In this document: piece by piece, positions 1 through 64,000 of the stretch
Layout of the letters: every line of letters starts with the position of its first letter
How positions within the stretch are numbered: the stretch's first letter is position 1
Source: Campylorhamphus procurvoides
Taxonomy: Eukaryota; Chordata; Aves; Passeriformes; Dendrocolaptidae
DNA length: 64,000 nt
Direction of reading: 5' to 3'
Assembly (NCBI GenBank): GCA_013396655.1
Contig: WBMV01006536.1
Coordinates: 41,452 to 105,451 of the forward strand
The notes under the pieces: generated by a model
What the model was told of the DNA's origin: nothing
The model's input: only the letters and a program-made list of their open reading frames with translations
The model's database searches: none
Program-made: the position numbers and the translations under genes

Positions 1-109
1 AGGAGGGAACAGAGGGGTCTGTGGGGTCACAGGGGACATGGAGGAGGGAACAGAAGGGTCTGTGGGGTCACAGGGAACAGGGAGGAGGGAACAGAGGGGT
101 CTGTGGGGG
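1..109. repeat. 41-bp minisatellite, at least 2.6 copies
   Basis: A 41-bp G-rich unit starting 'aggagggaacagaggggtct' repeats at 1, 42 and 83 with few changes. The array is cut by the window edge, so the true copy number is unknown. Confidence 0.95.
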
Positions 110-799
110 TGTTAAAAGGGCTTTGTTGTTGTCAGTGGGCTTTGGAGGGGCCTATCAGGCTTTGAGGGCTGCTCTGGGTGTTTGGGGACAGCACCTTGTG
201 TGCACTAAGGGGGAACATCTGCAGGGCTGGGGGTACCACCACCTTTTTTGTGTTTACTTGGAAAAGGGGTCTCTGGGGTGTCTCCTACGCTCTGTGTTTG
301 GCAGGGGCTGTCAGTGCTGCATCCCTGTGTCCCTGCCATGTCCCCCTGTTCCCTGGGCTGTGTGGGAGCCAGGACTGTGCCCAGTGCCCTGTGCTGAGGC
401 TGCTGCTGTGCCCACCACCCCCAGAATGGAAGGAGCCTCCCCTCGGGGTGCTGCCTGGTCACACACTGCCCTCCTACGCCTGTTCTGCAGCTCTGGGCTG
501 GTTCAGTATTATTCTTACCATGTTTTTAAGGCTTGAGTTTGCCTTCCTTGTTTCCCCTCCTTTCTGTCCCCACTGTTCTTTGAAGGGAGCAGCTGTTTCT
601 AAGGGGTTTTCCCCTAAATAAGTAGGTGAGACCTCAGCCCACCTTTGCTTGTAGGTGCCTTTTTGTGTCATCCCTGATCCTGCCTCTCTCTGTGCTGCAT
701 TCTCAGTGAGCTGAGGCTTTTCAGGAACGAGTGATAACAGTGCAAACATTCTTGGGCATGATGTCTGGTGAGACCAAGGGCTGGTGCTGCACCTGAGTT
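110..799. other. Unique G-rich sequence, no gene seen
   Basis: Several overlapping reading frames exist here but none has a family signature, splice context or strong start. I see no supported feature. Confidence 0.5.
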
Positions 800-1510
800 G
801 TGGAAACCCCCAGGATCAATCCAGGCTGGGGATGAACAGATCTAGAGCAGCCCTGGGGAGAAGGACTTGGGGATGAAAGGCTGGACATGCCCTGTCCATG
901 TGCATTGGCACCCAAAAACCCTACTGTGTGCTGGGCTGATCCCACAGCGTGGGCAGCAGGGCAGGGGGGTTTCTGCCCCTCTGCCCCACTCAGGTGAGAC
1001 CCCCCCTGCAGTGCTGTCTCCAGCTTTGGGGTCCAAAACACAGGAAGGACATGGAGTTGCTGGAGAGTCCAGAGGAGGCACTGAGAGGATCAGAGGGATG
1101 GAGCAGCTCTGCTATAAGGAAAGTCTGGGAGAATTGGGATTGTTCAGCCTGGAGAAGAGAAGCTTCGGGATGACCTAATTGTGGCCTTTCAGGACGTGTA
1201 GGAGCTGACAGGAAAGATGGAGAGACTATTTACAGGGGCCTGGAGTGACAGGACAAGGGGGAATAGATTTACACTGACAGAGAGTAGGTTTACATTGGAT
1301 GTTGGGAAGAAATTCTGCCCTGTGAGGGTGGGCAGGCCCTGGCACAGGTTGGGCAGAGAAGCTGTGGCTGCCCCATCCCTGGAAGTGTCCAAGGCCAGGT
1401 TGGATGGGCTTGGAGCAACCTGGGCTATGGGAAGCGTCCCTGCCCATGGCAGGGGTGGAACTGGGTGAGCTTTAAGGTCCCTTCCATCCCAGGCCATTCT
1501 GGGATTCTAT
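800..1510 (+). mobile_element. CR1 LINE fragment, sense, including 3' end
   Basis: It follows the CR1 3' order: 'gagcagccctggggagaaggac', 'gacatggagttgctggagag', 'ttcagcctggagaagagaag', 'agtgacaggacaaggggg', 'gccctggcacaggtt', 'ctgcccatggcagggg', ending in 'ccattctgggattctat'. This is the longest sense CR1 piece in the window. It contains no intact reading frame for CR1 proteins. Confidence 0.9.
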
Positions 1511-4500
1511 AAATTTGGGAACCTCTGTGGGGAGACTATTCTGAATTACTTTGCCAGCGTTGCTGCAAACCCAAATCCTGTTGTAGCAGTAGGTTATGTC
1601 TTTAAGGCAGCAAGTTCTCCCTGTGTGTGCCTCATCCTCCCCTCAGTGCCAGTCCTTCCTGCTGCCATTAGCACAGTTCCTCAGGAGGAGGTTGTGTCTG
1701 GGAGTCAGTGGGAAGGCTCAGCTTTCCCTGCTGAGGTGTGGCCTTGTTTACCCCGTGCCAGGGCTGTGAGGCTGCACTGCACACAGTCAGCTGGATGTTA
1801 GGGTTATAAATACCTCAGTTCAGAGAAGTGCTTCTTGGGATGTAAACATCAGAACAGGTGAATTACTGGGGTCAGAACTGGGGGTTAGTGTGTAGGCAAA
1901 GCTGTTTGTAAGAGTTGTTATTATTTTTCAGGCTGGATTGCCACGTGCCTTTATTACCCTTCTATTTAGGGACTCAGTCACCTTTTACCAAAATAGCCTG
2001 ATGCTGTTTTTAGCCTCTCTGTACTTACAGCACTGAAAAAAATGCTCTTTTTCAAAGCAGCCTGTGCAACAATTGTTTATACTGCTACAATTGTCTTTAT
2101 TTTCTATAATGACATCCACGTTTAAGAGTCTTCTATGGTCTAATCTGCTAAAATGCAGCAGTTTATGTAGAATAACTCTAAGAAGATTGTGTCCAGACTT
2201 ATTTCAGCTTATCTTAAATTATTTAAGAACAGGTTAAAGTAAGTTCTGCTGTCATGGAAATAGACATGTTGAATTGTTGGTGTTGTTTCAAGACAGACCT
2301 ATTTGCAGCACATGAAAAGCTTTTTGATCTTTTTCACTGCTGTCTTTTGCTGGTAAAGTTGAAGGGTTTGAATTGGCCTTGAAAGGAGTGATCTTTGTGG
2401 TAGGAGTTCATCACATCATTCTATTTTTGAGGAGCTCTGTTCTGTGTTTACTCTGAGTGGACTTCAGTGAGCCCAGTCAAGCTGCAGGTTCTGAGCTGGA
2501 AGAAGTTGTAGTTGAAGGGACCAAACTGGTTATTTCTGTTCTCAGCAGTGGTGAGAACCAAGTTATAGCAGAGCCATTTGAGGTTTGATGTAGATTGGAC
2601 CTACAGGCAGAGAAAGTGGTAGGGGGCTATTTTATTTTATTTTTTTGAGGTTGTTTTTTTTCCTGGGCAGGTTTTGAGACAGTTCTTTGAGTGGAAGGCA
2701 AGATAGTAATTCCAGAAGCCTCATCACTGATCATCTTTGTGCAAACAGAAAGATCCATCTTAGTCTGGTGGATATATTCAAAATCACTCAACACTTTATT
2801 TTCCTGTGATCACAGGAAAACCTTACCTGAGCTATACACAGCAATAAAGTATTTTTAACCATCAGAATTGAGAACTCCTCTTACTTGAGCTGATTTGATC
2901 ATGAATCTGATCTTACCTCAGTCTGAGGTACCTTCCTGTCTTAGCATGTTCAGTCTTTCCTTCTCAGAATCCAAGAGGTTTCATAACCACTGGCTCGGAG
3001 TTTTCTGTCCAGGTTATGGTAACATTTTTTTTGTGTGGTGACTCAGGCTGTCTCTGCAGGTCATGAGGAGAATCATCATCTTGGTTTATTAGTTACTGCT
3101 TTCAGCACCAAGTTTGGGCCATGCCAGGATGTGTTTGTCACTCATCTTGAACTCATTCCATGTGCTGGTGACAGGCAGCCAAGTGTTTAGATCACAGTCA
3201 AAGGAAGCAGAGTATAATGTTATTTAAAAATGTTGCTATTAACTCTACTTTAAACACCTGAAAACCCACAAGTAGGAAATCTTGGGTGTAGAGAAAGGTG
3301 AATAACACTTCACCCTTTGTAATGAATTTGCTCCAAGGCTCCAGTGCTGTAGTTAACAACACCTTTGTCCCCTTTTGCCAAAAGCTGGGCTCATAAAGGG
3401 ACATTGGCCAAGAAGTGGGACTGGATTAATAATTGCATCAGAGTTGCAGAGTCCTGTTAGGAAAGTCACTGCATGATGAGAGGCCAACTCAGCAGCCAAA
3501 TAACTTGTGAAAGGAGCCTTGCAGGGCTCCCTGAAACTTCACATCCCTGTGGGCTCTCCCTTTGTTACCTGTTCTTGCCAAAGCCACTCTCAGAGACTCT
3601 TCCTCCTTCTAGAAAATTGAATAAATACAAAGTGAGTCTCCCTAAAGCTTCAGCTCAGGATGGACTCTGGAAATGTTGTGTTCTGCTCTGGGATCCCAGA
3701 GGAGTGTGTGGATAATGAGCTCTTTCTTTACAAGAAAAATGCTGAGATGGTGCCTGCTGATAAAGGTCACTTGAGCTGTCTAAAGGATCTCCTGATTTTT
3801 AAATACCCTGCTCAATAACAAGTTAGTTTAGCTAGAGGATTTGTTAGTGGCTAATTTAACCCACATCCAGGCAAGCAGCATCACAAACACCTTTCTGTGA
3901 GGGAATGTGAAAGGATGGGCAGCCACCAGCATTTTTTTTTCCCTCTACTTTATTCATAAGTACCATAACCAGAGCTAATGCTGAGTTCAGAAATTACCAA
4001 TTTGGTAAAATTGATATTTTCTGTAGAAGAAATGTGATTGCAATATCTGTTTTTTGAGTAGACCTGGCCAGGCTGTTGATGAAAACTCCTCTCATTTCAG
4101 GTTTCTGATCCCAACATCCCCTCCAACTCCAGCATGACAATCAGCTAGAGCTTGTGGACCATCTTTTGCCAAGGTTAGTACAATTTTGGGTTCCTGGCTT
4201 TTGGATGGCTTTGCCATGGGAATTCTTTACTTAACAGCCTTCCTGTGCTGAGTCTTGACAGTAGAGAGGACCTGGGACTTGTAGTCCAGCTGGAAGGGGC
4301 TGTGTTTTGTGAGCCTGTTACAGGGAAACAATGACAGGTACTGTAAGGAACTGAAGTCCTGGGATCTGCTTTCCCTGTGTCTCATTCCATGAGCTCTCAT
4401 GGCCCTTTCCCCTCCTGTGTCTCTACTGCTACAGGTGTGATTTGCAGTCACAGTGTGTCCTCTGACCTGAGCAGAGACTTTAGGCTGGCCTGAGTGGGTT

Positions 4501-7500
4501 TTGGCACCACTTTTCAGAGCACAGAATAGGACTGAGGGCTTTTGAAGGGCAGCACAGGCCTGAAATTGAGAAGGAAAATCAATGGCTGTTAGTCTTGGGA
4601 GCAGCAGGCCATAATCACTGAAGCTCAACATTCAGTAATTTCATCTGCAGTTTGGGATTGTTTTTTCCCTCTTGCCCTCAGAACAACCTCAAATGTGTTA
4701 TGTGGAGCTATTAAAAACGGCGTTAATCCATAGATTGCCCTGGGAATGGGAATGTTCAGACTTTGCATCAGTTTTTTTGTGGAACACACAAATACAGTAA
4801 TACCCTTGTGAACTATAAATTGGAACAGGTTGTACGTATCCCCCTGTCAGAGTGGCTGGAGAATTACTCAGCTATTTGCTGTGAGAAGAAAAATCTGCCT
4901 GAGAGTCAATACAGAAATAGCCAAAAGCAGCAATAAATAAAAAGGGGGGATAGAAATGGAATAAATATAGAGAACTGAGAGCACAGCTCTGCGTGTCAGG
5001 TCTACCTCTACAACTTGTGGACAATTAATCTAGATTAACCTTTATTAGTCATGCTTCCAGTAGCAACAGTGAGGATTAGAGGAACTGGGAAATGAATGCA
5101 ACTCTCAAGCAGCTCTCATAAAACAGTGCTACGTCCCTGACCTGTGTTGGGGTGTTGTAGCTTAGGCTGTGGAGTCAGGAGTTCTCAGAAGGAAAGCAGA
5201 GCTTGGGAGCCATAAAAGCAGCAGAGCTGACCCTTGTGACAGCAGTGAGAGGTGGTGTGTGACATTTATTGATTGCTGCTGCCACGTGGCTGGGACACAA
5301 GTTGGGGCTACGTAGCTTTGAGAAACAGATTAGGCAGGTGTAAATAGCAGGGCCATGTTTAATAAAAGGGCTTTTTGGATAGATGTAATTTGTGGCCTAG
5401 AAAGCATAGCTGGCTCTCTGGGGTCCAACCCTGTGGCTCCCTGTGCTGGGACAGCAGTTGGTCCCATTTCTGAGCTGACTCTGAGAGTCCACATGATCCA
5501 CTTGAATGTCCTGTAAACTGTCTGGATTAAGCACCTGCCCCAGCCTGAGTGGTTTGCTCAGGTTAATACTCATTGACACTCTTTTTCTCCAAATGTATCT
5601 GTTTTATAACTGAATGGCTGCAGTACTCACCCAAGCTTCTGGCAACTTGGAGAAATTGGAGTGAGAGGTCCACAAAGGAGGGAAAAGGCAGAAAGGGAGA
5701 AACTTCACAGCAGCAGAGTTTCTGGTTGGACTGGAAATGAGCTGGGTGGATTTTCCAAGTCCCTCAGTTCATGTGCTCCCATCTCATCTGCTAGTTCAAC
5801 ATAACTGGAACAAGCAGTGGGGAGAAAAACAGAATGAGGGAGCTTTAACCTGTGTGAAAGTGAGCTCATTTCTTCTTCCTCTGGGTGAGTGGATTAAAAC
5901 CTGTGGTGTTCCATAATCTCTACCCCCAGAAAAGCTTAAATCTGCCTGGACTGTTATCTGCTGTGGCAGTTATGAATGAGGTCCCTAATCCATTGACATA
6001 AATGTTGCAGCAGGCACTTGCAGACTGTAGCCTACTGCTTTTTGAGAAGCCCTTTTTTGGGTGTCAGGGACTGATAGAGGCTCAGGAGATGGACACTTGT
6101 GTAGTAAAGGCCTTTATATTGATAGGAATTTTTGAAAAAATACTTTACTGCCTGTATTGGGAAAGGAGTCTTTGGAGGTTTTTAAAAGGTTGGCTTTGTT
6201 TCTGGTAACTTCAATTAGGAGTCCAACTAAGGAATAGAAAAGAAATACAGCTTATTAAAATCCCAGTTTCCAATTTGTTGTTACATTTTGCTTTCTTAAA
6301 TCCATGGAGTTTCTCTAATATATATATAAGCACAATCTGGCTCTTTTCTATAAGATCTAGTTCATTCCTTTCCATTCAGACAGACCAAGTTGCAAATATG
6401 AAAAATCATAAGATCATTCAGTGATGGGTAACTCAGATGATTCAGGCATGTTTGAGAAATGGCTCAGCTTTAATTTAAAGCACCTCAGAACTACAAGGTT
6501 TGCTCATATCCAGTTTCCATGAGTTCCCATCCAATGGTGTGTAAAATGAGGTAATGTTTGAATCTTTTGGGATTAGGCAGGTTTTAGCTTTTACCCCAAA
6601 TGCTGCTGATCTCTGGGTTCAGCTGTGCTGCAGAGCAATTTCAACCCTCCCTTTTGAGTAGGAGAGAAACCATCCATTTGGATGCTGCACTAATGGAGGA
6701 GAGTATTGATCAGGCACATTTCTTGGGCATGTGGGAGGGGAGCTTTCACATTCCCAGCTTTCTCTCCCTGTTTCACATCCTGTGACAAGGCTGGAGTGTG
6801 TCCCTCCCCCATTTCAGTGTGCTAAGCTGTGCTGGTGAGTGGTGTGGGGAGGTGGCTGTGGCTGTCACTGCTCCCATCCCACCATCCTGGGGATGGAAGA
6901 CCCCTCACAGGGTGAATGGTGTGGATTTCAGGAGGACCTAAATGAATGTATTTGATCCAAGTAGCTGCATCCACATGAGGTTTTGCTGAGGACAGTGATA
7001 AACAGCTGGGTTAGAGATGGTCCTCTGGGAATGTGCTTTACACAACAGTGAAGTGAAACCAGAATAATGATTTCTGTTACCTTGTGTTGGGTGAGCAAGG
7101 GGGAAACTGAGTTTCTGTTTAGTGATAATTATAAACCTGTGCAGAGCTTAGTGCATTAGGGCTGTGCTATGTTTAAACAGTGTCCTGTCTGTCAAGTGTC
7201 CCTATTACAAATGTTCTTTGCCAAGATCTCCTTTTAAAAGGAGGTTTTGAAAATCTCAGTTGTTTTCAGAAAATTGGTTAATACCCATAGCTGTGGCATC
7301 TCTATTTGTCTTCACTTTGTGCTGTTCAGTCATTCCAAGAGCATTTTAAAGGTGGTGTGTGTGAGCAGCTGTGGGAAATGCCACTTCACCACTTCTGGAG
7401 TGGAATCATTGCATTTCTGAGAGATGAAACTATAATTAATGCAGCAAACAGAGTGTTCTCCAGCCTCTCACCCTGTGTGCTGCAGACACTCAGGGTGTCT

Positions 7501-10500
7501 TTAATTAGGAGGCTGTCACAGCTGAAGTAAAAATAACAGCTCCAAACAAAACCTCCTCCAAAGCAGCCCTGAGATTTAAAGGCTTTGCTCCTCCCCAGAG
7601 CAGGGAGCCTTGAGAGAGAACATTCCAGCCCCTCCTGCCCCAGCCATGCCCCACCATGGGCTGGAGGAAACATTCACCTGCTGCTTTTGAGCCTGCTGGC
7701 ATTTCTGCTCGTGTGAGAGTCAGATCAGGTTTACCAGCCAGAGGTGGCCTTGGGGATTTCTGGTATCCTCAGCCACACTGACAAAACCCAAGTCATTTCA
7801 TGCAGACCATGCTCTAAAATGTCACTGGTTTGGGCATGTCTGCTCAGGACTGAGTTGAAATCCTCAGGTTAGAGGATTTGGACATGAACAGACCCTTTAA
7901 GCAGCAGGCTCTGAACTAAACCCTACCTTGTTAAGGGTGGATTATAATCATGCATTAACTGGAATATGCTTATTTATTTGGCAATCTTTAGGATTATGCA
8001 GCAGAGTTGAATATTCCTCCCAAGGACAGCCTTTGAAGACCATTTCTTTGAAATAAATAAATTTTTTTAAGTCCTGACCTTTCTTTTGCACGTTGTCTTT
8101 GATATAAACATGAAACCAGCTGCAGTTTTGGCAAGAATATCCATGGCTTCTTGCTTGTCAGATAAAAAATGAGGTGGAGTGGACTGTTCTGGAATACATT
8201 TCAATTTTATTTAGAACTTTCCTTTTTCAAGAGTGACCTTATTCAGTGCCCAAATGAGCACCTTTCCTCTACACCAACACCTCATTATGTGTGTTGAAAG
8301 ACACACTCTCTGCTTTTTTCAATTTTGTATATTTTTTTAGTGGTATTTTCCCTTTCTAAACTCCCACAAAATACGACTTCGGTTCCTGGCTAATTTTGTT
8401 GTAACGTTGCACTAGCCAAATATTTTTGTGTAAGAATTATTAGTCACAGAAGAAGGAATGTCATGGAATATTCTTAGAAAGTGGTAGAACTATGCTTGAC
8501 ATGTAAAATATTTATCCAGACATGTAAACAGAGCATGAGGTGTTTGCCAGTGTCCCATCGTGAACTTTTGTTGAAGTCATGAACTGGTTTTCAGTTCTTG
8601 AAAATAAGATATCAGGTTCTCTGCTGACATAAATTGGGAGTGTAATGGTTGGCCTCACCTGGCTGAAATTTTAGCCTCTGCTTTTGCCTCCCTAAAAATA
8701 AATCAAGATGTGTTTTCTGAAGAGCTGTAATTGTGCTAAATGCAACTCCTGTGTTTAGTTTGGGTTTGGGTTACTCAGTATTACTTGCAGTTATGAATGT
8801 GGCTCCACTCTAAAAGGAGCCTTGTGTTTGTTTTGCTTATTGGTATTATCAGTGTCTTGATGAGAATTAACCAATGTGCTGAATTCAGGGACAATATTGA
8901 TAATCTTCCCTTTGTGCCTTGGGAGCAGCTCAGCCTTTCAGCAGGACAATTCAGCTGTGGCTTTACCTGAAATGGCTTCCAGTGACAATTGTGCCCCTGG
9001 AGGTGCCACACAGTGCCCCTGGCAGGGGTCCTGTGCCATCCCAAACTTTGGCAAAGATCTCCTGCACTGGGTGGTGACACCTGAGTTTTGCCAAGCCTGG
9101 CTCTGCCCTTCCACACTGGACCTTTAGTCATGAATCTCTTTCTCAACACTGCAATATTTCAAATTAATTGCATTCCATTGCAGTTTCCCTGGGTTTGTTT
9201 CGGTTTTTATTATTATTATTACTTTGAAATCTCTGCGGTAAACACCTCCTGCAATTCAACTTTCAAAACTATGCCATCTATTGTTCCTTTTCCAAGTTGC
9301 TGCCTTGTCATTGGTTAAAAATCAATGGCAGTTGGGATTGTAGGGCATGAGTTGGGAAGGAGGGAGCAGTTACTTGTTGGGATCCCTTCCAGAGGAGGAA
9401 GGTGGAGTTTGGAGCTGCTCACAGCCTTTTTAAAATAAGAGTCAAAGCAAGGAGGTGCTTTTTTTCTGTGGGAGAAACATCAGAGAGCTTTTTGTAGGAA
9501 ACTAAAAGCTCCATAAACAAGGAGATGAATTTTGGTTTAGGCTGAGTATTCTCTCTGCTGATATTTCGCTCTAAGATAATGCACTCATGTTAAAACTTGT
9601 GTATTTCAAAATACACTGATGCTCATCTCAAGAGACCCACACTGGACAGTTGCTGTGCTGAAAGCAAAGAGGGTCATTATAACAGCTATGTAAATTATAT
9701 AAAAATGTATTTATATATAATATATACATTATAAAAGCTTTTTTCATAGTCCTATTGATGGCCACCTGCTGTGGGGCAACACATCTTGGTGATTAAAGGC
9801 ACTTTACATTCCCCCAACCTCTTTATTATCTAAAGAGACCAGATAATTGGGGATTAAAGAAATAAAATCTTGCCCGCACACTAAGAGTAATAACAAGTGC
9901 TTGCAATGGCAAAATTAGTAAATTAGGGACAGCTTGGATTTTTTTTGTGTTGGATTGGTTGAGTTTTTTTAAGATCCCACTTTAGGCATTTTTCATTCAC
10001 ACTTTTAAGACTTGTCAGGACATGTTTTGTCACTGGCAACAGTCAGGATAAAAATAGTTTCCTGCCTCTTCAGGCTCTATTTGCATTTAAAATTCTGTAT
10101 TATTGCTGATGTGGGATGCATTTAATTCTGCTGTTCTGTGAAACTGTGTTTGGAGCTGTCTGGGGAATCCAACTATATCTTAGGGCAAAGTAAGAAAGTA
10201 AGGAAAACAGAAAAAATTGATTTAATATTTGAGCTGTCAGAGGGGAACATTTCAGGTGACACTGAAGTGCAAGAGCTCTGCCCTGCTGTGTGAAGGCAGT
10301 TGAGCTGGTGCTGGTACTTACTGAGGCTCATTAGCAGTGCACTGATACATCAAAATACATTTTAGCTAACTAATTTTATCCTCAATTACTGTAAATTTGT
10401 CTGGGCCCAAGTCCAAGGTCCAATTCCTCTCTCCCTGCACAAGGGATGTGTGGCAAGAGAGTGTTTAACCAAAGGGTTTACTAAAACTGGGCCTTTTTTA

Positions 10501-10689
10501 TCATGCAATTCCTGCAAAAACCAAGCTGAATCAGGAATCTGCAGAGAGGGAGAGACTTGGGGGGCTTCTGCTGGGACGAGAAAACTGAAAATAAAACTCT
10601 TTCTGCCAGCACAGATCGTTCTATTCAACCTTTCCATGAATCAGCTGGGCAGGGAGGAGGGGGATGGACTTTTAAACTGAAATATTTAC
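1511..10689. other. Non-coding, mostly AT-rich unique sequence
   Basis: I find no exon with conserved protein sequence and no CR1 fragment. There are short AT runs (for example near 6320 and 9695-9735) and a TAT run near 9210. This is most likely KCTD20 intron 1 or upstream intergenic DNA. Confidence 0.5.
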
Positions 10690-10819
10690 ATGAATCAGCC
10701 GCCTGGGCTTTGGGGGAGTGACCAATTCTGCCCTGAGAGTTTAAACTGAGCTTTGCTCGGCGTGAGTGATTGCCGGGGTTCCAGGAGGAGTTGGGGACAC
10801 TCGTGCTGGGAGCACCGAG
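10690..10819 (+). other. Possible untranslated first exon upstream of KCTD20
   Basis: This short patch has more CpGs than its surroundings, a ccaat motif near its left end, and a donor-like gtaagtgagg at 10820. It lies about 7 kb upstream of the first coding exon on the same strand, where an untranslated KCTD20 exon is required. The base before the donor is A, not G, and CpG density is modest, so the true promoter may lie left of the window. Confidence 0.22.
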
Positions 10820-12545
10820 CACAGATGAGCCGGCAGTAAGTGAGGAGCTGGGAGGGGGTGATGGGCACGGGGAATTCCTGCAGGGAAAGAGGGGGATTAG
10901 TCCTCTCAGAGCTTCTGGTGGCTGCAGGTGGATCAGATTCCCTGCTAGAGAATCCTCTGTTCTCCTTGTGCTTTTTTTCTACAGCTCATAGTTGAGAATG
11001 TGTGAATTTGAAACCAAGCTCCATTTAGCTGCCTAAAAGCAAAACTTGAGAGAGAAAGCAGCGTTCTAAAAGCTAAAGGGATAAAGCAGCTCTTGCTTTT
11101 AGGCTTTGTGGAAACACGTGGGGTTTTCTGAAAGTTCTGTAAGCACCTCAGCAGAAAATGGTAGAATAGAACACAGCAAAATCCTGTTTTCTGCAGCTCT
11201 TTCTCCTGCTGCAGGTTTTTCCATAAGTATTTGTAGCATAATCTAACACAGATGGAGGGAAGGTCTAACTCGTAGGTGTCACCTGCCTTAAAACTTTATT
11301 TAGCTCAGTATTCTCTAGTTTGGGAGAGGAACATTTGGTTTTCCTGTCTGTAGATAAAAATAACCTGCTTATAATTGCAGTAGCTCATCTTTAGCTAGAG
11401 TTTTTCCCTTTACCCTGTCAGATCTGCAAATTCCATCCTTTTTCCAGGAAGGAGGTGGATCTTCTATAGGGGCACAGCCAGCTTTATTTAAATTGCTGAA
11501 TTTAATCAGACTGCACTAGCAAAGCTGCCACTGCCATAGTGGTAAAAAGCTCTTTATGGGGATCAAATATATAATTTTTCTGTCTTTATTCCAGTAGTAT
11601 GAAGAGTGGAAATACCTTTTAATTCTTGTTGTTGTGCTCTTTAACACAAATACCTTGAGCCTCACAGGGAGGGAAATAGCAAAGCATTAACCTGCTGGAT
11701 GCACTTCATCTGTCCCAATGATGAGACTGCCATGAGGACTCTTCTGTTTTATAAAAGTCTTTAATAGGTTACATCAAGCTAATAAATCTCAGTTATTTTT
11801 GTGCATGTGTTAGTTTTGGTGCTTAAGAAGAAATGATGCTCTGAGTGGGAGGCACTGATGTGGCTCATTTAACACTCTGGTGGTGACAGAAGGACCTAGT
11901 GAACATTGCCAAGGTGTGCAAGTGCAGTCTTAAACCATTTAAACCAACTGTAGTTTTGAATTCCATTTGTTGAAACAGTGGATTTTTGTTAAGCCTCAAG
12001 CAAAGGAGTAAGTCAGCAAACTTTGCTAACAGTGCGGCTCTGTGCACAGAATGGGAGGAACAATCCCAGCATTTCATCAGCCTCCTTGCTGTCTCTTGCC
12101 AAAGTTTTCAGGCTGCCCTCCCTTGCATCAGTCCTGCTGGACATTATTTTCCATCTATCATTTGAAGCCAGATGGAAAATGAATCCTCTCTATACTGATA
12201 GAGTTATCTCATAACAAGGGAAAAGCTTTTTGTCCTGTGCTGGTTCGACCTATAAATCAGCTTTTATTGTCTGGCTGTGTTCATGTTTGGAAAACGAAAT
12301 GAGGATCATTAATAAGTACATGAAAAGCATGTTAAGGCTCCAGGTAGATGTTTTTCTCTCTGGTGCCATCTGGGTGAATGTCCTTCCATGTTTTCTCCAG
12401 TGGTCCAGGTGTACCCACAGGTGGCACAGAGTGGCAACCTCAGCCCTGCCAAGTCTCACCTTGCCCTGAGTGACTCCTTTGGTGCTCAGGGCAGTGCCTG
12501 GGGCTCAGGCCAGAGACACCAACCTCCCTCCTTGGGGGACACCTG

Positions 12546-12633
12546 TGGGACCAGGCTGGGAGAGCTGGGAATGTTCAGCCTGGAGCACAGAAGGCTCCAG
12601 GGAGACCTTAGAGCCTCATCCAGTGCCTAAAGG
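12546..12633 (+). mobile_element. Short CR1 fragment, sense
   Basis: 'ggctgggagagctggg', 'tgttcagcctggagcacag' and 'aaggctccagggagacctta' match the internal CR1 3' region. The piece stops before the usual 3' end. Confidence 0.75.
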
Positions 12634-13124
12634 AACTTTCCTTTTACAGATTAGATCAGTCATTGCTGGTTTGTTTCTCTGCTTTTTTGTTTAGAGAAAC
12701 TTCTGCCATGTTCCAAAGGATATCTTTTAAGAAATTATGCAGATTTTGGCTGATCCAGAGTTAATTCTGTTCCTAATAACTAGCAGGTAGCTGTGGTTTG
12801 GATTTCTCTTGGAAAAGGGGATTGATGACACCGGGATGTTTTAGTTATTGCTGAGCAGGGCTCACACAGGGCCAAGGTTCCCCATCCCCCCAGTGAGGGG
12901 CTGGGGGGGCACAGAAGGATAACTGATCCGGGGGGGATATTCCACAAGATATGGAACCATGCTCAGCTGGAGGGAGATGAAGGAAGGAGGGGATGTTGGG
13001 AGTGTTTGTGTTTGTCTTCCCAAGTCACCATTAGGTGTGATGGAGCCCTGCTTTTCTTGGGATGGCTGAACACCTGCCTGCCCATGGGAATTGGGGAATG
13101 GATTCCTTGTTGGCTTTACTTGCA

Positions 13125-13510
13125 AAGAATCATAGAATCCCAGAGGGGTTTGGGTTGGGAGGGACCTTGATCCAGTGCCACCCCCTGCCATGGGCAGGGA
13201 CACCTGCCACAAGCCCAGGTTGCTCCAAGATTGAACGTTTCCAGGGATGGAGCAGTCACAGCTTCTCTGGGCACCCTGTGCCAGGGCTGCCCATCCTCCC
13301 AGGGAAGGATTTCTCCCAAATATTGAATCTGAACCTGCTCTTTAATTTGAACCCATTCCCTCTTGTCCTGTCACTCCAGTTCCTAAGAGTCCCTCTCCAC
13401 CTTCCTTGCAGGCCCTTCAGATCCTGGAAGGGGCTGGGAATTCCCCACAGAACTCTCTCTTCTCTCTTCTTTTACGTGCTAAAATGTCTCTTTTCCAACT
13501 CATTCGCTTC
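13125..13510 (-). mobile_element. CR1 LINE 3' fragment, antisense
   Basis: It begins at its 3' terminus with 'aatcatagaatcccagag' and 'ggttgggagggacctt', then 'ctgccatgggcagggacacc', 'cttctctgggcaccctgtg', 'tcttgtcctgtcactcc' and 'cttgcaggcccttcag'. Confidence 0.9.
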
Positions 13511-16500
13511 TGTTCCAGTTCTCTCCCCGTCCCACCAAGGAACATGAGCACGTGTGGGGTTTGGTTGCCATCTGGGGTTAAACCAGGACAGAAATTCAAG
13601 GCAGGCTTTACCCATTGTGGAAAGACGTGCAATTCTATTAGAAATCCCTCTTGTTCTGAAGTCGTTGAGTGCAGAATTAGGTCAGGCACACCCTGTGTTT
13701 CCTGCTTGCTTATGTTTCGGAGAGTAATTGTACGTGGGAATGTTTTTGTGGACTTAAAGGAGTGTTGTCACCTTAAAAAGGAGTTGTTTGGAGTTTTATT
13801 TCGGTCGTGGTGGTTACGCTGTGGTTCAGGGAGAGGGGAGGGTCACTGGCCACCTGATTTGCTCCCTGCTCCTCGTTCCTTGCTCTTTGCAAACCGAGTG
13901 GTGAAGGAAAGTTACTCATTTCTCCTATTTTTACTCTCTTAAAACCTCTCTCGTGCCATGCCAGATGACAGTGAAGCCGTGCAAACGCTGTCAGATGTTA
14001 CAGCAAGGGCTGGAATTCAGGGGGCTTTGACAGCTCAGCTGTCTTTGAAGTTTCTGTGAAGTTCTTGATACCTGAAATATTCTGGAGTGGTTCTTTAAAA
14101 GAAATCCCAAGGATAAGGAGTATGTCCTTATAAACATAATCAAATATTATATTTATATAATAAATAGAAACCAGCAGGTTTGCACTGATGCTCTTATTAT
14201 CTTTGGTTTAATAGAGTTTGCATCATAAATGGGTTTTCTCTGCTGGAAGCGTTGCTGTATTTCAGTTTCTTTTCATGGCACACATCACCTTGTTTGTGGT
14301 GATCTGTGCAAATAAAGCCATTCAGCTCCTTCCCAGCAGCTGAGGGAAAACTGGAAACCTTGGGAATGGCTTTGGATGTGCCTCAGAGTCCTTAGGGTGG
14401 GGAAGGAGAATGTGCTGAAGATCTTCCCAGCCTCTCCACATTCCAGAACACTTCCTTCTCAAGCATTGCACAGGGCAAGGATCACCCTCTTCATCTCTGC
14501 AAAACATTTGTAGCACGAATTGTTTGTGCCAAAGGGTCCTTGCTAAATAAAAGCTTCCACTTTGAGATGAAATAATTTAAATATGACTTCTGTATTTTTC
14601 TCTAAACAAAAGACAAGGCTCGAGACAAGTCCACATAAAGATTATTTCACCAAGGGCACCAGCATGTGGTTTGGAGACAGGTGTTTGTGCAGTTACACAG
14701 CTCATTCTTGGCACTGGCATGTTCTGGAGGAAGGAGGAACCTGCACACTCCAGGTTAAGGCAAAGCCAACAGCCAGAGCTACATGGGAGTTTTGATTTTT
14801 GACTCTAATACTGTTTTTCTTTAAAATCCAGCCTGTTTAGGAGCCCTTTCTCTGATCTTTAGTGCTCAAAGTGACTTGAGCTCTTGATAGTCCTGAGTGC
14901 CCAGCTCCCAAAATCCAGCTGTGTCCTCAGGTCCTCTGTGGACTAATCCTTCTGATTTTGGCAATACAGACCTCTCCTTACCTGATCCTTCAGGATTTGA
15001 GCACCCAAACAAAGTCACAGAGAAGTGAGAACGAGGTCGAGGTGCTCATTCACTGCTCATGATCCATTCTGTGCTACAGCCACTTTACACTTCCCAGGGG
15101 GTGGAAACGTGCATGGAAAGAGCCCTCAAAGGAGGGAGGGAATTGCTGGTGCCCAGAGCTGAGTAGTCAACGTGCTACAAGTCAGAGTAGCAGCTGGGCA
15201 GGCAGTGGATCTGCTGCTCAGGATTGTCTCCTCCTCCGAGTCCCTGCTCTCTCTCATAAAACACTTCCCTGCAGTGTTTCCCAGGGCTGTTAGGAGCAAC
15301 GAGCAGTTAATATTTGTTAAAAGCTTTGAAGATGAATAGTGCTAATTATTATTTATAGGTGTTCATTCTTACCAAGGATAGCTCTCCTTGATCCTGGGCA
15401 TGAAAGGAAACCAGGATGTTTGTAAGCTGGTCAGGCAGGAGTTTGGCCTTGAAGTCTTCATGTCCTGGTTTCCCCACTGGGTTCTGTGTGTTTGTCACGT
15501 TAAATGAGCAGTTTGGGGATTTATTGTACCAGCCAGATGTGCTAAAAGAACTTCTGAGTTCTGCTGACACATGGTGTGCAGGATTTGGGAATGGCAGGAG
15601 GGGCCAAAAGACAGGGAACTGCCATCAGCCTGGCCCAGGCTGGATGATCAGCAGGGCTGGATGTTCCACTTCCTGGAGATTTGTTAAGGAAAGTCTGATC
15701 TGGTGCTTCCAAGAGCCACCACATTGCAAAGAGCAGCTGTTTGGGAATCTGTTTTAAGAGAAAATATCAAGGAGAAAAGTGTCCAACAGTTGGGGGTTTT
15801 TTCTCCTAAAAATCCTCCTTAGCAGATTAAGCAGCAAAAGGGTAGGAAATTCTCAGGGCAAAATCATGTATTGTAGTTCTTGTGTATCTGGTGATAGTTC
15901 TATAAATAACTTTGGAGCTGTTGTAGTAAAGGACTCTGGGTGTGCAGGGTCTCTTCAACTGTGCCTCCTTTTAATTAGAGCTTGAGGTGATGAACAAAGA
16001 TTGCAACATTCACCCAACCCAGTTTGGTGGTTGTGCAACTCAGTCTGTTGGGGTTTCGTGCTGTTTGACATCACTTCAACAGGGCTTGTAAGGCAGAGCT
16101 CTGGGGAACTTATGGAGTCTCAGTGTCCCTGGAAAAAGCTGCTCTTTGCCTGGATGGACTCTGCTTATTGATCTGATTCCCTGCCCAAATTCTCCTCTCT
16201 GCTGAGTAATGCATTAAAGAACCAAGATACGTTCCATGAGTCTGTTCCCACATCCAGGGCAGCATTCACAGGGTCTGTGAGGCTCCTGATGGGAATGGTG
16301 AGGGGATCTGTCCAGGGAGTTCTCCAAGCCTGTGTTGGGTGTGCAGTGAGAGCAGAGGGGGAAGTGATGCTGCTCAGTTGCTGGGACTGAGATGACCCTC
16401 AGAGGCTCCTCCTGGTGCTGTTCCTTCCAGCCAGAGCCTCTAAAAAAGAGATGGTTTTGCTGTTGCCAAAAATCTTCCTTCAGATGGACATCACATGATG

Positions 16501-17796
16501 CATAAGCAACAGATTTTCTAAAAATACAGATATAATAATGCTGGCAACTTAGTATTGGGCTTATGAAACAAAGAGAAGGAATTGTTATTCCTTTTTCAAA
16601 TTCTCATTAAGAATTAAATACTTCCACTGACTGCCAGTAGCAATGGACTTGAAACCCACCACTGAACTGCTCATTAAGGCTTCACCCTCAGCAGGTCCTG
16701 CCCAGAAAACTTGCCAGTTCTGTCTGGGCATTTTGTTGTTTTATTAGTGCTGTGTTTTATCTGGTTTGTCTCTGCCAGGAGTCAGAGATGGCACCCACAG
16801 GCCCTGGAGTCCTCATTCAGCCAAGGAAAAGACACAGGACAATTGTTCAGCAGGGGGGAAATTGGGAAAATTCATTAATGAGGAAATTGGTGTTTTATAT
16901 TTGAGAGAGTGGCAGGAAAAGAGTTGAAGAAAAGAAAGGAAAGCTGGTTCATGTCCAGGGCAAAACAAATGCCAGAGAGAATGAGGGAAAGAGAGCAGAG
17001 ATCTGTTAGGAGATACAAGGAGTGAAATGGGTCTTAAAGATAGAAACAAGGAGGAAGGATTCCACTTGGAAAAAGTGAAGCTGTGTCTGCATATGCTGAA
17101 AGAACATTCCAGATTTAAGTGGCATTGGTTAAAGCATCGTGTGTGGGGCTGGGCCAGGACATGGTGGGTGTGAGGCTGCTCCAGTCATGGATGTTCTGCA
17201 TCATACAAGTGTTTTCTGTAGGATTATTTTGGGTTAAATCCTGGGGTGAGCACTGTGTGACAGCAGGGGCATAAATCCAGAAGGAAAACCCAAAACCAAG
17301 TAGTGACTGGGAGCAGGGAACCTCCTGGTCTAAGCTCAGAGGGGTTAAGGGGCAATTGCTGAGCTGTTAACTGGGCAAATGTTGTATTTCAGGCTGTAGC
17401 CATGTTACAGAGCTCATTTTGCCAGGGCTGGGAATCAAGAGACATACAAACATTTTTAAAGAGGTCTGAAGGGTGGGTAATGCCAGGAAGGTATTTGCAG
17501 AAACACATACATGATCTAAAGATATCACTGGCTTTAGACTTTGCTTTAAAACAGCCAAGATTAAATAGATTTAATATATTTAATAGACCTCTGGTTACTG
17601 TAAAAGCTTTTTCCCTTTTCCTGAGTGAGTGCAGGGGTATCATAAGCCTCTGAAACACAGTTAAATACTTGAAAAAATGCCTTTTGAGCCTGAAGGACTT
17701 TGGTTGTGGTACCAGATACAGGGATTTGAGCTTCATTGCTTGGGAGTTCCTTCAAAAACTACGAGCTTGGTGCTCTCTCTCCAGCTCTTCTCTCAG

Positions 17797-17833
17797 GAAG
17801 CGCCACCAACTCCTCACAGCACGGAGGCCCAGC
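17797..17833 (+). other. KCTD20: KCTD20 5' UTR part of the first coding exon
   Basis: The exon carrying the ATG is preceded by a strong pyrimidine run with two usable acceptors, one ending at 17784 (ctctctccag) and one at 17796 (cttctctcag). Either leaves a short untranslated leader before ATG 17834. At least one upstream untranslated exon is therefore needed. Which acceptor is used cannot be decided by eye. Confidence 0.55.
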
Positions 17834-24214
<6,381 letters not shown>

Positions 24215-24365
24215 TGCTGGAGGATCCTGCTGGATGTGGGGACATCTCAGCGTGGTGTCAGCCCAGGGGATGGGACACAGACTCTGCAAGGTGCTTTATC
24301 CTCCTTCATGCTCTTACTACCTTGTCATATTACAAGCATGTTAATAAAGAGCCACACTCCATAGT
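24215..24365 (+). other. KCTD20: KCTD20 proximal 3' UTR with AATAAA poly(A) signal
   Basis: The stop TAG at 24212-24214 is followed by unique sequence with a canonical AATAAA at 24343-24348, placing a proximal cleavage site near 24365. A second signal, ATTAAA at 26931-26936, lies in an AT-rich context and could end a long 3' UTR of about 2.7 kb. No CR1 fragment that I recognise interrupts 24215-26940, which is compatible with that longer form. Confidence 0.6.
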
Positions 24366-27299
24366 CTTAATTGTGCAGTCAAAAGCAACATCTCCTCAGA
24401 CAAAAAGGAAATGATGCTGTTTGTTTCTACTACAAAGGCTTCCGGATTGGTGGGTGCTGAATATTTTATGTCAACTTCTAAAAGAAGAGCACAATTAATG
24501 TAGAAACATCTTGCTTGACATGAGAGAGGAAATTCTGGGCCTGTCAAGACAAAGCTTTCCTTTACCATTAGGCACTTAGCTTTGCTTTTGTGAGAACCAG
24601 TTACAGAGGAGTGAACATCAAAGCAGGACAGATGATACTCTTTCATCAACCAGCAGAAATGTAGCACAGTTGTGAGAGCAAAAGCTGAGAGTGGAGGAAT
24701 CTGTTTGCACTGCCACCTGGCTTTGGACCCAGCATGCTGGACTGCCCTAGGGAAGGAGCAACCAGGGCCATAGGAAGCATATGCCTCTTCACAGGAATTT
24801 CCCATATATACTTCTCTGTGAGATGGAATCATTGGTTTTAGGGATGTTTTCTGTTCAGTAAAACAAGTAGATCGTGCTGAAAAAAACACCCAAAAGAGAC
24901 TGTAGCTGATATTTTATCAATCAGGTAAATCTGTTTAGTAGCCAAATAGATGTGAAGCTTTCTAGAGGTGACTGTGCATGCTACAGCCTTTCAGTTGTCT
25001 CCTCCATTCCTCTGCTAAGACAAAAAAAAGCCAGTGGAGGAGCTCCCAGTACAAACAGTTAACTGTAAAATCCTTGGTCTCATCAACCTTAGTCAGAATT
25101 CCTGTAGACCCTCCAAGGAGCACTCTGCTGCTGCAGCTTTAAAAGGCCAGCTGCTTTCTTCCCAGTTTGAAACTGGACCATTTTGTTGTCAGGCAGGTAA
25201 GAAATACCAACAGTGAACCAGCCCTCAGGAGAGAGAAATACACATACATGGGAACAACTCTTGTTGCTCTGAGTATCCTCAAATGTGTAAGGCTCTGGGA
25301 ATTTTGGGTGCAGGGCCAGCAGACACACTCCAGGCTGGTTTAGCTCAGGTAGATTGGAGCTTGCTGGTCCTGCTCCTGGAGGAGTCACCTGTAGGATTTC
25401 CCTCTAGGCTGGCTTAACCCCTGGTGAGCACACAGGGAGCTCAGCTCTGCCCCAGCTCACCTGAGGGCACCCAAAACAGGCAGCCTCACAAAGCCATCCC
25501 CTCTGATGGCTGTGTCAAAGCTTTAAATTGGGGTGTTTAAACATGATGCTGGTGCAAAGAAAAGCTGAAACCATTCAAGAAAGAGAGGGCCAGGGCTCCT
25601 TGCAGGGTGCTGCTCTTGCAGTGGTGTTGAAACCTGGACCATTTGGGCACTGAGTTACCTGGTCAGACTTGGCAAAGTATTAGTCTGCCCCTAGAAAATT
25701 TAATCCTTTTTTATCAGGATTGCATCATTAAGGAAATCTATTTTATTCTCCCTCTGACTGCCAAGTGCATGGTGGATTTATTGACTAGTGAAGATTTGCT
25801 GCTGAGGAGGGTTGTGGGTTTCAGTGTAACATGACAAGATCAAGCAAAAAGTTTTAGTTGCAAGTAACAAACCTCTCCCAAAACACCTTTTGTTATGTTC
25901 AGTTCCCATTTGTGTGGATACAGGTTTCTGTTTCTGTTCTGAGCTTCTTTCCCAAGTGCAGCAAATAGGTGTCCTCTTTTTATAAGTGCCTAGGGGAAGA
26001 TTTCAGGTCCCAGGGGTTCAGATGCCCAAGTTCCACCTGAGTACTTTGGAAAACTCCTCCCTGTGTGTCATTGGGTGAGTACAAGAAGTGTCCTTCAGTG
26101 CCTGCACGGAGCTGGGGGGGTGTGCAGTCACTGCCACTGTTGCTCCAGATGAATTTCTATTTTTGTAGTAGAGAAAGGAAGAAATATGGACCATGAACCT
26201 TCCACCAGGGGCCAGACCAAAGCCATTCCCTCAGGACAGACACAAGCACTGGTGAGCCTGTGTGCCCAGCAGGGATGGAGGTTGTCCCCAGGCCCTGGGA
26301 TTATGTTTTTCAGTGTGTATTTATTTTTACAGCAGTGTCAGTTTTAATTCTTTGAGTGCTGGTGTTGCCCAGCTGAGTTGGAGGTGGAGCTTATCCATGG
26401 TCTGCTCCAAGGAGAAGTGTGGGTGGTGTTGAAAGCTCCTCCTCAGGACTCTGTCAAGACTTCAGGTGCTGAGAATTGGACCTCAGTGGCACCTTTTGGG
26501 ATCTGACAGCCAAACCAAATGCCACCATGTGTGTCCCTGAGCCCAAGGGTCAGCTCAGCCTCTTGAAGGGTTCAGCCAGTTTATTTGAAATAGTGGCCAG
26601 GGGTTAAAGGCTGTCACTGCCTGTAGGAGCTCGTGGTTCCCTGTGGAATCAGCTGAACCTTCAGCATGGGATGGAGATCTCCTTCTCCCACAATTTCCAT
26701 GCAGGTTTTACCACTGTAGCTTATTGGCTTTACCAAGTAATTAAAGATGAATTTTGGGTTTTAATTTTTGTTAGTACAGTGAATTCCACTGGAACTCTGA
26801 ATTGAGGAAGTGTTTGCTTTTCCTCCTCTCATGGTCACCCTCTTCAGGTATAAGGTCAACTCTTGTCTTATTCCAGATGTACTGAAGTGTTCCCTGTGCT
26901 GTGTATGAACTCTAGATGTATGGTTTCTGTATTAAAATATAAATTATATGTGGCTTGTTTGGCTCTTTTAAAAATTGTTTTAAATGTGGAGTAAAAGAAT
27001 GGGCTGGGGGTAGAGGGCTAGAAGGTTTTATTTCCTTGCTTCATGAAGTAACTGTGGCAGGGACCAACTGCAGAGAAGTGTTAGCACCTTTTGGGCTGAG
27101 AGCACCTCAAGGTTTATTTCAGCTCCTCACAACTCATTGCAGGGATGTTCTAAAGGCAGCACAGGTCTGAGACAACACTCCTTGACCCCTTTTGGAAGAA
27201 AACAGCTTTGGAGCAGGTCTGGCTTTGATTTCCACCTTCAGCCTTGGATGGACTTCCAGGGTTTCCTTGATGAAGCTTGGGAAAGGTGTTAAGAGTGTG
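24366..27299. other. KCTD20 long 3' UTR or intergenic DNA
   Basis: Unique sequence without exons or CR1 that I can recognise lies between the convergent genes KCTD20 and STK38. The ATTAAA at 26931-26936 may be the distal KCTD20 poly(A) signal. Confidence 0.45.
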
Positions 27300-27625
27300 A
27301 ACAAGGTGGAATTTGTGTGGAGACCTCAAGAGCACCTTCCAGTATCTGCAGGGTTACAAAGTGGAGAAGGGACTGTTCATCAGGAACTGGAGTGACAGGA
27401 CAAGGGCAATGGGTTCAAACAGAGAGGGCAGGGTTAGATGGGATATTGGGAAGGAATCCTTCCCTGTGAGGGAGCTGCCCCATCCCTGGAAGTGGTCAGG
27501 GCCAGGTTGGACTGGGCTTGGACATGGCCAGGATAGTGAAAGGTGTCCCTGCCCATGGCAGGGGGTGAAACTGGATCTCTGAGATCCCTTCCAAGCCAAA
27601 CCAGTCTGGGATTCCACGATTCCAG
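27300..27625 (+). mobile_element. CR1 3' fragment, sense
   Basis: 'ggagacctcaagagcacctt', 'agtgacaggacaaggg', 'ccatccctggaagtgg', 'tgcccatggcaggggg' and 'gggattccacgattcc' give the normal CR1 order. It separates the KCTD20 and STK38 3' ends. Confidence 0.9.
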
Positions 27626-27649
27626 TTTGTAAAACAACATGCCCACAAC

Positions 27650-30497
27650 AGCACGTGTACCAAGAGGGTTTTATTTACACCGGACAATGAGGTCTATCCA
27701 TAAAAAGTTGACTACACCTGCCAAATTTTACAGTGCAATTTTGGAACAGCTTTGAAATATTTACAGAACACTTTTTCAACTTGGAGGTTAAGGCAGAGTC
27801 AGGGCACAGTGATAAGAAACACTTAGTGCAGCTTTATGCTAGGCATGATAGAGAGATGAACTGGCAGCATAAGGTGTTCAGATCCACTGGAAATTCAGCT
27901 TGGGATTATTCCTACAAATCCAGCAACTGCATCTTAATAAAAAAGAGCTAAAGATACAAATAACCTCAAAACACAAGCAGCTAAGGAAAATGTTTGGCTA
28001 CCATAGGAGATGGAACAGGCATCCAAAATCCTGACTGTCAGCAGTGAATTATGGATCCTGGGAAGGAGATACTCTAAGGACACACTTTTTTCCCCTAATA
28101 TTGGTGAAAACTGGAGTAAAAAGCAGGCTTGCAATGTACCTGGGACACAGAACCTACCACTGGAGGTGTGTCCAAGAGGACTGGGTTCAAAGACATCCAA
28201 CTTCTGCTGGAAGACAAGAGGAATGAGGTACCCAACTACTCCTTGTGCCTTCAGAAAACCACCTGGAGCTCACAGTGACCTCGGGGGTCACACTTCAAAC
28301 AGCACTAAAAATGCACAAAACACAGTCCTTGAGAGTTGGTTTTTTCACAGCAAGTCATCACAACTTACAATTGTTCAGCTTCTTTGGTATTTATAAATAA
28401 AAACGCTGGTCCCTTTCAGTAAAGGGCTACAAATGCAGCTACTATCTCAAAATCATCTCTTGCTAAGCCACAGCAGCTTTAAAGGATTCTGATTTTTGTT
28501 TTTATTTCATTTTAAGGCAGTACCTAAGCTGTTAGGAATTGGAAAAAAATGGTTTTATATTAATTCCAATGGTTTATAAGGCAACATTTTCAAATGGCTG
28601 GAAGAAACTGCAGGAGAAGTTGGTATCAGTCCTTCACACAAAGTACAAAGGGAGCAGAAGGTGATCTCAGGGATGAGTTGGGAAAAGCCTGACCCTGTAA
28701 GTCATTCCTTCCATTAGCCCTTATTCATCTGACTGCAGTGATCCTGGGATCACTTCTAATTAAGGCTATTTTGCTTTTCAGCTTGGTAGGATCCAAGTGG
28801 TACCTAAAACTGCTTATGGCAAGTCATTAAAAGCCGTGGGACACCTACAAAAAGCACAGGGGGTGGTGAGGGAGGGGACACAAAGGAGTTCTGTACAGTA
28901 CTGGCAATCCCCCATCAGTCCTTCAGGATGGCACTCAAAAGACAAGTAGGTAAAAATTCCCTAAAAGCACCTATTTTAAAAAAAAAAAAGTTCCACTACA
29001 AACCCATTTTGTTTTATTTCCTAATCAAGAAAGTCAGGACTACCCAGCCCTGGAGGCCTTTTTTTCCTGGGAAACACTGCTTGACCTTTGTCTTGTCTGC
29101 ACTCTGGAGTTAGTGTTCAGCACCAAGAGAAGTCTGCAGGACTGAGACCTCAAAAAGGGATCACTTTTAGCAATCTGATTCCAAATTAGAGACTGGAACC
29201 AGGCAGGCCCAAAGGGTCACCTGCCCCTGGAAGTGCAGAGTTAACTCCACAAGGGCACAACGTGGAGCTCGTGGTTAGAAAAAGGAATTAGGAAAAGCTC
29301 AGCTGAGGCAGAACCCTCCTTCCCAAAATGCTGTCCATGTTCCCAGAGAGCCTGAGGCAAGGAAAGGCACTTTGGGGCTCTCCTGGAGAGAACCTGATCA
29401 GAACTTTTATAAATTACAGCAGACAATAATCAAAGAGTGGACACGGTGTGTTCCACTGCCCCAAAAGTGACCCCAGTCTGTGGAAAACTCCAGGGACAGC
29501 AAGAGCAGCTCTGCAAGGAAACACCAGGCAGGTCTCCAACAGCAACATTCTCATCCTGTTCTGCTCAAAACCAAGAGCAGAAAGGCCACAGAAGATGGGT
29601 GGTTTTGTCTCCCAACCACTGAAGATGCAGCAGAGCTCAGAGGTGGCCAAGAGATGGCACCAGCTCTGCACAACTTACCCACCAAGGAGCAGCTTCGAGG
29701 CATTTCCCTCCCTCTCTGCTCTAATTCCAGATGTTCAGTGGGACCAGCTGTGGTTTATTATCTGTGTTGTTTGCAGATCCACCCTGTCATAGGAGGAAAT
29801 GGCCCTTTTCTCCTCTAGGTAAGAAAGGAAAAGCCTTGCACAATGTTTTAATTTAGAAAAGGTATGAAATGGCTTGAGGGTCACTCAGTACCACAAGTAA
29901 AGTGCACCAGGACTGGAGGCCACGGTGACAGAGCTGAGAAATGCTATTGAGAGGCTTCCAAGGAGCATTATAAAAACAGCACTACAAACTAAGGTTAAGG
30001 CAATCTGAGTTGTGTCCTTCTGCTCAAGAGTTTCCTGGAGAGTTGTGTGTCTCAGGCTTTCATTATTGCTTTGTTCCTGGAGTCCTCAACTGGGCAAGCA
30101 GAGCTGGCAGAGTTGGCAGAGTGAGGTTGTCACAATGCAGGACTGGCAAACAATCCTATAGAATCCCATGCTTTGCAATGCCAAAGGGAAGGCTCCCATC
30201 TTCTGATGGACTGCACAAGCTGGCAAAGGGTTTAAAAAGAAAAACTCTTGCTCCTGAAGCAGCAAAAGATGCAAACACGTTGTGGGAATTTTTCAATGGC
30301 ACATAAAAAAAAAATCCTTAGTAACAACCAGGCGTGTAACAAAACAGGGTCCTGAAGTCTTCTCCAAGAGCTGATAGCCCTCAAGTTTTCTTTTTAAAAT
30401 AAAAAAGAGTTCTTTTGTGGTCTAAACCCATTAGTGGGTCTAAACCCAAAGTCCAGCAACAGAATTCCATGGCTCAGAAGTCCCAGGTAAAGCTGTG
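27650..30497 (-). other. STK38: STK38 3' UTR, probable full extent
   Basis: After stop TGA (30500-30498 on the - strand) comes about 2.8 kb of AT-rich sequence free of recognisable CR1. It ends at an AATAAA on the - strand at 27675-27670. A CR1 fragment starts just beyond (27300-27625). Several other AATAAA sites on the - strand (about 28501, 29010 and 29754) could give shorter forms. The 3' end is inferred only from signals and from the absence of repeats. Confidence 0.5.
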
Positions 30498-39144
<8,647 letters not shown>

Positions 39145-39146
39145 GG

Positions 39147-40234
39147 CTGCCAGGAGAGAAAAAGGGAGCAAAAATGAAGCATCACAAATGGCAAATACCC
39201 TTCAAACAAGAGCTGCAATCAATTAAGGGATGGTGAATCACAGGGTTCAGGTTTTAACAACCAACGCCATCAGCGACGAAGACCAAGCAGGGAAAATTCT
39301 TACAAAATCAAAGGTACAAGTCAAACTTCCTGTTTTGAACATATTTGATCTGAAAATAAGAGGGAAGGAAACTTAAGAAACAGGGTGCCTCAAAAACCAC
39401 AATTTCAGCCAGTGCTGCAAATGCTTCTTGCTCCCAACACATTGTATCTCTATTAAATCCTCAAAATTCAGGAATATCACACTGAAACACCAAATCCAGA
39501 AGCTGCTCTTCCTACAACCCCTGCAGAATTCACTCCATCAGTTGCCTGCTGGCTCTTCTGCTGAGAAATTCATCAAACTCCTGAAAGTCATCCCAATAAC
39601 AGAGCAAGGAACTGTTCCTTGCTGAGGAAGGACCAAAAAAGGCATTTAGCTGCCTCTAAGCATTTTCCTAGATGTTTTCACCCAGAAATTTGGCCAAATC
39701 CAGAGGAATCAGTGCCTTTGAACAGGCTGCAGTTTAAAAAATACCCACAAAAGCAAAACCTATAAGTGTAAGCACCCTATATATTTATTTCTGAGAAAAA
39801 CACATGTTTTCATACCTGACAACCCACCTCCACTTCCTAAAATGCACTAAAAACATGAAAAACTACCTTGGTCCTCCTGGGCATCCCAGAACTCACACTG
39901 AGGGAACAGTTTTGTGACTATTCCTAGAAGTTGCAGCCAAACAGAGGTGAGACCCTTCCCCTTTGTCCACCCTGGTGCTGCCAAGGAGCTCTGAGTGACT
40001 CTTTCTGTTCTCTCTTTGCAGCTGTTTTGGAGGTGTCACCTCCCTGACACACCCCAACCCCTTGGGGACAGCCCTGGCAGGTTCCTGGTGGGACAGGAGC
40101 GGGTAAGGGATCTCCAGCTGGGTGGGTTTGGGGTGGAAATGTGTGTTTATGTGAGGTGGGGGCTTTGGGGAGGAGCAGCTCTGACACCACACAAAGAGGG
40201 GGGCATGTTCTTTACACAGGTGTTATATCCTGTG
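39147..40234. other. STK38 5' intron or flank, no feature seen
   Basis: Unique sequence upstream of the STK38 start-codon exon. The needed untranslated exon is not visible with confidence. A weak candidate begins at the GC-rich patch 40630-40720, with a poor donor gtgctc on the - strand. Confidence 0.4.
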
Positions 40235-40447
40235 GAGTTTGGGTGTCACACCCTGCAGAGACTGGTTGTTACAGCCCTGGAGATGGGGCTGTTACACCCT
40301 GAAGAAATGGGGTTCTTACACCTCTGGAGATGGGGTTCTTACACACCCAGAGATGGGGTTGTTACAGCCTGCAGACCTGGGGTTGTTACACCCTACAGAG
40401 ATGGAGCTGTTACACCCCACAAATGGGGCTGTTACACCCTACAGAGA
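40235..40447. repeat. Minisatellite, unit about 24-29 bp
   Basis: Eight or so diverged copies of 'gttacaccctgnagagatgg' followed by ggggttc/ggggctg. This is the first of three unrelated tandem arrays in the STK38 5' flank. Confidence 0.9.
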
Positions 40448-40696
40448 ACATTTTAATCAGTGAGAAGAGCTGGGACCCTTCCACCTGTGGCCCTAATCAG
40501 GAGGTGCAAAAGAGCCCCTCTCACTTCCAGGGACCAAACCAGGAAAACTCCCTGACAGAGCGGGGTGCGGGGGGAGGCAAAAACCAAAAGGGAAGGGGTG
40601 GAAAAGAGAAAGTACCGGTGTCAGAGCACCTGTTGGTGGCCGCGGCCCCTTCCGTGGGGATGGGGGCTCCGAGCCCACCGTGGGACGGTGCGGGCT

Positions 40697-40920
40697 GGAT
40701 CCTACAGAGCATCCCATAAAGGATCCCATAAATGATCCCATAAAGGATCCCATGAAGGATCCCGCAGAGGATCCCATAGAGGATCCCATAAAGGGTCCCA
40801 GAGAGCATCCCATAAAGGATCACATAGAGGATCCCATAAAGGATCCCATAAAGGATCCCACAAAGGATACCATAAAGGATCCCGCAGAGCATCCCATAGA
40901 GGATCCCATAAAGGATCTTA
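40697..40920. repeat. 12-bp minisatellite, 18 full copies
   Basis: Eighteen contiguous 12-bp units of 'ggatcccataaa' type run from 40697 to 40912, plus a partial unit. Units 6-8 and 16-18, and 1-3 and 11-13, resemble each other, so there is a 120-bp higher-order period. The unit length is a multiple of three, so both strands stay open; this is not evidence of protein coding. Confidence 0.97.
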
Positions 40921-41020
40921 GGGGGGCACAGGGGGGGCGGAGGGGCCGGGCAGCATCACCGGCAGCCCAGGACAAAGGGGGCCCGAGCCCCCCAGCACAG
41001 GGCAGGGAAAGGGGGACCCG

Positions 41021-41228
41021 NNNNNNNNNNNNNNNNNNNNNNNNNNNNNNNNNNNNNNNNNNNNNNNNNNNNNNNNNNNNNNNNNNNNNNNNNNNNNNNN
41101 NNNNNNNNNNNNNNNNNNNNNNNNNNNNNNNNNNNNNNNNNNNNNNNNNNNNNNNNNNNNNNNNNNNNNNNNNNNNNNNNNNNNNNNNNNNNNNNNNNNN
41201 NNNNNNNNNNNNNNNNNNNNNNNNNNNN
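41021..41228. other. Assembly gap (208 N)
   Basis: A run of 208 N is flanked on both sides by GC-rich minisatellite sequence. It lies in the 5' flank of STK38 and may hide the STK38 untranslated exon and promoter. Confidence 1.
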
Positions 41229-41535
41229 GGGGATCTGAGTTTTGGGGCCGGGATGGGGGACCTGGGATGGGGGTTCACAACGGATGCTCCAGGATGGGGG
41301 TTCCTGCTGGGGGTCTGGGATGGGGGTTTTGTACTGGGGGTCCACAATGAGGGCTCCAAGGTGGGGGTTCCTGCTGGGGGTCCGTAGCAGGGGCTCCAGG
41401 ATGGGGGATCTGCCATAGGGGCTCTGCAACAGGGGCTCCGAAATGGGGCCCCACGACTGGGATTGCACACTGGGGTCTCCCTATTGGGGTTCCACAACTG
41501 AGGCTCTGTGATGGGGTCCATGGTTGGGGTTCTGT
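41229..41535. repeat. G-rich diverged minisatellite after the gap
   Basis: Many imperfect units of about 16-20 bp with a 'gatgggggttcc' or 'gggggtccacaa' core. It abuts the gap, which may have arisen because this array did not assemble. Confidence 0.85.
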
Positions 41536-43157
41536 GCTGGCCTGGGGGGCTGCAGGGCAGCCATGGGGCAGCTGGTGCAGCCCCACACTTTGCATCAGGT
41601 CAGCCCTGGAGTGCCAGCCTTCCTCCTGCTCCTGGGAGTGCTCCTGGGGTGGTCCCACAGGACTGGGGAGCCCTGTCCTGCTGCCTTCCCACCACGGTGC
41701 TGTGACCTGCAGGCCCACAGCATGGAGATCCAGCTCCTGGCACAGCCTGTCCTCACCATCGAGGGCAGGGTGGTTCTCCCCATCCCCACAGGAGGGGCAG
41801 GTGCCACTGAGACCCCCATGGGCACCTCCATCTCCCAGGGCTCAAGGAACAACCCCTCAGTCTCAGAGGAAAACAAATCTGCAGGGGCAGAGGGGCTGAT
41901 CCACTGGGCAGGACGTGGCCAGTTCCCAGAGGTTTGAGCTGGTCACAGCCAGGTCCTTGGGGTTCCATCCCCTGGCTCTGGTGGGTTCAGGGAGGGAAGA
42001 GCAACCACATCCCAGCTCAGCAAATTCATTGCTTGGGAAGTGCAGCCTGTTTTCATCTCACCCCTCTCAGCTCTGTTTCAGTAAGGTGTGATTGGCCTCA
42101 GGAATCTGACAGGGAGCTGTGAGGAATGACACAAAAGAAATGAGATTCCACACTCATCCCAAATGTGTGGACATAGTGGCAAAAGATGGGTTTGCTTCAT
42201 TTTATTTACTATCTAAACAAAAGTAAGTACAATTCAGAGGGTGAAGATGGTTCTTATTAACATTTTAATCAGTGAGAAGTATGTTCTGCACAGTTGAAGT
42301 CAATCAGCCACAGAGGAATTTCAGGATTTAAAACAGTGTGTAGAGTTCCCACACGATGGAAATGCTGATATATTTGTAACACATGAGAGATTTAATTTCT
42401 GAAAGACTGATTTTACAATTAAACTGGACCTTGCTTTGGTTAGACAGAGATGATCAGCTTGATGCCAAAGGTGAACAGCAAAATCCTGTGGTGCCTCTTC
42501 CAGGCAATGCAGGTGGGCTCATAAAGCTGGTTTTGTGCTGCTGTGGGAGATCTTGGAGGGGATTTCACATGGGGAAAGAAAAGGAGGGAAGTGGTGGAAC
42601 AAAAGGCTCAAACAGAGACCCTGAGAGCTGGTTCTCATCCCTTCCACCAGCAGAACAAGGTGAATGTTTTGGGCTTTGGCTGAGTGGGAATCACTGCCAA
42701 CTTTTACCTGGCAAAAGGAAGGAAAAACTGAGGGGTGAGAGGCTTTAAACATTCAGGGTGCTGGAGAAGCAGGGGAAAAACCCCTTTGGACCTACAGGAT
42801 AAGAAAAGTCATTCCTAGGGCAGGACAGAACTGCAAGCAGGGGTGAAATGGAAGAGAACCTCTATTAGGAGGTAACTTTCTTCAGGAGTCAAAACATTAG
42901 ACTCGAGTGAGCCTCTAAATATGCACATTAATGACCCAAACCTCCTCCTAAGTGGGGCTATGGGAGCTCCAACAGGCTGCAGCATCTCCAAGATATCCAT
43001 GACACACAAGGAGGGTCCTGATTTTAAAACAAAGTGCCTGTCCTGTGACAAATGGCCCATCTCCCAGTCACAGCACTCAGGTGGCTGCTCAGGAGAGAAC
43101 CTGGCTCTTTGTAAGGGTCTCTCTCCACATCTGGAGGAGTTAATGCAATTAATTATC
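41536..43157. other. Intergenic, STK38 to PTH-family gene
   Basis: GC-rich at first, then AT-rich. I see no exon with supporting sequence. A 21-bp exact copy of the sequence at 40447-40467 recurs at 42259-42279. Confidence 0.45.
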
Positions 43158-43163
43158 TTTATT
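43158..43163 (-). terminator. PTH4: Candidate poly(A) signal of the PTH-family gene
   Basis: AATAAA on the - strand lies 86 nt downstream of the TAG stop (43251-43249). It is the first canonical hexamer after the stop and would give a short 3' UTR. Confidence 0.5.
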
Positions 43164-43248
43164 TTGCAGTTCACCTCTGTGCTGGAGCTTTTCCCTACAA
43201 CAGCACATGTATAAATTTAGCAAGGGCCAGCCCAGGCTGGGTTGAGGG

Positions 43249-44568
43249 CTAAGGGGAATGGCCCTGTGGCTGCGTGCTGGGATTTCTCTTGCTGCCCAGC
43301 TCCTTCATTTGGAGCTGCTCAAAAAGCCCTTGTGGGTTCCAGTTCCCCTTTGGGGTCTTCCAATCCAGCTGCTTCAGTGGGAGGAACCCCCGCAGCTCCC
43401 GCAGCTGCTTCCTCAGGCTGGGAGTCTCCTCTCCCTCGCTGCTGCTGTGCAGATCTGAGGGGTCCTGGCTGTTGTGTGCAGCCCCCAGGGCGGTGGGGAG
43501 GGGGATGTCCCTGCTGCTGGCGGTGTGCACCGTGCCCAGGGCGTGCTGGAGCCACCGCAGGCGCTTCAGCCCTTGGAACGCCCTGCCTTTGTCATGCAGG
43601 AGCTGGAGCTCGGTCACTGCTCTTCTGCTGCGGGGAGAAAGAGGGAACGAGGGAGCAGAGCTGCTGATGGGCATCCAGCAGTGCCAGAGGCTCCTCTGCA
43701 CTGAGGAAGGGGCGTTTTCTCCCTCTCACTTTGGTCCAGCAGCCCATTCCTGAAGATGGGAAGCTGAAACCCCAAAGATGGACTTGAATCTCCTATTTCT
43801 TAAACAAAGGCAAACTGAAAAGACCAACAAAATGACCTGAGCAGGTTTAAAGAGCTCTCACAGAGGTGGGGACTTTCTCAAATTGAGATTCTCTTTAGAA
43901 TAAAATTCCCTTTACGTCACCTCAGAGTTATGGATTCTTGGGTTTGTTTCTCTCCTCCCAGAGCTGGAAGTCAGGAGTAATTTAGCTGGAATCTCTGATG
44001 TCCACGAAATAAAAACAAGCCCTTCTTTTCTTCGGATGCTTCAGATTCTTCAAAAATGTTGAGCCAAATGTTGAGTGAGGAGGGCAGGCTAATTGTGGGA
44101 TGCAAATATTTCAGGATTTCAGGCTGTTCAGATAATATCCAACTGCAGCTATAGGCTCCTGCTGCAGATTTGGATCCAAATGGGAAACTAAATATGGAAT
44201 TTTAGCATGTGCCATCTGCATGTTGAACATCCTTACATGGTTTGTACACTGTGTTTAAAAGCATCAGCTGAAATGTGGTCCATGTTACACATCTAAAAAT
44301 GCAATTGTCTAATTTTAAACTGCAGGGAGGGTGATGTAAAATATTGCTCTATGAAATATATCAAATTCTCTTCTCACCAGGCCTGGAGTGAGTGACAGCA
44401 GTGCAGAGCACAGCCTGTTCAATCAAAACCAGGCAGTTTTCTAATTGCATTAATGAAGCAAAAAGATGATATTACTTACTTTTCACTATCTTGACATGTT
44501 GCAAAACAGGCAGAAAAAAGAATTGCCAAAAATGTAACTGTCTGCAGAGATCTCTGGGGCAGGAACAT
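43249..44568 (-). CDS. PTH4: Parathyroid-hormone-family prepro-hormone (PTH-L / PTH4 type)
   Basis: Two coding exons on the - strand, 44568-44480 and 43627 (or 43624) to 43249, join in phase 2 and encode 154-155 residues. The start ATG opens MFLPQRSLQ, followed by a hydrophobic core (VTFLAILFSACFA), a clear signal peptide. A short pro-segment (QDSE plus KR or RR) precedes the mature start AVTELQLLHDKGR. Reading the mature chain as residues 1-34, the PTH/PTHrP positions are kept: V2, E4, L8-H9 region, G12, R20, W23, L24, L28, V31, H32. The AV-E-QLLHDKG start is closest to PTHrP, while W23 is PTH-like; this mosaic is what is known for the third family lineage (PTH-L/PTH4), reported in fish, Xenopus and chicken and absent from eutherians. 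The product should be secreted and act on class B receptors PTH1R/PTH3R in calcium and bone control. The C-terminal 89 residues resemble neither PTH nor PTHrP that I can recall. Family assignment is secure; the lineage name is less so. Confidence 0.93.
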
Positions 44569-45099
44569 TTTCTCTCTTCTTTAACTCTGCTCCACAGGAC
44601 CAAGAGCTGATGGTGGGATCAGAAATCTTCCCCTCTGTTCTTCCTTTCACCTGACAAAATGAATTTCAGCCCTTAGGCACAGGTAAAAAAGGAGTATTGT
44701 GCAATGAGAAATCATCCCAGGACCTCCTGGAACATCAAATGTGTGGATCTGAACATCCCCCAGGAGAGGATGAATAGGATTGACAGTCCATTTCTGCATT
44801 GCCTTGCTCAGAGTCCTAAATCTCCTTTCCCAAAATTGCCTCTCAGGGTAACACTTCTCACTCTTGTGCATTTGCAAGCAAATTTCAGGGCTGGGAAGAG
44901 ACCAGCCTGATAAAAACTTCACAGAAATCTGACAAGCAGATCAGGATTGCTGAAAATCACAGAACTCACAAAGACTGGAGCAGGAATATCAAGTTAAAAG
45001 CTGTTCATAGCCCTGGGGTTTGGGCCTTTCCCACGTGCTGACATCCAGATATCCAGGATTTTAGTAGGTTGATGCCAGATTTCAGTGAAGAAGTGGATT

Positions 45100-45240
45100 T
45101 CTGGCTTAGGGAAGGGACAACCAGATGATGTAATTGTGCAAGGATTATTTTAATCCAAATTACAACTTCATCCAGCTCTATATCTGCTCCTGGCATTGAT
45201 ACTCCTCTTCCTACCCATTCCTTCAACCCACCACATCCTT
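45100..45240 (-). repeat. Interspersed repeat, copy A (pair with 47897)
   Basis: This roughly 140-bp block starts 'tctggcttagggaagggaca' and shares about 80% of bases by eye with 47897-48035 in the same orientation. It lies in intron 1 of the PTH-family gene. I do not recognise the family; strand is arbitrary. Confidence 0.65.
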
Positions 45241-45910
45241 ATTTCCAGGTCTATCCCTAACATTTCTGCATTTTTCCCACTAATGACTTAATTGGCTCCA
45301 GCCTGGCCCTTTAATCATTTACCAGACAATCCTCTATTAATTGTTACATCAAAACCCAGAGAGACAACCAAACAAAAGCTGCAATATTTAAATTGTCATG
45401 TAAGAATAGTAAAGATCTGTTCCTGTATAATTCTTCAAAGAAATATTTCTTTTTGTGCAGAAGTTTGGGATAATAAAAACTCAGCATCTCCTCTAATGAC
45501 TTGTCTCTGTACTAACTTGAATATTGGATTGTCAAGGGTTGGGATAGAAAAGCAAATTATACATTAATATAACACAAATAAATTATATATTTGCTTGTAA
45601 CAATTAAGCTTATTCTTAAAAAGTCTGCTCCATTCATTTGTGAGTAATTTCCTTGGGCAACACATTGAAATCAAACTAGAAATGAAACAACAAGTGGGTA
45701 TTAGTCCTGACTAAAAATACCTGTATTAAAAGCAGATATATGCACATAAATATACATATAGATGTATTTACCTGCTGAATGATACATGATTTAAGTTATG
45801 CTAATGCAGAACTCCTACACAACAGAGAAGCAACACTCTTGTGATCATCAGCAAAATACATGTTAATTAAAAAGCATCTTCCAGTGACAAAAGGAACATT
45901 ATCTGCTTAC

Positions 45911-45990
45911 TGGTGGTTGTTTGAGCCCAGTGAAGTCCCGAGCAGCACAAGGTGTGTCCTGCCAGTCCTGTCCTGATGTCTCCACGCAGT
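45911..45990 (-). other. PTH4: PTH-family gene untranslated exon 1
   Basis: On the - strand a TATAAAAG box (46020-46013) is followed about 30 nt later by a likely start site near 45990. The short leader ends at 45911 with donor gtaagc (45910-45905). An exon of about 80 nt, then intron, prepro exon and hormone exon, reproduces the classic three-exon layout of vertebrate PTH genes. The acceptor of the prepro exon is probably at 44606 (after 'ccaccatcag'), with 44586 as an alternative. Confidence 0.6.
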
Positions 45991-46012
45991 GACACCGAGG
46001 GCCCTTCCCCTG

Positions 46013-46020
46013 CTTTTATA
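46013..46020 (-). promoter_or_regulatory. PTH4: TATA box of the PTH-family gene
   Basis: A consensus TATAAAAG on the - strand sits about 30 nt upstream of a short exon with a good donor. The surroundings are not a CpG island, which suits a tissue-restricted, TATA-driven hormone gene. Confidence 0.6.
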
Positions 46021-46482
46021 GAGCCCAGGAGCACAGACAATAGCAAGGATCTCTGTGACTAAGAGCTCTCCTCTTGTGGCAGGGAAAGGAGACAGCTCCC
46101 TGGTCCCAGTGTTCATAAATCCTGGATTCTGAAATATTCAGCTGTGACTAAAGAAAATATCACAACTTTACAGTTTCTTATTCCTCTGCTGTCTCTCCTG
46201 TTCTGTGAGAACTTGATCCTACCACGATGGTCCTGTGTCCCAAGGTGATGGGTAAAGGATATTATAACCTGTTGTTCCAGGGTTGATCAGGAAAAGGGTC
46301 TCTGGATGCAAAAAATATCTCCCTCCTTTCCTGTCCTTGTGGAGTCATGTGGGGGACACTGGAGTTGGATAGGAGGAATCTAAATTATCAATACTGGTAA
46401 ACTCAGCAATGCCAGTTGTCATAAAATCAGCAAAACAGGGCAGTTACCCACAGAAAATCTAACAGAGGGGTTGGTAAATCAG

Positions 46483-46675
46483 AGAATCACAGAATTCCAG
46501 AATGATTTGGGTTGGAAGGGACCTTAAAGATCATCCAACCCTAAAGATCATCCAGCTCCACCTCCCTGCCATGGGCAGGGACACCTTCACCTATCCCAGG
46601 TTGCTCCAAGCCCTGTCCAAGCTGACTTTGGACACTTCCAGGGCTGGAGCAGCCACAGCTTCTCTGGGCACCCTA
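46483..46675 (-). mobile_element. CR1 3' fragment, antisense
   Basis: 'agagaatcacagaattccag', 'ggttggaagggacctt', a duplicated 'aaagatcatccarc', 'ctgccatgggcaggga' and 'cttctctgggcaccct' are present. Confidence 0.9.
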
Positions 46676-47183
46676 AATAAGATCCCACTGGATTTTAATG
46701 TTCAGTACAAACTTCATTTGAATCTGTTGAATGTACAGTAAAGAAATTGGAAGTCTTGGAAACTGGGGAGAAATGGAAAAGACTTATCAAGTGACTAAAC
46801 AATAGAAGTGCAAGACAAAAGAAGTGGCTCAGACAAAAAAACAAATTCTAATATGTTTTGGAACCCTATGAGCTGGTACCATGCAAGGTTTAATACTCAT
46901 TGTATGAGCTCTAACAGGTAATTTCAGCAGAATTTGGATACTGAGGACGTGGCTGGATCTTTAGGCTGAAACTACTTAAGGGGACCGGTTCCTGTTTCTC
47001 AAAGTGAAAGACATTGAATGTATTTGTCATCTCTGAGGATCAATTCCCTGGAAAGATTGAAAAGATCATTTGCTTGGTTACCAGAAGCAACAGATTCATC
47101 TCCCACAGGCTCAGGTGGATGCAGACACATTGTCCTGCTGCAGGGACAGGGCCCACATGGCTCTGTCTGTTCTTGCAGCTTCC

Positions 47184-47465
47184 ATGGACACCAAATTGCT
47201 TTTTATTGTACTCCTCACGCTTCTTTTGAGCCCTGCTGTCTCTGAGTGATCCAATAAGTGCTCCTGATTTTCATTACCTGATTGTTAAGAAGAGTGTCAC
47301 CCATTAGAGTGTCACCCATTAAAGTGTCACCAATTAAAGATGACATTTGTTAAATATTGGTAAATTAGGGCCTGGCTTCTCATCTGAGTTTCCAGGGCAG
47401 CAGTTACACCAAATTACCCACCGTGGGCCCAAGGGTTCCTTAGTTACATCTGCAAGGATTCATAA
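47184..47465 (+). CDS. Putative two-exon secreted micropeptide, unrecognised
   Basis: An ATG at 47184, six bases after an acceptor-like tgttcttgcag, opens a leader with charged MDTK then a long LLFIVLLTLLL core and SPAVS, a good signal-peptide shape. The frame stops after 21 codons unless a GT at 47246 is used as donor (gtgatc, weak). The next acceptor (gagtttccag, ends 47395) restores phase and adds 22 codons containing TPNYPPWAQGF and one cysteine before TAA 47463-47465. The intron would be 150 nt. No family is recognised. It may be chance; the weak donor is the main doubt. Confidence 0.2.
47293..47337. repeat. 15-bp tandem repeat, 3 copies
   Basis: Three adjacent copies of 'agtgtcacccattaa' type, with one or two changes, lie within the candidate intron of the putative micropeptide. 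Confidence 0.9.
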
Positions 47466-47896
47466 GTGTTGGCCAAAGTCATGTCTGAGACATCTGGTCC
47501 AATTCACCCGTGAACTTTTCCAGTCTCCAGTGGACAAAGGGTGTCCATTGGATGCAGTTTGCAGCATCTCCTGGAAGAGCATTAATTGAGTGACCACAGA
47601 GACAGTGATGTGGATGGCACATGTTTTAATGGTCACCCCACACTGCCATGGCCACGCTCTTCCACAGGCCGTTTCCCTCTACCCAAAGACTTGGGAGAAG
47701 TCAAAATAACCTTCAGCATGACTTTGTAACACATCTCTGAGAGCCAGACCTGCTCTGGAGTTATGGTGCATCCCTGAGAAGGCCAGTGTAAGGAAGAGAC
47801 CCTGGCAGGGATGGATTTCTGCTTTATAATATTTCCAAAAACATGTCCAGTGTGCTGATGGCACTCACACAGCAGGCAATGTCTTGAGCTATGACA

Positions 47897-48035
47897 TCTG
47901 GCTTAGGGAAGGGACAACTAGAAGGTGTAACTGTGCAATGGTTATTTGAATCTAAATTCTGACTTCATCCAGCCCTAAATCTGCTCCTGGTGTTGGTACA
48001 GCCCTACCTACCCATCTCCTCAGCCCCACCACACA
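47897..48035 (-). repeat. Interspersed repeat, copy B (pair with 45100)
   Basis: It shares 'tctggcttagggaagggaca', 'gacttcatccagccct'/'aacttcatccagctct' and 'atctgctcctgg' with copy A. It could be an unlisted transposon fragment or an old local duplication. Confidence 0.65.
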
Positions 48036-50147
48036 CAGTGCTAATGCCATGGGGGGAAATGGTGCCAAGAGCACGACCAGGGGGGATTTTTAGCAGAGAG
48101 AAATGAACTTCTGCAAGAGCCCTGGATGGTGCAGAGCAGGAGCCCGTTCTGCCACGGAATTAGCCAGGCTGACTGCAGTTTGGTTACCTCAGGGCTCCCT
48201 CAAAGCACTCCTGGAGCCATCAAAGGTTTTAGCCTTGGCTTCAGAGCCTTCATTCCCTCCCTCCAGCTTTTCCTGGTCTGACTCCCCACGGGAGTGGCCT
48301 TTGCTGTTCCCTCACCTTCTTCAGTGGGAGTTTTGGAGCGAGGAGGGTTGTGCCAATTATGGTTTCCCAGCGAGTGATTCTTTTGTTTTGCTTTCCATTC
48401 CTTTCCCCAGGGAGCCAGGTGGGGGAGGAAGGGAACATGGCTTTGCTGCAGAGCAAAGAAAAAGGGAAGAGAAAGCCTGGAGGCCCCGTGGAGGGGGAAG
48501 AAGGAACTGGAGGAGGGAACAGAAAGCAAAGCAAATGTGCAAATATCCTCGTTAGGGCAAGGGGGATCCTCTGGCCTGGGAGTTGAAAACTTATTGAAAC
48601 AAAGACTGCACTGCATCAAAGGGATCCTCTATCTGTAGGGAGATGGGCAGACAGATCTGAGGAGTTTTTTCCATGTGCTGTTCTCTGTTACTCACTAGTA
48701 ACAGGAGCGTGGGCTCCAGAAGAGCTTCCCTGCTGTACAAATCCACACGTTTCTTCGGGATTGCTTTTGGGCTGTGGGTTTTCTTTTTTCCCTTACTGCT
48801 CTTACCCACCAGAGCAGAATTCCTGTGAGCTGCTGGAAAACCAGGCACCGCCCTGCCGAGAGGAAGCAGTTTGACCACAGCCATGGTAAATATAGTTCCC
48901 CTGAGCTGCTGGGGCAGCAGCAGCTGCTGAAGGGCTGCTCTCCCTCCCTGGCCCCCCTCACTGAGAGATGGGAGGAAATGACACCCTGCAGCAAACCCTG
49001 AGGCCACCAGCACTTTGGCACCTCCACATTCACACCTCGAGGGGCACGTTTGCTTCCATAACCATTTAAAGAGGTGGATTTCGGCTCCTAGGAGCAACTT
49101 CCAGGCTTTCCCACCTTTCTTTGGGTGCTTTTAGCTCCTCTGTTGCTGGGGGAGAGTCCTGTGCCAGTTAATCCCATTTGGGAGAGGGATAAACTCCAGG
49201 AGCAGTTTGAAATCCTGGCCCCTAAACCATAACATACTGCATCATTCCAGGGAGAACTCCCATCTCCCAGGGAATTAAAATTAGAGTTGAACAGCAGTGA
49301 GTCAGACTCTCTGTTTTCATTTCCCATTTTCTGATTTCAAGCCAGATTTACAGAAGCTCCTGGGTCTCCTGGCTCTGTCAGAACACAGTAGCAAGGGTGA
49401 GTGTTCTGTCCTTCAAAACCTGCCCTGCAGCCAAGCCTGGGGCTGACTCCCTTTTTCCTTCCCAAAACAGCCTCCAGATGGAATATTTTCTGTGTGCAAA
49501 ACAAATTCAGGTGAAGCTGAGACAAAGCCTCAGATCCCTTGTGCTCCTTCTGTAACACCCACTGGGCTGAGTTTACTTTAGTTTATAGACCTTAGTTTAG
49601 ATTTTAGACCATAGTTTAGGTCTATGATGTATAAATTACAGTTTGTTGTTCCACTCTCCATTTCCATGAGGTCTGAGGTGCAGCTAAAAGCATTCACAGT
49701 GTAAAAATATTTATGTTTTAAAAGTGAGGGCATAAGGGATAGGGCCCCCATGCTGTAAGCAGAAGAGTTAGTGGGAATAAACTCATTCAAGCTGGTTGTA
49801 ATATATCTAAATATCTATGTATGCATATATCTAAAGATCAGGCAGGTGTAAGTAGCTGTTTCAGTAGAAACTTGCCTTCACAAAGACTGGGCAGGATGTG
49901 AAAGCAGGTTGAATCCACAGGAACCTCATGAGCAGTTCCTGTTGTGTTCAAGCAGTGACGTTTCCCAGCAAAAGCCCCTTCTGCAGGCAGAAAATAAAAA
50001 ATGAAAATAAAATGAAAATTAAAATGCCAGTAAATAACTATTTTTGTTAAGGTCTAGTTTCTAGAGGAGCAGCTCTAAGAGATCCTCTTGCTGATGGAAA
50101 AATTCTCCAGTAAATATTGTCTGTTCTCTGAAGTATCCAGAGCTCAG

Positions 50148-50264
50148 GGAGGGTTTGGACAACACTCTCAGGCACATGGTGGGATTTTGGGGTGTCCTGT
50201 GCAGGGCCAGGAGTTGGACTGATGATCCTTGTGGTCCCTTTCAACTCAGAGTATTTGTGATCCC
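50148..50264 (+). mobile_element. CR1 3' end fragment, sense
   Basis: 'ggtttggacaacactctcag', 'gggtgtcctgtgcagggcca', 'ggagttggactgatgatcc' and 'actcagagtatttgtgat' parallel the copy ending at 18716. Confidence 0.85.
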
Positions 50265-50463
50265 TTAAATTTGGCCCACATGGCTGAGGTTTCTTCCAAA
50301 CCATGTCTAGAATATGTACATTTTATTCTGGGGGATTGCAATCTCAGGAACCATGACAGCAGCTTTCACCAGGTCAGTGTGGTCATGGATCCTGGTTATG
50401 TTAAGGACCTTTTCAATCTAGTCTTGGCCTACCTGTTGACAACAGATCTGGTTTTGTTTGTAG

Positions 50464-50630
50464 GTTCAATGTCCTCTCCTTCTTCTCACAGAAGATCTGA
50501 TGAATATAAAAGTTCTGTACATCTCATAAATACTGAACCTGAGTGGCATTTTCTTACAGGGAAAGCCAGAGGGTTCAATGCAACAAGATTTTTCCAACCC
50601 TTGCAGACTTGGACTGAGGAAGATGATTAA
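50464..50630 (+). CDS. Candidate terminal exon of an unrecognised gene
   Basis: After a good acceptor (gttttgtttgtag, ends 50463) a frame runs 55 codons to TAA 50628-50630 with a protein-like composition: SSPSSHRRSDEYKSS, then EPEWHFLTGKARGFNATRF and an acidic end WTEEDD. Upstream of the acceptor the open frame continues by chance into sequence that does not look coding. A second acceptor (ttcttctcacag) lies inside. I cannot name a family, and no upstream exon is certain. Confidence 0.25.
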
Positions 50631-51886
50631 AGAAGGTGAAGTTAAGATTATAAAGTTGCCTGAATTGCTCTCTAATGTTTGGTCTGGGGATTTTTTTTAC
50701 ATGTTCATTTATTGCAAATCTTAAATTGTGTTTGAAAAGTGCATTATGGGATAGGAACAGGGTCTAGGAGTGTTGCAAACCCCCTGGAGAAGGGAGGAGA
50801 GTCCTGGAAATCCCTCCAAGAAGTCACAAAGTGAAATGGTTAAACAGCCCCAAGCTTCAAATTATTTCCTTTGTTTGTGTTGGTTCAGGAAACCAACCAT
50901 CAGCTAATTTAGATTACAATGGATTAGATTTCCTTAATTAAAGGCAGGTAACCCTCAGATAACTGTACACATGATAGAGATACTTTGTCACCTCAAAATC
51001 ATTGTGTTTCTGTCCCTTGGCCAGTTTTGACCCTTGGGAGGATTTTAACGAGAAAAAGCTCTTAGAAATAATTGGGGAAGCTGCAAAAGATCCTGGAAAA
51101 TTCTAAGGAATTATCTCAGCTGGTTGTTTTTCATTCCAGTTGGGTTTTATTTCCATTCCAGTGGACTGAGGACGTCCCATCCCTGTGCAATTCCTGCCTG
51201 GAAAACAGTCCTTGTGCATTAAATTGTACTCAAAATGCCTTATCTCACAGAATATCATTTAAAGCGTTATTAATTATAATTGCACAGATAAATTTGTCTT
51301 CTCTGGCCCATAAAAAGATATCAAATCTGCATTAAACACAGTGTGGCTGCCAAGGGAGGTTTTGGGAGGTTTATGCAGCAAAAAACCCAGTATGGGGTTT
51401 CTTTTTTTACCTGATAACCCAAAACAAGAGGTTTGTTATTTAAGGCAACCCCTTTGGAGCAAGTTATTTGTTTAATTCATGTTAAAACTCACATATGGAG
51501 AGTTAAAACACATTGACAGCACTGTGTACGTGTAAATAAAACCCTCTCGTTTTCTCAAGTGCTAAAAAACCCACTTCCCCCTTTCGTGCCTCATAAACCC
51601 ACATAAAACTTACCAAAACCCGTGAGTTTACACGGTTTGCTCTTACTTAAACCCCATGGGGGAGAAATACCTGGGAGCGAAATGAAGCGTCTAAACCCCA
51701 ACGCTGAGGGGGCCACGCTTGAAAACCGCGGCCTGGATGGACCCGCCCGGGCCAGAAACACAACTAATAAAAGTTTATTTCTCATTTTGGCCATAAAACC
51801 CCAACATTTGTGGGGGTTTTGCCTCTCCCCGCTCTCAAGGCCCGGGCGGGGCCGCGGAGCCCCCTCAGCGCTCCCGCCATTGCCGC

Positions 51887-51970
51887 TGACGTCACCTGTC
51901 AATCAGCGAAATAGCGCCTTCTGATTGGCTGCCGCCCCGCGTCACGTGGGGGCGCCGCGGCCGTATATAA
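51887..51970 (+). promoter_or_regulatory. SRSF3: SRSF3 core promoter: CRE, inverted CCAAT, E-box, TATA
   Basis: Within 84 bp lie a palindromic cAMP response element TGACGTCA (51887-51894), ATTGG inverted CCAAT (51924-51928), an E-box GTCACGTG (51941-51948) and TATATAA (51964-51970). Immediately downstream is a GCCATTTTG (YY1-like) motif near the expected start at about 51995. The whole block is inside a CpG island. Confidence 0.85.
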
Positions 51971-51994
51971 GGCGGGCGGGGGCCGCGCCGGCCG

Positions 51995-52097
51995 CCATTT
52001 TGTCCAGTGAGGAAAAGCGGAGCTGGCGTCTCGCTGAGGGGTCGAGTCGGCTGAGTTTAGCGCGGGCTCCCTTCGCGCGCCCTCCCTCCGAGCACCG
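51995..52097 (+). other. SRSF3: SRSF3 untranslated exon 1
   Basis: The start site is placed about 30 bp after the TATA box at GCCATTTTG. The exon ends at 52097 before donor gtgagg (52098-52103). The next acceptor (tttcttgtcctag) ends at 52850, two bases before the ATG. The 5' end is approximate. Confidence 0.7.
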
Positions 52098-52852
52098 GTG
52101 AGGATCTTCACCCCGCAGGGCTTCTTTTCAGGGCGGCGGGGTGGGCGGAGGAGGCGGCGCGGCAGCCCGCGGTGCCGGGCCCCGGCGGGGCGGATGGAAG
52201 CGGCGAACAAAGAGCGGCCGCCATTTTGTGGCGGGCGGCGGCGCTGAGGGGAGGTCGCGGGCTGGCCTTGCAAGAGCCCTTTCCCAGCTCGTTCTCGGCA
52301 CTCCGTGAGGAGAAAAAAGGCGAGGCGAGCCGGGAGGAGCCGCGGGGGCGGTGTGGCTCCGTCGTGCACGCCCGCCCGAGGAAGCGCTGCTCCCTCACGC
52401 CGCTCCATAGGCAGTCCCCGGGCGCTGCCGGCGGGGCTCGGCCGGGGATGGCGCTGCCCTCCCTTCCATGTGCGCATCCCCCCGATCCTGATCCCAATCC
52501 CGATCCCCATCTAGGGGCAATGGAGCGGCCCCAGCGCTGCGCCCCCTGCGGGCCCCCCCGCGCTAAGCAGGGAAAGGGCATAGAAAACCCCACCCCACAC
52601 ACAAACACCTTCAAAGTAACTGAAATTATCCGAAACACCGAATTTTAACCACAGTGCGAGATAGCAACGCGGATTTTTAATTCGGTTTTAACACTACTCC
52701 CTCGTACGCGCCCATTGCGCACAGATTGTTTCCAGCACATCAGATCGTGTCACTGCTGAAGTTTCAGACCATCAAAACGCCTTCCTCGGAAGCGAACAAA
52801 CGCCTGCTCTGTGTTCAAATAGACGTGAACTTATTTCTTTCTTGTCCTAGCA

Positions 52853-55800
52853 ATGCATCGTGACTCTTGTCCGCTGGACTGCAAGGTTTATGTGGGTAAC
52901 CTTGGAAACAATGGCAACAAAACGGAATTAGAGCGAGCCTTTGGCTACTATGGACCACTGCGCAGTGTATGGGTGGCGAGAAATCCTCCTGGTTTTGCCT
53001 TTGTGGAGTTTGAAGATCCACGAGATGCAGCTGATGCAGTAAGAGAACTAGATGGAAGGTAAAATGTGCTTCTTGTGTGTTTAGCTTGGCTGGTAAAAAA
53101 GATAAAGTGGGGGTAGGGATGCTCTTTAAATTGGAAAAAGTTTCAACTGCAGCACCGAGGACTTGACATTTGTTATGCAGTTTTTATCTGTGTGATTAGA
53201 AGGGTTTTCTTAATAGTGCAGAAGTAGAATCCCAGAATGGTTTGAGCTGAAAGGGACCTTAAAACTCATCCCCTTCCACCCCCTGCCATGGTCAGGGACA
53301 CCTTCCACTAGCCCAGGTTGCTCCAAGCCCTGTCCAGTCTGGCCTTGGACACTTCCAGGGTTGGGGCAGCCACAGTTTCTCTGGGCACCCTGTGCCAGGG
53401 CCTGCCCACCCTCACAGGGAAAGATGGCTTCCCTATATCAGATCAATCACCCTGATGCTATTCAGGAAGAAGGGCAGGTTAATTTTGCACTTCAGAATTG
53501 GACTCCCAAGTTAGGAATGTGTAGCTATAAAGAGGCGTCACTGATTAGGGAAACTCCTTGGTTCCCTTCTTGCCTCTTACTGGCACAGCAGCTTTTAGAA
53601 CCAGCAAAACCTTTCATCTCCCAGGTGGGTTTGGGGACGAAGAGCCCTAAAAGCATCTCATTCCATCCCTTGCCATGGGCAGGGAACACCTTCCACTAGA
53701 CCAGAGGTTTGATCAGAGCTCCATTCAGCCTGTCCTTGGGACAGTTCCAGGGATGGTGCACCCACTGCCGTGCTTGAAGTCCTTTGTGAACCCTTTACAT
53801 TTGACTACAGACAGAATAGTTTTGAGCTTGTCCCCTCGTTTTCCTTCTTTGGAGTGTGGAGATTTCATTCAGTGCAGACTCTTCCCTGGCAATGCTAACG
53901 GGTGTCCGTGTCTCTCCCCAGAACCCTGTGTGGGTGCCGAGTCAGAGTGGAGCTCTCCAATGGGGAGAAGCGGAGTCGGAACCGCGGCCCCCCTCCCTCA
54001 TGGGGCCGGCGTCCCCGGGATGACTATCGCAGGAGGAGTCCTCCCCCTCGGCGCAGGTACCTGCGGGCACAGCACAGCCCTACAGCTCTTGCCACTGTTA
54101 CCACGTAGCATCCTAGAAGCAGGCTTGTTAAAAGGCATGTTGATGGGTAACATTCATCTATCTGGTCGTGATTTGGACATGACAAACGCTTCTAAAAAAA
54201 AAAAAAATCCCAAAATCACCCCCCCCACAAAATCGAGGTAAACTTCTAAGTTGTGTTGAATGTTGGCTTTTGTCCTTAGGTGACTGTGCAGTTGGTAGTC
54301 AGTGCCCTCTGTCCTGGGCTTATCCTCATTCCTCCTAAAATCTGCTCATCTTCTAGTCACACTTTTCCCTTTCTTCCCCATACTTCGACTTAGGCCGTTC
54401 CTTTCCTTTATTCCATAATGGCAGAACATGACATACAGCAGTTTAGCAGGTCCATACCGATGGGTTTCTCCGCTTTGTTTGCAGAATTTAAATACTTCCC
54501 AAGCAGGCAGCTGTTTAATAATGGATCGAGTAACAGTTGCTTTAAACATCTGGAGTCTTTACACTTTAGTTGTTAGCATCCTGTCAGTTGAGGTTTGCAA
54601 ACCCAGCTCTAATATATAGCAGGATTTTTGGGAACTGGCACGTTCTTGGACCCAGACTAGTTAGTCTGGCAGTTCAGATGTGCAGCGTGGTTTTTACAGG
54701 ACTGAATTTACCTGTGGCAGGTGAGTGAAGTCCTCCCGAGTCAGGGTTTCGAGCTTCCCCTTTTGCTGTTGAGAAAAAAAAAAATAACACATTAGGAGTA
54801 TTGTTAGCTAATAGATGGTTGTACTGATGGCTTGTTTTTCATTTTTTTTATGCTTTTTGGTCCATCTATTAATAAAAATGAACCCGTTACAGAGTCACCA
54901 TCATGTCTCTTCTCACCACCCTCTGAGTCTGCATTAGCCAGCCAACTAGCCCTTTCAGCGTCATGTGACCAGCGCGCCCCATGCAGCTTGGCTGGTGTCG
55001 TTTCACATGACCCAGGCATGGCCAGTCGTCAGGTTGCACCGCCCTTTGGTTCCCGAGCATGCTGTTTTCTCTCAGCCTTCTCTCCAACCTTAACCAAATC
55101 GGCAGCAGCCACCTCGACCGCCCACACATTCCCGGCCAATCAGCTCAGCTGTTTATTTACCAAATGTCTTCACAACAACTACAGCAGCAGCCTTCGGCTA
55201 ACAAAAAAGCAGGAAAAATCCACAACACCCCCTTCGCCAACCAACTAAATACAACGCAACATCTGGCAAAACCTTTTCAGCAAATTCTTCTTGGCAGTCA
55301 GTCCGGCAGCCTCACCTCACCATTTCTAGCTTGTTGAAACCAAAGACTTGTAAGTTTTTCCTGCTTATACAGTTTACTGCTGGTTAAAATAAGGAGTAAG
55401 CGGCTTATAAGTAATTACTTTTCTCAATCAAAGGCTGGCTGTGCATAATTGAGTGGTAACGTACATATGTTGCTTGAGAAAACTTTTAAGGGTGATACGG
55501 AAGCTCTTACACTGTGAATAACGTAAAAACCAGGATATTTGCATGTGAGATGCCAAACTAAATTTTTTTAATAAAGCTCTAACAAATGTAGCTTTTCCTT
55601 GCCAGAAAAATCCTATCACCTTTAAATGGTTTTACTAACAGTTTTCAAAACTTAAAACAATTACTTTTTGGGATGAACTGGGCCGAGCTAAGGTTATATT
55701 TTTTTTTTATTTTTTATAAGAAAATAGCCTAAACACACTCTATGGCATTAAAAATGACAATCACAAATATGCAGTTCTAATGTAGCACTTAATGGCATTA

Positions 55801-57115
55801 TCAAATTGACACTGAGCGCATTTTCACTTTTTTTTTCCACTTGATATCTCTTATGCCTTGTTATGGACCTTTTTGGCTTGCATGGGTTCCAAAACATTTG
55901 CTCTGTGCTATTTTTTTTTTTTTTTGGAACCACTTGTGGGACTTTGGTGTGGTGTTCTGGGCAGTGTATTTAGTTGAAATGGAAAGTGTTGCATTGGACA
56001 ACTCTGCTCTGACGCATTCGTAGTTAAAGTGAATTCGTGGTTGGAAACGTGCTGTTCACCCTGAGCTTGGTTTTACTGCCTAATCTTTCCATGCCTTTTA
56101 CTGGATGATGGATGCCAGTTATTCTTGGCACGTTCCCTGGGCCCAACAGTGAGTTTGACAAGTTGGGAAATGCCTCACCCCATTAATGCTCAAAGAATGG
56201 ATGAAGTGCCTCACATCTGGTTTTCTGGTTTTAGATCACCACGAAGGAGAAGCTTCTCCCGGAGCCGCAGCAGGTACGAATCCCTTCCTTACCCCATGGA
56301 CTGCCCTGGCCTGGAGGTTTGAGAAGGAACAGCCCCACCTGTGGACTGTGCACATTCAGGCTGTAGTTTGATTAAAAGGAAACAGGTTTGTTTCTGCCAT
56401 GTCCTTTGCCTGGAATTACTCGGCTGTTTGGGATTCCAGGGTAGCAGTGGAAGGATATTAAGAATGGAAGTAATTTCAAGATTGAATCCAACCATAAATC
56501 AGGGTGGTGATGAGGTTTTACTCTGCAAAAAAACCTGCTGCAGAGGACTAGATGCCTGTTCACAGCACAACCTAACCTGTGGGCTTAAGCTGAACATTCT
56601 TCCCTGAAGGGAAAGTTAATGGCATAATCTGTAGCAAGTTGAACATAAAAAGTAATTCAGTCCTGAAGGGAAGGTCCAGGAGCCTTGTGGGTCTGATTGA
56701 ACTCTGATCATCTGGTGGTGTGATCTGTACCAGGTCCCTCTCCAGAGACAGAAGAAGAGAGAGATCACTCTCACGGGAGAGGAACCACAAGCCTTCTCGC
56801 TCCTTTTCCAGGTCTCGCAGGTAAGAAGAGTCTTCAGTACTTCTGTGTTCAGAGTAAATGTGTAGAAATGGCTTTCTGTGCCTTGCTCATACTGGTAAAG
56901 GTGGTGGTGGTGGTGGAGAACCACCCCTATTATCTTACAAGGTTCTTCAGCTTGAAGAATTAAATACTCAGTTTTATTAACAGTATTGTTAAAATGTTTA
57001 AATATCTGTTAATTTGGGCTGGGGGATTTAAAGGAAAAGCTGCTCTTGGCACCTGAATCTTAACCCAACCTGTCTGTTGTTTTGCAGTCGCTCCAGGTCA
57101 AATGAGAGGAAATAG
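52853..57115 (+). CDS. SRSF3: SRSF3, serine/arginine-rich splicing factor 3 (SRp20)
   Basis: Five coding exons join in phase: 52853-53058, 53922-54056, 56235-56273, 56734-56820 and 57088-57115, totalling 495 nt or 164 residues, the human length. Residues about 10-83 form the single RRM, with RNP2 KVYVGNL and RNP1 GFAFVEF. A proline/arginine linker ([15 protein letters not shown]) leads to an RS domain from about residue 107, ending SRSNERK. The protein looks identical to human SRSF3 as I remember it. It is a shuttling SR protein that binds pyrimidine-rich CNNC-type sites and acts in splicing, mRNA export through NXF1, alternative polyadenylation and pri-miRNA processing. A cassette poison exon lies in the third intron and gives autoregulation. 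Intron 2 holds CR1 fragments at 53222 and 53640. The gene is divergent from the PTH-family gene and its promoter is about 6 kb from that gene's TATA box. Confidence 0.99.
53222..53425 (-). mobile_element. CR1 3' fragment in SRSF3 intron
   Basis: 'gtagaatcccagaatggttt', 'gctgaaagggacctt', 'cccctgccatggtcaggga' and 'tttctctgggcaccctgtg' are antisense CR1. It lies between coding exons 53058 and 53922. Confidence 0.9.
53640..53780 (-). mobile_element. Second, more diverged CR1 fragment in the same SRSF3 intron
   Basis: 'ccatcccttgccatgggcag', 'accttccactagaccag' and 'gggacagttccagggatgg' show antisense CR1 lacking its terminus. Confidence 0.8.
54893..55349 (+). other. SRSF3: SRSF3 poison cassette exon
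   Basis: A 457-nt exon lies between coding exons 54056 and 56235, with acceptor cccgttacag (ends 54892) and donor gtaagt (55350-55355). If included it is read in phase as [11 protein letters not shown] then TGA, so the transcript ends early and becomes an NMD target. The position, size and stop match the known mammalian SRSF3 exon 4 (about 456 nt), an ultraconserved element through which SRSF3 represses its own productive splicing. Its interior is C/A-rich with many caac and ctcc motifs, unlike its T-rich flanks. Confidence 0.9.
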
Positions 57116-57900
57116 GACTGTGGGAAGGAGCTGTGTACAGGAAGTCATGAGGTCCTTGGCCAGGAGTATGTACAGAACATTGTTTTGTTTTGAAACTTCA
57201 TAAAGCTTGGTGCATTTTTAAAATGTTTTAGCTGTTGAACTTGCTTTGTTCCTTGTATCTTGTAACAGGTGGCCAATGTAAAGATGTGAATCTGTATATG
57301 GTTCTGAGCAGATCCTATGATTTGTATTATTAATGGTTTTCCAGTGTACCATTAGACACGGTTTGTGTGTGTGTGGAATGGTAAATGATCTGTGTTGTGT
57401 GGCTGGGGGGTTGCTGGGGCTCAGCTCTCAGGGAGTGTGCAGGGATGGGTTGTTTCTTGTGGAATCATGAGTGGGAGCAGAGCCAGGGCATGGGTGTTCC
57501 ATGGCCCAGTTCTGGGAAGAGTCAGAGCAGTGAGCCAGTAGCACAGGAAGGGAAGGGCTGGGCTTCAGCTTCATCCAGCTCCAGTTCTGACTGCATTACC
57601 TGGAACTGAGCTGCTTTATATTCCATGAAATATAAATTTTTAGCTGTAGGATCGTTAATTTTTTACTTTGTGTGAGTAGAGTCTTTAATTAGCAGATTGT
57701 TGATTGACCATCTATTCCAGAACCTCTGAATAGACCAAATCCACAGCAGAACTGACACCTGGAGTGGATGTGTTGAGTGTCTAATGGTACATTGTAAACT
57801 TTAGTAATTAAACATTTCTTTACTGTACAAGACTTTTCATGTCACTTGTAAAATGTCTTTTGTGAGATCCTTGGGATTAAAGTTTTGGTTACAACTCGTT
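57116..57900 (+). other. SRSF3: SRSF3 3' UTR
   Basis: Unique, T-rich sequence follows TAG 57113-57115. Candidate poly(A) signals are ATTAAA at 57807-57812 and 57876-57881, giving a 3' UTR of roughly 0.7-0.8 kb. No canonical AATAAA is seen in this interval. The extent is inferred from signals only. Confidence 0.55.
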
Positions 57901-58539
57901 GTTCAGTATTTAACTCGTCCCTGACTGTGACAGTCACCCCACCTGGCTGTAGCTCACGTGAACTGTCCAACAAGGCTGTACCTGCAGGTCTCTGCTCCTG
58001 GGGGAGGTGCAGGGCCTTGTTCTTCCATGGAAATCCAGTCCCTGTGTTACAGGGGCAGCCAGGGTGGCTTCAGCAGCTGATGGCACTACTTGCCCAGCAG
58101 TGATCCCTGAAATGCTTCCTGGGAAAACCAGCTGGAGATGCAAAGGTTTACCAGCTTTGCATCTCGGGTGTGGGTTGGGCACAGCATTGAAGGTTCTCCC
58201 TTTCTCAGCCTGGGAATTGCTGGTCTGGAAACCAGAGCTTTGCATGCAGATTCACTTCCTGTAAAACCATGGCATGGCTGGAGAGCAAGTGGATGTCCCA
58301 CATTGCCCTGCTCTTTGGTCCTGTATCCAAGAGACGGTGTGCTCCACTGGTTCAGTTGTGTGCTTTAGATTAAATCCCTCCCACTGAACAGTCTGACCAT
58401 GAAATTCCTTTCACTGGTGCTGTCTGAGCAAGGACAAGGTGAAGCTGCAAGGAAAGGACCTACTGGTGCTACCCCCTTGGCTACTGAATTCAGTGTCTGG
58501 ATTGATCTTATTTTTTAATTACTTAGTACTGTTTGTGGT

Positions 58540-58582
58540 TGGGCTTAATCTTGAAGGTCTTTTCCAACCCAAATGGCCGACT
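58540..58582 (+). mobile_element. CR1 3' terminus only, sense
   Basis: 'aatcttgaaggtcttttcca' followed by acccaaatg is the terminal segment of CR1 just before its simple tail. The body is missing. Confidence 0.7.
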
Positions 58583-58740
58583 CTTTTGTGCAGTTCCACC
58601 CTGTGTGCTGTGCTGTGTCACTGCAACACAGGAGAGCTGCAGGTGCTGTTAGAGGCACTCCGAGCCCTGCCTCACCTGGAGAGGTTTCACCGGTGAGCTG
58701 GGGAGGCACAGGCAGAATCTCTGGCTCTTCCTGGGCCCTG

Positions 58741-58812
58741 TTTTCCCTGAGGAGAGTGAGGAGGATCCTATTTTCCCTGAGGAGGGTGAGGAGGGCCCTG
58801 TTTTCCCTGGGA
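58741..58812. repeat. 30-bp tandem repeat, about 2.4 copies
   Basis: 'ttttccctgaggagrgtgag' plus a gagg-rich end repeats at 58741, 58771 and 58801, next to a GC-rich patch. Confidence 0.9.
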
Positions 58813-61800
58813 CGCCGGGCCATGCACTGCCGCGGGCCCCCGGCAGAGGTCAGGGCGGGCCCGGCCCGGGCGGCTCCTCCGTGCCGGGGCCGGGCTGCTG
58901 TTGCTCCACAGCCACGGCCCAACTCCAGGAGTCTGTGCTGGCGCTGCCCAGGGCTGTGCTCAGCTCTGTTCCCTTTCCCTACGTGCTTCTGACAGTGTCT
59001 GATGTGTGCAAGGGTCACAGCTTGTGGTGTCTGTGCCGGCACAGCTGTTCCTCCTGTGGTTACGTGGGGGGACAAGGAGCCTTCAGTCATTTCTGCCACT
59101 GCAGGGAGAGAAATCTGAAGTGCCAGTGGGGGAAGCAGCTTTTGGTTTTCATATGCAAGAGTCTGGGGAACTGGAAGTGTTTCAGCTTCAGTTTTCTGGT
59201 GATTTTACTCGTCAGCTGAATAAGGAAGTTGCCTCTTAGAATTGTGCTGGTTTTTATATAATGGGGGGATTGAAGGGAAACAAAATGAGTAGGTTCTAGA
59301 GAAAGATGGTTAATATATAAATATGTATAAATGCTGACTGGTCAGCCCTTCTCCCAGGGTGTAATTAGCAAGGGTTATTTTTGATGCAGCAACATGTTCA
59401 TGGATTTCAGGCTTCCCATTCCTGTCTCTGAGGGAGTGACTGGCCTGGCAGTGTGATTTACGGGTAAAGCCTTGTGGCTTGTGTTTAATCCTCTGAAAGG
59501 AAATGTACAAGGAAATGCTGGTGTTCTAAGACCAGTGACATCCCTCACCTCTCCTCAAAGATTCTGAAACCAGGAAGAGCCACCCAGGAGTTTGTCCTGC
59601 CCGGGAGAGGACAGAGGGACACTCCCCAAGGCTCCTTTGCAGCACCCTGCCCTCAGCCACAGCCTTGCTCCAGAGACCCCAGGGATGATGGGGCAGTCAC
59701 TGCTGCCTGACACCTTCCAAATTGTTTCAGGGCCCTGTTTCTTGGTGTTGACAGTGATTTCAGCTGTGTTTCTAATTTGAGGAGAGGATCAGCTGCTGCT
59801 GCTTCAGGCAGGAGCATCCTGGGGTTAATGCTGAGCTCCTCTCACGCTCCTCAGCAGTGCCTGAGCACATCCCAGTTCTTTTCTCACACTCTCCCCGGGG
59901 AGATCATTGTGTGCAAATGGGTTTGCAAAGAAAAGGATCTTGTTTTTTTTTCTTTTTATGTCCATGCTGCTCCTTGTTTATGACAGAAGATCATGCTAAG
60001 AATGTGCCTTGCACTTAGAAAAGGGAGAGGTTAAGGATGTTCTTGCTTGCTTTGGGATTTGTTCACTGGTGTTTGGGTGAGGAGTTGTGACCTTCCCCAA
60101 CAACAACAGTGCTTCTGGTTTAAAAAACCTGTGTTTCAGCTACTTTGGGGAGCTGCTGAAGTTCAGTGTGCAGGATGACACGTCCACATCCATATGGTAG
60201 TTGTGACAGAAAAAGAGAAAAGGAATGCTGACAATGCTGGGAAAAACAAGGTAAAAAATTTCCTTGAAAACAGAGTTGGGTATTTGTAATAGTTTTTGTC
60301 TGTTCCCCTCAAATTCACCAGGTTTTGGGCTACAAGGGACCCTCTTCAGAAAGCTGAAGGGAACCATTGTGGATCATACCCAGTGTTGGTTTCAAAGTCG
60401 AGCCTTGGGAAGAGTTGCAGCCTCCCTGTGCCAAAGCCCTGTTTAGGGGGAGAGCCTGGCAATTTCTGCTTTTTCCTCTGTTATGTTGATTTCCCTCCTT
60501 GCTAAAAGAGCAGAAAAGAACTTCAGAAGTCCAGAGCCAAATGTAGTAGTAGCTTTTTCTTCTCCTGGACAAGCAGGTGTGCTGTAATATCCCCCACCCT
60601 TCCTCCAGACCCAGCCTGGTTCTGGAGCTCTGCCCTTCTTCTTCTCCAGCCACACCAGGAACTAAAATATGTTACTGATGGAAGATCCTTGTGTTTCATT
60701 GTTTCTTTGCATTGCATTTTCTTCTGTTTGAAGTCAAAGGAGATGAGAGAACCACCCAGTATCTGTGGATACTCTGCACCAGTCTGGAGCAGGTGACAGG
60801 TTCTTATCTCTGACCTTCTCTGTGCTTCTGTGGGACCTGCCAGCAGAACCCTCCTCTGGACAAGACCAGTGCCCCAGCAGTTCTGCAGGGTTTTTCTGCT
60901 GTTATCACCTCTTTTCAGTTTCCAGTTTTACTTTCATTTACCATTATCTCATTACCATGAGATGCCCCAGTGTCTCCTGACATAAAGGTCCTCAGAGTGC
61001 CCAAACATTTGACAAACTTTATAATTTCTGCCTGATTTAATCCCTGTCCTGTACCCACCTTCAAATGCCACCCAGAACCTGAGCTGCACTCCCTGCCATG
61101 AATTCCCCTGCTCTTGGTGCTGTTGCAGTGCACACTCTCTTGGCTGGGAAAGAAAAAACACTGAGAAAACCGGGGCATCAACCCCTTTTGCAAACAGAAG
61201 GCCCAAGGGCAGGGGTGCAATTCCAGTCGCTCCGGTTCGACCTTAGCTCCCACACATGAGGTGCTGGCACAGCCCTGGGCCCTGTCGTGGAGGGGTGGGT
61301 CTGCATTTCCCTGGTGCTGGAATGCAGCTGGCTCTGACTTCACACCTCCACCTGCCAAAGAGAGGCAAAACAAAGCCAATTTTCGGCTGCCAACACTTCC
61401 AGTCAGCCAGTAAAGCGGCTGCTGGAGCTGAAGCCGCATCTCCCCCGTGTGGGAAGTGTTCTGGCTTCCTAGAAACAGTCACTGTCTGGGGCTGCTCTTT
61501 CATTTCTGCAGCTTCACGAGTTCCCTCTGTTAGTGCCCTTCAAACAAACACTGGGGGGGACTAAAATAAACACAATCTCCAGACAAATATAAAATAGACG
61601 ATGCAAGAGGAACGCTATGTTCGTTCCCAAGTGATTCATCTGGCTATTATTTAATAATTTAGTGGCTGACATAACTTGGGAGTTGAACAAATCTTCACAT
61701 TGATTCGGGTGGTGTTTGTGCTCAGCCCTCTAAGTAAGATTTTCTGTGGGAGTGATCCCGGTCTGGAAAGGGAAATGTCCTTCCTGGGTAGATTCTGTCA

Positions 61801-62140
61801 CTGATTACAGCAATGCTACTCCCTGACTACCAGAGGATTCATCCTGCTACAGTCAGATTGTTGTCCTTGGGTGCTTTGCTGGCCATCCCAGACACTGACA
61901 GGGTGTGATGTGCTGATGGCACGTGCAGACACAGCACCAGGGCCCGACACCACCCCCAAAACATCCTGGGGATGGGGACATGGTGTGACAGGCCCCGGGC
62001 AGCCCCAGCCCTCCGTGCTATCAGGGTGGGGCTGTGGTATCGGGGTGGGGCACTGTGTCACCCTGGGTGTCACTTGGGAAAATCACCCCTGCCAGCTGTG
62101 AGAGAGGCATTATCTCCCTGTGGGCAGAGGCTGCTTAGAA

Positions 62141-62164
62141 CATGAATATTCAACAATATTCATG
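62141..62164. repeat. Perfect inverted repeat, 10-bp arms, 4-bp loop
   Basis: 'catgaatatt', then caac, then 'aatattcatg'. It is AT-rich and could be a chance palindrome or a factor site. Confidence 0.8.
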
Positions 62165-62252
62165 AAGAAGACCCAGCACTGTGCCTGCCTTCCCCACTGA
62201 CTGACAGCTCAGCGTCAGTGTTTGATACAAAGCGTTTGTAGTGGCTGTTTCA

Positions 62253-62570
62253 TGAAATCCCAGACTGGTTTGGGTTGGAAGGGACCTTCAAGCCCATCTC
62301 ATTCCACCACCCTTCCTCTAGCCCAGGTTGCTCAAGAGCTTCATCCACCCTGACTTGGGACACTTCCAGGGATGGGTCAGCCACAGCTTCTCTGAGCAAC
62401 CTGTGCCAGGGCCTCATGGCCCTACAGGGAACATTCTTCCCAATATCCCACTAACCCTGCCCTCTGGCAGTGGGCAGCCATTCCCCCTTGTTCCTGATGA
62501 AGAGTCCATTTCCCTTTCCTTGTCACCCCTTCAGGCACTGGAATCCCCAAGGATTTCTTCCTAACACCGG
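62253..62570 (-). mobile_element. CR1 3' fragment, antisense
   Basis: 'gaaatcccagactggtttgg', 'gttggaagggaccttcaag', 'cttctctgagcaacctgtgc', 'ttcttcccaatatccc' and 'ccttcaggcactggaa' are present. The usual 'ctgccatgggcaggg' block is deleted. Confidence 0.88.
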
Positions 62571-62854
62571 TAGTTTTACTCCACCTGTACCGGGACCACA
62601 CCTTCCTGGTGCTGGATTGATCAGCTTTTCATGCACTTGCACTATAAACTTTGTGGGAGGAGGCTGCCCCAGCTGAGAGATAGGCTGGCTCCAGGTGTGT
62701 CCCCTGCAGTTCCTGCCAGACTGTCCCTCAGCTGCTGCTCAGAAACTCGGGGATGAAAGTTCACCACATTTGGACTCAGGAATTCCCCTGCCCTGGGGAC
62801 ATTTGACAGGGACTCGTGGGGTATTTTTTAACCTATAGATCTATTTTCATGGTT

Positions 62855-63150
62855 TCATAGAATCGTGGAGTCATTTAGGTTGGAAAAGCCCTCAAGTTCA
62901 AGTCCAACCAATCTCCCAGCACTGCTGTGTTCACCACTAACCCATGTCCCCAAGTGCCACACCCATGCTTTTCTAACACTTCCAAGGCAGCCTCTGCCAG
63001 TGCCTGACCACCCTTTTGGGGAAGAAATTTTCCCTGAGGTCCAACCTGAACTTCCCTGGCACAGCTTGAAGTGGTTTCCTCTCATCATGTTCACAATGTC
63101 CCTGTCCCTCTTTGTCTCCCTCCTGCTCCTTTTGTGGATTCAGTTATCAT
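62855..63150 (-). mobile_element. CR1 fragment, antisense, other subfamily
   Basis: 'ttcatagaatcgtggagtca', 'ttaggttggaaaagccctca', 'accactaacccatgtcccc', 'aagtgccacacccatgcttt' and 'cccttttggggaagaaattt' mark the same subfamily type as 23022-23745. Confidence 0.88.
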
Positions 63151-64000
63151 CTATAAACTTTTTGGTGTTCTGCAAAGGCCAGGTTTGTTATGGAGGTGGG
63201 AAGGGCTCTGGTGCAGCATTGCTGCTGGTGGGCAAAGTATGGGGTATTTTAAACCTCTTTCCATCCTCTGTGGCCCTGCTGAGAGCAGCTCCAAGTCCCA
63301 GTGAATCTTCTTTCCCTGGTGCAAACATGAAATCTCAAAGGCAAGGCTGAGAAACCAGCGAGGGCGGCTGAAACTGAAAGAAAAAGGGGTTTTTTTGGCA
63401 CCTGGAACTCCCCCTGACTTTGATCCCTGTTTGGTGGCCCCAGGCAGAGCTCCCACCACAGTGAGTGGAGCAAGTCCATGTGCCTGTCCCTGTCCATGTC
63501 CATGTCCCTGTCCATGTCCATGTCCCCTGCCCAGCTCTGGGTCAGCACTTGGGGCCAAGGCTCAGTGTGGGGTGAAAGCTGCTGCTTCATCCCCATTCCA
63601 GGAAATCCTGCTCTGCACAGGGAAGGGAAAGTGCAATCAACCCTTACCCTGGTGTCAAGGTGCTGGCTCTCATATCACCACTGATGGCTTTATTGCCCTC
63701 TCAGCTGTCCCCTCCCATTCCTGCTGCTCCACACCAGACTGTGCACCAGCACAAGCTACAGTGCAAGACAGGGATCTGTCTGTCTGTCCATCTGTCCACA
63801 GGCCCAGTCCTGCCCTCCTGCAGGGCATGGTCAGGGCTCATCTGCCCCTGGCTCCCCCTTCCCTCCCTCTGCCCCTTCCCTCCTCTCCCCATGCCCAGCC
63901 CTACTCCTCGCCCCCCAGCACAAGGGAGAAGTGAATCACGACCCTGAGTTGGGGCATTCCCAAACTGCATGACATGGACAGGGAGACCCCAGGGGATGGT
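63151..64000. other. Intergenic, low-complexity pyrimidine-rich
   Basis: Contains a 'tgtccatgtcc' hexamer array at about 63475-63527 and C/T-rich blocks near 63790-63900. No gene is seen. Confidence 0.5.
63475..63527. repeat. (TGTCCM)n short tandem array
   Basis: Hexamers of tgtcca, tgtccc and tgtcct alternate for about 50 bp. The open frames over it on both strands are repeat artefacts. Confidence 0.9.

Follow-up and report, generated by a model that had tools for sequence, protein, structure and literature searches.

An intact PTH4 (PTH-L) gene beside SRSF3 in the woodcreeper Campylorhamphus procurvoides and apparent variability of its hormone domain in passerine birds

The best explanation, as a whole, of the gene that we describe here in a 64,000-nucleotide window of the genome of Campylorhamphus procurvoides, a suboscine passerine (contig WBMV01006536.1, positions 41,452 to 105,451) is, with very little doubt, an intact PTH4 (PTH-L), present as one copy in this genome and with the hormone action proposed below. 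The gene is real but already known, since chicken PTH-L, its link to SRSF3, its expression and its receptor activity have been published, and many other birds have PTH4 as well. Two small leads go beyond the known gene, namely the variability of the hormone domain in passerines and a leucine at residue 5 of the mature peptide (Leu5). A search of the open-licence literature, by titles and the starts of abstracts, found among the papers listed no report of PTH4 variation in passerines or woodcreepers or of Leu5.

An earlier note on this DNA had proposed a complete PTH-family hormone gene and, more narrowly, an intact PTH-L/PTH4. Both proposals are borne out: each feature lies at the place given for it, the joined product matches the Pfam Parathyroid profile PF01279 (E 4.3e-13, 50.3 bits against a curated cut-off of 22), and the PTH4 matches, the tree and the gene order support the narrower assignment. 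The match covers positions 1-47 only of the 107 in the profile. A database search with the joined product returned 151 proteins at E up to 10, and the figures given below for PTH4 rows refer to the best 120 of these 151. All 120 carry PF01279. Of those with a name the majority are annotated as PTH4 or parathyroid hormone 4-like, and a few rows have a different PTH-family name or no name. The closest among the matches listed is the annotated PTH4 of Xiphorhynchus elegans, a member of the same family Dendrocolaptidae, with 98 of 104 residues identical (94% identity over 67% of the product); likeness is lower to Furnarius (84/104), Pipra (122/155) and ostrich (105/155), and the orthologues among the best 120 of 151 include both ostrich and emu. 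Judged from sequence, the PF01279 match and the 94% identity to an annotated PTH4 are far beyond chance, and the gene is an orthologue of annotated avian PTH4. Orthology to the fish and frog PTH4 is taken from the papers cited below, because none of the rows retrieved bears the name of a non-avian PTH4; a short profile search for non-avian PTH4 gave three bird rows and nothing else. An AlphaFold model of the mature protein was of low confidence (mean pLDDT 49.3) and was set aside, a repeat scan found weak short pairs only, and the sigma-70 promoter scan is not applicable to animals.

The TATA box, untranslated exon, signal-peptide exon and hormone exon that had been described earlier are all present where they had been placed (Table 1), with splice junctions and an untranslated exon that are predicted from the letters of the DNA. 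The 5′ end of exon 1 is approximate, having been placed some 30 bases downstream of the first base of the TATA box. Exon 2 could begin at either of two possible acceptors, before 44650 or before 44606, and ends at the donor GAAAA/GTAAGT; 108-113 of the best 120 PTH4 rows of 151 have residues at its coding positions. Exon 3 begins at a tandem (NAGNAG) acceptor, where the start at 43627 gives DSENRR/A and the start at 43624 gives DSEKR/A, so that the exon phases join, as had been claimed, and the frame and the dibasic cleavage site are kept in both cases, with a product of 155 or 154 amino acids. A Neopelma row annotated as isoform X2 (P0003) is without the same extra residue, so the same acceptor choice seems to be annotated in another bird. 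The mature peptide keeps V2, E4, G12, R20, W23, L24, L28, V31 and H32, exactly the residues listed in the earlier note, and the exon layout is indeed of the PTH type, the intron before the mature peptide being placed as in the PTH and PTHrP genes of the same genome. A C-terminal block of mature residues 88-114 (43279-43359, about KTPKGNWNPQ...KELGSKRNP) is found from ostrich to passerines, and much of what precedes it is not conserved.

Table 1. Predicted features of the PTH4 gene and its neighbours, in positions of the window (a slash marks an exon end)
Feature	Position	Strand	Basis or remark
TATA box TATAAAAG	46013..46020	-	sequence
Untranslated exon 1	45911..45990	-	sequence; donor CCA/GTAAGC fixes the 3′ end, last exon base 45911
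Exon 2 coding part: ATG at 44568, signal peptide, most of pro-segment (MFLPQRSLQTVTFLAILFSACFATCQDSE and split codon)	44480..44568	-	last exon base 44480
Tandem (NAGNAG) acceptor, CAGCAG	43624..43627	-	exon 3 starts at 43627 or 43624
Exon 3 coding part with stop codon	43249..43627	-	sequence; stop ends at 43249
Mature hormone residues 1-34 AVTELQLLHDKGRAFQGLKRLRWLQHALGTVHTA, predicted receptor-binding part, Leu5 for His5	43519..43620	-
Mature residues 35-123, C-terminal part	43252..43518	-	bird-conserved block at 88-114
Polyadenylation signal AATAAA	43158..43163	-	sequence
STK38 exons	30501..39201	-	PDB matches; context
SRSF3 exons	52829..54105	+	PDB matches; context
KCTD20 exons	18805..24211	+	presumed KCTD20, named from motifs; context

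A PF01279 search of the bird's own genome found three loci, those of PTHrP (contig C2233), PTH (contig C26) and the window gene, and saw no second copy of PTH4. In principle, the window gene could have come from PTHrP or PTH by retro-copying or recent duplication, and it is true that its residues 1-20 are PTHrP-like and that its best PDB matches are PTHrP chains. However, its intron has the place and phase of the introns of both other paralogues, the acceptor lying in all three exactly 7 bases before mature codon 1 as read from the sequence; this identity of position indicates that the intron is ancestral and speaks against a retro-copy, as do the TATA box and untranslated exon, the orthologues in ostrich and emu, the separate position in the tree and the paralogous flank, in which a KCTD20-type gene lies near PTH. 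The shared intron position, the tree and the duplicated flank lead us to reject a retro-copy or stray duplicate, an origin to which we give practically no chance.

The tree, which the earlier note had proposed as a check, was built from 54 rows: 29 of the 120 listed PTH4, 22 of the 120 listed PTHrP and the three genes of this genome. It places the window gene with the Xiphorhynchus PTH4 (100/99) and these with Furnarius and Sclerurus (99/94), outside the single clade formed by the 23 PTHrP rows (100/100). Nesting within PTHrP is tested well and nesting within PTH poorly, because the tree took in one PTH row and exclusively avian PTH4, and because PTH and PTHrP stand on very long branches (4.98 and 2.81). 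In our judgement these lengths arise because residues beyond about 34 align badly between paralogues. Because the two long branches join the PTH4 rows at separate places, the PTH4 label needed two changes on the tree; the bootstrap had not settled.

The gene order is KCTD20(+), STK38(-), PTH4(-), SRSF3(+), in agreement with the earlier note, which had put the hormone gene between STK38 and SRSF3 with KCTD20 beyond STK38. An SRSF3 exon lies 6.8 kb beyond the TATA box of PTH4, and PTH-L is reported to be linked to SFRS3 in chicken (chromosome 26) and Xenopus (PMC3009671). A KCTD20 exon used as a query against the own genome gave two matches, one being the window and the other C26:1543482, which is about 30 kb from PTH at C26:1573944; 5 of 5 KCTD20 exon pieces match near PTH on C26, at 72-79% identity. 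Since BTBD10 is a reported neighbour of PTH (PMC3009671), the KCTD20-type gene near PTH is most likely BTBD10. From this gene and the shared intron position we conclude that the PTH4 and PTH loci sit in one old duplicated block and did not arise by retro-copying, as the genome-duplication account in PMC5640766 expects. The best STK38 paralogue (92%) lies on C1236 and PTHrP on C2233, and neither STK38 (0/7 pieces) nor SRSF3 (0/1 piece) has a match within 180 kb around PTH. The PTH exon of this genome (C26:1573944-1574099) seems to be without a mid-hormone stretch when set against chicken PTH.

Chicken PTH-L/PTH4 resembles the window gene in its PTH-type structure with two coding exons, its pre-pro-hormone, its SFRS3/SRSF3 link and its hormone domain, as described in the passages cited (Pinheiro 2010, 2012; PMC3009671, PMC3483286). 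It is described there as having two exons and one intron, whereas the window gene shows an untranslated exon and a TATA box besides. The chicken paper was compared by its description. At residues 5 and 8, where the window gene has leucine, all 41 non-passerine rows, those of galliforms among them, have His5 and Met8. The Xiphorhynchus elegans PTH4 (P0011, a partial record of 104 amino acids that ends before the C-terminal block) shares Leu5 and also Gly46-Ala47 in place of the usual Trp-Asp, but differs at 6 residues. With PTHrP (PTHLH) of its own genome the window gene has in common A1, V2, E4, Q6, L7-L8-H9-D10-K11-G12, R20 and the place of the intron. In contrast, PTHrP has F23 where the window gene has W23, contains a mid-region that is absent from the window gene and lies at another locus; PTHrP of this genome matches PF01279 over positions 1-106, and the window gene in part. 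With PTH the window gene shares gene structure, W23, L24, L28, V31, H32 and a KCTD20/BTBD10-type gene nearby, but the PTH of this genome has S1, M5 and M8-H9-N10, is without the PTHrP-like residues 10-20 and lies on C26. TIP39 (PTH2), a member of the wider PTH peptide family, is reported to be lost in birds together with PTH2R (for the absence of TIP39, PMC3483286), and the TIP39 profile PF14980 has 0 matches in the own genome, the control genomes being silent too.

At residues 8-10 the window gene reads L-H-D, where PTH of this genome has M-H-N and where M-H-D is said of all PTH-L peptides investigated in the work cited (PMC4354418). Leu8 also occurs in 31 of the best 120 rows of 151 (31/73 passerines, 0/41 non-passerines), so the M-H-D motif does not define avian PTH4. 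The earlier note had seen in the combination of PTHrP-like residues 6-12 with a PTH-like W23 a useful test of receptor selectivity. The mosaic is present, but it is general for avian PTH4 (W23 is found in 120/120 of the best rows of 151), and the test was done with the chicken peptide (PMC3483286).

The occurrence of PTH-L/PTH4 in fish, frog and chicken, its expression, its effects on calcium and its receptor activity are in print (PMC3009671, PMC3483286, PMC4354418, PMC5640766). An opossum PTH-L appears in a figure legend of PMC3483286, and PMC5640766 dates the loss of PTH-L to after the eutherian-metatherian split; contrary to both, PMC4354418 limits PTH-L to non-mammalian species. The sources disagree, and the cited literature suggests that the loss of PTH4 is eutherian rather than, as the earlier note had inferred, mammalian. 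In chicken the PTH-L transcript peaks in cartilage and is also found in pituitary, thyroid, parathyroid, muscle, hind brain and kidney (PMC3009671). Chicken PTH-L(1-34) has an EC50 of 7.7 nM at PTH1R and 306.9 nM at PTH3R, and its capacity at either receptor was called low (at PTH1R its Emax was 9.13, that of PTHrP 17.21); the authors leave room for another PTH-L receptor (PMC3483286).

Codon 5 of the mature peptide (43606-43608) is CTC in the window, which encodes leucine. Among the 113 PTH4 rows that cover this residue (of the best 120 of 151), 109 have His5 and the other four have Leu (Xiphorhynchus), Tyr, Gln and Gln, so that Leu5 is common to the window gene and Xiphorhynchus elegans only; a reading error is unlikely, as two separate assemblies share it. 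The earlier note had overlooked this odd residue. His5 is likewise found in 78 of the 79 pattern-fitting PTHrP rows (of 120 PTHrP rows listed). In the human peptides residue 5, which is Ile in PTH and His in PTHrP and abaloparatide, sets prolonged versus transient cAMP signalling and affects PTH2R selectivity, positions 8 and 14 being without effect on signalling duration (PMC9586930), and Ile5 together with Trp23 restores PTHrP activity at PTH2R (PMC2991341). The residue-5 data in these passages compare Ile with His. Change at position 5 taken by itself does not differ significantly between passerines and non-passerines (Fisher p 0.16), and over the whole 1-34 region the window gene is no extreme, as 16 of the 113 other rows lie at least as far from the consensus.

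Passerines seem to show far more variation in the hormone domain of PTH4 than other birds do. The best 120 of 151 rows were sorted by genus into 73 passerines and 41 non-passerines, 6 unnamed rows being dropped, and parsimony changes were counted on the gene tree with passerines held together, for 74 passerines (with the window gene) and the 41 others. Residues 2, 3, 5, 8 and 10 are invariant in 41/41 non-passerines and variable in passerines. Mature residues 1-34 took 115 changes in the 74 passerines against 22 in the 41 non-passerines, and residues 35-72 took 380 against 160, whereas the first 32 residues of the precursor (signal peptide and pro-segment) took 122 against 120. In 60 random draws of 41 passerines the medians were 71 (1-34), 233 (35-72) and 72 (precursor 1-32), so at equal sample size the 1-34 region has about three times as many changes in passerines (71 against 22) and the precursor region fewer (72 against 120). 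Measured against precursor 1-32, the excess in 1-34 has an odds ratio of 5.1 (p 4e-11), and measured against residues 35-72, which belong to the same exon, one of 2.2 (p 0.001), with the qualification that parsimony changes are not independent. Relative to the precursor it stays when the seven rows with radical changes are removed (odds ratio 4.9); relative to residues 35-72 it is not significant in the suboscine subset (p 0.08). Mature residues 1-14 and 15-34 do not differ (p 0.82). The rows are representatives of 90% clusters, and partial records among them may be template projections. A family-wide rate effect is unlikely, because the own genome and 14 hand-picked rows of the 120 listed have the same PTHrP 1-36; of these rows 2 are unnamed and 12 come from named birds, among them 4 passerines. 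The GC content of exon 3 is high (63.6%, with 81% at third positions), and GC-biased conversion may therefore contribute to the passerine changes.

Two explanations of this pattern can be set against each other. Passerine PTH4 may be losing its hormone function, the window copy looking intact yet being in early decay, which we consider unlikely. The contrast between the hormone region and the precursor at equal sample size and the variability of positions 2, 3, 5, 8 and 10 in passerines speak for decay, as do several radical changes, each confined to one passerine row (V2E; V2G with Q6R and V31G; R20C; L28R; H9N). However, the window gene keeps V2, E4, R20, W23, L24 and L28, its joined frame is open for 155 codons, its splice sites and its polyadenylation signal appear undamaged, and the counts, being non-independent steps on a gene tree, could be raised by biased conversion in a GC-rich exon. 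Adaptive change of the hormone region in passerines, by new receptor tuning instead of relaxation, appears to us somewhat less probable still. It would fit the position of Leu5 at a known switch (PMC9586930), the excess of 1-34 even over residues 35-72 and the identity of PTHrP 1-36 in the rows picked, but many of the changes either are conservative (M8L, V2L) or belong to the biased-conversion type (ATG to CTG), and the suboscines alone give no significant excess over residues 35-72. A broader account, which we put forward tentatively and think rather better placed than either of these, is that the passerine PTH4 hormone domain was freed from strict constraint and is drifting to loss or being retuned, and that in woodcreepers the change from His5 to Leu5 turned PTHrP-type short signalling into PTH-type long signalling, eased by the lack of PTH2R and TIP39 in birds.

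For the intact PTH4 that we favour, the transcript would be translated into a secreted pre-pro-hormone, from which the signal peptide would be removed and which a convertase would cut after RR (or after KR with the other acceptor). By analogy with the chicken peptide, residues 1-34 would activate PTH1R and, weakly, PTH3R, raising cAMP, and Leu5 in place of His5 may give longer-lasting, PTH-type signalling at PTH1R than the PTH4 of other birds. The own genome contains two ectodomain exons (on C1494 and C1165) whose best solved relatives are PTH1R chains, candidate PTH-receptor exons that we picked from 21 ectodomain-family matches by a motif. Reduced hormone activity is also possible, because His5 is changed and the 1-34 region seems to be under weaker constraint in passerines.

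The gene adds one more well-preserved case of a hormone lost in placental mammals. Leu5 is a single, cheap and testable change at the residue that sets the duration of signalling. If the passerine pattern holds, it would serve as a natural experiment and show how a hormone of bone and calcium can become dispensable or come to behave differently at its receptors.
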